From the NCBI GenBank assembly GCA_031180825.1, contig JAPSLM010000005.1, positions 1-64,000 of the forward strand: DNA of 64,000 nt, read 5' to 3'. This document shows, in pieces, positions 1-64,000 of the stretch; within the stretch, counting starts at the first letter, position 1; every line of letters begins with the position of its first letter. The translations under genes and the position numbers were made by a program. The stretch comes from Paenibacillus sp. GTDB lineage: Bacteria; Bacillota; Bacilli; Paenibacillales; NBRC-103111. Below the pieces are notes generated by a model that saw only the letters and a list, made by a program, of their open reading frames with translations, searched no databases and had not been told where the DNA came from.

Positions 1-118
1 GTTACTCACCCGTCCGCCGCTCCCGGGGGATTCCCAAAGGGAACTCCCCAAGCGCTCGACTTGCATGTATTAGGCACGCCGCCAGCGTTCGTCCTGAGCC
101 AGGATCAAACTCTCCATT
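1..118 (-). rRNA. 16S ribosomal RNA, 5' end only (runs off the window start)
   Basis: Reverse complement contains AGAGTTTGATCCTGGCTCAGGACGAACGCTGGCGGCGTGCCTAATACATGCAAGTCGAGCG, the universal 16S 5' end. Confidence 0.98.
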
Positions 119-305
119 AAGGTAGCAATTTCGTTCCGAGAACGACTCGAAATTGCTACAGGAAAAGCTGATTAAAGCTCAAAAGTTACTACTGACGAGA
201 ATTTTCATTCTCTTTATGACACTCACTCGATGTTCAGTTTTCAAAGGGCAATTCATTTCTTAGCACTCCGATTGGTTAAGTTAACCTCTCGAAAGCGACT
301 CTTAT

Positions 306-334
306 ATAATATCACATCTACTCTATCAATGCAA
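306..334 (-). promoter_or_regulatory. sigma-A promoter of the rRNA operon (TTGCAT-N17-TATTAT) with an A/T-rich upstream stretch
   Basis: Minus strand: TTTAAAAAAATTAAAGCTTGCATTGATAGAGTAGATGTGATATTATATAAG, about 180 nt before the 16S 5' end. Confidence 0.65.
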
Positions 335-485
335 GCTTTAATTTTTTTAAAGATTCGTAAATCTCAAGTTCCAAAAGCCTGCCGCAGAAGCGACAAGGAG
401 TAATATATCAAATCCGCAAAAAGAAAGCAACCTTTTTTTATATTGAATTTTTTTCCACCAATGTCCGTATAGCCCTTGGGCATGA

Positions 486-525
486 AAAAGCCGCGGCCAT
501 CCGGGTTACCGGCGGCGGCGGCTTA
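486..525 (-). terminator. Putative intrinsic terminator downstream of tsaD
   Basis: Minus strand AAGCCGCcgcc...ggCCGCGGCTTTTT directly after the tsaD stop. Confidence 0.5.
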
Positions 526-528
526 ACG

Positions 529-1602
529 TCAAACCGACCACGCTTCAAGCTTAAGCAGCGGCTCGGCTTTCATATCGAACGGCGCGAATTGCCCGCGCCG
601 GTATTTCAAAAAAGCGGCGGCGGCGATCATCGCCGCGTTGTCGGTGCACAGGCTGAGCGGCGGCGCCAGCAGCGGTACGCCCGCTTCCGCGCAGCGAGCC
701 TCGAGCTCCGCGCGCAAGCCCTTGTTGGCGGCGACACCGCCGGCAAGGATAAGCTGTTTCGCGCCGTAAGCGCGCACAGCGCGAAGGGCCTTCTCCACCA
801 GGACGTCGATCACCGAGTCCTGGAAGCCTTTTGCCACGGCCTCCGGGGCCAGCGGCTGGCCTTTCATGGCGGCCTGATTCAGGGCCGCCAAGACCGCCGA
901 CTTCAGCCCGCTGAAGCTGAAGTCGTACGAATCCGGCTCCAGCCAGGCGCGGGGAAGCGTCACTGCTTCCCGGGCCTCATGCGCCAGCCGGTCGATATGC
1001 GGGCCGCCGGGATACGGCAGCTTGAGCGCCCGCGCCACTTTGTCGTAAGCTTCGCCCACCGCGTCGTCGCGGGTCTGACCGATGATGCGGAAGCGCCCCT
1101 CCGCTTCCACAAAGACGAGCTCGGTATGGCCTCCGGACACGACCAACGCCACAAAAGGATATTGCAGCTCATTGACGAGCTGATTCGCATAAATATGCCC
1201 GGCGATATGATGCACGCCGATCAGCGGCAGCTCGAGCGCGCAAGCCAGCGCTTTGGCCGCCACCATCCCGACCAGCAGGGAGCCGACCAATCCGGGCCCT
1301 TGCGTCACGGCGACGGCAGCCAGCTCGGCCGGCTTCACGTTCGCTTTATACAGAGCCTCTTCAATAATCCACGTGATGGATTCCACGTGCTTGCGCGAGG
1401 CGACCTCGGGCACAACGCCGCCGAATCGCTGATGTGTCTCGATCTGGCTGGATACGACGTTCGCCAAAATATCTTTGCCGTCGCGGACAATCGCTACGGA
1501 CGTTTCGTCGCAGCTTGTTTCCACGGCCAATATATAAACGGGTCCGCCTTCCCGGTCCGGGCGAACGGACACCGCCTCATTCAATTGTTCGTTCATCGTC
1601 AA
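529..1602 (-). CDS. tsaD: tRNA N6-adenosine threonylcarbamoyltransferase TsaD
   Basis: ILAVETSCDETSVAIV, HHIAGHIYAN, VSGGHTELV and FSGLKSAV motifs; 357 aa. Confidence 0.97.
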   Translation of the reverse strand: MTMNEQLNEAVSVRPDREGGPVYILAVETSCDETSVAIVRDGKDILANVVSSQIETHQRFGGVVPEVASRKHVESITWIIEEALYKANVKPAELAAVAVTQGPGLVGSLLVGMVAAKALACALELPLIGVHHIAGHIYANQLVNELQYPFVALVVSGGHTELVFVEAEGRFRIIGQTRDDAVGEAYDKVARALKLPYPGGPHIDRLAHEAREAVTLPRAWLEPDSYDFSFSGLKSAVLAALNQAAMKGQPLAPEAVAKGFQDSVIDVLVEKALRAVRAYGAKQLILAGGVAANKGLRAELEARCAEAGVPLLAPPLSLCTDNAAMIAAAAFLKYRRGQFAPFDMKAEPLLKLEAWSV

Positions 1603-1648
1603 TAAACCTCTCGTCTGTTACGAACCGCCCGCAGGCAGCCGGTTTCTT

Positions 1649-2152
1649 TTATTTGGAGAGCCGTCCGGTTTTGGGCAGGTCCGCCCACATAATAATCGCA
1701 TCTTCTTTATTGTCGGTATAATAGCCGCGCCGAATACCTACAGAACGAAATCCCATTTTCTCGTACAAACGCTGGGCAATCAAATTGGACGGACGCACCT
1801 CCAATGTCATGCGCTGCGCTCCGTAAAAAACGGCCGTCTGCTGCATTTCTGCAAGCAGCCGCTCCCCAAGCTTGCGGCCGCGGCATTTTTCGCGAATCGC
1901 GATATTGGTGACGTGCGCCTCGTCCATAATCAGCCACATGCCGCCGTAGCCCGCAATTTCGCCTTCATACTCCAATACGAGATATTTGGCGAAATTATTG
2001 CTTGTCAGCTCGTTGTAAAACGCCCCGGCCGTCCAAGGCGTCGTGAACGATTCCTGCTCGATCTCGCAAATCACGGGGATATCGTCCGTATGCATAGGAC
2101 GAAAAAGCATGGCTCCGTCACAGACTTGTTGCGCTTCGCGTTCAGGTTCCAT
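1649..2152 (-). CDS. rimI: Ribosomal protein S18 alanine N-acetyltransferase RimI (GNAT)
   Basis: GNAT fold with IREKCRGRKLGERLL and LEVRPSNLIAQRLYEKMGF; start at MEPEREAQ rather than the longer ORF; sits between tsaD and tsaB. Confidence 0.9.
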   Translation of the reverse strand: MEPEREAQQVCDGAMLFRPMHTDDIPVICEIEQESFTTPWTAGAFYNELTSNNFAKYLVLEYEGEIAGYGGMWLIMDEAHVTNIAIREKCRGRKLGERLLAEMQQTAVFYGAQRMTLEVRPSNLIAQRLYEKMGFRSVGIRRGYYTDNKEDAIIMWADLPKTGRLSK

Positions 2153-2168
2153 ATCGGACAGCCCTCCC

Positions 2169-3032
2169 CTAAGATTTCTTGGCGAGAAGTTTGGCTTCCG
2201 CTTCCGCCAATTGCGTATAGTTCGGAACCAACCCGTGAACATCCTCCGTCTCCCCCCGCTTCCAGCGCATCAGGCCAAGCTCGGCGACATGACGGGCCCG
2301 CAGCTCATGCGGAGCTTCCGTTACAGGTCCGCCCCACCGCGAGGCAAACGAATGAATCGCTTCCCGATGCAGCTCCAGCTCGCCCGTAAATACGATGCGT
2401 CCGGGTCCGGCTTCCGCCGAAGCGGCCATGGAAAGGAGCTCGTCCGTCCAAGAGGCGGTCAGACGGATCCCATCCGGCACCCGGCAGTTCCAGCCCTCGG
2501 GCGAAACGGCGTACAGCGCCGTAAACGCTTGTCCCCTGCGCGCGTCGATCAGCGGAACCACCCAGGTCGTTTCCCTCGTCGTGCGCGCCGCGTCAAGCAG
2601 CGAATCCATTGCTTGGAGCGCTCCGCCCCGCACGCTTTCTCCGTCTTGAAGCGCGCCGCATGCCTCGGCGGAGCCGGCCCCGCCGAGCGCCAACGCTTCA
2701 AGCGTAGAGACGCCGAGCAGCGCCAGCTTCCGCGTCCATGCAAAAGTTTTGGCCACCGTCACGCCGATGCGGACGCCCGTGTAGGAACCGGGGCCAATCC
2801 CGACGGCGAACGCCGACAGCTCGTCCGGCCGGACGCCGCACTCCGCCATGAGCCGCTGCAAGGTCGGCACGAGGTACAGCGAATGGTTCCGCTCCGCCTT
2901 CGAAGTAATTTCCCCCAGGATTTCCCGCCCCCGGGTCAACGCGGCCGTCATCGACACGGTTGACGTATCGACGGACAGCATGAGCTTGCCGTCGTCATAT
3001 ATAGTCGAATCTGATGCCGTATTTTGCTTCAT
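2169..3032 (-). CDS. tsaB: tRNA threonylcarbamoyladenosine biosynthesis protein TsaB
   Basis: MLSVDTSTVSMTAAL..., IGPGSYTGVRIGV motif; operon with tsaE/tsaD. Confidence 0.93.
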   Translation of the reverse strand: MKQNTASDSTIYDDGKLMLSVDTSTVSMTAALTRGREILGEITSKAERNHSLYLVPTLQRLMAECGVRPDELSAFAVGIGPGSYTGVRIGVTVAKTFAWTRKLALLGVSTLEALALGGAGSAEACGALQDGESVRGGALQAMDSLLDAARTTRETTWVVPLIDARRGQAFTALYAVSPEGWNCRVPDGIRLTASWTDELLSMAASAEAGPGRIVFTGELELHREAIHSFASRWGGPVTEAPHELRARHVAELGLMRWKRGETEDVHGLVPNYTQLAEAEAKLLAKKS

Positions 3033-3505
3033 TTTAACCATCCGTTCTGTTGTAGCTTCGCGCACCATGCTTCATAAGGGTCGCCTGACGGCTTGAGCGT
3101 AAAGCTTCGCCCGTTTTCTCCGTCGGTCTCAATCCGGATTTCAAGCCGCTGCGGAGGCAGTATCTCTTCGATCAGCGAACCCCATTCGACAAGCGTAATG
3201 CCGTTTCCGTAAAAGTATTCGTCCAGCCCCAAATCATCCGCTTCCTCCAACGACAACCGGTACACGTCCATATGATAGAAAGGGAACTCGGCTCCCTCAT
3301 ATTCTTTGATAATCGTAAACGTAGGACTGTTCACGATGTCCTTGACGCCTATCGCTTTGGCCACCGCTTGCGAAAATGTCGTCTTGCCCGCCCCCAGGTC
3401 GCCGTCGAGCGTAATGACGGTCCCCGGGATAAACAACGAGGCCAAGCGTTCCGCCAATACGGAAGTATCGGCGACATGACGGGCTTGAAATGCATAAATG
3501 GCCAT
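3029..3505 (-). CDS. tsaE: tRNA threonylcarbamoyladenosine biosynthesis ATPase TsaE
   Basis: Walker A GDLGAGKTTFSQ, NSPTFTIIKEYEG, HMDVYRL; 4-nt overlap with tsaB. Confidence 0.95.
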   Translation of the reverse strand: MAIYAFQARHVADTSVLAERLASLFIPGTVITLDGDLGAGKTTFSQAVAKAIGVKDIVNSPTFTIIKEYEGAEFPFYHMDVYRLSLEEADDLGLDEYFYGNGITLVEWGSLIEEILPPQRLEIRIETDGENGRSFTLKPSGDPYEAWCAKLQQNGWLK

Positions 3506-3520
3506 GTCAGGATCGTCCCT

Positions 3521-4558
3521 TCATCCGGTAAAATGATTATAGCCGCGCTTGGCGAGCGGCACCGCGCCGCCGTCGTTTCGCACCAGCCGTACGCCGGAAT
3601 GCTCCTCATGGACATATCCGATCAAATAAAGCGGCAGTCCCGCTTCCTTAAACTGCAGCTGCAGCTCGGCGGCGTGCTCGGCGGGCGCCGTTCCGATTAA
3701 CTGGTAATCCTCGCCGCCGTACAAAATGTAATCCAACGGATCTTTCCCTTGCCCTAAAGCATAATCCCGCAGCTCGTCCGACACGGGAATCCGGTCCTCG
3801 ATCAGCTCGATGCCGACATTCGACGCCGCGGCAATTTCCCACGCTTCGCTAGCGATCCCGTCGCTGACGTCGTTGAGCGCATGGCAAAAGCCGGAGCGCC
3901 GCAGCAGCTCGCCCGCCTCGATCTGCGGCTCCGGACGGCAGTGCGCCCGGATCAGCCCGGGATACCGTTTCAGCTCCGGATCGGCGTCCCATTCCTCCGA
4001 CGGCCTGTTGTTCGCTAGAAGCCACTCCAGTCCGGCCGCCGAATCTCCGGTAAAACCGGTAAGAAATACGACATCCCCTACCCTGGCTGCCGAGCGGAGC
4101 AGCGCTTTGTCCGGTTCCGTTTCTCCGATGACCGTTACAGTCAGCGTCACGCCCCCGATGCTCGAAGTCGTATCTCCGCCCGCGACGACGACCCGGTAGC
4201 GGTTCGCGCATTCGTACAGCCCGTCATACATCGCGCGCACGCGCTCTACCGGCGTCGACTTCGGCATGCTGAGCGCCACGAGGGCATACCGCGGGGTTCC
4301 TCCCATCGCGGCGATATCGCTGACGGCGGAAGCCATCGCTTTGTATCCGATATCCGCATCGCGCATCGTCACTCGCTTGAAGTGAATTTCCTCCGTCATC
4401 GTATCGCAAGTGAGAATCCACCGGCTATCCGAAGAGGCGCGAACGACGGCCGCGTCGTCGCCGATCCCTGTCTCTACACCACCGGCCCGTTGAAAAGCGA
4501 TCGTTTGCTTCCCGCCGTTCAGCAGGTCGATCAGAGCAAATTCGTCGACCGAGCTCAC
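3521..4558 (-). CDS. thiL: Thiamine-monophosphate kinase ThiL
   Basis: SSVDEFALIDLL, GIGDDAAVV, CDTMTEEIHF, GGEDYQL motifs; GTG start at 4558 preceded by GGAGG. Confidence 0.93.
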   Translation of the reverse strand: MSSVDEFALIDLLNGGKQTIAFQRAGGVETGIGDDAAVVRASSDSRWILTCDTMTEEIHFKRVTMRDADIGYKAMASAVSDIAAMGGTPRYALVALSMPKSTPVERVRAMYDGLYECANRYRVVVAGGDTTSSIGGVTLTVTVIGETEPDKALLRSAARVGDVVFLTGFTGDSAAGLEWLLANNRPSEEWDADPELKRYPGLIRAHCRPEPQIEAGELLRRSGFCHALNDVSDGIASEAWEIAAASNVGIELIEDRIPVSDELRDYALGQGKDPLDYILYGGEDYQLIGTAPAEHAAELQLQFKEAGLPLYLIGYVHEEHSGVRLVRNDGGAVPLAKRGYNHFTG

Positions 4559-4767
4559 ATTATCCGCCTCCGCTCTTGTATTGACAACTATTATAGCCGT
4601 TCCTTTGTATCTAGACAAACATGCGTTTTGCTATGGTTCGAAGCGGCGGGTATCGTTAGAAACGCCCCATTGCTCCCGATTCTTCTAAGGTATATCATAA
4701 CACCGATCCCCCGTCACTGACTATCGGCTTGCCGATCGCCTAAGCCCTGCTTTTGCATTGCCGCAGC

Positions 4768-4826
4768 AAAAAAAGCTTCCCCCAGCCATGGGCCGTCTCG
4801 GCCTGCACGCTTTCGGAAAGCTTTTG
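4768..4826 (-). terminator. Putative terminator downstream of sspH
   Basis: Minus strand AAGCTTTCC...GGCCGAGACGGCC...GGGGAAGCTTTTTTT. Confidence 0.55.
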
Positions 4827-4851
4827 CTAAAAACACTCTCCATTCCGGGAG

Positions 4852-5034
4852 CTATTGGACTTCCTGAAGCTCGCCGACCGGAACGACGCGGGCGTCGGCC
4901 GGACGGTTTTCCACATGCACCTTGGCCAGTTCCTGCTCGGGGTCTACGCTGTCGATCCATACGGATACGCCGTTCAATTTCACATTGATTTTTTCTTCGG
5001 CCCTTACAATTTCTTGAGCGCGATCTACTTTCAT
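4852..5034 (-). CDS. sspH: H-type small acid-soluble spore protein
   Basis: 60 aa: MKVDRAQEIVRAEEKINVKLNGVSVWIDSVDPEQELAKVHVENRP...VPVGELQEV matches the SspH family pattern. Confidence 0.88.
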   Translation of the reverse strand: MKVDRAQEIVRAEEKINVKLNGVSVWIDSVDPEQELAKVHVENRPADARVVPVGELQEVQ

Positions 5035-5240
5035 TGCCCCGCGTCCTCCCTGCCGATCACCGATTCGGGATGCTCCATCGTATCGGTCGTCGATTCCTCG
5101 ATCAGTCCGTTATGGATCGTCACGTTGCCGCCGCCAAGACCCTCGTTGATCATCCGGTCGATATCCATAAAATTGGAGTCTCGCCCTTCATGGGCCGCAT
5201 CATCCGTGAATTTGCCGCCGGACGTGTTTGCTTCGCTCAT
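5031..5240 (-). CDS. Small (69 aa) hypothetical protein co-translated with sspH
   Basis: MSEANTSGGKFTDDAAHEGRDSNFMDIDRMINEGLGGGNVTIHNGLIEEST...; AGAGGAGG RBS; ATGA overlap with the sspH start. It is the true C-terminal part of the 452-aa track ORF, whose remainder is antisense to ku. Confidence 0.75.
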   Translation of the reverse strand: MSEANTSGGKFTDDAAHEGRDSNFMDIDRMINEGLGGGNVTIHNGLIEESTTDTMEHPESVIGREDAGQ

Positions 5241-5318
5241 GATTTCTTTTCCTCCTCTGATCGAAATGTTCGGGCCGGCATGACGATGCTTTTCGGCGAT
5301 CCATGCAGCCTTCTTCTG

Positions 5319-5349
5319 TAGCATGTCCCAATTTCTTGCGCCAACATTC
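5319..5349 (-). promoter_or_regulatory. Possible sigma-G promoter for the 69-aa gene/sspH
   Basis: Minus strand GAATG-N19-CATGCTA (sigma-G pattern GHATR-N18-CATXHTA; spacer 1 nt long). Confidence 0.4.
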
Positions 5350-5432
5350 GTGTACGGTGTAATGGGACCCTTCCATTTTGCGTATACTGTATAGAAAGTA
5401 GACGGCCGTTTTAGGCCCGGGGAGGAACAGCC

Positions 5433-6293
5433 ATGCATACGGTTTGGAAAGGCGCCATCAGCTTCGGCTTGGTGCACGTGCCCGTCAAGATGTTCTCGGC
5501 GACGGAAGACAAAGACATCTCGATGCGCATGATTCACAAGGATTGCAACACGCCGCTGAATTTCGTCCGCAAATGTCAGCACTGCGACCGCGAAGTGGAG
5601 TGGGGGGAAATCGTTCGAGGCTACGAATACGAGCCCGGCTCGTTCGTGCTGTTCGAGAAGGATGAGCTGGAGAAGCTGACCGGCGAGATCACCAAAGAAA
5701 TCAAGATTCTCGATTTCGTCGACCTGTCGGACATCGATCCGGTATATTTTCAGAAAACGTATTACCTCGCCCCGAACGAAACCGGCGCCGGCGCCTACAG
5801 CCTGCTGCTCGAAGCGATGCGGCAGACGGGCAAAATCGGCATTGCCAAAGTATCCATCCGTTCCAAAAGCAGCTTGGCCGCTATTCGCATCATCGACCGG
5901 TGCATTGCGATGGAGACGATTTTTTATCCGGACGAAATCCGTTCGGTGGAGCATGTGCCGAACCTCCCGGAGCAGAGCAACGTCAACGAGAAGGAGCTCG
6001 AGATGGCGAAGCTGCTGATCGGCCAGCTGGCGACGAAGTTCGAGCCGGAAAAATACAAGGACGATTACCGATCGGCTGTGCTGCAAGCGATCGAGTCGAA
6101 AGTTTCCGGCCAGCAGGTCCGCGTCGCGCCGGAGCCGCATAAAACGAACGTCATCGATCTGATGGCTGCGCTGCAGGCGAGCCTTGAAGCGGTCAAACCG
6201 GTCGTGACCGAGCCGACGCCCGGGACAACCGAGAAAGCCAAAGCCGGGAAAACAAGAAAAGGCAAGGCAAAAACGAAAGAAACGATCGGTTAA
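5433..6293 (+). CDS. ku: Non-homologous end joining protein Ku
   Basis: MHTVWKGAISFGLVHVPVKMFSATEDKDISMRMIHKDCNTPLNFVRKCQHC... typical bacterial Ku. Confidence 0.97.
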   Translation: MHTVWKGAISFGLVHVPVKMFSATEDKDISMRMIHKDCNTPLNFVRKCQHCDREVEWGEIVRGYEYEPGSFVLFEKDELEKLTGEITKEIKILDFVDLSDIDPVYFQKTYYLAPNETGAGAYSLLLEAMRQTGKIGIAKVSIRSKSSLAAIRIIDRCIAMETIFYPDEIRSVEHVPNLPEQSNVNEKELEMAKLLIGQLATKFEPEKYKDDYRSAVLQAIESKVSGQQVRVAPEPHKTNVIDLMAALQASLEAVKPVVTEPTPGTTEKAKAGKTRKGKAKTKETIG

Positions 6294-6310
6294 AAGCCGA
6301 TCGTTTCTTT
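6276..6310 (+). terminator. Intrinsic terminator after ku
   Basis: Perfect 14-bp stem AAAGAAACGATCGG/CCGATCGTTTCTTT overlapping the ku stop codon. Confidence 0.8.
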
Positions 6311-6339
6311 GTACCGCGGGAGACGCGCCCCGCGCCTGG

Positions 6340-7875
6340 TTACCGGGTCCAATCCTGCATACGCCAAATCCGGGTGATCCAGTCTTCATAAAACTCCGGT
6401 TCGTGAGAAACGAGGAGAATCGTCCCCTTGTACTCCTTCAGCGCTTCCTTGAACGCTTCCTTCGCCCGGACGTCCAAATGATTCGTCGGTTCGTCCAGCA
6501 CGAGAAGATTGCTGTCCGTCAGCATGAGTTCGCACAAGCGGACCTTCGCCTGTTCGCCGCCGCTCAGCGAGGTAAGCGGCTGCCGGATATGCTTGTCGGT
6601 CAGGCCGGCCATGCCGAGCGTTTGCCGGATTTCCTTCTGCGTCTTATCCGGCCGCAGCGACCACAGCCGCTCCAGCGCCGTTTCGTCCGAAGGCAGCTGC
6701 CCCTGGGCGAAATAAGCCGGTGTGACCCGTTCGCCGAGCCGTACCGTGCCGCCGAGCGGCGGCAGGATGCCCAGCATCGTTTTGAGCATGGTCGATTTCC
6801 CGATCCCGTTGTACCCGACGACCGCCACCTTTTCTCCGCGTCTCATTTGCAGGTTGACCGGGATGGACAGCGGCTCCGCATAGCCGAATTGCAGCTCTTT
6901 CGCTTCCATAATCCGGTTCGCGGGCTCCACATGAACATGAAACCGGTAGCGGGGGCGCGTTCCCGAGGTCGGTCTTTCGATCCGCTCCATCCGCTCAAGC
7001 GCTTTTTCCCGGCTTTTCGCTTGCTTGGCTTTCCGGTTCCGGTTCTTTTGAATGAAGCTTTCCAGCCGGCCGATTTCCTTCTGCTGGCGCTCATACGCGT
7101 CCTGCCATTGCATACGGCTTAGCTCGTAATTTTTGAGGAAGGCGGCATAGTTTCCGGCATATCGCTTGATGGTCTGATGCTCCAGATGAAAGATTGTCGT
7201 CGTAATCTCATTCAGGAACGCTTCGTCATGCGAGACGACGAGGTACGCTTGCTCGTACCGCTTCAAATAGCCGGCCAGCCATTCGATATGCACGTCGTCC
7301 AGATAGTTGGTCGGCTCGTCGAGCAATAATACATGCGGCTCCTCCAGCAGCAGCTTGCCCAGCAGCAGCTTTGTGCGCTGCCCTCCGCTCAGCTTGCCGA
7401 CCTCCCGGTCCTTGCCGAGCTCAAGAATGCCTAATCCGGCAGCCACCTCTTCGATCTTGGCATCAATGCCGTAAAAATCGGCATGTTCCAATCGGCTCTG
7501 CAGCTCGCCGTAGCGGATTAGCAGCGATTCGAGGCCGGCGTCCGCCGCGGCCATTTGCTCCGCGACCTGATGCAAGGCTCGTTCCAGCTCATACAGATGA
7601 GCGAAAGCGCCCCGCAAGCAATCCATAATCGTCATTCCCGCCTTAAGATCGGCATGCTGCTCCAAATAACCGACCCGCGCTTGCGGAAGCCATTCGATTC
7701 GGCCCGCATCGGGAAGCAGCTGCCCCGCCAAGACGCGCAGCAAGGTCGATTTTCCGGCTCCGTTGCTGCCGACGAGTCCCGCATGCTCCCCCCGCAGCAG
7801 CCGGAATTGGATATTGTGGAATATTTTTTTATCTCCATACGTATGGGTAAGCTGTTCGACGTTCAATATACTCAT
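6340..7875 (-). CDS. ABC-F family ATPase (possible ribosomal-protection protein)
   Basis: Two ABC domains (GSNGAGKSTLLRVL..LSGGQRTKLLLGKLLLEEPHVLLLDEPTNYLD; GYNGIGKSTMLKTML..LSGGEQAKVRLCELMLTDSNLLVLDEPTNHLD), no TM segments, charged interdomain linker. Confidence 0.93.
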   Translation of the reverse strand: MSILNVEQLTHTYGDKKIFHNIQFRLLRGEHAGLVGSNGAGKSTLLRVLAGQLLPDAGRIEWLPQARVGYLEQHADLKAGMTIMDCLRGAFAHLYELERALHQVAEQMAAADAGLESLLIRYGELQSRLEHADFYGIDAKIEEVAAGLGILELGKDREVGKLSGGQRTKLLLGKLLLEEPHVLLLDEPTNYLDDVHIEWLAGYLKRYEQAYLVVSHDEAFLNEITTTIFHLEHQTIKRYAGNYAAFLKNYELSRMQWQDAYERQQKEIGRLESFIQKNRNRKAKQAKSREKALERMERIERPTSGTRPRYRFHVHVEPANRIMEAKELQFGYAEPLSIPVNLQMRRGEKVAVVGYNGIGKSTMLKTMLGILPPLGGTVRLGERVTPAYFAQGQLPSDETALERLWSLRPDKTQKEIRQTLGMAGLTDKHIRQPLTSLSGGEQAKVRLCELMLTDSNLLVLDEPTNHLDVRAKEAFKEALKEYKGTILLVSHEPEFYEDWITRIWRMQDWTR

Positions 7876-7965
7876 GAAGGCTCTCTCCTTCTCGCTTCAG
7901 GTTCGAAGCCAACCGGAGAAACAGCCGGACAAAGCTCTATTCAATTAGCTTAGGTTGCAGGAAAA

Positions 7966-8002
7966 CAAAAAACGGGCAAGGCGAACACGCCCTGACCCGT
8001 TG
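7966..8002 (-). terminator. Attenuator terminator hairpin in the ABC-F leader
   Basis: Minus strand AACGGGtcAGGGCGtgttCGCCTtgCCCGTTTTTTG, between the promoter and the ABC-F start codon. Confidence 0.82.
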
Positions 8003-8044
8003 CAAATTGTATCATTTGAACGAAAGGAATCGAGTTCTTTATCT

Positions 8045-8119
8045 ACTGTTCTTCGGTTGGCTTAGGGTGAAAAATGGGCAGACTTCTCCCGTTTAAGCCA
8101 AATTCCGTTTCAGAACAGT
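8045..8119 (-). promoter_or_regulatory. Leader stem-loop overlapping the leader-peptide ORF (putative antiterminator/anti-antiterminator)
   Basis: Nested perfect arms ACTGTTCT/AGAACAGT (8112-8119 with 8045-8052) and TTGGCTTA/TAAGCCAA (8094-8101 with 8057-8064). Confidence 0.75.
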
Positions 8120-8134
8120 CGATAAGAAAAACAT
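8093..8134 (-). CDS. 13-aa leader peptide MFFLSTVLKRNLA upstream of the ABC-F gene
   Basis: GAGGTGG-N7-ATG TTT TTC TTA TCG ACT GTT CTG AAA CGG AAT TTG GCT TAA; the second half of the ORF encodes the 5' arms of the leader stem. Confidence 0.7.
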   Translation of the reverse strand: MFFLSTVLKRNLA

Positions 8135-8180
8135 TTCCTTTCCACCTCGTTATATCAAAGTTAATGGTGCTGCACCTTTC

Positions 8181-8210
8181 ACTATACCGAGCCGTTGGCC
8201 GTTATGTCAA
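8181..8210 (-). promoter_or_regulatory. sigma-A promoter for the ABC-F leader transcript
   Basis: TTGACA-N18-TATAGT on the minus strand. Confidence 0.75.
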
Positions 8211-8252
8211 GAAGAAAAAGGAATAACTGTTAATACCGAGGGGACCATTAGG

Positions 8253-9038
8253 TTAATGGTTTCCTGAGGTACTGCCTGCCTTAGAAGGTTTATTGCGGGG
8301 TGAGAACCACCCTAGAAGCGCAATAGCCACCAAGACACCATAGAAGACGGAAGTCCAGCCCGTGCTATGAGGAAAATGATGCTCCAGAACACCGATATCC
8401 TCATGGGCAAGCGTAATTACAGCAAGCTTTACCCCAACCCAGGCAACGATCGCATAAGCCGTTGTCTCAAGCGCCGGGCGTTGGCCAAGCAGCTTTACAA
8501 ACCAAGTAGCTGCATATTTGATTAATATTAAGCCAGCAATTCCGCCAAGCATCACTACGATAAATTGTCCGCCGTCCATACCGCCGAACTCGCCAAGCGG
8601 CGAGTCTGGCAGTCCAAGCGCAAGCGCTACCGCAGCGAGAATGGAATCAATCGCAAAGGCGAGATCTGCCAGCGCAATTTTTCCTACAGTAGGCCAAAAT
8701 CCTTTCCCTGCCGCGTCTTGCTTGAGGTCCTTGCGATTATTCTCATTTTTCTTACCGAACCGCGCTTGAATGACGTGCTTTAAGCCCAAGTATAAAAGAT
8801 AGGCTGCGCCAATGGCCTGCACCTGCCAAACATTCGCAATGAAAGAAATCGCAAAAAGAGCGGCAAAACGGAAAACAAAGGCCATAATGATACCGTAATT
8901 GATTGCCTTTTTCTTCTGCTCATCCGGCAAATGCTTCGCGATAACCGCAAGTACAAGCGCATTGTCGGCCGACAACAACCCTTCCAACCCAATAAGGATC
9001 AGCAGTGTCCACGCATATTCCAGCCAAAAAGATTCCAA
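8253..9038 (-). CDS. TerC family membrane protein
   Basis: ILIGLEGLLSADNALVLAVIAKHLPDEQ, multiple TM helices; TTG start at 9038 with GGGAGG RBS. Confidence 0.88.
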   Translation of the reverse strand: MESFWLEYAWTLLILIGLEGLLSADNALVLAVIAKHLPDEQKKKAINYGIIMAFVFRFAALFAISFIANVWQVQAIGAAYLLYLGLKHVIQARFGKKNENNRKDLKQDAAGKGFWPTVGKIALADLAFAIDSILAAVALALGLPDSPLGEFGGMDGGQFIVVMLGGIAGLILIKYAATWFVKLLGQRPALETTAYAIVAWVGVKLAVITLAHEDIGVLEHHFPHSTGWTSVFYGVLVAIALLGWFSPRNKPSKAGSTSGNH

Positions 9039-9417
9039 CCTGAATCCTCCCTTTTTAACTCTGATGAATATAGCCAATAAACAGTCTCGTATGTAAGTAA
9101 TGTTTACTTGTCCGGCAATGAGTATACCTTTCGCGGATGACATTCTTCAACTAAAATCGTTCCTTGCCGATTTCCCGCGATCCATCTCGCCATCGGATTG
9201 CATCATGTATAGCAAAAAAGTAGTGAGTGCAAAGTTCAGTTTCATCCCCTCAGAAAATAAAGTAATCGACAGGACCAGCCACGATTTTGTTACGATTAAT
9301 ATACTTAAGAAGTTTCAAAATTTCATTCGAGGCATAGGAGTTATCATGCCATACTTATTTATTTATAGATTTAGGGAAATCATTATATATAGAGTATGTC
9401 AATACTGTAGGTACTAC

Positions 9418-9522
9418 ATGAAAGCAAATGAGATCGTTGCCCTTTTTGTATCGGGGGTTGGAGTAATCGGACTTGCCGTTATAGATTCAAAAAGACAAAA
9501 AACGAAGATGCGAACTCCTTAG
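9418..9522 (+). CDS. Possible 34-aa single-TM small protein upstream of the ligase
   Basis: MKANEIVALFVSGVGVIGLAVIDSKRQKTKMRTP; no strong RBS; C-terminal end of the track ORF 9100..9522. Confidence 0.25.
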   Translation: MKANEIVALFVSGVGVIGLAVIDSKRQKTKMRTP

Positions 9523-9579
9523 GATTGTTGAACGATGACCTGCGAATTTCCAAAACAATATAAAGGGGTTGCTTAAGAT

Positions 9580-10533
9580 ATGCACTTAAAACCAATATCC
9601 CCCTTTGAGCCAATAAGCACATCTTCACAGCCTACAGGCGGCAATTGGGTCGTGCAGATAAAATGGGACGGAGTTAGGATATTGCTCTACAATGACGGAT
9701 CGCAAATAAGATTGTTCAATCGTAAGATGAACGAACGAACGAACCAATATCCCGAATTTCATGATATTAAGTCCTTCTGCCATGCTGACTCCGTTATACT
9801 GGACGGAGAGATCATCGCTTTTGATCAAAGTAAACCTTCGTTTCATGAAGTGATGAGAAGAGATAGTTTAAAGCAACCTTTGAGGATTAAACAAGCTATA
9901 AGCCAGGTTCCTGTAACTTATATGATTTTTGACATATTGTTTTATAACGGCCAATGGGTTACCGATCAACCTTTAAATAATAGGCAGAAGCTCCTTGAAT
10001 CGATAATCACCCCACGGTCGAACGTTCAGATCGTACAAAACTTTGACGATGGGGCAGCTCTGTTCAACTTGATGAAACAACACCAGATGGAAGGAGTTGT
10101 TTATAAGGACCTGACTAGTACTTACAGCATCAATGGAAAAGACGGCCGTTGGAAAAAACATAAGGTGATGAATGATTTATTCGCAGTTGTTGGCGGGGTT
10201 ACATTCAGGGGAAAGATTGTAAACTCCTTGCTGCTTGGAGTTTATACAAAGGAACAGGATCTGGTTTATATCGGCCATGCAGGCACCGGCAGATTAACCC
10301 AAAAAGATTGGGCATCCATAACGGAAGAGGTAATGAAAATGCAAATCGCTCAAAGACCCTTCATAAATGAACCCGAAAGGTCAAAAGATGCTTTTTGGGT
10401 AAAGCCTGAACTTACTGTAAAAGTTGAATACCTGGAGTTTACCCCCGGTGGAACCATGCGGCACCCAAGTATTCAAGCCGTTGTTTATGCGGGTAAAAAC
10501 GAATGTACGGTTGATCAGATTAAGTGCCTGTAG
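9580..10533 (+). CDS. ATP-dependent DNA ligase (LigD ligase-domain type, stand-alone)
   Basis: VQIKWDGVRILLYNDG (motif I), VILDGEIIAF, EGVVYKD, GRWKKHKV; 317 aa with no polymerase domain. Confidence 0.9.
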   Translation: MHLKPISPFEPISTSSQPTGGNWVVQIKWDGVRILLYNDGSQIRLFNRKMNERTNQYPEFHDIKSFCHADSVILDGEIIAFDQSKPSFHEVMRRDSLKQPLRIKQAISQVPVTYMIFDILFYNGQWVTDQPLNNRQKLLESIITPRSNVQIVQNFDDGAALFNLMKQHQMEGVVYKDLTSTYSINGKDGRWKKHKVMNDLFAVVGGVTFRGKIVNSLLLGVYTKEQDLVYIGHAGTGRLTQKDWASITEEVMKMQIAQRPFINEPERSKDAFWVKPELTVKVEYLEFTPGGTMRHPSIQAVVYAGKNECTVDQIKCL

Positions 10534-10666
10534 TTTACATAAATAACCGATTTATGTACTCATTTCATCTTGTGGGGTGAAGCACCGACCGGAAGTGGAT
10601 CCCCCACCCCCGCGTATACCTCTATTACCTCAATGACCACTTTCTAACAAGCTCGCAAGCGGACGA

Positions 10667-12121
10667 TTACTCGTCCGCTTGCGGGCCTCCATTTATCGGA
10701 AGGCGGATAGTAAAGCTGGAGCCTTCGCCGACCCTGCTGTTCACCTCGATCGTACCGCCGTGAAGCTCGACGATCGATTTGGTGATCGACAGTCCCAGCC
10801 CGGACCCTCCGTGAATGCGGGCACGCGACGAGTCGATGCGGTAAAACCGTTCAAACAAGCGCGGCACATGCTCCTCCGGGATGCCGCTTCCATTGTCCCG
10901 AACCGTCAGCAGAGTCTCCTCCTGCGCTTGCTCCAGCGCAATGTGCACGCTGCCGGCGGCGGGATCGGTATGCTGCATGGCGTTGTGGAACAAATTGAGC
11001 AGCACCTGCTTGATTTTATCTTTGTCGATGCGGGCAATCACGTCAGGCTGAACGGAAAACAGCACCTTCCTCGCACCTGCGAGCAGCCGCAGCTGCGGCT
11101 CCATTTCGTGGACGATACCGCTCAGCGATTCCTCCTTCAAGTCGACGGTCGGGTGGCGGTCCAGGCGGGCCAAAAGCAGCAGGTCCCGAACCAGCTTGTT
11201 CAACCGCGCCGACTCGCCGTACATGCTTCTGAGCGCTTTATCCAGCTGATCCGGCTTCTGGGCGGCCCCGCGCAGAAGCACTTCCAGAAATCCGTGAATC
11301 GATGTCAGCGGCGTTCGCAGCTCGTGCGAAGCATCCGCGATGAAACGCCGCATTTGCTCCTTCGCTTCCTTCTCCGCTTCGAACGAGGCTTCCAGCCGCT
11401 CCAACATCCGGTTGAACGACCGGGAGAGCCGGTCGATCTCCAGCTGGCCTTGATGCGCCGGCAGCCGCGCGTCCAGCTTCCCCGCATCGATCTGCTCGAC
11501 AATTTCGATCATGTTGGATAGCGGGACGAGGGTTCTGCGCAGCACGGGAAGAAATGCGGCAACCCCCATACCCAACGCCGCGGCAGCCAAAGCCAGAAAC
11601 GTCCAAAGCTGACTTAGCAGCACATCCCGAATCGGCTCCATGCTCGTGCTGATCTGCGCAAGACGCCCGCGCGGAGCGATCCTCTGCAGAACGATCAGTT
11701 GGTCCATCCCCTTGTCGTCCTTGACGATCCGATAGTGCGGCGGCCTCTGGTCCCGGGCAAGGACCTGCCGATACTCTTCGGCGGAAAGCCGCGGCACTGA
11801 TCCGGCCCGGGGATTGCTCGTTATGACCCGAAAGCTGTCGCCCGGACCGACGAACGCCAGCGAAGCTTCGGGCAGGAAGGGGCCTCTTGGCCGGCCGTTG
11901 TCGAAATTCGGATTCGCCCACACATCCAGCGGAATGGAAAAAATTTGGCTTTGGACGCTGGCGACCTTATTTTTAATTAAAAACCGCTCCATGAACACAT
12001 ACTGCAGAACGCCGATCAACAGCAGCAGTCCCGCCAAAATAAACAAAGAACGGGACAGGAGCTGAAGACGAAGCGAACGGGGCGCAAAAATACGGCGGAT
12101 CCGATGCCACCCCCGCATCAT
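10667..12121 (-). CDS. Sensor histidine kinase (HAMP, HisKA, HATPase_c)
   Basis: DASHELRTPLTSIHGFLEVLLRG, NLFHNAMQHTD, DNGSGIPEEHVPRLFERFYR, GGSGLGLSI; two TM segments. Confidence 0.93.
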   Translation of the reverse strand: MMRGWHRIRRIFAPRSLRLQLLSRSLFILAGLLLLIGVLQYVFMERFLIKNKVASVQSQIFSIPLDVWANPNFDNGRPRGPFLPEASLAFVGPGDSFRVITSNPRAGSVPRLSAEEYRQVLARDQRPPHYRIVKDDKGMDQLIVLQRIAPRGRLAQISTSMEPIRDVLLSQLWTFLALAAAALGMGVAAFLPVLRRTLVPLSNMIEIVEQIDAGKLDARLPAHQGQLEIDRLSRSFNRMLERLEASFEAEKEAKEQMRRFIADASHELRTPLTSIHGFLEVLLRGAAQKPDQLDKALRSMYGESARLNKLVRDLLLLARLDRHPTVDLKEESLSGIVHEMEPQLRLLAGARKVLFSVQPDVIARIDKDKIKQVLLNLFHNAMQHTDPAAGSVHIALEQAQEETLLTVRDNGSGIPEEHVPRLFERFYRIDSSRARIHGGSGLGLSITKSIVELHGGTIEVNSRVGEGSSFTIRLPINGGPQADE

Positions 12122-12801
12122 CCGAGATCCACCCGATAGCCCGACCCCCGCAGGGTCCGAATGATGCGGTGTTCTTTGTCGTTCAATTTATCGCGGAGCG
12201 AGCGGATGTACACTTCGACGATGTTGTCCTCCCCGCCGAAATCATACCCCCAGACCTTGTCCAGAATGACCGGTTTGCTCAGGACCAAACCGTGATTGAC
12301 GACCAGAAAGGACAGCAGCTCGTATTCCGTCGGCGAAAGCTCCAGGATCCGGTCATCGTAGCGGATTTCTTTGCGCCGGTCGTCGATGCGAAACGGCCCG
12401 TACGCCACCTCCGCGAACAGATGGGGAAACTGGTTGCGCAGCCGCGCGTAAATCCGGGCCAGCAGCTCCTCGAAGCTGAAAGGCTTGACCATATAGTCGT
12501 CGGCTCCCAGCGTCAGCCCTTTAACCCGGTCTTCCACTTCTTCCTTGGCCGTCAGCATGATGATGGCGACGTGCTCGGTTTTCTTCAGCATCCGGCATAC
12601 CTCAAAGCCGTCCATCCCGGGCATCATGACGTCCAGAATAACGATGTGCGGCCGGGCTTGCTTGGCTAACGTGACGGCCGTAAATCCGTCCGGCGCGGTA
12701 TATACCTCGAAGCCTTCGTTCTGCAGGCCCAGCTCCAAAAACTGGACAATATTCGGTTCGTCGTCGACGATTAATATTTTTACGCCTTTGATTGGCTGCA
12801 T
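12118..12801 (-). CDS. OmpR-family response regulator
   Basis: ILIVDDEPNIVQFLELGL, VILDVMMPGMDGFEV, winged-helix C-terminus; 4-nt overlap with the kinase. Confidence 0.94.
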   Translation of the reverse strand: MQPIKGVKILIVDDEPNIVQFLELGLQNEGFEVYTAPDGFTAVTLAKQARPHIVILDVMMPGMDGFEVCRMLKKTEHVAIIMLTAKEEVEDRVKGLTLGADDYMVKPFSFEELLARIYARLRNQFPHLFAEVAYGPFRIDDRRKEIRYDDRILELSPTEYELLSFLVVNHGLVLSKPVILDKVWGYDFGGEDNIVEVYIRSLRDKLNDKEHRIIRTLRGSGYRVDLG

Positions 12802-12920
12802 GGTGTCCACCTCCCCTTCATTGTACATCATTCGCGGCGCGTTGACCGGCCGCTCCGGCAGCATTCAGCGAACTTTCAGCTTGCCTGCGCCGTCTCCGCA
12901 ATGGATTTTCCACGGCTGCC

Positions 12921-12950
12921 TTATGAAAAGGGGGGCGCGAGTATATACTA
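12921..12950 (+). promoter_or_regulatory. Candidate sigma-G-like promoter for the LigD-type polymerase gene
   Basis: TTATG-N18-TATACTA, one mismatch in each box versus GHATR-N18-CATXHTA. Confidence 0.35.
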
Positions 12951-12983
12951 ACGAATATATCTCAGGAACAGGAGGGATAGCCG

Positions 12984-13889
12984 ATGCCCGCACCCGCCAA
13001 ATATCCCAAAACGAAAGGCACGCTGATCGTCGAAGGCCGTGAGCTGACGGTGACGAATCCGGATAAGCCGCTATGGCCGGAGAAACAGATCACGAAAGCG
13101 ATGTACTTGCAAAAGCTTGCCGAGCTGTCCCCCTACCTGCTGACCTATTGCCGCGACCGTTATCTGACGACCATCCGCTTTCCCCACGGCTGGAACGACA
13201 AATCGTTTTACCAGAAAAACGCTCCCGAGCCTACGCCGGATTTCGTCAAGACGGCCGTGCTGGAGTCGATCCGCTACGTTCATCTGGATTCCCTGCCGAC
13301 GCTGCTCTGGCTGGGAAATTTAGCCTGCCTGGAGTTTCATCCGTCGTTTCACCGGATCGGCGAGACGCTGCCCGTCGAATGGGTGATCGATATTGACCCG
13401 AGCATCGATCCCGAACCGCGCATTATGGAAGCGGCCCATATTATCGGGGGCATTCTGGACGGGATGAACATCCGGTCCGTACCGAAAACGTCCGGCGCCA
13501 CGGGCGTACAGATCTACGTCCCGATTGCCCGGGAGCGCGGTTATACGTTCGAGCAGCTTCGCCGGATCGGGCAGTTTGTCGCTGCGTTCGCGGTGCAAAA
13601 ATATCCGAAGCTGTTCACCGTCGAACGGCTGAAAAAAGACCGCGGCACCTTGATTTACATCGATTATTTGCAGCACTGGTACGGCAAAACGTTATCCGCT
13701 CCCTATACGCCCCGGGCCCGCAAGGATGCGACGGTTTCGACCCCGCTTACTTGGGACGAAGTGGCGCTCCGCCCCGATCCCCGGGACTTTCATCTGCTGA
13801 ACATCATGCAGCGGCTGCAGCAAAAAGGAGACCTGATCGCTCAAGTCCCCCCGCAGCAGTTGGATCACGTGCTGTCCTTTATACGCTAA
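12984..13889 (+). CDS. LigD-type DNA polymerase/primase (NHEJ polymerase domain, stand-alone)
   Basis: VEGRELTVTNPDKPLWPEKQITKAMYLQKLAELSPYLL, FHPSFHRI, VIDIDPS, SGATGVQIYVPI, RGTLIYIDYLQH. Confidence 0.93.
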   Translation: MPAPAKYPKTKGTLIVEGRELTVTNPDKPLWPEKQITKAMYLQKLAELSPYLLTYCRDRYLTTIRFPHGWNDKSFYQKNAPEPTPDFVKTAVLESIRYVHLDSLPTLLWLGNLACLEFHPSFHRIGETLPVEWVIDIDPSIDPEPRIMEAAHIIGGILDGMNIRSVPKTSGATGVQIYVPIARERGYTFEQLRRIGQFVAAFAVQKYPKLFTVERLKKDRGTLIYIDYLQHWYGKTLSAPYTPRARKDATVSTPLTWDEVALRPDPRDFHLLNIMQRLQQKGDLIAQVPPQQLDHVLSFIR

Positions 13890-13913
13890 ACCGGCGTCGC
13901 GCCGCCGCTTTTG

Positions 13914-15344
13914 TCAAAAAAGCGGCGAAAGGAGCCGCGCAATGACTTCCTTGCCCTTCTGCCAGCGGGAGCGCTTCTCGAACGCCTCCAGCTTCACCTC
14001 GCGACTTTCCTTCAAATCGAGAATAAAATCGGTCTCCAGCCGGTGAATCGTCTCTTTGTCGAACAATACGGCGTTCAGCTCAAAGTTGTTGTAGAAGCTG
14101 CGCATATCCATATTCGCGGTCCCGACCGAAGCGAGCAGATCGTCGATCAGGAGGACCTTGGCGTGAATAAAGCCTTTTTGATACGCATAGAAGCGGACTC
14201 CGGCCTGCATCAGCTCCTCCAGATAGGACAGGGAAGCGTAGTTCACGATGCGCGAATCCGCTTTTTGCGGAAAAATGATCCGGACGTCCACTCCGCTGAT
14301 CGCCGCCGTCTTCAGCCCCATGGTAATGCTCGGGTCGGGGATAAAATAAGGGGTGGTAATGTAAATTCTTCGTTTCGCCGCCGTGATGGATGCGAAAAAC
14401 ATCTCCAATACGGCATCCCAATGCGCATCCGGTCCGCTGGAGATGATCTGTACGGGCTTGCGTCCCGCGCAATCGTGCTCGGGAAAAAACTCCGAATCCG
14501 CCAGCCGTTTTCCGCTAACAAACATCCAGTCGGCCAGAAACGTATATTGCAGCGAATACACCGCGTCGCCTTCCAGCTCCAAGTGCGTGTCCCGCCAATA
14601 CCCCAGCTTGAGATTCGCCCCCAGGTATTCGTCTCCGATGTTGATTCCCCCAAGAAACCCGCGGACGCCGTCAACGACGACAATTTTGCGGTGATTCCGG
14701 TAATTCATCCGCTTGTCGAAAAAAGCAATCGCCGCCGGCAAAAAGAAGTATACCTCGCACCCGGCCCGCTTCAGCTCTTGAACGAACCGGCTGTCGAGCT
14801 GATAGCTGCCGATGCCGTCGAAGATGCAGCGCACCTTCACGCCTTCCCGCGCTTTGCGGATCAGCAGCTCATGGAACTGCTGGCCGATGCCGTCGTTACG
14901 GATGGTGTAGAACTCAAAATGAATATGCCCCTTCGCCTGCTCCATGGCAGCCAGCATCGCCGGATAAGCCGCGGTGGCGTCGGTCAGCACCCTTACCTCG
15001 TTATGCATCGTGATGAGGGCGCCGGGGATGTTATTGAGCAGCGAAAACAATCTGGGCTCGTGCCGCCAGCTGCGCAGCCGGTCCTCCTCGGGTTGAAAAT
15101 CCGCCGAATGCTGCTTTTTGCCGAGATGCCGGATGTCGTTCACGAGCCGCAGCCCGTTGCGCTTCACTTTTTTCCGCTGCGTATATTCCTTGGCCAAAAA
15201 ATAGTACATTACAAACCCGATGACCGGAATGAGAAACAAAATAAACAGCCACGCCATCGCTTTGGCCGGGCGGCGAAACTCCCCGACCAAAATCGTGAGA
15301 ATCTGAATGATGAATAAGGTCAATGCGATGACGAGCCAAAGCAC
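13914..15344 (-). CDS. cls: Cardiolipin synthase
   Basis: Two HKD motifs (NHRKIVVVDG, IHAKVLLIDDLLASVGTANMDMRSF); two N-terminal TM segments; GTG start with AAGGGGGA RBS. Confidence 0.93.
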   Translation of the reverse strand: MLWLVIALTLFIIQILTILVGEFRRPAKAMAWLFILFLIPVIGFVMYYFLAKEYTQRKKVKRNGLRLVNDIRHLGKKQHSADFQPEEDRLRSWRHEPRLFSLLNNIPGALITMHNEVRVLTDATAAYPAMLAAMEQAKGHIHFEFYTIRNDGIGQQFHELLIRKAREGVKVRCIFDGIGSYQLDSRFVQELKRAGCEVYFFLPAAIAFFDKRMNYRNHRKIVVVDGVRGFLGGINIGDEYLGANLKLGYWRDTHLELEGDAVYSLQYTFLADWMFVSGKRLADSEFFPEHDCAGRKPVQIISSGPDAHWDAVLEMFFASITAAKRRIYITTPYFIPDPSITMGLKTAAISGVDVRIIFPQKADSRIVNYASLSYLEELMQAGVRFYAYQKGFIHAKVLLIDDLLASVGTANMDMRSFYNNFELNAVLFDKETIHRLETDFILDLKESREVKLEAFEKRSRWQKGKEVIARLLSPLF

Positions 15345-15535
15345 TTCGTCATTCCCCCTTTTGAAGCAACAGGCGCATTCCAATCTGCTCTAGCTTTTGC
15401 CTCCGCCTGCCCGCCTATTCCTCATTATGGCACAGGAGCCCGGCGATTTGTCATAAAATTTCGCAAACGGTGGAAAATATACAAGACATGCTCCGGCAAT
15501 GCTTGGATAAGATGCCGCGGGCAGGAAGGAGTGTC

Positions 15536-17164
15536 ATGATCCATCTGAAAAACCGCAAGAAAAAAGGACAGGACGCCCCGGAACACCCGCTGAGGAAAGC
15601 GGAGTACCGTTTTATCGAAGAGCTCCGCTCCGTGCCTGTCTTTATGAGCATCGAAGAAAACAAAAGTTATTTGGAGGAGCTGTTCAAGGACTGCTCCGAT
15701 TTCGTCATACGCGAGTTCCGCATCGAGCAAAGCTTGCCTGCGATTTTGTTTTTTGTCGACGGCATGGCCAAGACGGAGCTGGTGAACGAAACGATGAAGT
15801 CGCTGATGATTCTGGAGGGCGGAGAGGAGCTGATCGATCACATCTCCGATATGACGCTGCCCGTCTCCCAGATTCAAAAGGCGGACAATTATGCGGATAT
15901 GCTGCTTTCCGTACTCGGCGGCGACACGGGGCTGATTGTCGAGCGCAACAACAAGGCGCTGCTGCTCGGCATGAGGGGGATGGAAAAAAGGTCCATCAAC
16001 GAGCCCGATACCGAGTCGGTCGTTCGCGGCCCCCGCGAGGGCTTCGTGGAAAATATCCGAACGAACACATCCATGATCCGCCGCAGGCTGAAAACGCCGC
16101 ATTTAAAAATGAAACCGATGATTCTCGGCCTGGAAAGCAACACCAATGTGGTCGTCACCTATCTGGACGATCTGGCGGACCCGAGCGTCGTCCATGAAGT
16201 AGTCGAACGTCTCGAAAAAATAAAGATCGACGCCGTCCTGGAATCGGGCTATATCGAGGAATTCATTCAAGATTCGACGTATTCGCCCTTTCCGCAGCTT
16301 CAATATACCGAACGGCCGGATGTCGTCGCGGCCGCCCTGCTGCAGGGGCGCGTCGGCATTATGGTGGACGGGACGCCGTTTACGCTGATCGTGCCGTTCG
16401 TCTTCGCCGAAATTATGCAGGCCAGCGAGGATTACTACGAGCGGTACCAGGTGGCTACGCTGATCCGCTGGCTGCGGTATACGTTCATGGTGCTGTCGCT
16501 GCTGACGCCGGCCTTATACGTCGCCATTACGACCTACCACCAGGACCTGCTCCCTACGTCTCTGCTGCTGTCGGTCGCGGCCGCCCGGGAAGCGATCCCG
16601 TTCCCCGCCGTCGTCGAAGCGCTGATTATGGAGGTCACCTTCGAGGCGCTTAGGGAAGCCGGCGTCCGGCTGCCTAAAGCGATCGGCTCGGCCGTCAGCA
16701 TTCTGGGCGCGCTTGTTGTCGGGCAAGCCGCCGTGCAGGCAGGCATCGTATCGGCGCCGATGGTGATCGTGGTATCGCTTACCGGGATCGCCTCGTTTAC
16801 GATCCCGCGGTTTAACGGCGCGATCGCGGTGCGGATGCTGCGTTTTCCGATCCTGATCGCCGCTTCGCTGTTCGGGATGTACGGCATTTTGATTATGATC
16901 ATGTTGATCATGGGGCATCTGGCCAACCTCCGCTCCTTCGGCATTCCTTATTTATCGCCGGTCGGACCGCTATCCTCCGGCGACCTGAAGGATATTCTTT
17001 TCCGTGCCCCTTGGTGGGCGATGGGACAACGTCCCTCCTTTATGCCCCTGAAGGACAGCCGGAGGATCGACGGTTCGCTGCCGCAGGAAATTACGGAGCA
17101 ATCCGGCCAGCGGGGCAAAACCATCGACCATTCGATAGAGGAAGGAAAGGAGCCTGTGGAATGA
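15536..17164 (+). CDS. Spore germination protein, GerAA/GerKA family (subunit A)
   Basis: FVDGMAKTELVNETMKSL, PEREDVVAAALLQGRV-like segment, TPALYVAITTYHQDLLPTSLLLSVAAAREAIPFPAVVEALIMEVTFE; GGAAGGAG RBS at 15536. Confidence 0.95.
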   Translation: MIHLKNRKKKGQDAPEHPLRKAEYRFIEELRSVPVFMSIEENKSYLEELFKDCSDFVIREFRIEQSLPAILFFVDGMAKTELVNETMKSLMILEGGEELIDHISDMTLPVSQIQKADNYADMLLSVLGGDTGLIVERNNKALLLGMRGMEKRSINEPDTESVVRGPREGFVENIRTNTSMIRRRLKTPHLKMKPMILGLESNTNVVVTYLDDLADPSVVHEVVERLEKIKIDAVLESGYIEEFIQDSTYSPFPQLQYTERPDVVAAALLQGRVGIMVDGTPFTLIVPFVFAEIMQASEDYYERYQVATLIRWLRYTFMVLSLLTPALYVAITTYHQDLLPTSLLLSVAAAREAIPFPAVVEALIMEVTFEALREAGVRLPKAIGSAVSILGALVVGQAAVQAGIVSAPMVIVVSLTGIASFTIPRFNGAIAVRMLRFPILIAASLFGMYGILIMIMLIMGHLANLRSFGIPYLSPVGPLSSGDLKDILFRAPWWAMGQRPSFMPLKDSRRIDGSLPQEITEQSGQRGKTIDHSIEEGKEPVE

Positions 17165-18342
17165 GAACGCGCCGGACCCGCCTATCCCTCGCTCTGCTCT
17201 CCCTGCTCTGCCTGACCGGGTGCTGGGACCGGGTGGAGATTAACGATCTTGCCTTTGTTTTGACGACCGCGGTGGATGTGGAGCAAGACGGGAACATCCG
17301 GTACAGCGTGCTGCTCCCCCTCCCCGGCAATATGGGCGGAGCCTCCGGGGGCGGAGGCGGAACGGCCGGAACCAAGAGCTACTACATCGACTCCGAAGTC
17401 GGCACCACGTTCCGGGAGGCGCAGGCCCGGCTGCAGCAGCGGATGTCCCGCCGCATGTTTCTTGCCCACCGCAGAACCTTGTTGATCGGCGAGGATTATG
17501 CCAAACGGGGGATTCGGGACATTTTCGATACGACGCCCCGCTCTCCGGAAAGCCGGATGACCATTTATATGGTCGTTACGAAAGGAAAGGCCTACGAGCT
17601 GCTGCAAGCCTCGCCGCAGTTCGAGCGTTTCCCGTCGGAAGCGATCCGGGAGCTTGCCAAGGCCCGGACGGTCATGAATCTCAACATGAAGCAGGTCGCC
17701 CTCTCGCTCAGCAGCCCCGGCGGCGATGCCGTAGCGGTCTACATGGGCATGAAAGAATCGGAGAAAAACTCCAAAAGCACGAAGAAATCGAAGGAAATCG
17801 AGCTGCTCGGCTATGCGCAATTTCGCAGAGACAAAATGACCGGCGTGTTCGAGAATGCGGAGGCAAGCGGACTCGCCTGGCTGAAAAACATGCCCGTGCA
17901 CTCGACCGCTACCGTAAACATCGAAGACAAATATACGATTGCGCTGAGCATCTTCGATTCGAAAAGCCATATTCAGTCCCGCTCGGTACGCGGGAAGCTT
18001 CGTTTTGACATCCGCACGGAAGCCAAGGCCAAAGTAACCGAAAGCTTGGGCATGTACGACCTAAGCCAGACCGGCAAGGTGCGGAAAGTGGAGGCTGCGA
18101 TGAACCGCTATATCGAGCGGGCAATTCGGGAAGCGATCCGCAAAATGATCGCCAACCGCGCCGATTCCGCACAATTCGGATCGTATTTGTGGCGGGAGCA
18201 TCCGAGCCTCTGGGACAAGAAGTACGCCGCGCGCTGGCCCGCAGGGATGAAGGACGCCGATTTCCGCATCCAAGTAAAAAGCGTGCTCACGGAAACGGGT
18301 CTGATCTACGAAAACGTGACGAAAGAGGGGCATACGCGATGA
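17161..18342 (+). CDS. Ger(x)C family spore germination lipoprotein (subunit C)
   Basis: LLCLTGCWDRVEINDLAFV lipobox; ATGA overlap with subunit A. Confidence 0.94.
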   Translation: MRTRRTRLSLALLSLLCLTGCWDRVEINDLAFVLTTAVDVEQDGNIRYSVLLPLPGNMGGASGGGGGTAGTKSYYIDSEVGTTFREAQARLQQRMSRRMFLAHRRTLLIGEDYAKRGIRDIFDTTPRSPESRMTIYMVVTKGKAYELLQASPQFERFPSEAIRELAKARTVMNLNMKQVALSLSSPGGDAVAVYMGMKESEKNSKSTKKSKEIELLGYAQFRRDKMTGVFENAEASGLAWLKNMPVHSTATVNIEDKYTIALSIFDSKSHIQSRSVRGKLRFDIRTEAKAKVTESLGMYDLSQTGKVRKVEAAMNRYIERAIREAIRKMIANRADSAQFGSYLWREHPSLWDKKYAARWPAGMKDADFRIQVKSVLTETGLIYENVTKEGHTR

Positions 18343-18572
18343 ACTCCATGTTCCTCGTCTGCTTTCTGGCGCTGATGGCGTTTCAATTATTTTTGAACTT
18401 AAAGCATTGGACGAGACAGCCTAAAGCAACGGCACGGTTGTACACGTTCATAACGATCCTGACGCTGGGACTCTTCTTCTGCGCGGCGTTCGGGTATCGC
18501 CCCCCGATGCCGACACGTTTCTTTATCGATCGGGTATCGCCGTGGATATTCTCAATGATCCATCCTCAGTAA
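18339..18572 (+). CDS. Small two-TM protein of the germinant receptor operon (GerD-subunit-like, 77 aa)
   Basis: MNSMFLVCFLALMAFQLFLNLKHWTRQPKATARLYTFITILTLGLFFCAAFGY...; ATGA coupling to the C gene. Confidence 0.65.
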   Translation: MNSMFLVCFLALMAFQLFLNLKHWTRQPKATARLYTFITILTLGLFFCAAFGYRPPMPTRFFIDRVSPWIFSMIHPQ

Positions 18573-18575
18573 ACG

Positions 18576-20033
18576 ATGCGATGGAGGAAAGCGGGTGAAC
18601 GCATGCCAGGCAACACGCAAGTCATTAACCAAAGACAGCTCTCCTGGCTGGTCGGATCGCTTTTGACCGGCGGCGGGTTGCTCAGCATTCAGCACGAGCT
18701 GGTCCGGGTCGCTCATATGGATGCCTGGTTCGTCTATTTGCTGCCCACCGTTTACGTCCTTTTCACCGCATACGTATTTGCGCAGCTCAGTATGCGTTTT
18801 CCGGGAAAGCATCTTTTCGAGATGAACTTTATTTTGTTTGGCCGCTGGTTCGGCATGCTTGCAAATATGGTGCTGCTGACCCACCTTTGGTTCATCCTGC
18901 TGCGAGACCTGCGGATGTTCGGCAAATTCATCGGCACGATTCTGCTTCCGAACACCCCCGAGGAAATACTCGTTCTGCTCCTCGTCGTGATGCTTATGTT
19001 TTACGGCCGGGCCAGCGCGGAGGTGGTCTCGAGGGTCAACGACTTGTTTTTTCCGGTTTTCTTCGCGCTCACGTTAATGCTGCCGTTCCTGCTGTCCAAC
19101 GAAATGAGCTTCCGTTTGCTGCAGCCGATCCTGACTTCTTCGCCTGCGCAGCTCGGGTATGCAGGTCTTCTCGGTGTGGGCTGGTACGGGGATATCATCA
19201 TTGCGGGAGCGTTTTTGCATATGATCTGGAATTCCCAACAGGTTCACTCCGCCCTTCGGCACGGTTCGCTGTTGGCTACGGCGCTGCTCTCGATTTTCCT
19301 CTTAATGGAAATATCTGTTTTCGGGCCGAACATTCCGGGCAACCTGATTTACCCGAATTACAGCTTGGTGCAGCACATTCAAATTACGGATTTTTTGGAC
19401 CGGATGGATTTGCTTGCTCTGAGCATCTGGTTCCCGGTTATCGTCGGCAAGATGATCTTCATTTATCTGGCCTTCCTGATCGGGATCGCCAGTCTGATCC
19501 GGCAAAGGGACTACACGCTTATCAATTCCCCGGCCAGCTTGTTTCTGCTGCTGACCACGCTTTTCGCTTTCAAGAGCACGCCGGAGGTATTCAGCTTCGG
19601 CAATTACAGCTCGCCTGTGATTGTGCTCAGCTATCAGCCGTTGCTGCTGGCGGCTTTGCTGCTGCTCATGCGAAGATTCCCAAAGCGGAGTCCCGAGCAC
19701 CATGCGGAAGGCTCTTCAGAGAAAAAGCAGGGGCATGACCGGAACGGAATGTCCAAAGGGGGAACGCGCCATCCGGGGAAAAGGCTCGGCTCGCGTCTGG
19801 GAGCTGTATCAAGCCGCACTTGGCTGCGGGCCGGCAATGTGCTGCTCGCCCTCGGATTCATATTCGCCGGCGCGGGCCTTCTCTTCAGCCGGAACTATGC
19901 GGTCATCGGCAAGCTGGCGGGCTTCGGCTATGCGCTTGTCCTCGCGCTGCTGCTGTTCGTCACGCATATGGAGATGCGGAAAGCCAAGGACCTCGCAGCG
20001 AGGAGCTCCCCCAATTCGGCGCAGGCGTCATGA
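18576..20033 (+). CDS. GerAB/ArcD/ProY family germination permease (subunit B) with extended C-terminus
   Basis: NQRQLSWLVGSLLTGGGLLSI..., ~10 TM helices, then a charged linker and two extra hydrophobic segments. The start codon (18576 vs 18603) is uncertain. Confidence 0.85.
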   Translation: MRWRKAGERMPGNTQVINQRQLSWLVGSLLTGGGLLSIQHELVRVAHMDAWFVYLLPTVYVLFTAYVFAQLSMRFPGKHLFEMNFILFGRWFGMLANMVLLTHLWFILLRDLRMFGKFIGTILLPNTPEEILVLLLVVMLMFYGRASAEVVSRVNDLFFPVFFALTLMLPFLLSNEMSFRLLQPILTSSPAQLGYAGLLGVGWYGDIIIAGAFLHMIWNSQQVHSALRHGSLLATALLSIFLLMEISVFGPNIPGNLIYPNYSLVQHIQITDFLDRMDLLALSIWFPVIVGKMIFIYLAFLIGIASLIRQRDYTLINSPASLFLLLTTLFAFKSTPEVFSFGNYSSPVIVLSYQPLLLAALLLLMRRFPKRSPEHHAEGSSEKKQGHDRNGMSKGGTRHPGKRLGSRLGAVSSRTWLRAGNVLLALGFIFAGAGLLFSRNYAVIGKLAGFGYALVLALLLFVTHMEMRKAKDLAARSSPNSAQAS

Positions 20034-20227
20034 CTTTGCCCGCTCGATCCCGACGATCCGGCCCAGGGGGATCGAAATGGCCGGTTCCTCCTCTTCTTCA
20101 GCCTGCAGAGCGATATTCTTTTTCAAATGAAGCATCGACGTTCCAACGGTCCATGAAGGTTGTATGCAAAAACGGCCTCGCCGAATCGCAGTCTCGGTCC
20201 GAGGCAGACTTACCGAAAGGAGCTGTC

Positions 20228-21238
20228 ATGAAGTTCACATGGTTTCAAAGCAAGCTGACGTTCGTCATCATTCCCGAAGCGAACGGAAGCGTCGTTCGCC
20301 TTAAGCTGTCCCGCGCTGCCCTGTGGAGCGCACTCTTTCTTATGCTGCTGCTCTCCGGGACGACCTGCACTCTCCTTATCCGGAGCTGGCATTCCACGGT
20401 TTCCGTTTCGCTGAAATCGGTGGAGATGAAAGGACGGGCGACGCAGCTGGAGCAGGATTTACATCGGAAAAACGCAGCCATTGAACGGCTGCAAAACGAT
20501 ATTTATGCGCTTTCGAAGCAAGCCGAAGAAGTCCGGAGCCAAATGGAACGGCTGAAACGGCTCGAGCAGGATTTGAATAAGCTGGCTCCCGGCAGCGCCG
20601 AGCGCCGGAAAACCGGCGGACAACCGGTATCCGCGGCCGTTTCTGCCCATGCAGGGGGGATGGGCGGCGAAGCGTTCCCCGTCACCGAGGGACAGACGCA
20701 CGAGCTGGCTGCCGCGGCGGGGGCCCGTTATACGGCGCTGCACGCCGAGATAAAGGAGCTTGCCTCCCGGCTCGGCCAAACGAAGCGGCAGCTGCAGGAG
20801 AAGCAGGAGCGGCAGCGGCGCACGCCCGACATATGGCCTACGCTGTCCAAAATCGTTACCTCGCCGTACGGCTACCGCAAAGACCCGTTTACGAACAAGC
20901 TCAGCTTCCATCGCGGCATCGACATTGCGGGCAAGCTGGGCGATCCGGTTTATGCGGTAGCGGGCGGCGTCGTCCAATCGGTCGGCTACGACAAGCTGCA
21001 CGGACATAACGTCGTGATCGAGCACGACAAAGGGCTAAAGACGTGGTACATGCATCTGAACAGCGCCCAGGTGAATCGTGGCGATAAAGTGGGTAAAGGA
21101 CAGACGATCGGCCAGTTGGGAACAACCGGCCGCAGCACCGGCCCCCACCTGCACTACGAAGTGCTGCTCAGCGGCAAAAGCACCGATCCCGCACCGTATA
21201 TGCCAAGCGTCAAACGAAAAAAGGAGGGGAAAAAGTGA
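20228..21238 (+). CDS. M23 family metallopeptidase with N-terminal TM and coiled coil
   Basis: SPYGYRKDPFTNKLSFHRGIDIAGKLGDPVYAVAGGVV...HLHYEVLLSGKSTDPAPYM; RBS GGAG before ATG 20228. Confidence 0.93.
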   Translation: MKFTWFQSKLTFVIIPEANGSVVRLKLSRAALWSALFLMLLLSGTTCTLLIRSWHSTVSVSLKSVEMKGRATQLEQDLHRKNAAIERLQNDIYALSKQAEEVRSQMERLKRLEQDLNKLAPGSAERRKTGGQPVSAAVSAHAGGMGGEAFPVTEGQTHELAAAAGARYTALHAEIKELASRLGQTKRQLQEKQERQRRTPDIWPTLSKIVTSPYGYRKDPFTNKLSFHRGIDIAGKLGDPVYAVAGGVVQSVGYDKLHGHNVVIEHDKGLKTWYMHLNSAQVNRGDKVGKGQTIGQLGTTGRSTGPHLHYEVLLSGKSTDPAPYMPSVKRKKEGKK

Positions 21239-21639
21239 TGTTTCGAATAAACGGCTTGCGAAGCCGCTCTTCGCGTTCCGGACGCTCCGTCTCGCTGGTC
21301 GGCGAGGGTACCGTCCTAGAAGGCTCATTCCGCTCCGAAGCCGACGTGCGCATCGAAGGAGAGTTTCAAGGATTGCTTCAAGCCGCGGGCGAGGTGGCTG
21401 TCGGAGAGAAGGGCTTCGTCCGCTCCTCCGATCTTCGCGCCCGCGACGTGGTTATCGCCGGAAGGCTGGAAGGACGCGTAGAGGCGGAGGGCGTCGTCCG
21501 CATCACCCCGACGGGCCGCTTGATCGGCACCGTCCGCGCCGCTACGCTAATTATCGAGCCTGGGGCCGTGTTCCAAGGCCAGAGCGAGATGGGCCAAGCG
21601 CCGCAGGAGGATGCGTCCCTTGTCATAGCCGTGCTATAA
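21235..21639 (+). CDS. Bactofilin (polymer-forming cytoskeletal protein)
   Basis: VGEGTVLEGSFRSEADVRIEGEFQG...GEVAVGEKGFVRSSDLRARDVVIAGRLEGRVEAEGVVRITPTGRLIGTV beta-helix repeats; overlaps the M23 stop. Confidence 0.92.
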   Translation: MMFRINGLRSRSSRSGRSVSLVGEGTVLEGSFRSEADVRIEGEFQGLLQAAGEVAVGEKGFVRSSDLRARDVVIAGRLEGRVEAEGVVRITPTGRLIGTVRAATLIIEPGAVFQGQSEMGQAPQEDASLVIAVL

Positions 21640-21648
21640 TGAAGAGAA

Positions 21649-21861
21649 AAGCTTTTTGTTGTTAAGGTTGAATGCCTTGCTTCCGGCTCCGGCCGGCCTG
21701 CGAGAAAAAAGGCCCGCCTTCACTCGGACACGTTATTCACGAATCCTTGGAATCCATTTTAAGCTGATGGGATTCGTGAAAAAAACTCGCGGCGATCCTT
21801 TTTTCTCTACGGCCTCTAGGCCTATGCAAGAATAAGGCATTCAAAAACCAACAAAAAGCTT
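21649..21861. repeat. 213-nt nested imperfect palindrome (MITE-like element or large structured RNA)
   Basis: Four nested perfect arm pairs: AAGCTTTTTGTTG (21649-21661/21849-21861), TTGAATGCCTT (21668-21678/21834-21844), GAGAAAAAAGG (21702-21712/21797-21807), TTCACGAATCC (21736-21746/21770-21780). Confidence 0.85.
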
Positions 21862-21885
21862 AGAGAGAGAGTAGGAGAAATCGCT

Positions 21886-22644
21886 ATGATTAAAGTGCAG
21901 CAAACCATCCTGTTCGATATGGACGATACGCTTCTGTATTGCAACAAATTTTTCGATATGGTGATCGACCAATTCGCAGACCAAATGGAAGCGTGGTTTC
22001 ACGGCTACCACCTGACCATCGAAGAGATCAAGAAAAAACAAACGGAAATCGATTTGGAGCTGGTGCATGTCAGCGGCTTTGCGCCGGACCACTTCCCCCA
22101 ATCGTTCGTTGATACGTATGAATATTACACCGATTTGACCGGCCGGCTCAAAAATGACGGGGAAGTCAAACGGCTGATCGAGCTCGGCGCCTCCGTCTAC
22201 GGCCACAGCATCGAGCCGTACCCTTATATGGAAGAGACGCTCCGCATGCTTCAAGAGGACGGCCATACGCTTCACTTGTATACCGGAGGGGACCCGACGG
22301 TGCAGATGCGCAAGGTGAAGGAAGCGGAGCTGGAACGGTTCTTCGGCAGCCGAATCTACGTCACGCGCCATAAAAACGCGGAGTACCTCGACGGACTCAT
22401 CCGTGCGAACGGCTTCGACCGGAACAACACCTGGATGATCGGCAATTCGCTCCGCACCGATATTATCCCGGCGCTCAAGGCGGGCATTCACGCTATCTTC
22501 ATGCCTGCGGAGGTGGAGTGGGCCTACAATCAGGTCGAGGTGGACGTGGAGCCGTCCGGCGCCTATTTCACGCTGTCTTCCTTGCGGTATATCCCCGAAA
22601 CCATTCGCAACTATACGGCCGGGAAAGTCGCCGCAGGCTCTTAA
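21886..22644 (+). CDS. HAD family hydrolase
   Basis: ILFDMDDTLLYCNKFFD (motif I), LYTGGDP, WMIGNSLRTDIIPALKAG. Confidence 0.9.
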   Translation: MIKVQQTILFDMDDTLLYCNKFFDMVIDQFADQMEAWFHGYHLTIEEIKKKQTEIDLELVHVSGFAPDHFPQSFVDTYEYYTDLTGRLKNDGEVKRLIELGASVYGHSIEPYPYMEETLRMLQEDGHTLHLYTGGDPTVQMRKVKEAELERFFGSRIYVTRHKNAEYLDGLIRANGFDRNNTWMIGNSLRTDIIPALKAGIHAIFMPAEVEWAYNQVEVDVEPSGAYFTLSSLRYIPETIRNYTAGKVAAGS

Positions 22645-22741
22645 CCCGCCGAATACCGGTCCGGGGGCCGCGCGCCCGTCCCGCATCTTCCCGAACCCGC
22701 GCATGATTTGCCGGGAGCCCCCATACAATGTTGGGGAAAGG

Positions 22742-24661
22742 ATGATGAGCATGAGCAGCCTCCACCGGATCGTCGAAACCGCCACCGATCGTTTGATGCA
22801 GATGCTGCTGACGCGGCAATCGCAGGACGGGACGTGGCGTTTTTGCTTTGAAAACGGGATCTTGACGGACAGTTATCTGATTTTGTTATTAAGATCGTTA
22901 AGCATAAAGGACGAGAACCTTATACGGCGTTTAGCAAACCGGATTTTATCGAGGCAGGAAGCAAACGGCGCGTGGAAATGGTTTTACGACGACGGCGACG
23001 GCCATTTGTCGGCGACGGTCGAGGCTTATGCGGCGCTGCGGTATGCCGGGCTTCCCGCCTCCGGCGAGGCGATGACGCGGGCGAGACGGTTTATTTTGTC
23101 CAAGGGCGGCATGCGGAACGTCAGCGGCTTGCTGACCAAGGTGATGCTTGCCGCCATCGGTCAGTATCCTTGGCCGCGCCCGTTCCCCTTCCCGCCCGAA
23201 TTGCTGCTGCTTCCCCCGTCGTTCCCCCTGAGCTTTTACCGCTTTTCCAATTACGCCCGCGTGCATCTGGCGCCCATTGCGATCTTGGGCGTCCGGCAGT
23301 TTACGGTCAAAACGGCAGAGGCGCCCGACTTATCCGAGCTGCTGCCCGCCCGCGAGCGCTGGTCGCCGCATGACGAGGGATCGGAGCTCGGAGAAGACCG
23401 ACGCTTCGCCGGCTGGCGGATCGACATTCAACGCGCTCTGCATAAGCTGCCCTGCCTGCCGCAGGAGCTCCGCCGGCTGGCGCTCCGGCGTGCCGAGCGT
23501 TATATGCTTGAGCGGATCGAACCGAACGGGACGCTATACAGCTATGCATCCTGCACATTTCTGATGGTACATGCGCTGCGGGCGCTCGGTTACGAAGAGC
23601 GGCATCCCGTCATCACGAGAGCGGTTCAAGGCCTGATCTCGCTCGCCTGCGAACCCGAAGGGCAGCTGCACGTGCAAAACTCGCCCTCCACCGTCTGGGA
23701 TACGGCGCTTATCAGCCATGCGCTTCAGGAAGCCGGGCTTCCAGCTTCGCACCCGGCCATCCGGCGGGCGGACGCCTACCTGCTCTCGCGCCAGCACACG
23801 AAGCTCGGCGATTGGAGCGCCGATGTCGCGAACCCCGTTCCCGGCGGCTGGGGATTCTCCGACGTCAATACGATCGTGCCGGACATGGACGATACGACCG
23901 CCGCGCTGCGGGCGCTGCGCCGAAGTCCGGGACGGCCCGAGGCCGGATACCGCGAAGCAAGGAGCCGGGGCCTTCATTGGGTGCTGTCGCTGCAGAACGA
24001 CGACGGCGGCTGGCCGGCCTTCGAGCGAAACAAAAACTCCCCGCTGCTCGCCGCTCTTCCCGTCGACGGCGCGGAGGCAGCGCTCGACGCTTCAGCCGCG
24101 GACCTGACCGGGCGCACGCTGGAATATTTGGGCGCTTGGGCGGCTCTCCGCCAAGAGCAGCCGTTCATCCGGCGCGCCGTCCGTTGGCTGCTCGACCATC
24201 AGGAGCGCAACGGCTCCTGGTACGGCCGCTGGGGCATCTGCTACATTTACGGGACCTGGGCCGCCGTGACCGGACTCGCCGCCGCCGGAGTTCCGCCCGA
24301 TCAACCGGAGCTGCGGCGAGCGGTACGATGGCTGGCCGGCATCCAAAACCCGGACGGCGGCTTCGGCGAGTCGTGCCGCAGCGACCGGGCCAAAATCTAC
24401 ATCCCGCTGGGCGCGAGCACGCCCTCGCAGACCGCTTGGGCGCTCGATGCGCTGATCGCCGTTCATCCGGCGCCGACCGACGCCATCAACCGGGCGGCGC
24501 ATGCGCTGGCGGACATGCTGGAGGCCGGGGACGCCTCCTGGCCGGCCAAGTATCCTACCGGCGCCGCGCTGCCCGGGGATTTTTACGTGCGCTATCACAG
24601 CTATAACGTGATCTGGCCGCTGCTGGCGCTGGCGCATTACAGGAACAAATACGGGTCCTGA
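22742..24661 (+). CDS. Squalene-hopene cyclase family terpene cyclase
   Basis: Class II DxDD motif PDMDDTTAALRAL, QW repeats (QSQDGTWRF, QNDDGGWPAF, QERNGSWYGRWG, QNPDGGFGES). Confidence 0.92.
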   Translation: MMSMSSLHRIVETATDRLMQMLLTRQSQDGTWRFCFENGILTDSYLILLLRSLSIKDENLIRRLANRILSRQEANGAWKWFYDDGDGHLSATVEAYAALRYAGLPASGEAMTRARRFILSKGGMRNVSGLLTKVMLAAIGQYPWPRPFPFPPELLLLPPSFPLSFYRFSNYARVHLAPIAILGVRQFTVKTAEAPDLSELLPARERWSPHDEGSELGEDRRFAGWRIDIQRALHKLPCLPQELRRLALRRAERYMLERIEPNGTLYSYASCTFLMVHALRALGYEERHPVITRAVQGLISLACEPEGQLHVQNSPSTVWDTALISHALQEAGLPASHPAIRRADAYLLSRQHTKLGDWSADVANPVPGGWGFSDVNTIVPDMDDTTAALRALRRSPGRPEAGYREARSRGLHWVLSLQNDDGGWPAFERNKNSPLLAALPVDGAEAALDASAADLTGRTLEYLGAWAALRQEQPFIRRAVRWLLDHQERNGSWYGRWGICYIYGTWAAVTGLAAAGVPPDQPELRRAVRWLAGIQNPDGGFGESCRSDRAKIYIPLGASTPSQTAWALDALIAVHPAPTDAINRAAHALADMLEAGDASWPAKYPTGAALPGDFYVRYHSYNVIWPLLALAHYRNKYGS

Positions 24662-24697
24662 CCGTACGAAAGCCAACGAACGAGGAGATAATAAATT

Positions 24698-25387
24698 ATG
24701 GAAAAAATCCTTATCGCAGACGACGAACGGGACATTCTGACGTTCATGGAGGACGCTTTGACGGACGAAGGCTATACCGTGCTGACCGCCTCGGGCGGCG
24801 AGGAAGTGTTCGCGCTTTTGAAGGAACAGCCCGATCTGATCATTCTCGACGTGATGATGCCGGGAATTGACGGCTGGGAGGTATGCCGCTCTATTCGCCC
24901 GTTGGTGACGTGCCCGATTCTGTTTCTGAGCGCGCGCGGAAGCGAAACGGACCGCATTCAAGGGCTGATGGTCGGCGGGGACGATTATTTGGTGAAGCCG
25001 TTCAGCATTAAGGAATTGAAAGCGCGCGTCCAGGCTCATTTGCGGCGGGAGCGCCGGAGCGAGACCCGGGCAAACCGGTCGATCCTGCACTTCGGCGAGC
25101 TGATGCTGGATTTGGACGCCTATCAGCTTCATTACCGGAATCGGACGATTCCTTTAACCGCGCGGGAGTTCGAGATCGTGCAGCTGCTGATGATGCATCC
25201 GAATCAGGTGCTGTCGAGGGACCGCATCTACGAGAAGGTCTGGGGCCTTGAAGCGGAAGGCGATTCGGCCACGGTGACCGAGCACATCAAGAAAATCCGC
25301 TCCAAGCTGGCGGAGGCGGACCCGCATACGGAGTATATCGCCACGGTCTGGGGAGTCGGCTATAAAATGGGAGCCGGCGCGTCATGA
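24698..25387 (+). CDS. OmpR/VanR-type response regulator
   Basis: ILIADDERDILTFMEDAL, IILDVMMPGIDGWEV, trans_reg_C winged helix. Confidence 0.94.
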   Translation: MEKILIADDERDILTFMEDALTDEGYTVLTASGGEEVFALLKEQPDLIILDVMMPGIDGWEVCRSIRPLVTCPILFLSARGSETDRIQGLMVGGDDYLVKPFSIKELKARVQAHLRRERRSETRANRSILHFGELMLDLDAYQLHYRNRTIPLTAREFEIVQLLMMHPNQVLSRDRIYEKVWGLEAEGDSATVTEHIKKIRSKLAEADPHTEYIATVWGVGYKMGAGAS

Positions 25388-26826
25388 ACAAACTGACGTT
25401 CCGCAGTCAATTCGGCGTCGCTTTTCTGCTCGTGCTGCTCCTGAGCTTCGCCTGCTCCGTCGCCGTTTGGGGCGTAAGCACTTATTATATTTTCACGAAC
25501 GAGAAGACCGTTCGCCCGGCCAACTACTTCGAAAAGCAAATCCCGGAAATCGCCGGTTACGCCCTCGGGCTCAAGGAAGCGCTCTTGACGCCCGCCGCCC
25601 GGACCGCTCTGGAAGAGCGGATCCCGGCGGCCGGCATTCAATATCAGGTCCTCGATGCCCAAGGCGAATTCCGGTACGGGACGATGGATAAAAGCTACAT
25701 CTCCTCCAAAGAAGAGCTGCTGTCGAAGCTGAATACAAACGAGCGTATCAACGGGAAGATCGTGTTGTTCTACCCCCTATCGGACGCCCAAGGCGGGCTG
25801 GCCGGCGTATTCGTTCTCCGCTACGATTTAAGTCTGGTCACGAGCAACGCGGACCAGCCGCTGGCTACGTTTTTGCTCATCGTTACGAATTTGGCCGCTC
25901 CGTTCGTCTTTATCATGCTGTTTACGTTTCTGTTGGCCCGCAGGCTCGGAAGCCGGCTGAAGCCTCCGGTCAGCCGGTTAACCGACGGAGCCCGCCGGAT
26001 TCAGCAGGGCAATTTGGATTTTACATTGGCGGATGTCGGCGGCTCCAAGGAATTGGCCGAGTTGGCCTCCGCTTTCGAAGAGATGCGGCGCGCCCTGCGC
26101 GATTCGCTCACGGCCCAGTGGAAGATGGAGCAGCAGCGCTGCGACATGGTGGCCGCGATCACACACGATCTGCGTACGCCGCTGACGATCATTCGGGGGC
26201 ACGTGGACAATCTGCTGGAGGGAGCGGCCCAACGTCCGGACCGGCTCCCCCGCTATTTGCGGACGATTCAGGGAAACACGGAGCGGGCGGCCCGCCTGCT
26301 GGACGAGCTGACGACGGTATCGGATATCGAGCGTCCGGATTTCACCTTATCTCCCGTCGCCCTTGCGCTCCTTCCGTTCTTCGAGCGTAAACGCGGCGAC
26401 TACAAGCTGCTGTGCGAGAGCAAGCGGGTTGCCTTGCTCCTGAACACCGACGGGTTGAAGCCCGATCAAACGCTGTGGATCGATTGCCTCCGGCTGGAGC
26501 AAATCATGGATAACCTGATGGCCAACAGCCTTCGCTTCACCCCGGAGGGCGGCGAAATTCGCTGGCGGGTCGGCTGCCGGGACGGGCGGCTGCAGTTCGA
26601 GGTGCTGGATTCGGGACGGGGCTTCAGCGCTGGCGATCTTGCGCATCTGTTCGAGCAATTTTATCAGGGGGACCCGTCCCGCTCCGAAGAAAAAGGCCAC
26701 GCTGGACTCGGACTGTATATTGTGAAAAAGCTGGCGGAGAAGCACGGCGGTCATGCCGCCGCGTTCAACCGCCCGGAAGGCGGCGCACGGATTTGCGTCA
26801 CGCTAAAAGAGATGGCCTCCGCCTAG
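25384..26826 (+). CDS. Sensor histidine kinase
   Basis: AAITHDLRTPLTIIRGHVDNLLEG, LDSGRGFSAGDLAHLFEQFYQGD, HAGLGLYIVKKLAEKHGG. Confidence 0.94.
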   Translation: MNKLTFRSQFGVAFLLVLLLSFACSVAVWGVSTYYIFTNEKTVRPANYFEKQIPEIAGYALGLKEALLTPAARTALEERIPAAGIQYQVLDAQGEFRYGTMDKSYISSKEELLSKLNTNERINGKIVLFYPLSDAQGGLAGVFVLRYDLSLVTSNADQPLATFLLIVTNLAAPFVFIMLFTFLLARRLGSRLKPPVSRLTDGARRIQQGNLDFTLADVGGSKELAELASAFEEMRRALRDSLTAQWKMEQQRCDMVAAITHDLRTPLTIIRGHVDNLLEGAAQRPDRLPRYLRTIQGNTERAARLLDELTTVSDIERPDFTLSPVALALLPFFERKRGDYKLLCESKRVALLLNTDGLKPDQTLWIDCLRLEQIMDNLMANSLRFTPEGGEIRWRVGCRDGRLQFEVLDSGRGFSAGDLAHLFEQFYQGDPSRSEEKGHAGLGLYIVKKLAEKHGGHAAAFNRPEGGARICVTLKEMASA

Positions 26827-26842
26827 CGGGGCCATCTCTTTT
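26806..26842. terminator. Bidirectional terminator between the kinase and the DUF418 gene
   Basis: AAAAGAGATGGCC...GGCCATCTCTTTT. Confidence 0.8.
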
Positions 26843-26844
26843 CG

Positions 26845-28044
26845 TTATCGTGCCGATTTCGTTGCCGAAGCCGAAGGATTATTCCAATACGTGAACCCTC
26901 TCCAGAGCCATTCGAGCGGTCCGATCGAGAACCGTTTGAACCATAAGCGGCTCCATACCATCTGCGCGCCGAACACGGCTAATGCCAGCAGCATGCCTAC
27001 CGCGGGCCCGACCTTCCCGTACCAGCCCAGCCCGTAGCCGTAAAACAGCAGCGTACAAACAACCGACTGCATAATATAATTGGTGAACGCCATCCGGCCG
27101 ACCGGTGCAAGGAACGCCAACGGGTGATACTGCGGGGCCCGCTTGAACCATAAAGCGACGAACGCGATGTAGCTCAGACCGAGCAGCGGCGAGCCCAACA
27201 GCACCCCGAACACGGTAAACAAGTTCTTCGCTCCTGCGAAGGCGGGTTGATCCGGCAGCAGGACCGCTGCAACGTTCGTGATCAGCCCGAAACCGCCCGC
27301 CCACCAGCACAGCCTGCGCAGCAAACCCGCATGAGCCGGAATGTCGTGAAGCACGCGGCGTTTGGCAAAATAAGCGCCGAGCAGGAACAGACCGAGAATC
27401 TGCGGATAAAACGTAATCTGGTTTAAAAAGCTTATGATCCAGTCGCCAAACCGCTGCATGCCGATTTCGGCAAACGTGCCGCTGCCGTAGACCAGTTGAT
27501 CGTGTGCGATCATTTTTTGTGCGCGTGCGATCATTTCCGGCGAGAGCTTGGGCTTGGCCGGCACTCCCGTCGCCGCCAAAACCGCCGGAAGCAGCAGCAG
27601 GAGCCCGACGGCCCAGATCAGCAGCGTCCTTGGCCGGCATTTATGGAACAAGAGCAAAATAAATCCGAGCAGCGCATAATGGACCAGAATGTCCCCGAAC
27701 CAGATCAGAATTCCGTGGATCAGACCGAAGACCAGAAGTGCGAGCAGCCTTCTGGCGTACAGTCTGCCGAACCGGTTTCCTTTTTGCTCCGCCCGCTCCT
27801 TGAACAGGATCATCCCGTACCCGAACAGGAAGGAAAACATGGCTATAAATTTGCCGTCTACCAAAACTCTTTGCAGCATCTTTAGCGTTTGGTCCCAGAC
27901 CCCCGGCCACTGCTCGATCTGCATTTGAATGGCCTGCAGCGAGCTGCTGTAAAAGGTCATATTGACCAACAGGATGCCGAGAATGGCGATCCCCCGGACG
28001 ATATCGAGAAGAACGATTCGTTCGTTGGCTGAAGTTGGTTTCAT
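26845..28044 (-). CDS. DUF418 (YeiB-like) multi-pass membrane protein
   Basis: RIVLLDIVRGIAILGILLVNMTFYSS, C-terminal PVGRMAFTNYIMQSVVCTLLFYGYGLG...WFKRFSIGPLEWLWRGFTYW. Confidence 0.9.
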   Translation of the reverse strand: MKPTSANERIVLLDIVRGIAILGILLVNMTFYSSSLQAIQMQIEQWPGVWDQTLKMLQRVLVDGKFIAMFSFLFGYGMILFKERAEQKGNRFGRLYARRLLALLVFGLIHGILIWFGDILVHYALLGFILLLFHKCRPRTLLIWAVGLLLLLPAVLAATGVPAKPKLSPEMIARAQKMIAHDQLVYGSGTFAEIGMQRFGDWIISFLNQITFYPQILGLFLLGAYFAKRRVLHDIPAHAGLLRRLCWWAGGFGLITNVAAVLLPDQPAFAGAKNLFTVFGVLLGSPLLGLSYIAFVALWFKRAPQYHPLAFLAPVGRMAFTNYIMQSVVCTLLFYGYGLGWYGKVGPAVGMLLALAVFGAQMVWSRLWFKRFSIGPLEWLWRGFTYWNNPSASATKSAR

Positions 28045-28152
28045 GATAAGACTCCTTTCGTAGGTCCGAACGCCTGCCGGATGACTGGCTTGCTCTTATC
28101 ATAGCGGCCAATTCTAAGAAATTTATAAAGCCGCACGAAAAAACCGGCAGAA

Positions 28153-28184
28153 AAACCCCGAATCGCAATAGCGACCCGGGGTTT
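28153..28184 (-). terminator. Hairpin near the 3' end of the hybrid kinase gene
   Basis: AAACCCCG...CGGGGTTT stem. Confidence 0.55.
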
Positions 28185-28201
28185 CGGAAAAAAATCCTTA
28201 T

Positions 28202-31200
28202 TTAAAAAGTACCGATTTCGGCGTCCTCGCGCTTTGTCCCGTTCTGCTCGGTCAGGTACGGGATGACGAACGATACTGTCGTGCCTTGGCCAGGCTCGCT
28301 TTGGATGAATAACCCTTTTCCGTATCGCTGCTTCAATCGCCGGTTTGTATTGGACAGTCCGATTCCGCCCTTGCTTTTCACTGTCAGATTCAGCAGCTGA
28401 TCGGCACGTTCTTGTTCCATCCCAACGCCGTTATCCTTGATTTCAAAAAGGACGGAATCCTCGCGGCGCACAATCCGGATCGCTACCGTACCGCCCTTCC
28501 CTTGATGAAGAAGGCCGTGCTTAACCGCATTTTCCACAAGGGGCTGGATCGTCAGCGGAGGAAGCATCAAATTCAAGCCGGGCTCAACCTCCCACGCGAC
28601 GTTCAACCTGTCGCCAAACCGTTCCTGTTCGATATACAGGAAAGCTTGAACAAGCTCCAGCTCATGGGTAAGCTCCACCATCCTGCCGGAATTCAGAAAA
28701 TCGAAGCTGATTCGCAGATACGATGCAAAGGCGTCGATCAAATCGCGCATTTTCTCCGTATCGATGTCGCTCAGCGCCATAATCGAGTTAAGCGTGTTGA
28801 ACAAAAAATGAGGATGAATTTGCGCCTGCAAATAAGCGGCTTCCATGCGCAGCCGTTCGTTGACGGATTGCTTCAACGTGGTCAACGACCAGATGCGGTA
28901 TTTCAGCTCAAGCGCATCAACGGGCTTGGTCACGTAATCGTTGGCCCCGGACAAAAATCCCGTGTAGATGTCCGCAAGCTGGCTTCGGGCGGTCAGCAGC
29001 AGCACCGGAAGCTCCGAAATGGAAAAATGCGCCCTTACCCTCCGTGTTAGCTCGTAGCCGGACATATGCGGCATCATGACATCGGCGATCAGCAAGTCCC
29101 AAGGCTCCGCGTCGAGCAGTTCCAGCGCTTCCCGGCCTGACGAAACGGTCCTGATACGGTATTGCTCCGTAGGGAGGATGCCGGTAAGCACCTTGAGGTT
29201 GACCGGATCGTCATCGACCGCAAGAATGTTCATTTTTTCACCGGGAAAGGAAGGCGCTGCGGACGGCAAGTCAGGCCAGACCACGCTTAGGTCCTTCGAG
29301 AAGCTCAAAATGCCCTCCGCTTTCTCTTCCTCGGCCGCCTGCCATTGCGGAGTGTCCTTCGACGGGAGGGACGATGCGACGGCCACCGGCAGCGCAAAGC
29401 TGAATACGGAGCCCCGGCCCGGTTCGGAACGGACCGTCAGATCGCCGCCGTGCAATTCCACCAGCTGCTTGCAAATGCTTAAGCCAAGCCCGATTCCCCC
29501 GCTGCCGCTTCTTCCCTGAAGTCCCTGCTCGTAAGGCAAAAAGATGCGCGCCTGGGTCTCCTCATCCATACCGATCCCGCTGTCGGAGACCTGAATGACG
29601 ACCGTCTCGCCCCTGGTTTCGGCGGAAATGACCACCGTTCCTTCGTCCGTATATTTCAGGGCGTTATGTATCAGATTGAACAAGATTTGCACAAGTCTTT
29701 TTTCATCCGCCCATACCGGCGGTACCGAATCCGCCATGTCAATCTTTAGCTGAACGGGCTTGGAGTCGGTTATATACCGGAGCATCCCACCAACACCGGA
29801 GGCGACCGCTTGAATACGCAGAGCCTCTTTCTGCAGCACGATGCGCTTATCCTGAAGCTGCGCCACATCGAGCAGGTCGTCGAGCAGCTGCGACATCCGG
29901 CGGCTGATTGTGATTAGCAGCTCCATGTTCTCGAAGCTGGCGCGGTCCATGGTATGCTTTTCTTTGGCCGCAACGGTTTGGGCGATATTCAAAATGCCGT
30001 GCAGCGGCGTTCTCAGCTCGTGCGACGTATTCGCAAGGAACTGGTCCTTCAGTTTGTCGGATACCCGGAGCTGTTCGTTCAGCTTGGCGTTCTCCTCGGC
30101 GTTGCGGAAAAACCGCTTGAACCAGAAGGCCGAAAAACAAAGAATGGATCCGAGGATGTCAATCGGATAGTAAACGCTCCCCGCCGGGTTGGAAGGGGTG
30201 AATATGCCCCAAACCATGCTGGATGCAATGCCCATCGCGGCAAACAGTAAAAATAAGGCGTCCTGCTCTTTTCTGACGACCTTGCGGCCGATCAAATACA
30301 TAAACCAGACCGCGGGGCCCAAATAAAGCAAAGAGAACACTCTGATATTCATCGAATAGTATATAAGCGGCGGGGGGGCGACAAGCAGAAACGCCGAGTA
30401 GATCCCCAGCAAGGCGCAGTAAGCGCGAAACCACCGGGTGCCGACGGGATAAACCTCAAAATTCCGGGCTAACAGCAGCATGAAGAATGGAATCCACAAG
30501 TAGGAAAGCATCCTGATTTTCAGCGCGCCGGCGAAGTCTATCGGCAGCCAGAGCAAAAGCAGGCTATCATGATCGGAAATAATGGAAAGGCCGGCGTCCG
30601 CAAGCAGCAGGAAAAAAATAAGGAGCACCTTATGCCGCGGGTTGAACAAATATAAGATGACGGCGTATAATCCATGCAGCAGCAGCACGATAAAGGTGAC
30701 GAGCTGAAAACCGATGGAATACCATCGTTCGTAGTCAATGGCCGCCTGAGAGCCGAAGCGAATGGACTTTACGATTCCTCCTTTTAACGGATTTTCGTAG
30801 TTGGCCGCGCGTACAAGCAATTCAATCTCATTCGCATCGTTCCGCTCATATGTAGCGGTGTAAGAAACTCTCCGCGGTTTGTAGTTTTCCGCAGTCTCCG
30901 CAAGCCGGCCAAATTCGGATACCTTCCGGCCGTTAATTTCAACAGCGGACGAGGCCATAATCTCCTGTATCCAGAAGCCGTAAGGCTGGCTAAGCGGCTG
31001 ATCGACCAGGATGCGAAGCCGGTAGGTCCCATAGCCGAAAGACGATTGCGAGCCTTCCGGCATCGCTTCGCCCCAGTCTCCGGGAACTTGGACAACCTTC
31101 GGTTGGCCGGCAGACAAGCTTTCTATGTCTTTGCGGGACAGGAAGGCGCCCGGGTAAAATTCCCACTCGCCGTCCAGCGTGAGGGAACGGGAATGTTCGA

Positions 31201-31378
31201 GATCCCAGCCCCGCAAATCCAGCACGCCTTGAACCGCACGGGGATGCTCCGGAGCGGCAAAAGCCTGAAACCAAACCCACCGGAAGCCAAGGAGAACGAA
31301 CAGAAACAATAAAATAACGGCGCTCACTTTGAGAGCTTTGTTGGTTGATGTTTGCGTCATAGGTGTAAATTTCGACAA
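28202..31378 (-). CDS. Hybrid sensor kinase: DISM extracellular + 7TM, HisKA-HATPase, REC, LytS-type His_kinase-HATPase
   Basis: ANTSHELRTPLHGILNIAQ; GIGLGLSICKQLVELHGG; ILAVDDDPVNLKVL...DLLIADVMMPHMSG; QAQIHPHFLFNTLNSIMALSDID...PPLTIQPLVENAVKHGLL. Confidence 0.92.
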   Translation of the reverse strand: MSKFTPMTQTSTNKALKVSAVILLFLFVLLGFRWVWFQAFAAPEHPRAVQGVLDLRGWDLEHSRSLTLDGEWEFYPGAFLSRKDIESLSAGQPKVVQVPGDWGEAMPEGSQSSFGYGTYRLRILVDQPLSQPYGFWIQEIMASSAVEINGRKVSEFGRLAETAENYKPRRVSYTATYERNDANEIELLVRAANYENPLKGGIVKSIRFGSQAAIDYERWYSIGFQLVTFIVLLLHGLYAVILYLFNPRHKVLLIFFLLLADAGLSIISDHDSLLLLWLPIDFAGALKIRMLSYLWIPFFMLLLARNFEVYPVGTRWFRAYCALLGIYSAFLLVAPPPLIYYSMNIRVFSLLYLGPAVWFMYLIGRKVVRKEQDALFLLFAAMGIASSMVWGIFTPSNPAGSVYYPIDILGSILCFSAFWFKRFFRNAEENAKLNEQLRVSDKLKDQFLANTSHELRTPLHGILNIAQTVAAKEKHTMDRASFENMELLITISRRMSQLLDDLLDVAQLQDKRIVLQKEALRIQAVASGVGGMLRYITDSKPVQLKIDMADSVPPVWADEKRLVQILFNLIHNALKYTDEGTVVISAETRGETVVIQVSDSGIGMDEETQARIFLPYEQGLQGRSGSGGIGLGLSICKQLVELHGGDLTVRSEPGRGSVFSFALPVAVASSLPSKDTPQWQAAEEEKAEGILSFSKDLSVVWPDLPSAAPSFPGEKMNILAVDDDPVNLKVLTGILPTEQYRIRTVSSGREALELLDAEPWDLLIADVMMPHMSGYELTRRVRAHFSISELPVLLLTARSQLADIYTGFLSGANDYVTKPVDALELKYRIWSLTTLKQSVNERLRMEAAYLQAQIHPHFLFNTLNSIMALSDIDTEKMRDLIDAFASYLRISFDFLNSGRMVELTHELELVQAFLYIEQERFGDRLNVAWEVEPGLNLMLPPLTIQPLVENAVKHGLLHQGKGGTVAIRIVRREDSVLFEIKDNGVGMEQERADQLLNLTVKSKGGIGLSNTNRRLKQRYGKGLFIQSEPGQGTTVSFVIPYLTEQNGTKREDAEIGTF

Positions 31379-31443
31379 GCTTTCTTGCTTTCCTTTTCAT
31401 TGGCCCAATAAAATATTCCTAGGCCATGGGTTAATAATCCCAA

Positions 31444-32967
31444 TTACTCCTCCAACGCCTTCGCAGCTCTCCATTTGGACCAGTTAAACTCCGTCCACGA
31501 GGCAGGCTTCCCGTTCTCGATGCGGCTTCGGAAGCCTTGAAGCGCCTGGTCTACCCCTTCGGTTTCCGGATGCTTCCGTTTCAGCTCCAGCAGCAGCGGC
31601 ACGACCTCGTAGCCCAGGCTGCCCAAATACGCGGCATCGATCCGACCCGTCGCCTCATAGCGCTGAATGTTGCCGCGCGCCACCGCCGCATCAATGCCGA
31701 AGTAATTGACGATAACGTATGCCGTCACAGTGACGGCCGCATAGCATCGAAGCAGCGGCAGCCGCTCCCGCCACAGCTTGACGAGAGCCAATACGAACAA
31801 TGCAAGCAAAAAGAGCATGAACGCATGCACAAGCAGCCGGGCCACGGTATACCCGTAGGCCTCTTCGTACATCGAGAGGCGCAAGTAGGCGGAGCTCAGC
31901 ATAATGCCGGTGCAGCCGACCAGCACTCCGAGCAGCGCGCGCAGAAAGCGCCAGACGGCAAGACTCGGGCGTTTCGCCCCGTACAGCATGATCATCAGAA
32001 CGGTCAAATTGATCAGCGTGACGACAACCAGCTCGGCAAAGCCTTGCCGTGCATAGGAAGCATAGGTAATGCCTTCCGGCAGCTCGGCGGCGCCGCCTCC
32101 GAAGAAATACGAAAACTGCACGAAGGCGAACAGCAGGTATACGGCGTTCAGCACAACCAGAATGGTGGCTGCGACGGTCGCATCGATGCGCGGCGCCGTC
32201 GACGATGTCGTGGCGGCGGTTGCCGGAGCGGTCACCGAAGGCTCAGCACCGGCTTCCTCCGCGGCCTGTAACGGCCAGCGCTTCGGTTGGAGCAAGCCGC
32301 GCACGTAAGCGAACAATCCCGTCGCGATGCAGACGATCCACAGGGCGCGAACCAGTGTGAGGCCGAGCTCGAGGCCGTTTGTCAGCTCCGGCAGCCGGGC
32401 CAGCGTGCGGTCGAACATGGAATCGGCCGAAGCCAGCAAGGCGACCACTGCGATAAGCAGCGGGAGCGAGACGATCAGACCGATCAGCACTTTCATCAGC
32501 TCCCGGGAGCGGCCCGCTTTCACTTTGAACGATAACGCCCGACAGGCGACGACGAAGGGTTGAGGCACGTAGCTAAGCGTTTGAACGAACCCTTGATCAA
32601 GCAAGCGGAGAATGAACGGCATCTTCGGCCGTTCCTCCGACATATGCCAGGTCGTATGCGCGACAATCAGCAGCGGCACCGCCAAAGCGTTCAGAACGAG
32701 CAGAAGCAGGTTCGAATGCACCGCATAGGCGAAGGACAGCAGGAGCACGGGAACGGCCAGCGCCATGGACGGCTCCAGCCGGAGCTCCCGCTTCTCCCGG
32801 ACAGCCCGGTAATAATAAACGTAAAATATTAGGACGAACAGCGGAAACGAGACGCCCCACGCTTTTCCGTAAAACAAGTAGTGATGGACGACTGCGCACC
32901 CGAGTGCGGCAAGCAGCAGCTTTCCTTCGCTCCGGACCGGAGCGGTTTCCGTCTTCATGAGCTTCAC
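31444..32967 (-). CDS. DUF4153/DUF4173-type polytopic membrane protein
   Basis: Many TM helices; YVPQPFVVACRALSFKVKAGRSREL, YASYARQGFAELVVVTLINL. Confidence 0.75.
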   Translation of the reverse strand: MKLMKTETAPVRSEGKLLLAALGCAVVHHYLFYGKAWGVSFPLFVLIFYVYYYRAVREKRELRLEPSMALAVPVLLLSFAYAVHSNLLLLVLNALAVPLLIVAHTTWHMSEERPKMPFILRLLDQGFVQTLSYVPQPFVVACRALSFKVKAGRSRELMKVLIGLIVSLPLLIAVVALLASADSMFDRTLARLPELTNGLELGLTLVRALWIVCIATGLFAYVRGLLQPKRWPLQAAEEAGAEPSVTAPATAATTSSTAPRIDATVAATILVVLNAVYLLFAFVQFSYFFGGGAAELPEGITYASYARQGFAELVVVTLINLTVLMIMLYGAKRPSLAVWRFLRALLGVLVGCTGIMLSSAYLRLSMYEEAYGYTVARLLVHAFMLFLLALFVLALVKLWRERLPLLRCYAAVTVTAYVIVNYFGIDAAVARGNIQRYEATGRIDAAYLGSLGYEVVPLLLELKRKHPETEGVDQALQGFRSRIENGKPASWTEFNWSKWRAAKALEE

Positions 32968-32982
32968 GAGCCTCCTCTAACC

Positions 32983-33336
32983 TTACTGCAGCACGGCGGC
33001 CTCTTGCTTGCTTTGCCGGATTCGCCGGCTCCACCGGTTCGCCCATTGCCGCAAGTCATAAGGAGTTGCCCGGTCGATATGTTCAAGGTCCCCGGCGAGG
33101 TCCCGCAAAATTTCCTCGTCGTCGACCTGCAGCAGGTCAAGCAGGTCCTTGCCGTGAATACGCCCGTAGACGAGCCGGGCGAGCGCCAAAACCGCCCTCC
33201 GCAATTCGTCCCCGGTATGCGCCGCGTTCACGGCCGCTTCGGCCTCCGACAGCAGCTGATCGCCCCAGGCAACCGTAAGCGGAAGCCGCTTTACCCCTCG
33301 AATTTGCTCTTGATCGGACCATGAAGGACAGTACAT
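32983..33336 (-). CDS. Hypothetical protein (117 aa)
   Basis: ORF immediately upstream of the DUF4173 gene; start MYCPSWSDQEQIRG; no recognised domain. Confidence 0.55.
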   Translation of the reverse strand: MYCPSWSDQEQIRGVKRLPLTVAWGDQLLSEAEAAVNAAHTGDELRRAVLALARLVYGRIHGKDLLDLLQVDDEEILRDLAGDLEHIDRATPYDLRQWANRWSRRIRQSKQEAAVLQ

Positions 33337-33444
33337 CCGAATTCCCCCTCGATATTGAACTATTTTCCATTTCGCTATAATTTTGTCGAATTGCCCATCC
33401 ACGTTTATTGTAACTTGAAAAATACGAATAAAAAGAGTAAATTT

Positions 33445-33460
33445 TGAAATGTAAATTTCA
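33445..33460. promoter_or_regulatory. Inverted repeat TGAAAT-N4-ATTTCA between divergent genes (possible operator)
   Basis: Perfect 6-bp arms in an A/T-rich divergent intergenic region, 31 bp before the SgrR-like start. Confidence 0.35.
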
Positions 33461-33490
33461 TATTTTTTCAGAACGCCCGGAGGTTGTCCT

Positions 33491-35287
33491 ATGAAGCTGG
33501 CAAACCATTATATCCGCCTTCGCGAGCAATATCCGCATATCGCCGAGCGGCAGCCGCATCTCGTGAATCTCGACGAGCTGGCGGCCGTTCTCGGCTGTAC
33601 GCACCGCAATGTCGTGCTGCTGCTCAAAAAAATGCAAAGCGAAGCCTGGCTCGATTGGCTGCCGAAGCGCGGGCGCGGCCAAAAGTCCGCCCTGACGTTC
33701 TACAAACCTGCCGAGGATCTCATACTCACGATCGCGCAAGAGCTTGTCGAGCGCAAAGATTTGCGGGGCGCGCTCGAGCAGCTGAACGTTTCTTCGCCCG
33801 AAGGCTCGCTAAGGGACAGCTTCCACCGCTGGCTGGCGGGCTATTTCGGCTACAGCAGCGAGATGCAGGGCAGCAAGCGCTTCGATACGCTGCGCTTCCC
33901 GCTCACCCAGTCGCTTCTGTCGCTCGATCCCGCCACGACCAATTTCCGAACGGAAGCGCACCTCGTGCACCAGCTGTTCGATCCGCTTGTGCGCTATAAC
34001 CGGCTGACCCAAACGATCGAGCCGCATATCGCTCATGCTTGGGAGGTGAACGAGGCGCGGACGGTCTGGACGTTCCATTTGCGCAAAGGCATCCAGTTCC
34101 ATCACGGCAGGGAGTTGACCGCGGACGACGTAAAGTATACGTTCGAGAGGCTCAAGCGGCTGGCGACCGGCTCGCTTTACAGCTGGGTGCACCGGCAGAT
34201 TGACCGCGTGGAAGCGGCGGACCCGATTACGGTCAGCATTCGGCTGTCCGAGCCTTGCGAGCTGCTGCTTCAATATGCCGGTACAAACCGCGCCTCCATC
34301 GTCCCGGCCGAGCTGTGCGAGGAGCTGGGGGAACGGTTTGCGCTCGCCCCCGTCGGCACCGGCCCGTTTAAGCTGACTCATCTGGATGCGTCCATGTGCG
34401 TGCTCGACGCTTTTCCCGCTTATTTCCAAGGCCGGGCTCACCTTGACCGCGTGGAGCTGTGGCATATTCCCGACATGCAGGTGCAGGGCAGCGAGCGGAC
34501 GCTGGAAAGCTTTCAGATCATCCACAACTACCGTCTGCCCGACGAAGCGTCCGAAACCTGGCAGCAGGTGCAGCAGCCGGGAGCGACGTGCCGGTTCCTG
34601 ACCTTCAACCTGCTGAAGCAGGGACCGCTCAGCGACCCTGCGCTGCGGGGCGCGGTATGCGCCGCCTTGAACCGGCGCAAATTACTCGAGCGGATTGGCG
34701 GCGATGCCATCTATACAGCCGACAGCTTCATCAGCCACGGGCATGGAAGCGCGGCGCCGGAAGCGGAGCCGCTTGCGCACGAGCCCGGCCGCATCCGCGC
34801 GCTCCTCAAGCGCTCCGCCTACGAAGGCCAGCGGCTGACGCTGTGCACGATCACGCACTACGAGCCGGATGCGCTGCATGTGCAGGCGCTGCTGCAGGAA
34901 GCCGGCTTTGCCGTGGAGATCAAGCTGCTGTCCGTGGAGGAGTTCAAGAGCGAGCAGCGGCTGCACGCCGATCTGCTGCTGTTCTCCATCATGCTTGACA
35001 ACGATGCGGAGCTCCGGCTTATCGATTTGTACCAAAGCATGCAGCGGCATTTGGAGCCCGCGGTCAAAGCCAAGGTCTCCGCACGGATCGAGGAGGCGCT
35101 GCGCGAGCCGTCGTCCGTCCGTCGTACGGCTCTGCTGCAAGCGATTGAAGCCCATTTGACCGCCAGGCAGGTGCTTCACTTTTTATATTTTAAGCGGCTG
35201 AAAACGATCTACCACGAATCCGTCAAGGGGATTTCGCTGGACGCGCTCGATTGGGTGCAGTTCAAAAACATCTGGTTTAAACCATGA
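33491..35287 (+). CDS. SgrR family regulator (N-terminal wHTH + SBP_bac_5-like domain)
   Basis: Short HTH-like N-terminus (LDELAAVLGCTHRNVVLLLKKMQSEAWLDW) fused to oligopeptide-binding-like region (TRTVWTFHLRKGIQFHHGRELTADDVKYTFERL). Confidence 0.88.
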   Translation: MKLANHYIRLREQYPHIAERQPHLVNLDELAAVLGCTHRNVVLLLKKMQSEAWLDWLPKRGRGQKSALTFYKPAEDLILTIAQELVERKDLRGALEQLNVSSPEGSLRDSFHRWLAGYFGYSSEMQGSKRFDTLRFPLTQSLLSLDPATTNFRTEAHLVHQLFDPLVRYNRLTQTIEPHIAHAWEVNEARTVWTFHLRKGIQFHHGRELTADDVKYTFERLKRLATGSLYSWVHRQIDRVEAADPITVSIRLSEPCELLLQYAGTNRASIVPAELCEELGERFALAPVGTGPFKLTHLDASMCVLDAFPAYFQGRAHLDRVELWHIPDMQVQGSERTLESFQIIHNYRLPDEASETWQQVQQPGATCRFLTFNLLKQGPLSDPALRGAVCAALNRRKLLERIGGDAIYTADSFISHGHGSAAPEAEPLAHEPGRIRALLKRSAYEGQRLTLCTITHYEPDALHVQALLQEAGFAVEIKLLSVEEFKSEQRLHADLLLFSIMLDNDAELRLIDLYQSMQRHLEPAVKAKVSARIEEALREPSSVRRTALLQAIEAHLTARQVLHFLYFKRLKTIYHESVKGISLDALDWVQFKNIWFKP

Positions 35288-35392
35288 TTCGGCGGGCGAG
35301 ATGCGGAGCTTTTTCGACGCGGGATTATAATCCGGGGCTTCTGCGAATACAGTAGTAACACAACCTTTGGTTCGAAAGGGGACCCGAGCGAC

Positions 35393-35941
35393 GTGAAGAA
35401 GCCGAGCCATTTCGTGTATCGAAACGCGAGATACGGATTTACCCTCCGTTTCCCGGCGTGGTGGAGGACGTACGCGGTCATCGACCGGCGGAGACGGAGC
35501 CGCGATACGGAGTACGAGCTGCATTTCCGGTTCAAGTACAAGGGCAAAGTATACGAGGATGCGCTGGCCATTCTGGTGTACTGCATGACGCGCCAGGAAT
35601 GGATCCGCGAAGGCTACGGCGATTCGCCGCTCGTCTTCCTCGCGGAACACGGCGGCCGCGTGTTCGCTTACAGGACGCCCGAGGAGCTTCCGGAAGCCTT
35701 CTACGATCCGAAGACGAACGACTACGATTACAAAAAGTATGGAGCGGCCATCCGTTTGCTCAAACGAATGGTCAATCAGGACGCTTCCCGCATCGCCGGT
35801 TCGATCCGCTTCCTGCCCCAGGCGAACACGGCCCGCTCGGTTCCTTACCGTGCAAAGCACGTTTGTACCGACCGGACCGGGGCCAACGGCAAACGGCGCC
35901 GCCGGCACGGGAACAAGCGCCCCGCTCCCCGCCCCCATTGA
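35393..35941 (+). CDS. Hypothetical protein (182 aa)
   Basis: GTG start; MKKPSHFVYRNARYGFTLRFPAWWRTYAVI...; no confident family. Confidence 0.6.
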   Translation: MKKPSHFVYRNARYGFTLRFPAWWRTYAVIDRRRRSRDTEYELHFRFKYKGKVYEDALAILVYCMTRQEWIREGYGDSPLVFLAEHGGRVFAYRTPEELPEAFYDPKTNDYDYKKYGAAIRLLKRMVNQDASRIAGSIRFLPQANTARSVPYRAKHVCTDRTGANGKRRRRHGNKRPAPRPH

Positions 35942-36121
35942 ACCATTCGCCGGCCGGCGCCTTCCTCCCAAGGTCCCGGCCGGTTTTATTGTGGTCACAG
36001 GCGGGTAAGGGTTCGTAAGAAAGCCTCCGCTCTTCCCGCTGCGCAACATTCGGACGAAGGCGTACGTCCATTACGTTACACACACCCTGCCCGGTTCACC
36101 GGACGAAAGGAAGTGACGACG

Positions 36122-36862
36122 ATGGCTTGGCGTTTGCTGTTGTGCCTGCTGCTGCTCATACTGCCCGCCTGCAATGCCAAAACAACCCCATGGAAGCCGG
36201 GAAATACCGTTATCGATTGGGTGGATTTCGTCAAGCTGAACGGAAAGGAATATAGAGGAGTCTATGAAGCGGTGGCCGCCTCCCCGGACGCAGTAACGGA
36301 TGAGGCCGTCGGCACCGTGAAATTCAGGGTCGAGGGAGCCGTCACCAATCCGAGCTATATGACAAAGGATGGAGATGCGGCATTTTTGCAGGAAGGCACG
36401 CGCCTTTACGCCGTCAAAGGGTACCCGGACCATTCGCTGATTGCCGCCAAGGCGGACAACGAAGCGGGCGGCTACAAGCTGTACAGCGCCAGAAACGCGG
36501 ATGGCAAGTTTGCCCATACCTGGAGCTACAAGGACCTTCCCGCCGAGCGGGTGACACGCATCGACGTGTATGTCTACTCCAGACAAGCGGGAGCCTGGCA
36601 GCGGTTCCGTTCGCTCGAAAGAGCCGACGCCGGGCTGTTCATGGAGCTGCTCCGACACGGGCAAAAGAAAGAAAACTACCGGCCGGCCGTAACCGGCGGA
36701 GACCCGAAGGAGTATTGCATCGTGTTTCAGACCGGAGAGCCGGTCGCCCATCGGCAAAGCTTGTTCCGCGATGACAGCAACTACTACTTCCATCCGTCGG
36801 ATACAGAGGTGCTGCCGGAGGAAATCGGGCGGTTCTTGACGCCGCGTATGCCGCAGTCGTGA
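36122..36862 (+). CDS. Hypothetical lipoprotein
   Basis: Signal peptide with lipobox LILPAC; GGAAGTG RBS. Confidence 0.65.
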   Translation: MAWRLLLCLLLLILPACNAKTTPWKPGNTVIDWVDFVKLNGKEYRGVYEAVAASPDAVTDEAVGTVKFRVEGAVTNPSYMTKDGDAAFLQEGTRLYAVKGYPDHSLIAAKADNEAGGYKLYSARNADGKFAHTWSYKDLPAERVTRIDVYVYSRQAGAWQRFRSLERADAGLFMELLRHGQKKENYRPAVTGGDPKEYCIVFQTGEPVAHRQSLFRDDSNYYFHPSDTEVLPEEIGRFLTPRMPQS

Positions 36863-36929
36863 CAAGCGTTCCCGAGAAATTTCGCGTTTTCCGGCCCCGG
36901 GCATCGGCCTCAAAAGCAGTCCGTCCTTT

Positions 36930-37325
36930 CTAGGAACGGCCCTGCTTTTTGCGGCCGTACGTTCTCACTCGGGAAAGCGTTGGCTCCTCCGGCGCGGGCG
37001 GGGCTGTAACGGATTTCGCGGCAGCGGCTTCCCGCACTTTCCAATCGCCTGCCGCGAACGTCCCGGGGATGCCCTCGCCGCGATCAAGCGCTTCGTATGC
37101 GGAGCAGCTTTCCAGCCGAAGCTCCAGCTGCTCTACCCGTTCGATAAGCCGGGCGACCGTCAAATCCAGCCGGGCCGTTTCGAGCCGCAGCCGTTCCAGC
37201 TCGGACTCTATTTCGCTTTCCGGCTCCGCGCGCCCGTCGCTTCCCGGCCCGATTTCTTCAGGGCTATGCGTCAATGCTTCAAGCTCCTGCGGCGACAATA
37301 AGCTTTTCAGGTCCTTTCCTGCCAT
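36930..37325 (-). CDS. Hypothetical coiled-coil protein
   Basis: MAGKDLKSLLSPQELEALTHSPEEI...LERLRLETARLDLTVARLIERVEQLELRLES; GGAGG RBS. Confidence 0.6.
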   Translation of the reverse strand: MAGKDLKSLLSPQELEALTHSPEEIGPGSDGRAEPESEIESELERLRLETARLDLTVARLIERVEQLELRLESCSAYEALDRGEGIPGTFAAGDWKVREAAAAKSVTAPPAPEEPTLSRVRTYGRKKQGRS

Positions 37326-37636
37326 TTCACTTCCGCCTCCTTGGATTTGCCTTAACGCGATTATACCTTTGGACGCGACGTGCCGAGCTAAAGTTACACC
37401 CGATTTCCCATTATTGTAAATAAATAAAAACGACATGTCCGGACAAAACGACAACTTCCGTCCGGCCCCGGATATGGGCATCGCGATTATTTCCTCGTTA
37501 TGGAAATTCGAAAAAAAGTTAGACTTTTCATCCCATTTTTTCCATTACTAAAAAACGGGACCTGCAAAAAAAGGAATTGTGTTGATTTTTGACGAATGTT
37601 AACTTTCAGCCTAAAAAAGTGGAGGGAGTCTCATTC

Positions 37637-39469
37637 ATGAACGATTTGCTCGCATCGCCCTTCGTCCCGGAGCAGTTGAAGACCAAAGCGGATGGGACTT
37701 TTTCACGAATGCTTGTCGATCTGGCGCTGAAAAGCTTCGCCAGCCCCCACACCGGCTCCCTCCTGCTCGATCAGGACTGCAACCTGCTGATGGCCGGCGA
37801 ATCGCTCGCCAAGAAGCTAGGTTACAGGACGGAAGAACTGGAGCGGATGAATCTTCAGACCTTGGTGCATCCCGGAGAGCTTCTCTTGTGCATGCACCAT
37901 ATGAGCCAGCTCGTTTCGGGCCAGCTCCCCCATTACGAAACCGAGATGCGCTGGCAAAGCGCGGACGGACAAGCCTTATGGATGAGCGTTTATGCGGTCG
38001 AGCTTAAGGACGGCAGCGGCGGGCCAGCTTACATATACATGCAAACCCAGGATATCACCGCACAAAAGGAAGCCGAAGGAGCGCTTCAGGAATCGCTCAT
38101 CCGCATGACCTCCATGCTCGAAACGATTGCCGACGCTTATATGATGCTGAACCGAAGCGGAGAGCTCGTCTATGTGAACCGCAACGCCGAGCAGCTCCTG
38201 CAGCTCAGTCGGGAAGATATGCTCGGACACGGCATTCGCGGCACGGTGCCGGAGTGGCTTGGCACAGGCTTCTACAAAGCATGCTGGAGGGCGATAGAAG
38301 AAGCGGTTCCCGTCTTTTATCACGATTATTATCCATTGGTCAAAAAGTGGCTGGAAGTCAGCTGCTATCCGTGCAAGCCCGGCTTGTCCGTCTTTATCCG
38401 GGATATTACCCGGCATAAGGAGCAGGAAGAGACGCTTCGCGCGACCAAGCAGCAGCTTGATTCCATGATTGAGCACGCAGTGGATACCATTGCGATTCTC
38501 GATGCAGACCTTCGGCTGACCAAGGTGAACAAAGCGTTCATCGACTTATTCGGCTATAGCGAAGAGGAGCTCATCGGCGAACGTCCGCCCAACGTGCCGG
38601 AAGAGCTGTGGATCGAGTCGGAGCTGCTGTTCCGCAAGGCGCTGCAGGGCAAGCAAATCTCCAGCTTTGAAACGGCGCGCAGGCGCAAGGACGGCACGCC
38701 GCTCGATATGAGTCTCACGATCTCGCCCGTCGTCGGCAAGGATCAGGACATTACCGGGATCTGTATTATCGGGCGGGATATCAGCCAGAACAAGGCGACG
38801 GAGGAGCTGCTCCGCAACTCGGAGAAGCTGTCGGTCGCCGGGCAGCTCGCCGCCGGTATTGCCCATGAAATCCGCAATCCGCTAACCTCGCTGAAAGGTT
38901 TTACGCAGTTTATGAAGACGGCCGGGTATTATAAGGAGCAGTACTTGGATATCATGTCGTCGGAGCTGACGCGCATCGAGCACATCATCAGCGAAATGCT
39001 GCTGCTGGCCAAGCCGAGAGCAGCCATATTTCATTACAAGCAGATTGGACCCATTCTCGCGGACGTTCTCTCCCTCCTGGAAGCGCAAGCGAATCTGAAC
39101 AGCGTCAGCTTCAAAACGCGGATCAAACCGGACCTGCCGGCGGTTCGCTGTGAGGAAAATCAACTGAAGCAGCTGTTCATCAATATCGTGAAGAACGCCG
39201 TCGAAGCGATGCCGCTGGGCGGAACCGTGGAGATTGCAGCGGCCTTGGCCGAGCCGGGGATGCTGGCGATCACTTTCCGGGACGAGGGCGACGGCATTCC
39301 CGCCGAGCTGCTTCAGCGGATCAGCGAGCCCTTCTATACAACGAAAGAAAACGGCTCGGGTCTCGGTCTGATGGTCAGCCAAAAAATCGTCACCGAGCAT
39401 AAAGGCCGCATGGCCATCGCAAGCGAGGCCGGCGTAGGAACGACCGTGACGGTAACGTTACCGGTTTAA
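37637..39469 (+). CDS. Multi-PAS sensor histidine kinase (sporulation-kinase-like)
   Basis: PAS repeats (ADLRLTKVNKAFIDLFGYSEEELIG), QLAAGIAHEIRNPLTSLKGFTQFMK, GSGLGLMVSQKIV; GGAGGGAG RBS. Confidence 0.9.
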   Translation: MNDLLASPFVPEQLKTKADGTFSRMLVDLALKSFASPHTGSLLLDQDCNLLMAGESLAKKLGYRTEELERMNLQTLVHPGELLLCMHHMSQLVSGQLPHYETEMRWQSADGQALWMSVYAVELKDGSGGPAYIYMQTQDITAQKEAEGALQESLIRMTSMLETIADAYMMLNRSGELVYVNRNAEQLLQLSREDMLGHGIRGTVPEWLGTGFYKACWRAIEEAVPVFYHDYYPLVKKWLEVSCYPCKPGLSVFIRDITRHKEQEETLRATKQQLDSMIEHAVDTIAILDADLRLTKVNKAFIDLFGYSEEELIGERPPNVPEELWIESELLFRKALQGKQISSFETARRRKDGTPLDMSLTISPVVGKDQDITGICIIGRDISQNKATEELLRNSEKLSVAGQLAAGIAHEIRNPLTSLKGFTQFMKTAGYYKEQYLDIMSSELTRIEHIISEMLLLAKPRAAIFHYKQIGPILADVLSLLEAQANLNSVSFKTRIKPDLPAVRCEENQLKQLFINIVKNAVEAMPLGGTVEIAAALAEPGMLAITFRDEGDGIPAELLQRISEPFYTTKENGSGLGLMVSQKIVTEHKGRMAIASEAGVGTTVTVTLPV

Positions 39470-39488
39470 AGCATGTAAGCGCCTGACT

Positions 39489-39532
39489 CAAGCAAAGGCT
39501 CCTTTATCCGTCGATAAGGGAGCCTTTGCTTG
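39489..39532. terminator. Terminator between the PAS kinase and GNAT genes
   Basis: CAAGCAAAGGCTCC...GGGAGCCTTTGCTTG. Confidence 0.75.
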
Positions 39533-39553
39533 TGCGCCAATGTCCGGGCCGTT

Positions 39554-40006
39554 CTAAACCTTGTATCTCGCTTCCTTCTCCCCTTCGATGATCCGGCCGG
39601 TCGGCACAAAACCGACGCGCTCGTACAGCTTCCCGGCCGCCTCATTGTCCGGCGCATAGCTGATGACGATCTCGGGGCTGCAATCCTCCTGGCGCCTGAT
39701 CAGTTCCAAGCCCATCCGAATCGCAGCCTCGCCGTAGCCCCGGCCCTGAAACCTTTTGTCGATCATCAGCCGTACGATCCAGTACAGCCCGTCGTCCGGG
39801 TCCCTGCCGTACATGAAAAAGCCGACCATCGTATCCTCGTGATAAATGGAAAGCGGCGTGTACGTTTTATCGTAGGCGGCTTGAATAATCGAATACCAGT
39901 TGGGAGCCACCATCTTCCGCTGCTCCTCCTTCACCTCCAGCTTCACGCAATCTTCCCAATTATCTTCATTGATGGGTTCGAATCTTATCGTCGGTACGTT
40001 CCTCAA
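39554..40006 (-). CDS. GNAT family N-acetyltransferase
   Basis: RFEPINEDNWEDCVKLEVKEEQ, RLMIDKRFQGRGYGEAAIRMGLELIR, AAGKLYERVGFVPTG. Confidence 0.9.
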   Translation of the reverse strand: MRNVPTIRFEPINEDNWEDCVKLEVKEEQRKMVAPNWYSIIQAAYDKTYTPLSIYHEDTMVGFFMYGRDPDDGLYWIVRLMIDKRFQGRGYGEAAIRMGLELIRRQEDCSPEIVISYAPDNEAAGKLYERVGFVPTGRIIEGEKEARYKV

Positions 40007-40420
40007 TGCGCTTCCTCCTCGCGTTGGACTATACCCCCATCATACGGGAAGCGCTGCCGGAAGCGTAGGGAAGATTCGAGTATAAGCTATTTTTTCGGTT
40101 TTAACGGTTGAGATACGCAGGAGTCTGGAGGTTTATGTAAAACACCAATTTATTGTAATATTTGGCTTACATATCGTTGTTCTGCGCGGACGCTGCGTCT
40201 AAAGAGGTTTCGGCGGAGGGAGCGTCGCTCCGTTTTCTCAAGCTCCGGCATTCGTTGCCAAACACGGCTTCCTGTGCTTTTCATCATGATCGCCGCTTCC
40301 CCAAGCTTCGTCGCCCGCGGAATACCATATTTATCCGCCTGAAAGGGATGACCTGTACCTCCCCTTCAACTTATGCTATGATAAACTTCGTGATTTCTCA
40401 GGGAGAGGCGGACTAGAGGC

Positions 40421-41002
40421 GTGGCCAAGCTATATTTTCGTTACGGAACGATGAACAGCGGCAAGTCGATCGAAGTACTGCGCGTCGCACACAATTACGA
40501 GGAGCAAGGCAAGAAAGTGCTGCTCTTCACCCCTGCGGTGGATGACCGGGACGGCGTGGGCGTCGTCGCTTCCCGCATCGGGATGAAGAAGGACGGCATC
40601 GTCATTGACGACAGCCTCGACATGATCGGAATGGCGGCGGCCGAGCGGCCGAACTGCATTCTGATCGACGAAGCGCAGTTTCTGAACAAGCAGCAGGTGC
40701 TGCAGCTCACGGAAATCGCGGATACGCTCGGCATTCCCGTCATCGCGTACGGGCTGCGGGCGGATTTTCTCGGCCAGCTGTTCGAGGGCAGCTATCATCT
40801 GTTTGCGCTGGCGGACAAAATCGAGGAAATCAAGACGGTCTGCTGGTACTGCGACCGCAAAGCGACGATGAACATGCGCCTTGCCGACGGCAAGCCGGTA
40901 TTCGAGGGCGCGCAGATTCAAATCGGCGGCAACGAAAGCTACTTGCCGGTATGCCGCAAATGCTACTCCATGCAAAAGAACCAAACGCAACCCCATTCAT
41001 GA
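40421..41002 (+). CDS. tdk: Thymidine kinase
   Basis: LYFRYGTMNSGKSIEVL P-loop, CILIDEAQFL, YGLRADF; GTG start. Confidence 0.95.
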   Translation: MAKLYFRYGTMNSGKSIEVLRVAHNYEEQGKKVLLFTPAVDDRDGVGVVASRIGMKKDGIVIDDSLDMIGMAAAERPNCILIDEAQFLNKQQVLQLTEIADTLGIPVIAYGLRADFLGQLFEGSYHLFALADKIEEIKTVCWYCDRKATMNMRLADGKPVFEGAQIQIGGNESYLPVCRKCYSMQKNQTQPHS

Positions 41003-41005
41003 ATA

Positions 41006-41045
41006 CAAAAACGGAGCGAAGCGCCTCGACGCCTTGCTCCGTTTT
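41006..41045. terminator. Bidirectional terminator between tdk and the aminopeptidase
   Basis: AAAACGGAGCGAAGCG...CTTGCTCCGTTTT. Confidence 0.75.
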
Positions 41046-41050
41046 CCGTT

Positions 41051-42289
41051 TTAGACGGGCAGCGCCCAGTTGCCGTTGCGGAATACCGGCTCCCGTACGC
41101 CGTCCTGCGTAACTCCGTCGATGTTCATGTCGGCCGAGCCGATCATGAAATCGACGTGCACCAGACTGCTGTTCGCCCCATGCCGGGACAGCTCCTCTTC
41201 CTTCATCTCCGTGCCGCCGTCCAGATTGACCGGGTACGCTTGTCCGAGAGCAAGATGGCTTGACGCATTCTCGTCGAACAGCGTGTTGTAAAAGATCAGA
41301 TTCGTATTGGAGATCGGAGATTCGTGCGGAACCAGGGCGACCTCGCCAAGCTTGCGCGCTCCCTCATCCGTCGCAAGCAGACGCTCCAGGATCTCGTAGC
41401 CTTGGTCCGCCGAGAAATCGACGACTTTGCCGTTCTTGAACGTCAGGCTGAATCCGTCGATTAGCTGGCCTCCGTGATTAAGCGGCTTCGTGCTGCGGAC
41501 CACGCCGTTGACACCGTCCTGCCGGGGCATCGTGAATACTTCCTCCGTCGGCAGATTCGGGTTGAAAAGAACGTCCTTGGCGTTCTCTTTCGCGCCGCCG
41601 AGCCAGACGTGCTTCTCCGGCAGGTCCACGGTCAGGCTCGTGCCCGACGCTTCGTAGACGAGCTGCTTGTACCGTTTCTCGTTCAAGTAGCTTACGGTCC
41701 GGGCCAGACGGGCATTATGCTCCTTCCAGGCTTCGACCGGGTCGTCCGCGTTCACGCGGGTCGCTTCGAAAATACGCTCCCACAGGGCATCGAGAGCAGC
41801 CTCCGGCGAGAGCTCGGGAAAAATTTTCAACGCCCATTCCGGGGTTGCGTAAGCCATCAGCGTCCAAGACGCGCGGTGCGCCATCAGCTGGCTGCGGTAC
41901 CCTTTCAATGCGGTAGAAGCTGTCTTGTTCGCCGTAGAGACCCGCTCCGGATCGACGTCCTGGAGCAGGTCCGGATTCGGCCCGTAAAATTGAATAAAGG
42001 CCGCATCGTTCTCCGCCAGCTCCTGAAGGCCTTGCGCCTTCCACATCGGAAATTCGTGAAACGCTTCCATCGGCGCCATCTTGTATTTGATCCGCGTCAG
42101 TTCCTCGTCGTTCCATTCGACCATGACGTTTTTCGCGCCGGCCTCATAAGCCTTGACGGCGACAAGCCGGACCAGCTCCGCGGCGGCGACCGGGGCCATA
42201 ACGACCACCGTTTGTCCCTGCTGTACATTGGCGCCTACCCGAACGGCCAGCGTTGCATATTTCTCCAGTTTTTGGGCAAATGTGCTCAT
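41051..42289 (-). CDS. M29 family aminopeptidase (AmpS-like)
   Basis: MSTFAQKLEKYATLAVRVGANVQQGQTVVVMAPV..., GEVALVPHESPISNTNLIFYNTLFDENASSHLALGQAYP, VHVDFMIGSADMNIDG; GGAGG RBS. Confidence 0.93.
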   Translation of the reverse strand: MSTFAQKLEKYATLAVRVGANVQQGQTVVVMAPVAAAELVRLVAVKAYEAGAKNVMVEWNDEELTRIKYKMAPMEAFHEFPMWKAQGLQELAENDAAFIQFYGPNPDLLQDVDPERVSTANKTASTALKGYRSQLMAHRASWTLMAYATPEWALKIFPELSPEAALDALWERIFEATRVNADDPVEAWKEHNARLARTVSYLNEKRYKQLVYEASGTSLTVDLPEKHVWLGGAKENAKDVLFNPNLPTEEVFTMPRQDGVNGVVRSTKPLNHGGQLIDGFSLTFKNGKVVDFSADQGYEILERLLATDEGARKLGEVALVPHESPISNTNLIFYNTLFDENASSHLALGQAYPVNLDGGTEMKEEELSRHGANSSLVHVDFMIGSADMNIDGVTQDGVREPVFRNGNWALPV

Positions 42290-42378
42290 TAAGATTCCTC
42301 CAAAAATGAAAGGTTGTCCTACCTTCCCAGTATAACGGTTTACGCCGCATTTTACCAAATGGTGTATTCCGCCACAGC

Positions 42379-42403
42379 AAAAAAACCAGCCGCGAACGGC
42401 TGG
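42379..42403 (-). terminator. Intrinsic terminator after the 30-aa gene
   Basis: Minus strand CCAGCCGttcgCGGCTGGTTTTTTT. Confidence 0.8.
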
Positions 42404-42420
42404 CTGCGAGTTCATTCCCG

Positions 42421-42513
42421 TTATTTTTTCGTTTTGGATTCTGCCACTTCCGAGTCCCGGTTGTTGCCGGGCTGGGACTTTTTGCCGTTGTTGTTGGCAT
42501 TGTCTCGGGACAT
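42421..42513 (-). CDS. 30-aa small protein MSRDNANNNGKKSQPGNNRDSEVAESKTKK, putative small acid-soluble spore-type peptide (not in ORF track)
   Basis: GGAAGGAGG-N7-ATG RBS, sigma-G-like promoter upstream, intrinsic terminator downstream; Asn/Lys/Ser/Gly-rich composition. Confidence 0.7.
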   Translation of the reverse strand: MSRDNANNNGKKSQPGNNRDSEVAESKTKK

Positions 42514-42548
42514 GGGGACGCCTCCTTCCGGGATTTGGGATTCGCCCG

Positions 42549-42578
42549 TAGTGTGTCCGATCCTCCCGGTAGCCATAC
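42549..42578 (-). promoter_or_regulatory. Candidate sigma-G promoter for the 30-aa gene
   Basis: GTATG-N18-CACACTA versus consensus GHATR-N18-CATXHTA (one mismatch). Confidence 0.5.
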
Positions 42579-42591
42579 ATGAAAGCTTACG

Positions 42592-43619
42592 CTATGCCCA
42601 CTCCGTCAACAAGCGGTCAATTAACCGCACGAGATCGGCGGCCCGGTTCGGCGCGTCTGCCGCCCCGTTCAGCAGATCGAGCAGTGCGATCAGATCGGCC
42701 AGCTTGGACTTCAGCTTCCACCGCTCGGGCAGCACGCCGCCCTCCTGCACATACCCGTGAATAAAATAACGCTCGAACTCGGAGCCCGGCGGTTCATAGC
42801 GAAGCATATTGCCGACGTCCACCAGCGGCGGGCCGGCAAAGGCAAACTCCCAATCCAGCACAGCCGTTACCTCATACCCACCGAGCCGTCCGGCGCCAGC
42901 AGCACGTTCCGCCCGTTAAAGTCGGAATGGATCAAGGGGTACGCCCTCGGCTGCTCCTCCAACCGTCCGCCGTGGCGTCTGCACAGCGCCCATAACGCTT
43001 CGGTCCGGCGGGGACCGAGCAGGCGGCCGGCCTCGCCGCGCATCAAGCTCTGCACCGCGAAGCCGGCGAACATCGCTTCGTCCAGCCGCATCGGCGTGCG
43101 GATCTCCAGCTCCGGGCCGAAGAGGCCGGCGGCCGGAAAGCGGAAGGCATGCACGCGCGCCAGCGTTCTCCCGAGCGCTGCCGCCGCGGAAGCGAGCTCT
43201 TCTTGAGAGGCGGTCCGCCGCAGGGACGACAGCAGTTCCCCGTCATGCCACTCGAGCAATGCCCAGGGCCGGGAAAAGCGGGTACACGAGGCATCCGTGT
43301 AGAGGAAGGCCGGAACCGGAACCGCGGGCCGGATCAGCCAGGCAATAGCCTCCTCCTTGCGGAGCACGTCCGCATCGCCCCGATAAATGCGGAGTACATA
43401 CGGCCGTTCTTCTCCGCGCATGCGGATTTTATAATTCGAATTGCTCAGCCCTGCGCCGAGCGTCTGCGCTAATTCGACGGATCTTCCGGTGAACGCCGGC
43501 TCCAGCAGCCCGTTCAGCTGCGCCAGGCTTAAGCGTACGAACGGCTCTCCCCGCTCCCAGCCGGCTTTCTCCCCCTACCCGTCCTCTCCTGCCGCAGCGT
43601 TCTGCCACGAGTCTTCCAT
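42592..43619 (-). pseudogene. Phosphotransferase (APH/choline kinase-like) interrupted by an amber codon and a frameshift
   Basis: MEDSWQNAAAGEDG*GEKAGWERGEPFVRLSLAQLNGLLEP...NSNYKIRMRGEERPYVLRIYRGD...PLIHSDFNGRNVLLAPDGS / frameshift ~42876-42883 / YEVTAVLDWEFAFAGPPLVDVGNMLR; TAG at 43575-43577. Confidence 0.8.
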
Positions 43620-43668
43620 GCCGCCACGGCTCCTCTCCCCTTAAGTGCTCCGGCGCGGATCGGGTGCC

Positions 43669-46107
43669 TTAGGCTCCCGCCAGCTTCTTGAGCTCCTCGG
43701 CTTCGTTCGGATCTTTGGCGACCAGCTTGTCCACCCACGCCTGATCCGTCTTGCCCTGCTTCTGCAGCGACGCCACGTACCAGCGCGCGATATACCGATG
43801 CACCGGGGAATCCATGTTGTCGGACAAGACCGGCCGCAGGATGTCCGCCGCTTCGGCGTACTTGCCCTGATCGTAGGAAATTCTCCCCAACACCAGGAAC
43901 ATCGGTTTCGTGATCTCAAATGGAGGCACGCTGATCGATGATGGAATCGATTTCAGCGACTCCCGTTTCTCCAGCACATGCTGATAAAGGCCGACGGCTT
44001 TTTGATAATATGCGTCTCGCTCCGCCGGCTTGTTTGCCTCTCCCGCTTCGTATCCCATCTCGTACGAGAGCACCATCGCCCGTTCATACCATCTCATATC
44101 CCACGGATATTTCGGGATCGACTCGTTTGCGATCGCCAGCGCCTGCCGGGCATTGTCCTGAACCGCCCATTGGTACCGGTTCTCGTGAATGCCGTACGCG
44201 TAAGGCTCGTTGTCCATAAACCGGGCGGCCAGCTGCTGCGCTTCCTGCAGATACTGCTTGTCCTTCGTCTGGTTGTAAACGTCGTTCAGGATCCGAATCT
44301 TCAGCAGCGCATAATCCGCATTGGTCGAATGAAGCTCCATGGCGTTATTGATGAAGCCGATGAACTTTTCCAGTTGGACGGATTCCCGCGAAAGCTCGTG
44401 ATTCGCCTTGCCCGCTTCGGTGTTCGCTTTCAGCAGTCGAATCGATACGACTAGCATGCACAAGCTCAGCAGCAGGATGAACCCCGGGTAAACCCATTTC
44501 GCTTTTCCCGATGCGATCGGCAGTTCTCGATCCTTGGTTCCCGGCAGGGCGGCGCCCGCTAACAATCCCCCCAAGGCTATAAAGACAAGAGCGGACAAAT
44601 AGCCGTAGCTTAAATCGAAGTCCATGAAGCTGTGGGTAAGGATGGACGCCAGCACGATGAAATAAACGAAATGCCGTCTACCCCCCTCCGTCTCGTGATG
44701 CTTGATATAATGACGCACGTAAAAGTACACGATACCGCCGATAAAAGCGAACAGCAGCAGCGTGCCGACCCAACCGATATCCGTCAAGGTCTGGAATAAA
44801 AAGTTATGGGCCTGGTTCGAAGCGTAGCCGTAGCTTTGATGCGATTGATACAGCGCGGCCCATGCCCCGCCGCCCTTCCCGAACAACGGCGCTTCGTTTA
44901 CGATTTGCATCGCATCTTTATAAAAATACCCCCGCTCCTGCACGCTGTGCTGCTGGAAGTTGATGCTTGCAATCCGCTGCTGCAGGTTCTCCGGCAGCAG
45001 GTTCAGCACCCACTGGCTGTTCAGCACGACCGCAATGCCGATGCCGCCGACCAGCACGATCACCAGCGGGAACCAGAGCCGGGCATACCGAAGCTTGAAT
45101 TTTTCCTCCAGCTTCCCGATGGCCGGTGGCACGTATTTATGAATGACCGCCGACAGCAGCGCTACCACAACCGATCCAGCCGCCAATTGAAGCCAAGCCT
45201 GCGCAGATAGCGCTGCGTTCGAGGTCTTGAACAATTCCGCTCCGATCCGCGTACTGGGCCCGGACAGGATGAAGGCTGCCGCAGCAGCAACTCCCAGATT
45301 GAGAATCATGACGATTTGCCCGGACAAGCGGATGAAAGGCAGCAAAGCGAGCAGCACGACCGGCAGAAGCACGAGTCCTCCGCGGGACAAGGTCAGAATG
45401 AGAGACAGCAGCGCCGGCGCCAAAATTAAGGCGTTTCCTGCCGCCGCGATCCATTTGGAGGAAGATGCGATCACGTACAGTGCGCCCAGGATGATGGCAA
45501 TCAGATAGGCGGCATACGAGTTGGCGTAAGTAAAAGAAGACGTTAGGCGCATGCCGTTGCTGTCGGCGACGATGACGCCCTCTTCCTGAATATTGCCGTA
45601 CCAGACCAGCAGCCCGTAAATGACGAGCGCGTACCCCGAATACAGAATGCCGTATTGAACGAGGGCCGCCCCTTTTTTGTTCCGGGCCAGTACCCAACTG
45701 ATCACAAAAAACGCCGCATACATGATCTCGGCATACAATCCTTGAAGAGCCAGATACAGGGACGCCGGACGGGTCAGCACGGGAATGAGATAAGCGAGCG
45801 GAATAAGCCATACCGCCAGCACCAGCATGTCCCGCTTGCCGGTCGCTTTAAACGAAGTCATCAAAAACAGCGAAGTCAGAAACAATGCGATGTAAACAAA
45901 AACATAGGAGCTGTACAGCGGGAAATTGTAGAAGATATTGTTCCCCTGCCTGGTTTCGTAGGAGAACATCAGAAACAGTCCCCGGTGAAACGGGGCGATG
46001 AACAGAAACAAAAGGACGAATCCGAGCACCGAGTAGAAAAGTAACGATCCCTTTTCCTGTTCCCGGCTTTCCAGCAACTGCTTTCTTGAAACATAAGGCG
46101 TGTTCAT
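43669..46107 (-). CDS. O-antigen ligase (Wzy/WaaL)-like protein with C-terminal TPR-like region
   Basis: 812 aa; ~12 TM helices; LFGKGGGAWAALYQSHQSYGYASNQAHNFLFQTLTDIGWVG motif; alpha-helical soluble C-terminus. Confidence 0.88.
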   Translation of the reverse strand: MNTPYVSRKQLLESREQEKGSLLFYSVLGFVLLFLFIAPFHRGLFLMFSYETRQGNNIFYNFPLYSSYVFVYIALFLTSLFLMTSFKATGKRDMLVLAVWLIPLAYLIPVLTRPASLYLALQGLYAEIMYAAFFVISWVLARNKKGAALVQYGILYSGYALVIYGLLVWYGNIQEEGVIVADSNGMRLTSSFTYANSYAAYLIAIILGALYVIASSSKWIAAAGNALILAPALLSLILTLSRGGLVLLPVVLLALLPFIRLSGQIVMILNLGVAAAAAFILSGPSTRIGAELFKTSNAALSAQAWLQLAAGSVVVALLSAVIHKYVPPAIGKLEEKFKLRYARLWFPLVIVLVGGIGIAVVLNSQWVLNLLPENLQQRIASINFQQHSVQERGYFYKDAMQIVNEAPLFGKGGGAWAALYQSHQSYGYASNQAHNFLFQTLTDIGWVGTLLLFAFIGGIVYFYVRHYIKHHETEGGRRHFVYFIVLASILTHSFMDFDLSYGYLSALVFIALGGLLAGAALPGTKDRELPIASGKAKWVYPGFILLLSLCMLVVSIRLLKANTEAGKANHELSRESVQLEKFIGFINNAMELHSTNADYALLKIRILNDVYNQTKDKQYLQEAQQLAARFMDNEPYAYGIHENRYQWAVQDNARQALAIANESIPKYPWDMRWYERAMVLSYEMGYEAGEANKPAERDAYYQKAVGLYQHVLEKRESLKSIPSSISVPPFEITKPMFLVLGRISYDQGKYAEAADILRPVLSDNMDSPVHRYIARWYVASLQKQGKTDQAWVDKLVAKDPNEAEELKKLAGA

Positions 46108-46286
46108 TGCGACAATTCAACTCCGTCAACAAGATGGGAAAAAGCGGCAAAGGCCCATTCTCCCCCATCTATTAGACGCGGCAAGTTGGATAATGTTTCT
46201 ATATCGCCATCGAATTCATCATTTTCCCGGACAGCGCATAGGTTGAACTAGATTGCAGTATGCAGGCGAAAGGGGCGTGAGCCATA

Positions 46287-46763
46287 ATGTCCCGGGAGCA
46301 TGGGTTCAAGCTCGGAGTACTCGTTTATCTGCTCGCTTGGTTCGTCGGAAGCTTCTGGATGACCGGCGCCATCCGAAGCGGCAGCGTCACGCAATGGCTT
46401 GGAATCAAGCTGATTCCCCCCGTCGCGGAATACGCTTACTATGCGCTTGCCGGAGCGATCGGTGGCACCATGTACGGGATGCGCTTGTTCTTCGAATATT
46501 ACGACAGCATGGCTCCGCGCTGGTACTGGTGGTATCTGCTCCGTCCGATCAAGTGCGCCGGGGCGGCCATGATGACGATCGTCCTGTTCAAGAGCGGCAT
46601 TATGCTGCTCCAGACCGGCGCCTCGATGGAAGCGAAGATCGGCATCGCGTTTCTCGTCGGTTTCGGTTACGGCAAGCTGATGGATAAGCTGCGGACGCTG
46701 ACGGAGGCGCTGTTTAACGGAAACGCCAGCGGCGGCAAATCCAGGGAAGACTCGCCCAAATGA
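46287..46763 (+). CDS. Hypothetical membrane protein (158 aa)
   Basis: MSREHGFKLGVLVYLLAWFVGSFWMTGAI...; three to four hydrophobic segments. Confidence 0.6.
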   Translation: MSREHGFKLGVLVYLLAWFVGSFWMTGAIRSGSVTQWLGIKLIPPVAEYAYYALAGAIGGTMYGMRLFFEYYDSMAPRWYWWYLLRPIKCAGAAMMTIVLFKSGIMLLQTGASMEAKIGIAFLVGFGYGKLMDKLRTLTEALFNGNASGGKSREDSPK

Positions 46764-46839
46764 GCTCCTCCGGTGTGCCAAGGGCAGCGAAGAATGAATA
46801 TCTTAGCATATCATGACCCGGAAGGAGGTGCCCGAGCGG

Positions 46840-47419
46840 ATGGATAGCCAATCACCGATCGAGTCGCTGCGAACTCAACTGCCTTCGAGAACGGTGGAGA
46901 ACAAAATTTATATCGGGGAATTCACATACGGTCATCCGGATATCCGGTCCTTGGGGCGAAAGCAGCATCCTGATCATCGGCAAGTTTTGCTCCGTTGCGG
47001 ACAAAGTGACGATTTTTCTCGGCGGAGAGCATCGGCCCGATTGGGTCACGACGTATCCGTTCAACTCCTTGATGCCCAAGTACGCTTTCATTACGGGACA
47101 TCCGAAGAGCAAAGGAAACGTAATGATCGGCCACGACGTCTGGCTTGCCTCGGGAGCGACGATTTTGTCGGGAGTAACGGTCGGGCACGGAGCGGTCGTC
47201 GGGGCGGGGGCCGTCGTCAGCAAGGATGTTCCTCCCTACGCTATCGTAGCGGGATACCCGGCTAAGGTGATCAAAGTACCGGTTTCCCGAAGCGACGATT
47301 CAGCACCTGCTCCGCATCGAATGGTGGAACTGGCCGCTGGAAAAATCGAACGGGCCGTCCCGTTGCTGCTGTCGAACGACATGGATGCTTTTTTCCGCTA
47401 TTGCGATACGGCCGGGTAG
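46840..47419 (+). pseudogene. CatB-like hexapeptide acetyltransferase, frameshifted
   Basis: MDSQSPIESL...KIYIGEFTYGHPDIRSLG(frameshift in TTGGGG, 46951-46956)ESSILIIGKFCSVADKVTIFLGGEHRPDWVTTYPFN...VMIGHDVWLASGATILSGVTVGHGAVVGAGAVVSKDVPPYAIVAGYPAKVIK; GGAAGGAGG RBS. Confidence 0.85.
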
Positions 47420-47430
47420 CCGCTGGCGGG

Positions 47431-48524
47431 TCAGATCCCGGCCAGCTTGAGCACGTTCAGCAGCTTGTCGATATCGACGACGATATTGTCGGCGCCTACC
47501 GCGGGCTTGGGCGGGTATTCGATGTCGCACACGACTTCATAATAGTCAACGCCGGCATGGCCGCGGATTTCCCAGAAATAGTTATCCGTGACCGTACGCG
47601 GAGACAGCTCGATAAGCTTCGCTCCGGGAGGGCAGAAGGTGACGTTAATATTGCTGCTGCCGAACGGCGCGACAGTCACGCTGGCGGAGGAATAGATCGC
47701 GATCTTTTCCTGCATCGTCAGCGGCGTCGGAACGATCTTCGTAAACCCTTTCCCGCTCAGAACGCTCATGACTTCGTCCTCATTGACGAAAAACCTCGCC
47801 GCAGCGTCCTGCCGGCTGACGTATATCCGTTCATAGCCGCCGGTCTTCACGGCCGGCTGCCATGCTCCCAGCCGCTCGCGCAGGAACCGGTATGCCCACC
47901 TTGGACTTTTCCCTACCATCAGAGGAACCGCGGGCACGACCAGCTTGCTGGCCATCAGGTGAAAATCGCTGCGGTCGACCTGAATCAGCTTATGTATCGG
48001 AAAGCCGAGCATATTGAGGGACGCGTATTGAAACGGATGATGCAGCATGCCGACCAAGTATTTGTCGATCGGGATGCCGCTTTGCTCAAGCAGATGAATG
48101 CGCGGCAGGATGTCGTAGAACCAATGGCCGTACACGGCTTGGGTAAAGATGCCTTTCTCGGGCATGTTCCATCCCCAGATCAAGGTGGCCACCGTTTCCG
48201 CTACGTATACCGGAGGCGGCAGGAGCTTTCCGTTATGGTCCGGACAATACAGCTCGACATCGAGCAGCCGCTTGTTGTTCGGAGTGACCACGTACCCGTT
48301 CCCGGTCATGACGCGCCCGTTCGGGACGACAGCGACGAAGGCCGGGTCGAAATGCACTCGCTTGCCCAGCGCGGAGGATCAAATCCGCCGGGAGCTTCAA
48401 GACGAAGCGTCTCCCCGGGATAGATCGTCTTGTAAAATTCCGGTATGAGGCTTCGGTCGAAGGCTGTGCAGTCCATCACCCAATTTATGGTTTTTGGGTA
48501 GACTTGATCGGGGATTGCATACAT
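47431..48524 (-). pseudogene. Glycosyltransferase family 61-like protein, frameshifted near the N-terminus
   Basis: MYAIPDQVYPKTINWVMDCTAFDRSLIPEFYKTIYPGETLRLEAPGGFDPP(frameshift ~48371)ALGKRVHFDPAFVAVVPNGRVM...VYGHWFYDILPRIHLLEQ...VAPFGSSNINVTFCPPGAKLIEL. Confidence 0.75.
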
Positions 48525-49246
48525 CTTTCTCGCCTCCCATTCTTCGTCCAAATGCGATTCCCGGCTCGTCAGCTCCCGTCGATTATAATGCGCGACAAGC
48601 TCTTCCTTATGCTCCAGCACCGCCCGGAATGCCAGAGGGCACCCCTTGGGGAAAAGAACGCCAAGGCCGTTGGAGTGAGGGAATTCGAGATGCAGGTGTT
48701 CGCTGAGCTTCTCCCACAAACGGTACACGCCGAAATCGCCCAGCCTGACCACGATATCGTGAAACAAGACGATGCCGTTCTCCGCCAGCTTCGGGTACCA
48801 TGTCGTATAATCATGCAGCACCGCTTCATACGTATGGTAACCGTCAATGTGCAGCAGACGACCGATCCGTCGGGAAAGCTGGCAAGGGCCTGGTCGAAAT
48901 GGCTGCGAACCAGAAAACCGATGCCCGGAAACTCCCGGAGCGTCACGGATTGGACGGCCTCGTAGATATGGTCGCCGCCATTAAAGCCGGTATGCGGATC
49001 GCCCTGCCACGTATCGACGGCGAAGCAGCGGGCAGGCAAATTCCCATCCTTGACCGTCTGGCAAAAGCTGAAGAAGGAGGTGCCGTAAAGCGTGCCGAGC
49101 TCCGCGATCAGGCGCGGCTTGGCAAAGCGCACAAGATCGTAAGCGAAACGGCGATGGCCAGACTATGCGCCGTTCGTCATATAGGTTAACGGCAGCTCGG
49201 GGGCGTGATCCGCGGCAAACCGTACAGGATGATATTCCCAATCCAT
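48525..49246 (-). pseudogene. Class I SAM-dependent methyltransferase, interrupted by an amber codon and a frameshift
   Basis: MDWEYHPVRFAADHAPELPLTYMTNGA*SGHRRFAYDLVRFAKPRLIAELGTLYGTSFFSFCQTVKDG...ASFPDGSV(frameshift ~48858)LLHIDGYHTYEAVLHDYTTWYPKLAENGIVLFHDIVV; TAG at 49163-49165. Confidence 0.75.
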
Positions 49247-49375
49247 CGTATAAACCACCGCCTCGAAAAAAATCCCGTTGCAAACCTGCAGGTATGCCTT
49301 ATTCTATGTCCAATTCGCCGGTGCGGGATGGGCGGGTAGATACGGGGAAAGGCACATTTTGAAGGGCGGCTGCGG

Positions 49376-50151
49376 CTATTTGCCATATAAAATTTTGATG
49401 AATGCCGGCACGCCGATGAACCGGAGGTAAAGCCGCTCGTAAAATAATCGAAGTTGCGCGACGGCAGGCCGCCGTTTAAAAACTGGACAATCCGCTGTCC
49501 GCTTCCGTCAACAACGTAAAACATCGTTCCGAGCAAATCGTCCTTGTTCACCCGTCCGACCGTCGTTCCGCTCTCGTCGCTTACCGCGATTTGCGTCTTC
49601 AGCATGCCCTCTTTATAGCTGGCAAGCTTCGAGCCGTCGGGGAGAAAAGCTTCGATCGGCGGGTTAATGCCCGCTTTTTGCCTGTAGATCACCCAGGGCC
49701 GTCCAAACCGGTCCGTCAGCACGAAGCGTCGGCTCATAAAACGGCGCAGTCCCGCAAGATCGGCTATCAACAGCAGCCTGCCGCCGGTTTCCCTGAATTC
49801 CAGCAGCACCTCTCCGTCCACGGAAAAATAGCGCAAAACCGGATGCAGCGACGCCGCTTTCTTGAGCATCATCTCCGAATGCGGAAAAGTGCGCCCCCCC
49901 TCTTCCTCCATCTTCGACGGCCCGGCAGCGGCGGGCTTCATGGCGGCTTTGCGCCTCTGCACAAAGCCTGTGCCGAGGAACGACAGCCCCAGCAGTGACA
50001 ATTCCGTCATATACAAGATACGCCCGGCCGTATCCTTCGTCCAATGAAAATGCGAGTCAAGCCAACCGAACGACACCGCTCCGACAATCGTAACGATGCC
50101 GATCGTCCAGCACCGTTTGGCGTTTCTCCGATGATGCTCCTGCCAGCTCAT
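49376..50151 (-). pseudogene. Hypothetical membrane protein (PH-like/tubby-like C-terminal region), probable 1-nt frameshift near the C-terminus
   Basis: SRNFDYF reads into out-of-frame sequence. A 1-nt shift near 49440 restores YERLYLRFIGVPAFIKILYGK* with a stop at 49376-49378. Confidence 0.5.
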
Positions 50152-50328
50152 GCTTCTCCCCCCTTTTCATGCGTTGGCCGATTACGATCATTTTAACATA
50201 AGCCCTGCGTTCGGTTGACTCGCACCAGACCTTGGCATAAAATGGGGTTGCATGACCGAGCCGGCCAAAGCCTGGAAGCGGCCATGCTTTTTTTCTTTCG
50301 ACGGAATTTAGGGATGAGGGGTGTGCCG

Positions 50329-51117
50329 ATGGAAACCGCAAGAGAAGCGATCCTGTCTATTCGCGGCTTGCGAATGAGGTACGGAGACCGCTATGTGCTC
50401 AGAGGAATCGATCTTGACGTATATCCGGGACAAATCATCGGGTATATCGGGCCGAACGGCGCCGGCAAAAGCACCACGATCAAAACGATGCTCGGCCTCG
50501 TGGAGGGCTACACCGGAGAAATCCGAATTTTCGGCAAGGACATCTCGGACGGCCATGTGGACTATAAACAGCGGATCGGGTATGTGCCCGAAACGGCCGA
50601 AGTGTACGATGCCCTGACGGCCAAGGAGTATTTGACGTTTATCGGCAATCTGTACGGACTGGAGGACGAGCAGGCGGAATGGAAAGCCAAACGGCTGATC
50701 GACCTGTTCGGGCTGGAGGACGCGTATAATGCAAGAATCGTCTCGTATTCCAAAGGCATGCGCCAAAAGGTGCTGCTCATCTCCAGCCTGCTGCACAATC
50801 CGGACATTTTGTTTTTGGACGAGCCCTTAAGCGGGCTGGATGCCAACAGCGTCATGGTGGTGAAAGAAATTTTGGCGCAGCTGGCCGCGCAGGGCAAGAC
50901 GATCTTCTATTCCTCGCATATCATGGATGTCGTTGAAAAAATCAGCAACCGCATCGTGCTGCTTGACGGCGGGGAGGTCGTGGCGGACGGAAGCTTCGAC
51001 GAGCTGAAGGCGCAGAGCCGGGAAGGGTCGCTTGAAGAGATCTTCAACCGGCTGACGGGCTTCCTTGAGCATAAAGCGATTGCGGAACGGTTCGTCTCCG
51101 TCGTGCAAGAGGTGTAG
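50329..51117 (+). CDS. ABC transporter ATP-binding protein (exporter type)
   Basis: YIGPNGAGKSTTIKTMLGL, VSYSKGMRQKVLLISSLLHNPDILFLDEPLSGLD. Confidence 0.94.
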   Translation: METAREAILSIRGLRMRYGDRYVLRGIDLDVYPGQIIGYIGPNGAGKSTTIKTMLGLVEGYTGEIRIFGKDISDGHVDYKQRIGYVPETAEVYDALTAKEYLTFIGNLYGLEDEQAEWKAKRLIDLFGLEDAYNARIVSYSKGMRQKVLLISSLLHNPDILFLDEPLSGLDANSVMVVKEILAQLAAQGKTIFYSSHIMDVVEKISNRIVLLDGGEVVADGSFDELKAQSREGSLEEIFNRLTGFLEHKAIAERFVSVVQEV

Positions 51118-51120
51118 CCG

Positions 51121-52776
51121 ATGAGGGAATTCGTATCGCTCAAGGTGCTGGACCGGTTTCAAGCCTTGTTTGTGAGGCTGGGTATCGATTACCCGATGAT
51201 GCGTAAAATTTTGCAGATCAAGCTGACGATCGACGGACGGCGTATGCCCACCATCTTCAATCAGACCGGCAAGAAAAGCGGCGATGAAACGGGCGATCAG
51301 AACATTTTCGTGAAATCCCTCGGCTTGTACGCCTTGCTGGGGCTGGTCATGGTTCCATTGGTCGTGATGGGCGACAACTATATGTTCCAGATGAGCTTGG
51401 TGTTCGGCGTGCTGATGTTCCTGGTCATGACTTCTTTAATTTCCGATTTTTCCACCGTTCTGCTCGATATCCGGGACCGGAATATTATTGCCTCGAAGCC
51501 GGTCAACCGGCGGACGATCGGCATGGCGAAGACGCTGCATATTTTGATTTATTTGTTCTTTTTGACCGGAGCGCTCTGCATCGCGCCGATGATTGCGGCA
51601 TTCGCCAAGCATGGTGTTTTGTTTTTTCTGCTGTTTGTGGTCGAAATTGTATTGGCGGACGTGCTGATTATCGTTTTGACGGCCTTTTTGTATATGCTGA
51701 TCCTGAAGTTTTTCGACGGGGAAAAGCTGAAGGACATGATCAACAACGTGCAAATCCTCCTGTCCATCGTCATGACCGTCGGCTATCAATTCATCGGGCG
51801 GTCGTTTGACCTCATGCAGCTTCAGGTTGTGTTCGAGCCGAAATGGTGGCAGGCGCTTATTCCTCCCCTGTGGTTCGGGGCAACGTTCGAATGGCTTTTG
51901 CGCGGTCAGGCGGCTCCGCATTTCATTACCTTTTCGCTGCTGGCTTTCGCCGCGCCGGTCGTTTCGCTTCTGCTCTACACAAGACTGCTTCCCTTCTTTG
52001 AGCGCAGCTTGCAGAAGCTTGCGAACGACAGCGCGAAAAGAAGAAGGGAAAACGGCCGATGGCTGGAAGTAGTTTCCAGGGTCATTTGCTCCGGCCGGGA
52101 GGAGCGCACGTTTTTCCGGTTCGGATCGCTTATGATGGGCAACGAAAGGGAGTTCAAGCTCAAGGTATACCCTTCGCTCGGCTTGTCGATCGTGTTTCCG
52201 TTCATTTTCTTTATCAACGTGCTGCGGAATCAGTCATTTGACGAGATCGCAGCGAGCAAATGGTATCTGAACATTTATTTCTGCGCGCTGCTCATTCCGA
52301 CCGTCATCATGATGCTGCGGTATTCCGGCAAGCACAAAGGCTCGTGGCTTTACAAAACGATGCCGCTGCCAAGTCCGGCGCCTATTTTCCGGGGCACTGT
52401 CAAAGCGCTTCTCGTCAGGCTGTTTATGCCTGTGTACCTGCTTGAGAGCGTTATTTTTATCTCGCTGTTCGGGGTGCGCATCGTTCCGGATTTAATCGTC
52501 GTCGCTTTGAGCGTGCTGCTGTATACGGTCTTTTGCTTCCTTGCTTTCCGCAAGGCGCTGCCGTTCTCGGAGTCCTTCGAAGCGGTGAAGCAGAAGGACG
52601 GCTTCATCGTCATCCCGCTTCTGCTGCTTCTTGCATTGCTCGCCGGCATTCATCTGGCCAGCACGTTCGTGACCGGCGGGGTCTACGCGTATATGGCGCT
52701 GCTGGCCGTGCTGAACATCGTGGTCTGGCGGAAGGGATTTTCCATTTCGTGGGATGACTTACGGGACAAGGGATAG
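51121..52776 (+). CDS. ABC transporter permease (multi-TM)
   Basis: 551 aa, ~10-12 hydrophobic segments; 3 nt after the ATPase gene. Confidence 0.85.
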   Translation: MREFVSLKVLDRFQALFVRLGIDYPMMRKILQIKLTIDGRRMPTIFNQTGKKSGDETGDQNIFVKSLGLYALLGLVMVPLVVMGDNYMFQMSLVFGVLMFLVMTSLISDFSTVLLDIRDRNIIASKPVNRRTIGMAKTLHILIYLFFLTGALCIAPMIAAFAKHGVLFFLLFVVEIVLADVLIIVLTAFLYMLILKFFDGEKLKDMINNVQILLSIVMTVGYQFIGRSFDLMQLQVVFEPKWWQALIPPLWFGATFEWLLRGQAAPHFITFSLLAFAAPVVSLLLYTRLLPFFERSLQKLANDSAKRRRENGRWLEVVSRVICSGREERTFFRFGSLMMGNEREFKLKVYPSLGLSIVFPFIFFINVLRNQSFDEIAASKWYLNIYFCALLIPTVIMMLRYSGKHKGSWLYKTMPLPSPAPIFRGTVKALLVRLFMPVYLLESVIFISLFGVRIVPDLIVVALSVLLYTVFCFLAFRKALPFSESFEAVKQKDGFIVIPLLLLLALLAGIHLASTFVTGGVYAYMALLAVLNIVVWRKGFSISWDDLRDKG

Positions 52777-52809
52777 GGATGAGCATCAGCCGGCTTCAGG
52801 CATGAAAAG

Positions 52810-52849
52810 AACCTCCGTTTCCACATTATTAGTGGATTTGGAGGTTTTT
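52810..52849 (+). terminator. Intrinsic terminator after the ABC exporter operon
   Basis: AACCTCCgtttCCACattattaGTGGatttGGAGGTTTTTC. Confidence 0.8.
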
Positions 52850-52902
52850 CTGCTTCTGCTCTTGTTATAGCTGCTGCGTGAATTATGGAGCTTGCTCGGT
52901 TC

Positions 52903-53250
52903 CGGGACCCGCAGGAAATTAGAGGAACTGCGATGCGTTATCCCGTCCAATCAGCCGTTCGCCCAAACCATAACGAATCTGAGATGCGTTAATCCCGCCT
53001 TTCAGGGCAGCACGAACATTTTTCGACACGGTTAAGTCATCTTTTGTTCCGCTATGCTTCGAGGATGAGTCCAAAAACGTCGCATTACGAATCGTAGTTC
53101 CTCTATGCTCGAATAGAGCCGCCTAATGATCAGCGCTTCGCAAATTGCGCGCTTGCCACGGGACCCAGCCGTCCTGATTCTGCGAAGGATTGGGCAATCG
53201 AGATTCGTTTGCGAGGTTCTGCGAAAGATTAGTCCATGCGCCTTGCTCAC
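52903..53250. repeat. Non-coding repeat patch with internal direct and inverted repeats
   Basis: CGGGACCC x2 (52903, 53159); GATGCGTTA(A)TCCCG x2 (52932, 52983); AGAGGAACTGCG (52921) inverted as CGTAGTTCCTCT (53093); TTCTGCGAA[G/A]GATT x2 (53178, 53218). Confidence 0.5.
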
Positions 53251-53271
53251 CTGATTCTGGAAAGGATCTCC

Positions 53272-54282
53272 TTACCGCGGACTCACGCTTTCCCGTACGA
53301 TCAGCTCCGTGTCCAGCACAAGCCGGTGGCTCACCTTGCGGCCTTCGAGCAGATCGATCAGCATCTGGGCGGCCTGGTACCCCATCTCGTATTTGTTCTG
53401 GTTTACGGTCGTGAGCGCAGGCGAACAGTAGGCCGTCACGTCGATATTGTCGAAGCCGACGACGGAAATTTGCCCGGGCACTTGAAGCCCCAGCCCGCGG
53501 ACGGCCTGCAAAGCCCCGAGCGCCATCAGATCGCTGATGCAGAACAGCGCCGTGATGTCCGGCTGCTGCGCAAGCAGCCTGTACGCCGCTTCTTTGGCTC
53601 CCGCTTCGGAGAAGGAGCCGTCCATGACGAGCGACTCGTCGAACGGGATGCCGAAGCGCTCGAGCGCCTGCTTGTACCCTTTCAGCCGCTGCACGCTGAC
53701 GTCCGCCTGGGAATGGCCGTTGACGACGCCGATTTTGCGGTGGCCCGCTTCCAGCAAATAGCTGACCGCACGGTACGCGCCGCCGACGTTATCCGAGGTC
53801 ACGTACCCGACGTTCGGGCCCTCCAGAGGAATGTCGATGAGCACGCACGGGATTTGGGAGGAAACGACCTCCTTCAAGTAGGCGTCGTCCAAGCGGATGC
53901 CCATAATAATGACGCCGTCCACGCCGCGCTCCTGACACAGCGTTTTGTACGATTTGATTTTTTGCTTTTGCGGCGTCGTGCTGAACAGCACGAGGTCGTA
54001 ATCGAGCTCGCCCGCCCGGTCGTTCATGCCGCACAAAATTTCAAAGGCGATATTGTCCTTCGAGCTGGCCCGGGTCACGTTGGACAGCAGCAGACCGAGC
54101 GTCTTCGTTTTCTTCGAGATCAGCGAGCGGGCAGCCATATTCGGGCTGTACCCCAGCCCTTGCGCAATATCCTTGATTTTCTGGCGCGTATCTTCATTGA
54201 CGTCGTCGTATCCGTTCAACGCCCGCGATACGGTCGTGACGGATACCCCGGCCGCCTTGGCGATATCTTTGATCGTAACCAT
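53272..54282 (-). CDS. LacI family transcriptional regulator
   Basis: MVTIKDIAKAAGVSVTTVSRALNGYDDVNEDTRQKI..., periplasmic-binding-like effector domain. Confidence 0.96.
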   Translation of the reverse strand: MVTIKDIAKAAGVSVTTVSRALNGYDDVNEDTRQKIKDIAQGLGYSPNMAARSLISKKTKTLGLLLSNVTRASSKDNIAFEILCGMNDRAGELDYDLVLFSTTPQKQKIKSYKTLCQERGVDGVIIMGIRLDDAYLKEVVSSQIPCVLIDIPLEGPNVGYVTSDNVGGAYRAVSYLLEAGHRKIGVVNGHSQADVSVQRLKGYKQALERFGIPFDESLVMDGSFSEAGAKEAAYRLLAQQPDITALFCISDLMALGALQAVRGLGLQVPGQISVVGFDNIDVTAYCSPALTTVNQNKYEMGYQAAQMLIDLLEGRKVSHRLVLDTELIVRESVSPR

Positions 54283-54292
54283 GTTCTCTCCT

Positions 54293-54306
54293 CCGAAACG
54301 TTTTCA
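54293..54306. promoter_or_regulatory. LacI-family operator half-matched site (CCGAAACGTTTTCA) near the lacI-type gene start
   Basis: AAACGTTT core 11 bp upstream of the regulator start. Confidence 0.5.
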
Positions 54307-54361
54307 ATCTATATTTTTATCTTGTTGGCAGCCGCAAAAAAATATTTGCTAAAAAAAGCAG

Positions 54362-54390
54362 TTGTAAATGCTTACAGCTTGCAATATAAT
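54362..54390 (+). promoter_or_regulatory. sigma-A promoter for the debranching enzyme/ABC operon
   Basis: TTGTAA-N17-TATAAT. Confidence 0.65.
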
Positions 54391-54404
54391 CAAGTATATC
54401 GTAT

Positions 54405-54418
54405 CCAAAACGTTTTGG
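54405..54418. promoter_or_regulatory. LacI-family operator CCAAAACGTTTTGG
   Basis: Perfect 14-bp palindrome just downstream of the -10 box. Confidence 0.75.
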
Positions 54419-54470
54419 AAAGAGGTTTTCCCTTTCTTTTGCAAGGAAGCAATATTTTTTTACCCGTTTT

Positions 54471-54484
54471 CCGAAACGTTTCGG
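54471..54484. promoter_or_regulatory. LacI-family operator CCGAAACGTTTCGG
   Basis: Perfect 14-bp palindrome in the leader, 66 bp centre-to-centre from the previous site. Confidence 0.75.
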
Positions 54485-54512
54485 ATAACCTTTATACAGT
54501 GAGGTGACCGCA

Positions 54513-56642
54513 TTGGATTATCGAATCATCAAAGAAAACGATCTATTCCTCTACACCGACAAGAACGGCGATATTCCGCAAGGTCATCCGTCCGGCTTCG
54601 GGCTCTATACCAAGGATACCCGCTTTCTGAGCCGGCTGGAAATCGCCATCAACGGCCAAAAGCCGGTGCTGCTGTCCTCCGCGGCGGATACGAACTACAT
54701 ATCCGTGATCCGGCTCACGAATCCGCATATGGAGCGGGACGGCGAGCTGATGCTGTGGCGGGAATCCGTCGAGATCGAGCGCACGCGGTTTATTTACGAA
54801 GGCGGGCTCTACGAAACCTTCCATCTGACCAGCTATTATCCGAAACCGATCGAGTTCGACTTCTCGGTGCTGGCCGACGCCGACTTCGCCGATATGTTCA
54901 CGGTGCGCGGCTTTCAGCACGGCGAGACGGGCCATAAGACGGGAACGCAGAGGCAAAGCGGCGGGCTGACGATCGGCTATGCCGGCGCGGACCAAGTCGC
55001 CCGGGAAACCCGCATCGCATGGCAGCCGCAGGAAAGCTTCGTAGACGAGACGTCGGGCGCCGTCGGCTTCCGGGTTCGTCTCGATCACCGCGAGAGCTGG
55101 GAAATCACCTTCTTCGTCGCGCCGTTCGTGAACGGGGAAGGCCCCCGGTATTACGACCCGCAGGCGGCGATGGCGAAGCTCGAAGCGAGCTATGCCGAGT
55201 GGAGCGCCGGATCGACCGCCGTCCGCAGCGACAACGCCGCGTTCGACAAGCTGTTTCGCCGCGGCGTCCAGGACCTGCGCGTGCTGCTGACCGATGTCGG
55301 CTACGGCCCGTTCCCGGTCGCCGGGCTTCCGTGGTACTCGGTCCCGTTCGGCCGCGACAGCCTGATCGCCGCGCTGCAGATGCTTTCGCTGAACCCGGAG
55401 GCGGCCAAAGGCACCCTGCTCACGATGGCCGCTTACCAAGGGCAGCGCGAAGATCCTTGGCGGGACGAAACGCCGGGCAAAATCATGCACGAAATCCGCT
55501 ACGGCGAGCTGGCGGGCGCCGGAATGGTGCCGTTCACCCCGTATTACGGAACGATCGACGCGACGCCGCTCTTCCTGATGCTGGCTGCGGAATATTACCA
55601 TTGGACCAGCGACCTTGCCCTGATCGAGCGGCTGCTGCCGAACCTCGAAGCGGCGCTCGCCTGGATCGAGCGTTACGGCGACCGGGATGGCGACGGCTTC
55701 GTGGAATATTTCCAGGAATCTTCCAAAGGCATCGCCAACCAAGGCTGGAAGGATTCGGCCGACTCCGTCGTCCACCGCAGCGGGGATTACGGCCAGGCCC
55801 CTATCGCGCTCGTCGAAGTGCAGGGATACGTGTATCAGGCGAAAACGCGCCTCGCCCCGATCTTCCGTACACTCGGCCGCAGCGAAGCCGCCGACCGTCT
55901 GGAGCGGGAAGCCGCCGAGCTCAAGGAACGGTTCGAGCAGGCGTTCTGGATGGAAGACGAGCAGTATTACGCCATTGCGCTTGACCGGGACAAACGGCAG
56001 GTGCAGTCGGTGACCTCGAACACCGGTCATATTCTGATGTCCGGCATCGCGTCGCCGGAGCGGGCCCGCGCCGTCGCGTCGCGGCTCGTCGCGGACGATA
56101 TGTTCGGCGGGTACGGCATCCGCACGATGAGCACCGGCTCCTCCGGGTATAACCCGATGAGCTATCATAACGGCAGCGTGTGGCCGCACGACAACTCCCT
56201 CTGCCTGCTTGGGCTCGGTCTCGGCGGCTTCGTCCGCGAAGCGCTAAGCGTAATGGAAGGGCTGCTGAAAGCGGCGGAAGGCTTCGAATACGCCAGACTG
56301 CCGGAGCTGTTTTGCGGCTACGGGGAAGAGCTCGGCTATCCGGTCCCTTATCCGGTCGCCTGCTCGCCGCAGGCATGGGCCGCGGGCACGCCGCTGGCGT
56401 TCCTCCAGACGATGCTGGGTATCCGCCCGAATGCGCTGACCGCGACGGTCGAGCTGCGGCCGCTGCTGCTCCCCGGCATGAACGAGCTGGAAGTGGCGAA
56501 CCTGCGCATCGGTCAAGGAACGCTGCACGTGCGGGTCCGCAGAAACGGAGACGGCGACGCACCGTATCAAGTGGACATTTTGGAAAATCGTACGGGGTAT
56601 CAAGTTCTTATTCAACCATTTGAGGAGGGTGTTACGCAATGA
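54513..56642 (+). CDS. Amylo-alpha-1,6-glucosidase / glycogen-debranching-type glycoside hydrolase
   Basis: N-terminal debranching domain (GLYTKDTRFLSRLEIAINGQKP), GLPWYSVPFGRDSLIAALQML, GYNPMSYHNGSVWPHDNSL; TTG start at 54513 fits the GAGGTG RBS (the track uses GTG 54504). Confidence 0.9.
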   Translation: MDYRIIKENDLFLYTDKNGDIPQGHPSGFGLYTKDTRFLSRLEIAINGQKPVLLSSAADTNYISVIRLTNPHMERDGELMLWRESVEIERTRFIYEGGLYETFHLTSYYPKPIEFDFSVLADADFADMFTVRGFQHGETGHKTGTQRQSGGLTIGYAGADQVARETRIAWQPQESFVDETSGAVGFRVRLDHRESWEITFFVAPFVNGEGPRYYDPQAAMAKLEASYAEWSAGSTAVRSDNAAFDKLFRRGVQDLRVLLTDVGYGPFPVAGLPWYSVPFGRDSLIAALQMLSLNPEAAKGTLLTMAAYQGQREDPWRDETPGKIMHEIRYGELAGAGMVPFTPYYGTIDATPLFLMLAAEYYHWTSDLALIERLLPNLEAALAWIERYGDRDGDGFVEYFQESSKGIANQGWKDSADSVVHRSGDYGQAPIALVEVQGYVYQAKTRLAPIFRTLGRSEAADRLEREAAELKERFEQAFWMEDEQYYAIALDRDKRQVQSVTSNTGHILMSGIASPERARAVASRLVADDMFGGYGIRTMSTGSSGYNPMSYHNGSVWPHDNSLCLLGLGLGGFVREALSVMEGLLKAAEGFEYARLPELFCGYGEELGYPVPYPVACSPQAWAAGTPLAFLQTMLGIRPNALTATVELRPLLLPGMNELEVANLRIGQGTLHVRVRRNGDGDAPYQVDILENRTGYQVLIQPFEEGVTQ

Positions 56643-57922
56643 AAAAGTCGCTATCCGTCATTCTCTCCGTAGGTCTGGCTTCCGGCATGGTGCTGACGGG
56701 CTGCGCCAAGGAAGAAGCCAAGCCGGCCCCGGCCGGCGATGCGCCGAAAAGCGGCGAGCCCGTCACCGTGACGCTGGCCGGCTGGGGATCGACGCCGGAA
56801 GAGCAGGATTTGCTCAAGCAGACGATTCAAGAGTTCGAAAACAAGCATCCGAACGTCAAAGTCAAGTACGAAGTGATTGCCGACCAGTACATGGACGTCA
56901 TCAAGACGCGGCTCATCGGCGGCGAAGGCCCGGACGTCTTTTATCTGGACGCGTTCGAAGCCCCGGCCCTGATCGAGAAGGGCGTCATCGAGCCGCTCGA
57001 CGGCTACGTGAAGCCCGAATTCGACGTAGCCGACTTCGAAGAGCCGCTGCTGAACGCGTTCAAGGTCGGCGGCAAAACGTACGGCTTCCCGAAAGACTCC
57101 TCGACGCTCGCCATGTTTTATAACAAGAAGCATTTCGAAGAGGCGGGCATAGCCAAGCCGCCGGCGACATGGGAAGAGCTGCAGGAGGCCGCGAAAAAGC
57201 TGACCAAAACCGAAGGCGGCAAAACGGTCCGCTTCGGCTTCGGCGCCGCTCCCGAGCTGGCGCGGCAAATGTTCATGGCGCAGGCGTTCGGCGGCAAAGT
57301 GTCCGACGACAAAGGCAACGCCGCCTTCGCTTCCCCGGAAGCGCTCAAAGGGCTGCAGCTCGTCGTCGACCTGCACAACAAGGACAAATCGTCCGGCGAG
57401 CCGAAGGAAGTCGGCGCAGGCTGGGGCGGCGAGATGTTCGGCCAAGGCAAAGCGTCCATTGTCTTCGAAGGCAACTGGGCGATTCCGTTCCTGAACAACA
57501 ACTATAAGGATCTTCAATACGCCACCGCCGAGCTGCCGACGGTGAACGGCAAAAAAGGCACGATGGCCTTCACGGTCGCTTACGTCATGAACAAAGCATC
57601 CAAGAAAAAAGAAGCTTCTTGGGAGCTGATTTCGTACCTGACCGGCAAGGAAGGCATGAAAACGTGGACCAGCAAAGGGTTCGCCCTGCCGACGCGCAAA
57701 TCCGTCGCGAAGGAGCTGGGCTACGACAAGGACCCGCTGCGGGGCGCTCTGGTTGCAGGCTCGGCTTATGCGACGCCATGGCAGGCCGGACCGACGCTGC
57801 CGACGATCATGAACAATTTCAATAACCAGTTCCTCGATGCATTCCTGGGCAAGTCCTCGCTGGAGGACGCGATGAAAAAAGCGCAGGATACCGCCAACAA
57901 AGAAATTGCCGCCGGCAAATAA
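56639..57922 (+). CDS. Extracellular sugar-binding lipoprotein of an ABC transporter
   Basis: Lipobox VLTGC; SBP_bac_1-like; followed by two permeases. Confidence 0.93.
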   Translation: MKKSLSVILSVGLASGMVLTGCAKEEAKPAPAGDAPKSGEPVTVTLAGWGSTPEEQDLLKQTIQEFENKHPNVKVKYEVIADQYMDVIKTRLIGGEGPDVFYLDAFEAPALIEKGVIEPLDGYVKPEFDVADFEEPLLNAFKVGGKTYGFPKDSSTLAMFYNKKHFEEAGIAKPPATWEELQEAAKKLTKTEGGKTVRFGFGAAPELARQMFMAQAFGGKVSDDKGNAAFASPEALKGLQLVVDLHNKDKSSGEPKEVGAGWGGEMFGQGKASIVFEGNWAIPFLNNNYKDLQYATAELPTVNGKKGTMAFTVAYVMNKASKKKEASWELISYLTGKEGMKTWTSKGFALPTRKSVAKELGYDKDPLRGALVAGSAYATPWQAGPTLPTIMNNFNNQFLDAFLGKSSLEDAMKKAQDTANKEIAAGK

Positions 57923-57934
57923 GAAAACTGAACC

Positions 57935-58018
57935 GGGAGGGGCCTCCCCTCCCTTCAATCAATGAAAAAGCGGGGGATGCCATCCTGTTCAGACCGATAC
58001 AGCTCCCCCGCCTCTTTT
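57935..58018 (+). promoter_or_regulatory. Two tandem stem-loops between the SBP and permease genes
   Basis: GGGAGGGG-CCT-CCCCTCCC (57935-57953) and AAAAAGCGGGGGA...TCCCCCGCCTCTTTT (57965-58018). Confidence 0.75.
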
Positions 58019-58036
58019 GGAAAGGGAGGTTTCCCT

Positions 58037-58942
58037 ATGGCAAGCCGTTCTCGTTCGGTGTGGAAACGGAAGCTGAGAAGCACGGTAACGGGCTATTTGT
58101 TTTTGCTCCCTACCCTGCTGGTCATCGGCACGTTTTTGTTTTTGCCCGTCTTTTATTCGCTCTTCCTGTCGTTTCATAAAGTGAATTTGCTGGGCGACGT
58201 CAGCTACAAAATGATCGGCTTCAGCAACTTCGAGCGGATGGCGCAGGACGAGCGGGCGTGGATCGCGCTGAAAAACACCGCCTCCTTCGCCCTCTTCGTC
58301 GTGCCGCTGCAAACGGCGCTGGCGCTCGGACTGGCGTCCATTTTGAATGCGAAGCTGAAATTCCGGAACTTTTTCCGCATCGTCTTTTTTATGCCGACCG
58401 TCACCTCGTCCGCCGTGCTGACGCTCATTTTCATGTGGATTTACAACTCCAACGGGCTGCTCAACCAGGCGCTGCAAGCGATCGGGCTGCCCGGCTACAA
58501 CTGGCTCGGCGATCCTGCGGTCGCTCTCAAAGGGATCATGCTGATGAACATCTGGTCGACGGCGCCGTTTTTCATGGTCGTCTTTCTCGCCGCGCTGCAG
58601 GACATCCCGGATGCACTGTACGAATCGGCGATGCTGGACGGGGCCGGAGCCTGGAAACGATTCACCGCCATCACGCTGCCGATGCTGAAACCGGCGACCT
58701 TCTTCACCGTCGTCATGGGCATCATCGGGACGTTCCAGCTGTTCGACCAATCGTACATTTTCTCGGCGGGGTCCGGGGGGCCGAACAACTCCACGCTGAC
58801 CGTGGCGCTGCTGATTTACCAGTATGCATTTAAAAATCTGGACTTCGGTTACGCCTCCGCACTTGCCGTCGTGCTGGCTCTGGTCATCATGATCGCGACG
58901 CTGCTGCAGCGGAAGCTGTTCGCCGAAGAAAAGCTGAACTGA
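58037..58942 (+). CDS. Sugar ABC transporter permease (MalF/UgpA type)
   Basis: EAA-like loop ALYESAMLDGAGAWKRFTAITLPMLKP; six TM; AAAGGGAGG RBS. Confidence 0.93.
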   Translation: MASRSRSVWKRKLRSTVTGYLFLLPTLLVIGTFLFLPVFYSLFLSFHKVNLLGDVSYKMIGFSNFERMAQDERAWIALKNTASFALFVVPLQTALALGLASILNAKLKFRNFFRIVFFMPTVTSSAVLTLIFMWIYNSNGLLNQALQAIGLPGYNWLGDPAVALKGIMLMNIWSTAPFFMVVFLAALQDIPDALYESAMLDGAGAWKRFTAITLPMLKPATFFTVVMGIIGTFQLFDQSYIFSAGSGGPNNSTLTVALLIYQYAFKNLDFGYASALAVVLALVIMIATLLQRKLFAEEKLN

Positions 58943-58955
58943 GGAGGCCGGGACG

Positions 58956-59786
58956 ATGGCTAAACAGCCCAAACCTTGGATCAAGTACGTCATTTACGCG
59001 CTGCTGTTCCTTTACGCCGCCGTGACGCTGGTGCCGTTCCTGTGGGCGCTCTCCTCCTCGTTCAAGACGCTGGAGGAGATTGTCGCCGGAGGCATCAGCT
59101 TTATTCCCAAGCAGTTTACACTGCAAAACTACTACGATATTTTCGTCCGCGAACCGCTGTTCGCCCGCTGGATGTTCAACAGCGCCTTGATTGCGGTCGT
59201 CGCGACGGTCAGCAACATTTTGTTCAACTCGATGGCCGGATATGCGCTGGCCCGCATCGATTTCATCGGCAGCAAAGCGATGTTCTTCATCATCCTGGGC
59301 GTGCAGATGATTCCGGGCCAGCTCACGATCGTGCCCGCGTACCTGATCATGAAAGAGCTCGGGTGGCTGAATACGTACGCCGCGCTGACGGTGCCGATGA
59401 TGGCGAACGCGACGTTCACGTTCATGATGCGCCAGTTCTTCATCAACTTCCCGAAGGAGCTGGAGGAAGCGTCGCAGCTTGACGGGCTGAGCCGCTTCGG
59501 CATCTTCTTCCGCATCGCGCTGCCGCTGGCCTTGCCCGCGCTGGCCGCGCAGATGATTTTTGTATTCATGGGCGCCTGGAACGAGTTCCTGAAGCCGCTC
59601 ATGTTCGTCTCCGACAAGTCGATGTTTACGCTGACACTCGGCTTGAACACCTTTAAGGGCCAGTATATCAGCTACTGGAACTACATCATGGCCGCGTCGA
59701 TGGTGTTCACGCTGCCCGCGCTGCTCATCTACGCCTTTTTCAACCGATTCTTCATCAAAGGCGTTACGTTTACGGGCAGCAAGTAA
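58956..59786 (+). CDS. Carbohydrate ABC transporter permease (MalG/UgpE type)
   Basis: EAA loop ELEEASQLDGLSRFGIFFRIALPLALPALA. Confidence 0.93.
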   Translation: MAKQPKPWIKYVIYALLFLYAAVTLVPFLWALSSSFKTLEEIVAGGISFIPKQFTLQNYYDIFVREPLFARWMFNSALIAVVATVSNILFNSMAGYALARIDFIGSKAMFFIILGVQMIPGQLTIVPAYLIMKELGWLNTYAALTVPMMANATFTFMMRQFFINFPKELEEASQLDGLSRFGIFFRIALPLALPALAAQMIFVFMGAWNEFLKPLMFVSDKSMFTLTLGLNTFKGQYISYWNYIMAASMVFTLPALLIYAFFNRFFIKGVTFTGSK

Positions 59787-59809
59787 CACCACATACCACA
59801 TACGCCGTC

Positions 59810-59863
59810 AAAACAGCGGTCTCCAGCCGAGACGATTCGGTTCCCGGGGAGGCCGCTGTTTTT
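59810..59863 (+). terminator. Intrinsic terminator of the debranching/ABC operon
   Basis: AAAACAGCGG...GGCCGCTGTTTTT. Confidence 0.75.
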
Positions 59864-59975
59864 GATCCTGATCATTGATTTATATAACATTTCATTGATT
59901 AGGCAAGTAGCCGCACGCCTCCAATCCCTTTTAAGATAAAAACAGATCGATAATATACTGGAAAGGGTGGTCAGC

Positions 59976-60938
59976 TTGAAAGAAACCGCGACAGCGGTCC
60001 CTAAGGACCGTCCGGCGGTGAAGCCGGGGAAGACGAAGGTCGCGGCCTGGCTCCAGCAATGGGATTTGCAGCTTATGGTGCTGCCCGCGCTCGTCTTGAT
60101 TTTAGTCTTCAGCTATTTCCCGATGTACGGGGTTATCATCGCATTTCAGGATTACTCGGTGTTTAAAGGTTTCGCGGCCAGCCCGTGGGTAGGCTTCAAG
60201 CATTTCATCGATTTCTTCCAAGCGCCCGAGCTTGGGGTCGTGATGCGAAACACCATTGTTATCAGCTTCCTGAAGCTTGCCATCGGCTTTCCGGCGCCTA
60301 TCATTCTCGCGATTCTGCTGAACGAAGTGAAAAATATGCTGTTCAAGCGCGTCGTGCAGACGGTCAGCTACTTGCCTTATTTCCTGTCTTGGGTCATCGT
60401 CGCCAACTTCGTGATCTCCATGCTTTCGACCGATAATGGAAGCGTAAACATTTTCCTGCAGAAGCTCGGAGTCATCGACGAACCGATTCCTTATTTGTCG
60501 GTTACGGAATATTTCTGGACCATTCTCGTCACGACGAACGTATGGAAGGAGATTGGTTTTGCCTCTATCGTCTACTTGGCTGCAATCGCTTCCATCGACC
60601 CTCACTTGTACGAGTCCGCCGCTATCGACGGAGCGAGCCGTTTTCGCATGACTTATTTGATAACGTTTCCATGCATTCTGCCGGTCGTGATGATCTTCTC
60701 TATCCTGGCCATCGGCAATTTGCTGAACGCGGGCTTCGAGGACTTGCTGCTGCTCGGCGTCAACCCGGCGCTGCGCGACGTGTCGGAGGTTCTGGACACC
60801 TACGTGTACCGGATGGGGATTACGTTAAACCGCTATTCGTTCGCAACAGCCGTCGGCTTGTTTAAAGCTATCGTAAGCGTCGGACTGCTGACTCTTGCGA
60901 ACTATCTCGCCAGAAGAACCGGCAACAGCTTGTGGTAA
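59976..60938 (+). CDS. ABC transporter permease (LplB type)
   Basis: FSYFPMYGVIIAFQDYSVFKGF; EAA loop HLYESAAIDGASRFRMTYLITFPCI; GAAAGGGTGG RBS before TTG 59976 (the track uses GTG 59967). Confidence 0.93.
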   Translation: MKETATAVPKDRPAVKPGKTKVAAWLQQWDLQLMVLPALVLILVFSYFPMYGVIIAFQDYSVFKGFAASPWVGFKHFIDFFQAPELGVVMRNTIVISFLKLAIGFPAPIILAILLNEVKNMLFKRVVQTVSYLPYFLSWVIVANFVISMLSTDNGSVNIFLQKLGVIDEPIPYLSVTEYFWTILVTTNVWKEIGFASIVYLAAIASIDPHLYESAAIDGASRFRMTYLITFPCILPVVMIFSILAIGNLLNAGFEDLLLLGVNPALRDVSEVLDTYVYRMGITLNRYSFATAVGLFKAIVSVGLLTLANYLARRTGNSLW

Positions 60939-60951
60939 GGAGGATGTATTA

Positions 60952-61839
60952 ATGAAGCTGGCATTGGAAGATCGCGTGTTTAGCATCGTTATCCATATTG
61001 CGCTGCTCTTTCTGGCCTTCGTAACGTTCTATCCGTTCTGGAACTCCGCGGTCATCTCGTTCAACCTCGGTTCGGATACGAGTCTCGGCGGCATCACGTT
61101 CTGGCCCAGAGTGTTCACCTTGGAAAATTACCAAGTCGTGTTAAATGACGATAAAATATTGAAAGGCTTCGGCGTTTCCATCGCCCGTACGGTTATCGGC
61201 ACCTTCTTGACGATCGGCGCAACGTCCATCTTCGCTTACGGCATGTCCCGCAAGGAGCTGATCGGCCGGGGTTATTATATGACCTTCTGCATCATCACGC
61301 TGTATTTCGGCGGCGGTTTGATTCCGACCTACCTGCTGATTCGCGGTCTCGGCCTGTTCGATTCGTTCTGGGTATTCGTCATTCCGTCGATCATCAGCGT
61401 ATGGAGCATGATTATCTTCCGGACGTTCTTCCGGCAAATTCCGGCCGGGCTCGAAGATGCGGCGCGCATTGACGGCTGCGGCTACTGGGGAACGTTCCTG
61501 CGCGTCGTCCTGCCGCTATCCGGTCCGGTCGTCGCCACGCTCTCGCTGTTCACGGCCATCGCCCACTGGAACGACTGGTTCGTCGCTTCCATCTATATCA
61601 ACAACCAGGACCTGCTGCCCGTTCAGGCGCTGCTGAAACAGACGCTCGATTCCAATATCGCTTCCGAGCTGACCCAGGATTCGGCGGCCCAAAGCTTCCT
61701 CGCCAAGCGGCAATCGTACACGACCAAGTCGCTTACGATGGCTACCATGATGGTCACGACGGTTCCGATCATTCTCGTCTATCCGTTCTTGCAGCGGTAT
61801 TTCGTCAAGGGCGTGCTTGTCGGCTCTCTGAAAGAATAG
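60952..61839 (+). CDS. Carbohydrate ABC transporter permease (LplC type)
   Basis: FVTFYPFWNSAVISFN; EAA loop GLEDAARIDGCGYWGTFLRVVLPLSGP; AAGGAGG RBS. Confidence 0.93.
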   Translation: MKLALEDRVFSIVIHIALLFLAFVTFYPFWNSAVISFNLGSDTSLGGITFWPRVFTLENYQVVLNDDKILKGFGVSIARTVIGTFLTIGATSIFAYGMSRKELIGRGYYMTFCIITLYFGGGLIPTYLLIRGLGLFDSFWVFVIPSIISVWSMIIFRTFFRQIPAGLEDAARIDGCGYWGTFLRVVLPLSGPVVATLSLFTAIAHWNDWFVASIYINNQDLLPVQALLKQTLDSNIASELTQDSAAQSFLAKRQSYTTKSLTMATMMVTTVPIILVYPFLQRYFVKGVLVGSLKE

Positions 61840-61907
61840 TCCGGGCTTCAAAGCATTTCGCTTTAAGCATAGCTTGAAATTACAATGAGGAAGGGGCTAT
61901 ACAGACA

Positions 61908-63575
61908 ATGAACAATTGGGTTAAAAAAGGAATGGGTCCGCTGGCAGCCGTGATGGCGCTCGGTACGGTCATCTCCGGATGCTCCGGCGGAGGCGGCGCT
62001 CCCGCCGACAACAAGGCGGCGGCGCCGGCCGGAACGCAAACGCCGGCCGCATCGGCGTCGGAGCCGTGGAAAATCGGCAGCGAGCCGGTCAGCTTCACGC
62101 TCTTCGGCAATTATGGCTGGTACACGATGCCTCCTTGGGGCAAAGACGTATTCTCCAAGCACATCCAGGAGCAATATAAAATCAATATTACCGCCATCAA
62201 CGCCGGCGGCAACGCGGAAGCCAAGCTTAGCACGATGATCGTGAGCAAGGACCTGCCGGACGTCATCTGGGGCGACCGCGACAAGTTCGAGCGGCTGCGC
62301 GAAAACGGCGTCCTCGTGCCGCTTGATCCGTATCTGGACAAATATCCGAACCTGAAAAAATGGGCGGGCGACGAAATTCTGAACATGCTGCGCTCCAAAG
62401 ACGGCAAGCTGTACCTGTTCCCGAACTGGTATACGAACAAGCCGACAGGCAATGCCGGTTACGTCGTTAACAAGAAAATTTACGAAGAGCTCGGCAAGCC
62501 GAAGCTGGAGACGACCGACGACCTGTATAATTACTTGAAGCTCGTCAAAGAGAAGTACCCGAACATCATTCCGTTCGAGCCCGGTCAGGCCAAGGAAGGC
62601 AAAGGCGTCGACCTGCTCTACTCCGCCTTCGCGGAAAACAACCCGGCGAGCTACGCGGGAACGCTGCGCGCCTTGCCGAAAGACGGCAAGTTCACGTCGC
62701 TCTTCGCCGATCCTGTGTACAAAGAGGCGATGATCTTCGTCAACAAGCTGCACCGCGAGAAGCTGATGACCCAGGACGCATTGACGCAAACCGTCGATCA
62801 GGTCCGCGAAAGGCTCAATACGGGCCGTGTCGCGGTATATGCTGACATCACCGCTACGGATTACGCTTCCAAAGCGCATGCCGAGCTGACCAAGACCGAT
62901 CCGAATGCCGGCTACTTCATGATCTGGCCGATCCATAAGCCGGGACTGGACAAAAACAAAATTATGGTGGCCCACTACGACCGTCTGGGCTGGAACGCCG
63001 CCGCCATTACGACGAAGGCCAAGGACCCCGAGAAAATTTTCGCTGTGCTGGACTGGATGACCAGCCCGGAAGGCATGCGTCAAATCGTATGGGGGCCGGA
63101 AGGGATGTACTGGAAAGGGCTGGATAGCGAAGGCTTGCCGAACTTGACGGACAAATTTTTCAGCGAGCCTGCGGAACGCACGAAAAATATGAACGCGACG
63201 AACGATCTGCAATTCGTCGGCAACTCGACGTACAACGACAAAATCAAGGTGAAGGCCGAGCTTTCCTTGCCGGAAGAGAAGCGCTCTTGGGAAACGAAAT
63301 ATCAGGATTCCATCACCTGGAAAACGCATATGGACCTGACGGCGATGCGCGGCATCGAGCCGCCTCAGGACAGCCCGGAAGGAATCATTCGCGAGCGCTG
63401 GACCGAACTGTACAAGAAAGTCCGCGCCCAAGCGATTCTGGCCAAAAGCGAACAAGAAGTGATTGAGATTATCGATAAAGGCGAGAAAGACGCGCAAACG
63501 CTCGGCATCGACAAGCTGAACGAGTATTTGACGAAGCGCTGGAAGGAAAATGAAGAGAAAATGAAGAAGAAATAA
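61908..63575 (+). CDS. Extracellular solute-binding lipoprotein (LplA type)
   Basis: Lipobox VISGCSGG; long SBP typical of Lpl/Yte systems. Confidence 0.92.
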   Translation: MNNWVKKGMGPLAAVMALGTVISGCSGGGGAPADNKAAAPAGTQTPAASASEPWKIGSEPVSFTLFGNYGWYTMPPWGKDVFSKHIQEQYKINITAINAGGNAEAKLSTMIVSKDLPDVIWGDRDKFERLRENGVLVPLDPYLDKYPNLKKWAGDEILNMLRSKDGKLYLFPNWYTNKPTGNAGYVVNKKIYEELGKPKLETTDDLYNYLKLVKEKYPNIIPFEPGQAKEGKGVDLLYSAFAENNPASYAGTLRALPKDGKFTSLFADPVYKEAMIFVNKLHREKLMTQDALTQTVDQVRERLNTGRVAVYADITATDYASKAHAELTKTDPNAGYFMIWPIHKPGLDKNKIMVAHYDRLGWNAAAITTKAKDPEKIFAVLDWMTSPEGMRQIVWGPEGMYWKGLDSEGLPNLTDKFFSEPAERTKNMNATNDLQFVGNSTYNDKIKVKAELSLPEEKRSWETKYQDSITWKTHMDLTAMRGIEPPQDSPEGIIRERWTELYKKVRAQAILAKSEQEVIEIIDKGEKDAQTLGIDKLNEYLTKRWKENEEKMKKK

Positions 63576-63583
63576 ATCCATGC

Positions 63584-63622
63584 GGAAAAGGCAGGGTGCG
63601 CTCTCGGCGCACCTGCTTTTCC
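63584..63622 (+). terminator. Stem-loop between the SBP gene and the downstream response regulator
   Basis: GGAAAAGGCAGGGTGCGC-tctcg-GCGCACCTGCTTTTCC. Confidence 0.65.
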
Positions 63623-63658
63623 ATTTCATTCGAAGATCCAAGGCAGAGGAGGACCGAC

Positions 63659-64000
63659 ATGTACAAAGTGCTGATCGCAGACGACGAGACGCTGGATCTG
63701 GAAGGAATGAAGACGTTTATTCCCTGGGAGTCGCTCGGGATGGAGATTGTGGGCGCCGTGACGAACGGTTTTTCCGCTTGCGAGCTGATCGAGACCCAGA
63801 AGATCGATGTGCTGGTCACCGACGTTAATATGCCCAACATGTCCGGACTCGAGCTGGCGAAACGCGTGAAGGAGCGGTTCCACGACGTTCGGATCGTTTT
63901 TGTCAGCGGTTACAGAGATTTCCAGTACGTGAAGGAAGCCTTGACCCTGCAAGCTTACAGCTACGTGCTGAAACCGATGAACGAGGAGGAGCTGATTCAG
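63659..64000 (+). CDS. Response regulator, YesN/AraC type, truncated by the window end
   Basis: MYKVLIADDETLDLEGMKTFIPWESLGMEIVGAVTNG...VLVTDVNMPNMSGLELAKRV...YSYVLKPMNEEEL; AGGAGG RBS. Confidence 0.88.
   Translation, partial: MYKVLIADDETLDLEGMKTFIPWESLGMEIVGAVTNGFSACELIETQKIDVLVTDVNMPNMSGLELAKRVKERFHDVRIVFVSGYRDFQYVKEALTLQAYSYVLKPMNEEELIQ

Follow-up and report, generated by a model that had tools for sequence, protein, structure and literature searches.

The ERIC (or IRU) sequences of enterobacteria are approximately 127 bp long. They are small imperfect intergenic palindromes that are transcribed and MITE-like (Delihas 2007, PMC2229807). The NEMIS/Correia elements of Neisseria are small MITEs with 24-bp terminal inverted repeats and TA ends, and their transcribed stems have been proposed as RNase III processing sites (PMC2229807). 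Among the repeats bcr1 to bcr18 of the Bacillus cereus group, bcr1-3 are MITE-like and occur in untranslated regions and operons, bcr10 and bcr18 have a conserved RNA structure in 5' untranslated regions, and the presence of bcr3 correlates with a longer mRNA half-life (PMC3446304). MITEs with RNA structure are, in short, an already known kind of element.

Here we analyze a hairpin in a 64,000-nt stretch of DNA from Paenibacillus sp. (the window), the inner part of which belongs to a family in the Paenibacillaceae. The family shares with ERIC a small size, intergenic location and imperfect palindromic form, whereas the sequence, hosts and ends differ. We know of no report of wholesale replacement of the ERIC arms around invariant G-A internal loops. 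The bcr repeats, compared by their description, are also from Firmicutes, and the Paenibacillaceae family unites mobility with an RNA-like core. Unlike those of the NEMIS/Correia elements, its arms diverge while its loops stay fixed. Neither Rfam nor the literature searched contained a family held together by its fold that has exchangeable arms, fixed loops and several kinds of transposon ends, and the open-access publications searched yielded nothing relevant on MITEs of Paenibacillus or of IS1182 that carry a core of this type. We think it rather likely that the palindrome in the window is a host leader hairpin with a built-in copy of a structured Paenibacillaceae MITE, acting as a transcribed hairpin. 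The first part of this reading, a host 5'-leader hairpin plus a copy of a MITE family with an RNA-like core, is very likely, and the second part, the function, is put forward tentatively.

The composite hairpin and the HAD leader

The hairpin lies between a bactofilin gene and a gene for a HAD-family hydrolase, at the following positions of the window.

21235-21639, plus strand: bactofilin gene (PF04519; Pfam 5e-24), upstream of the hairpin
21632-21640, plus strand: TGCTATAAT, a predicted promoter element (extended -10) that overlaps the stop codon of the bactofilin gene
21649-21661 / 21849-21861: outer arms AAGCTTTTTGTTG / CAACAAAAAGCTT, a perfect 13-bp inverted repeat with the rest nested within
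21668-21678 / 21834-21844: second arm pair, a perfect 11-bp inverted repeat flanking the inner element
21695-21718 / 21791-21814: third arm pair, 24 nt (79%), including an 11-bp perfect block
21733-21746 / 21770-21783: fourth arm pair, 14 nt (93%)
21736-21780: apical helix (21736-21746 / 21770-21780, an inverted repeat and the covarying helix 4) and terminal loop
21873-21877, plus strand: AGGAG, ribosome-binding site of the HAD gene, from the sequence
21886-22644, plus strand: HAD-family hydrolase gene (Pfam Hydrolase, 7.8e-14), downstream of the hairpin
22703-24661, plus strand: squalene-hopene cyclase-like gene (Pfam SQHop_cyclase_C, 2.4e-100), next in the presumed operon

All four nested arm pairs claimed in the initial annotation were found, and its description of one long interrupted hairpin filling the intergenic region was borne out by the fold: the 231-nt stretch has a minimum free energy of -89.7 kcal/mol, as compared with -59.5 +/- 4.8 for dinucleotide shuffles (z -6.3), and none of the 200 shuffles reached an energy as low. 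Elsewhere in the window, 240-nt segments that fold more strongly than their G+C content predicts lie at 541-1020, 25441-25800 and 40861-41160. A search of plasmids and phages with the window hairpin gave no match, and an origin from either was rejected; viral contigs searched for the motif gave no match as well.

The relatives that share this locus are the Paenibacillus elgii/ehimensis/tyrfis/tianmuensis group, and the HAD gene is kept in 57 of 61 genomes. In the locus alignment across the genus, 27 of 30 genomes have a predicted extended -10 element (TGNTATAAT) ahead of the HAD gene, either close to the end of the bactofilin gene or immediately past it, and the HAD leader is usually short (26-122 nt). 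In eight genomes, including that of the window, the leader is approximately 245 nt long because the inner element lies inside the outer hairpin. In the sister species G015, the leader is 66 nt and consists of the outer hairpin alone (GCTTTTTGTTGTT...AACAACAAAAAGC), the inner element being absent through either an empty site or a deletion. The leader of G013 contains a truncated remnant of the inner element, and species other than G015 have other short leaders upstream of the HAD gene.

The comparison with G015 bears on the reading of the palindrome as a MITE flanked by a target-site duplication. The sequence AGAGA does stand beside both ends, at 21643-21647 and 21862-21866, as had been noted. 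Because G015 has AGAGA without the inner element, however, the repeats are part of the leader, and the inner element did not create them by duplicating its target. The palindrome is a composite of an outer leader hairpin and an inner element, and one MITE spanning all 213 nt with an AGAGA duplication was ruled out, given that the outer hairpin and AGAGA stand in G015 with no inner element. What survives of the MITE proposal concerns the inner 120 bp. These are part of a dispersed family, in which recent copies are bounded by inverted termini and exact 5-bp target duplications. The second arm pair is possibly a remnant of the mobile element's own ends, and its role is uncertain. Termini and a target duplication could not be recognized for the window copy itself.

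One could also regard a strong hairpin immediately past the bactofilin stop codon as an oversized intrinsic terminator of that gene. We rejected this reading, which is scarcely credible, because the outer stem is not followed by a U-run and a conserved predicted promoter lies upstream of the hairpin; the next feature downstream is the HAD ribosome-binding site.

Fold and strandedness of the inner element

The first clue to the inner element came from a DNA search, in which this part was inverted in two genomes (G001 and G005) and resembled sequences upstream of ylmC. Two covariance models, R1 built on five copies and R2 on 60 copies, both match the window copy. R1 scored 102 bits (E 1.7e-26) on the minus strand and 20 bits on the plus strand, and R2 matched with an E of 2.8e-21. 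The core has the following features.

21695-21814, minus strand (canonical, running antisense to the HAD operon): 120-bp core of the mobile family, matched by R1 and R2
21699-21701, minus strand: one side of the 3x3 internal loop GNA/GNA, GCA on this strand
21808-21810, minus strand: the other side of the 3x3 loop, GTA on this strand
21723-21730, minus strand: invariant internal-loop strand 2, TGTCCGAG (TGTYTGAG in the family, here with one C for T), invariant or nearly so in 60 copies
21782-21790, minus strand: invariant internal-loop strand 1, GCGAGTTTT, near-invariant in 60 copies

The core is laid out as a long stem, a 3x3 GNA/GNA loop (present in most copies), a 3-nt bulge, an asymmetric GCGAG / UGUYUGAG loop and an apical stem, and the internal loop GCGAGUUUU / UGUYUGAG is fixed throughout the family. 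Different copies have arms of unrelated sequence; nevertheless, 95.2% of the pair cells are paired as compared with 67.7% after shuffling, changes were seen on both sides in 34 of 37 pairs, and the covariation score is 0.697 as compared with 0.188 for shuffles and 0.05-0.11 for slid partners, all of these numbers being biased upwards because the alignment was fitted to the structure. Covariation went beyond the controls, and the unpaired nucleotides are conserved on one strand; both observations lend support to the earlier suggestion of a large structured RNA. At the ylmC site, the copies of six species (L145, L149, L151, L165, L183 and L184) have lost the apical hairpin and retain the lower stem and, in part, the loop motifs.

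The copies also show a preference for one strand. G-T outnumbers A-C in the inner helices by 69 cells to 8 (about 9:1), in 55 of 60 copies the canonical strand has a better fold than the opposite one, and at co-directional sites the canonical strand is sense in 41 cases and antisense in 8 (binomial p 2e-6, with genes called by a codon model and sites de-duplicated by hand). Because of the excess of G-T over A-C, that is, of G-U in an RNA, and because it is usually the folding strand that is transcribed, the core most likely folds as a single strand of defined strandedness, probably RNA. From the sequence, we infer that the two G-A juxtapositions beside the asymmetric loop are kink-turn-like, in that tandem sheared-type G-A pairs lie next to an asymmetric bulge, although the bulge is 3 nt in kink-turn motifs and approximately 6 nt in the Paenibacillaceae core.

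These properties allow another hypothesis, in which the core is an RNA of its own (a small RNA, a ribozyme or a ligand- or protein-binding element) that has been spread on MITEs and is no leader stabilizer. The covarying helices that surround invariant internal loops on one strand speak for it, as does the failure to match any Rfam family: the best Rfam 15 hit to the window had 11.5 bits (E 7.7), with none above the gathering threshold, and the 12 loci with copies had no match at E up to 1, which ruled out a known RNA family. We nevertheless consider this hypothesis unlikely, since a dedicated promoter or terminator was not found, the copies have no tie to a single pathway, and the element is antisense at the window locus. 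With its canonical strand running antisense to the HAD operon, the window copy is at odds with a function exerted strictly by the sense RNA. It is quite possible, if short of probable, that the family represents an undescribed structured-RNA class, a MITE cargo that has been carried with different ends and fixed between co-directional genes, its arms swapped and its fold kept.

Distribution, mobility and fixation of the family

The R1 search recovered copies across some of the genus, and other genera had copies as well. Of 105 Paenibacillaceae genomes searched with R2, 39 contained matches (1 to approximately 31 copies each); these genomes represent 11 of 22 genera. All positives in an order-level search of 201 genomes were in Paenibacillaceae. 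Among 399 genomes of the phylum, the window's own genome was the sole match, a weak negative in that few candidates were scored per genome. One clostridial candidate (Caproiciproducens, L211) was judged a chance match, as no palindrome surrounds it. In the genus g37, six genomes (G084, G091, G098, G105, G106 and G107) have one copy each of similar length, possibly a single orthologous fixed site.

The initial annotation had held that a single copy with unconserved pairing would speak against its proposals. Plain BLAST did find one copy in the window's own genome, an 85%-complete assembly, whereas the structural model found three: the window copy (C15), one at a solute-binding protein/response regulator site (C29) and one at a ypeB/PilZ-type gene site (C12). 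The pairing, moreover, is strongly conserved. Bacterial MITEs are usually found by sequence, and a family united by its fold escapes both BLAST and Rfam.

The members of the family are small, non-coding and dispersed (approximately 125-270 bp with their ends), many genomes having 3-31 of them, and family copies carry no transposase. Paenibacillus piri, G066, G069 and G067 contain near-identical copies of approximately 140-230 bp with the ends GAGACTGTCGATTAA or a sequence closely similar to it. In YN15, HB172176 and two metagenome-assembled genomes, the copies are bounded by GTCTGTCCGACG-type repeats or what remains of them, and those of G070 and G128 have TATATAAGTTGAAC ends. Of the 44 elements that have paired ends, all from species other than that of the window and four of them lacking a recognizable core, 17 show exact 5-bp target duplications and 30 show duplications with no more than one mismatch. 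Judged by their terminal inverted repeats (GAGACTGTCGATTAA, GAGTCTGTCCGACG or TATATAAGTTGAAC) and duplications, the recent copies are true MITEs, and one core is carried on several kinds of ends.

An autonomous element with matching ends was found in G067, an intact 1699-bp IS (L375:366-2064) with perfect 14-bp GAGTCTGTCCGACG ends and a transposase of the IS1182 family (457 bits). Since ends of this type also surround copies in other species, the family shares GAGTCTGTCCGACG-type ends with IS1182 and differs in being without transposase; L375 is a candidate mobilizer, and no core-model match was reported inside it. For the GAGACTGTCGATTAA ends, the search for a complete parent IS gave contig-end fragments only, in G066, and the G066 IS end had no match in plasmids. 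No complete parent element was found for the TATATAAGTTGAAC ends. The window's own genome contains DDE_Tnp_1_6-type transposase fragments (G000:C16, C13 and C26).

The observed ends and duplications also bear on whether the hairpin is a single-stranded DNA recombination site, similar to integron attC or to IS200/IS605/REP elements, that is read by a tyrosine or Y1 enzyme. Such a site could account for the conservation of structure over sequence, the strand asymmetry of G-T over A-C, the inversion at the HAD locus and the exchange of element types at the rpoB site. Insertion of the attC or Y1 type, however, makes no 5-bp duplications, whereas such duplications together with inverted termini in the recent copies are typical of DDE transposition, and the ends are common to a DDE element of the IS1182 family. 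We regard this explanation as very improbable.

All scored copies are intergenic. From the translated neighbours, we take several of the sites to be sigG/ylmC, cysK/pabB, polC/rimP, methyltransferase/rpoB and atpD/atpC. Within each of eight orthologue groups, arm identity is 86-98%, whereas the adjacent 70-nt intergenic flanks are mostly 64-91% identical, with the exception of one flank holding the rpoB promoter region; the contrast between arm and flank is small in the HAD group. Upstream of rpoB, two unrelated arm versions (L142, L146, L158, L161 and L168 as opposed to L148, L152, L153 and L154) are distributed patchily among sister species, possibly through replacement or allele exchange.

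A purely selfish MITE would need its hairpin only for transposition or excision; templated repair would keep the arms complementary, and the host would tolerate the element. This scenario accords with the finding that P. piri, G066 and G069 have several recent insertions each, flanked by target duplications, with the patchy presence among genomes and with the occurrence of both orientations at the HAD locus. Conserved asymmetric loops, however, would be erased by templated repair, orthologous arms outlast their flanks, the sense bias is strong, and the core is kept across copies with differing terminal repeats (GAGACTGTCGATTAA, GAGTCTGTCCGACG, TATATAAGTTGAAC). For a purely selfish element, these points make the case somewhat unlikely, although intramolecular templated repair of hairpins could contribute part of the arm conservation. 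The family joins recent mobility, RNA-grade covariation and long-term fixation in core-gene operons, which are usually separate.

Proposed role of the hairpin at the HAD locus

According to the reading that we favour, an old copy of a non-autonomous MITE would have been built into the leader hairpin of the HAD/squalene-hopene-cyclase operon, where it would act as a transcribed intercistronic or leader hairpin. The element would lengthen the leader from approximately 30-120 nt to approximately 245 nt and place a long stem at the extreme 5' end of the mRNA, beginning approximately 8 nt past the predicted -10 element and stopping 24 nt before the HAD start codon. This placement would fit a 5'-end stabilizer or a site for a double-strand RNase. 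One possible function, which we model with some hesitation, is that the hairpin shields mRNA 5' ends or marks a site of processing by a protein that is specific for double strands or binds the loop. The NEMIS stems (RNase III) and bcr3 (half-life) are the analogues of such a role. The invariant loop further suggests either a protein partner or an activity of the RNA; at the HAD locus, the plain stem may be of greater importance than this loop.

The main difficulty for the transcribed-hairpin mechanism is the antisense orientation in the window. The window and five sister species have the canonical strand in antisense orientation relative to the HAD operon, and two species (G001 and G005) have it in sense. 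The natural series of sites, orientations and arm replacements bears on whether selfish hairpins become regulatory parts of mRNAs and on which protein or activity reads the invariant loop. The two sense-oriented loci, L053 (G005) and L058 (G001), share both the inverted inner element and the right flank, and the two genomes are nonetheless not sisters in the HAD gene tree; either allele exchange or an old polymorphism could account for the shared inversion.
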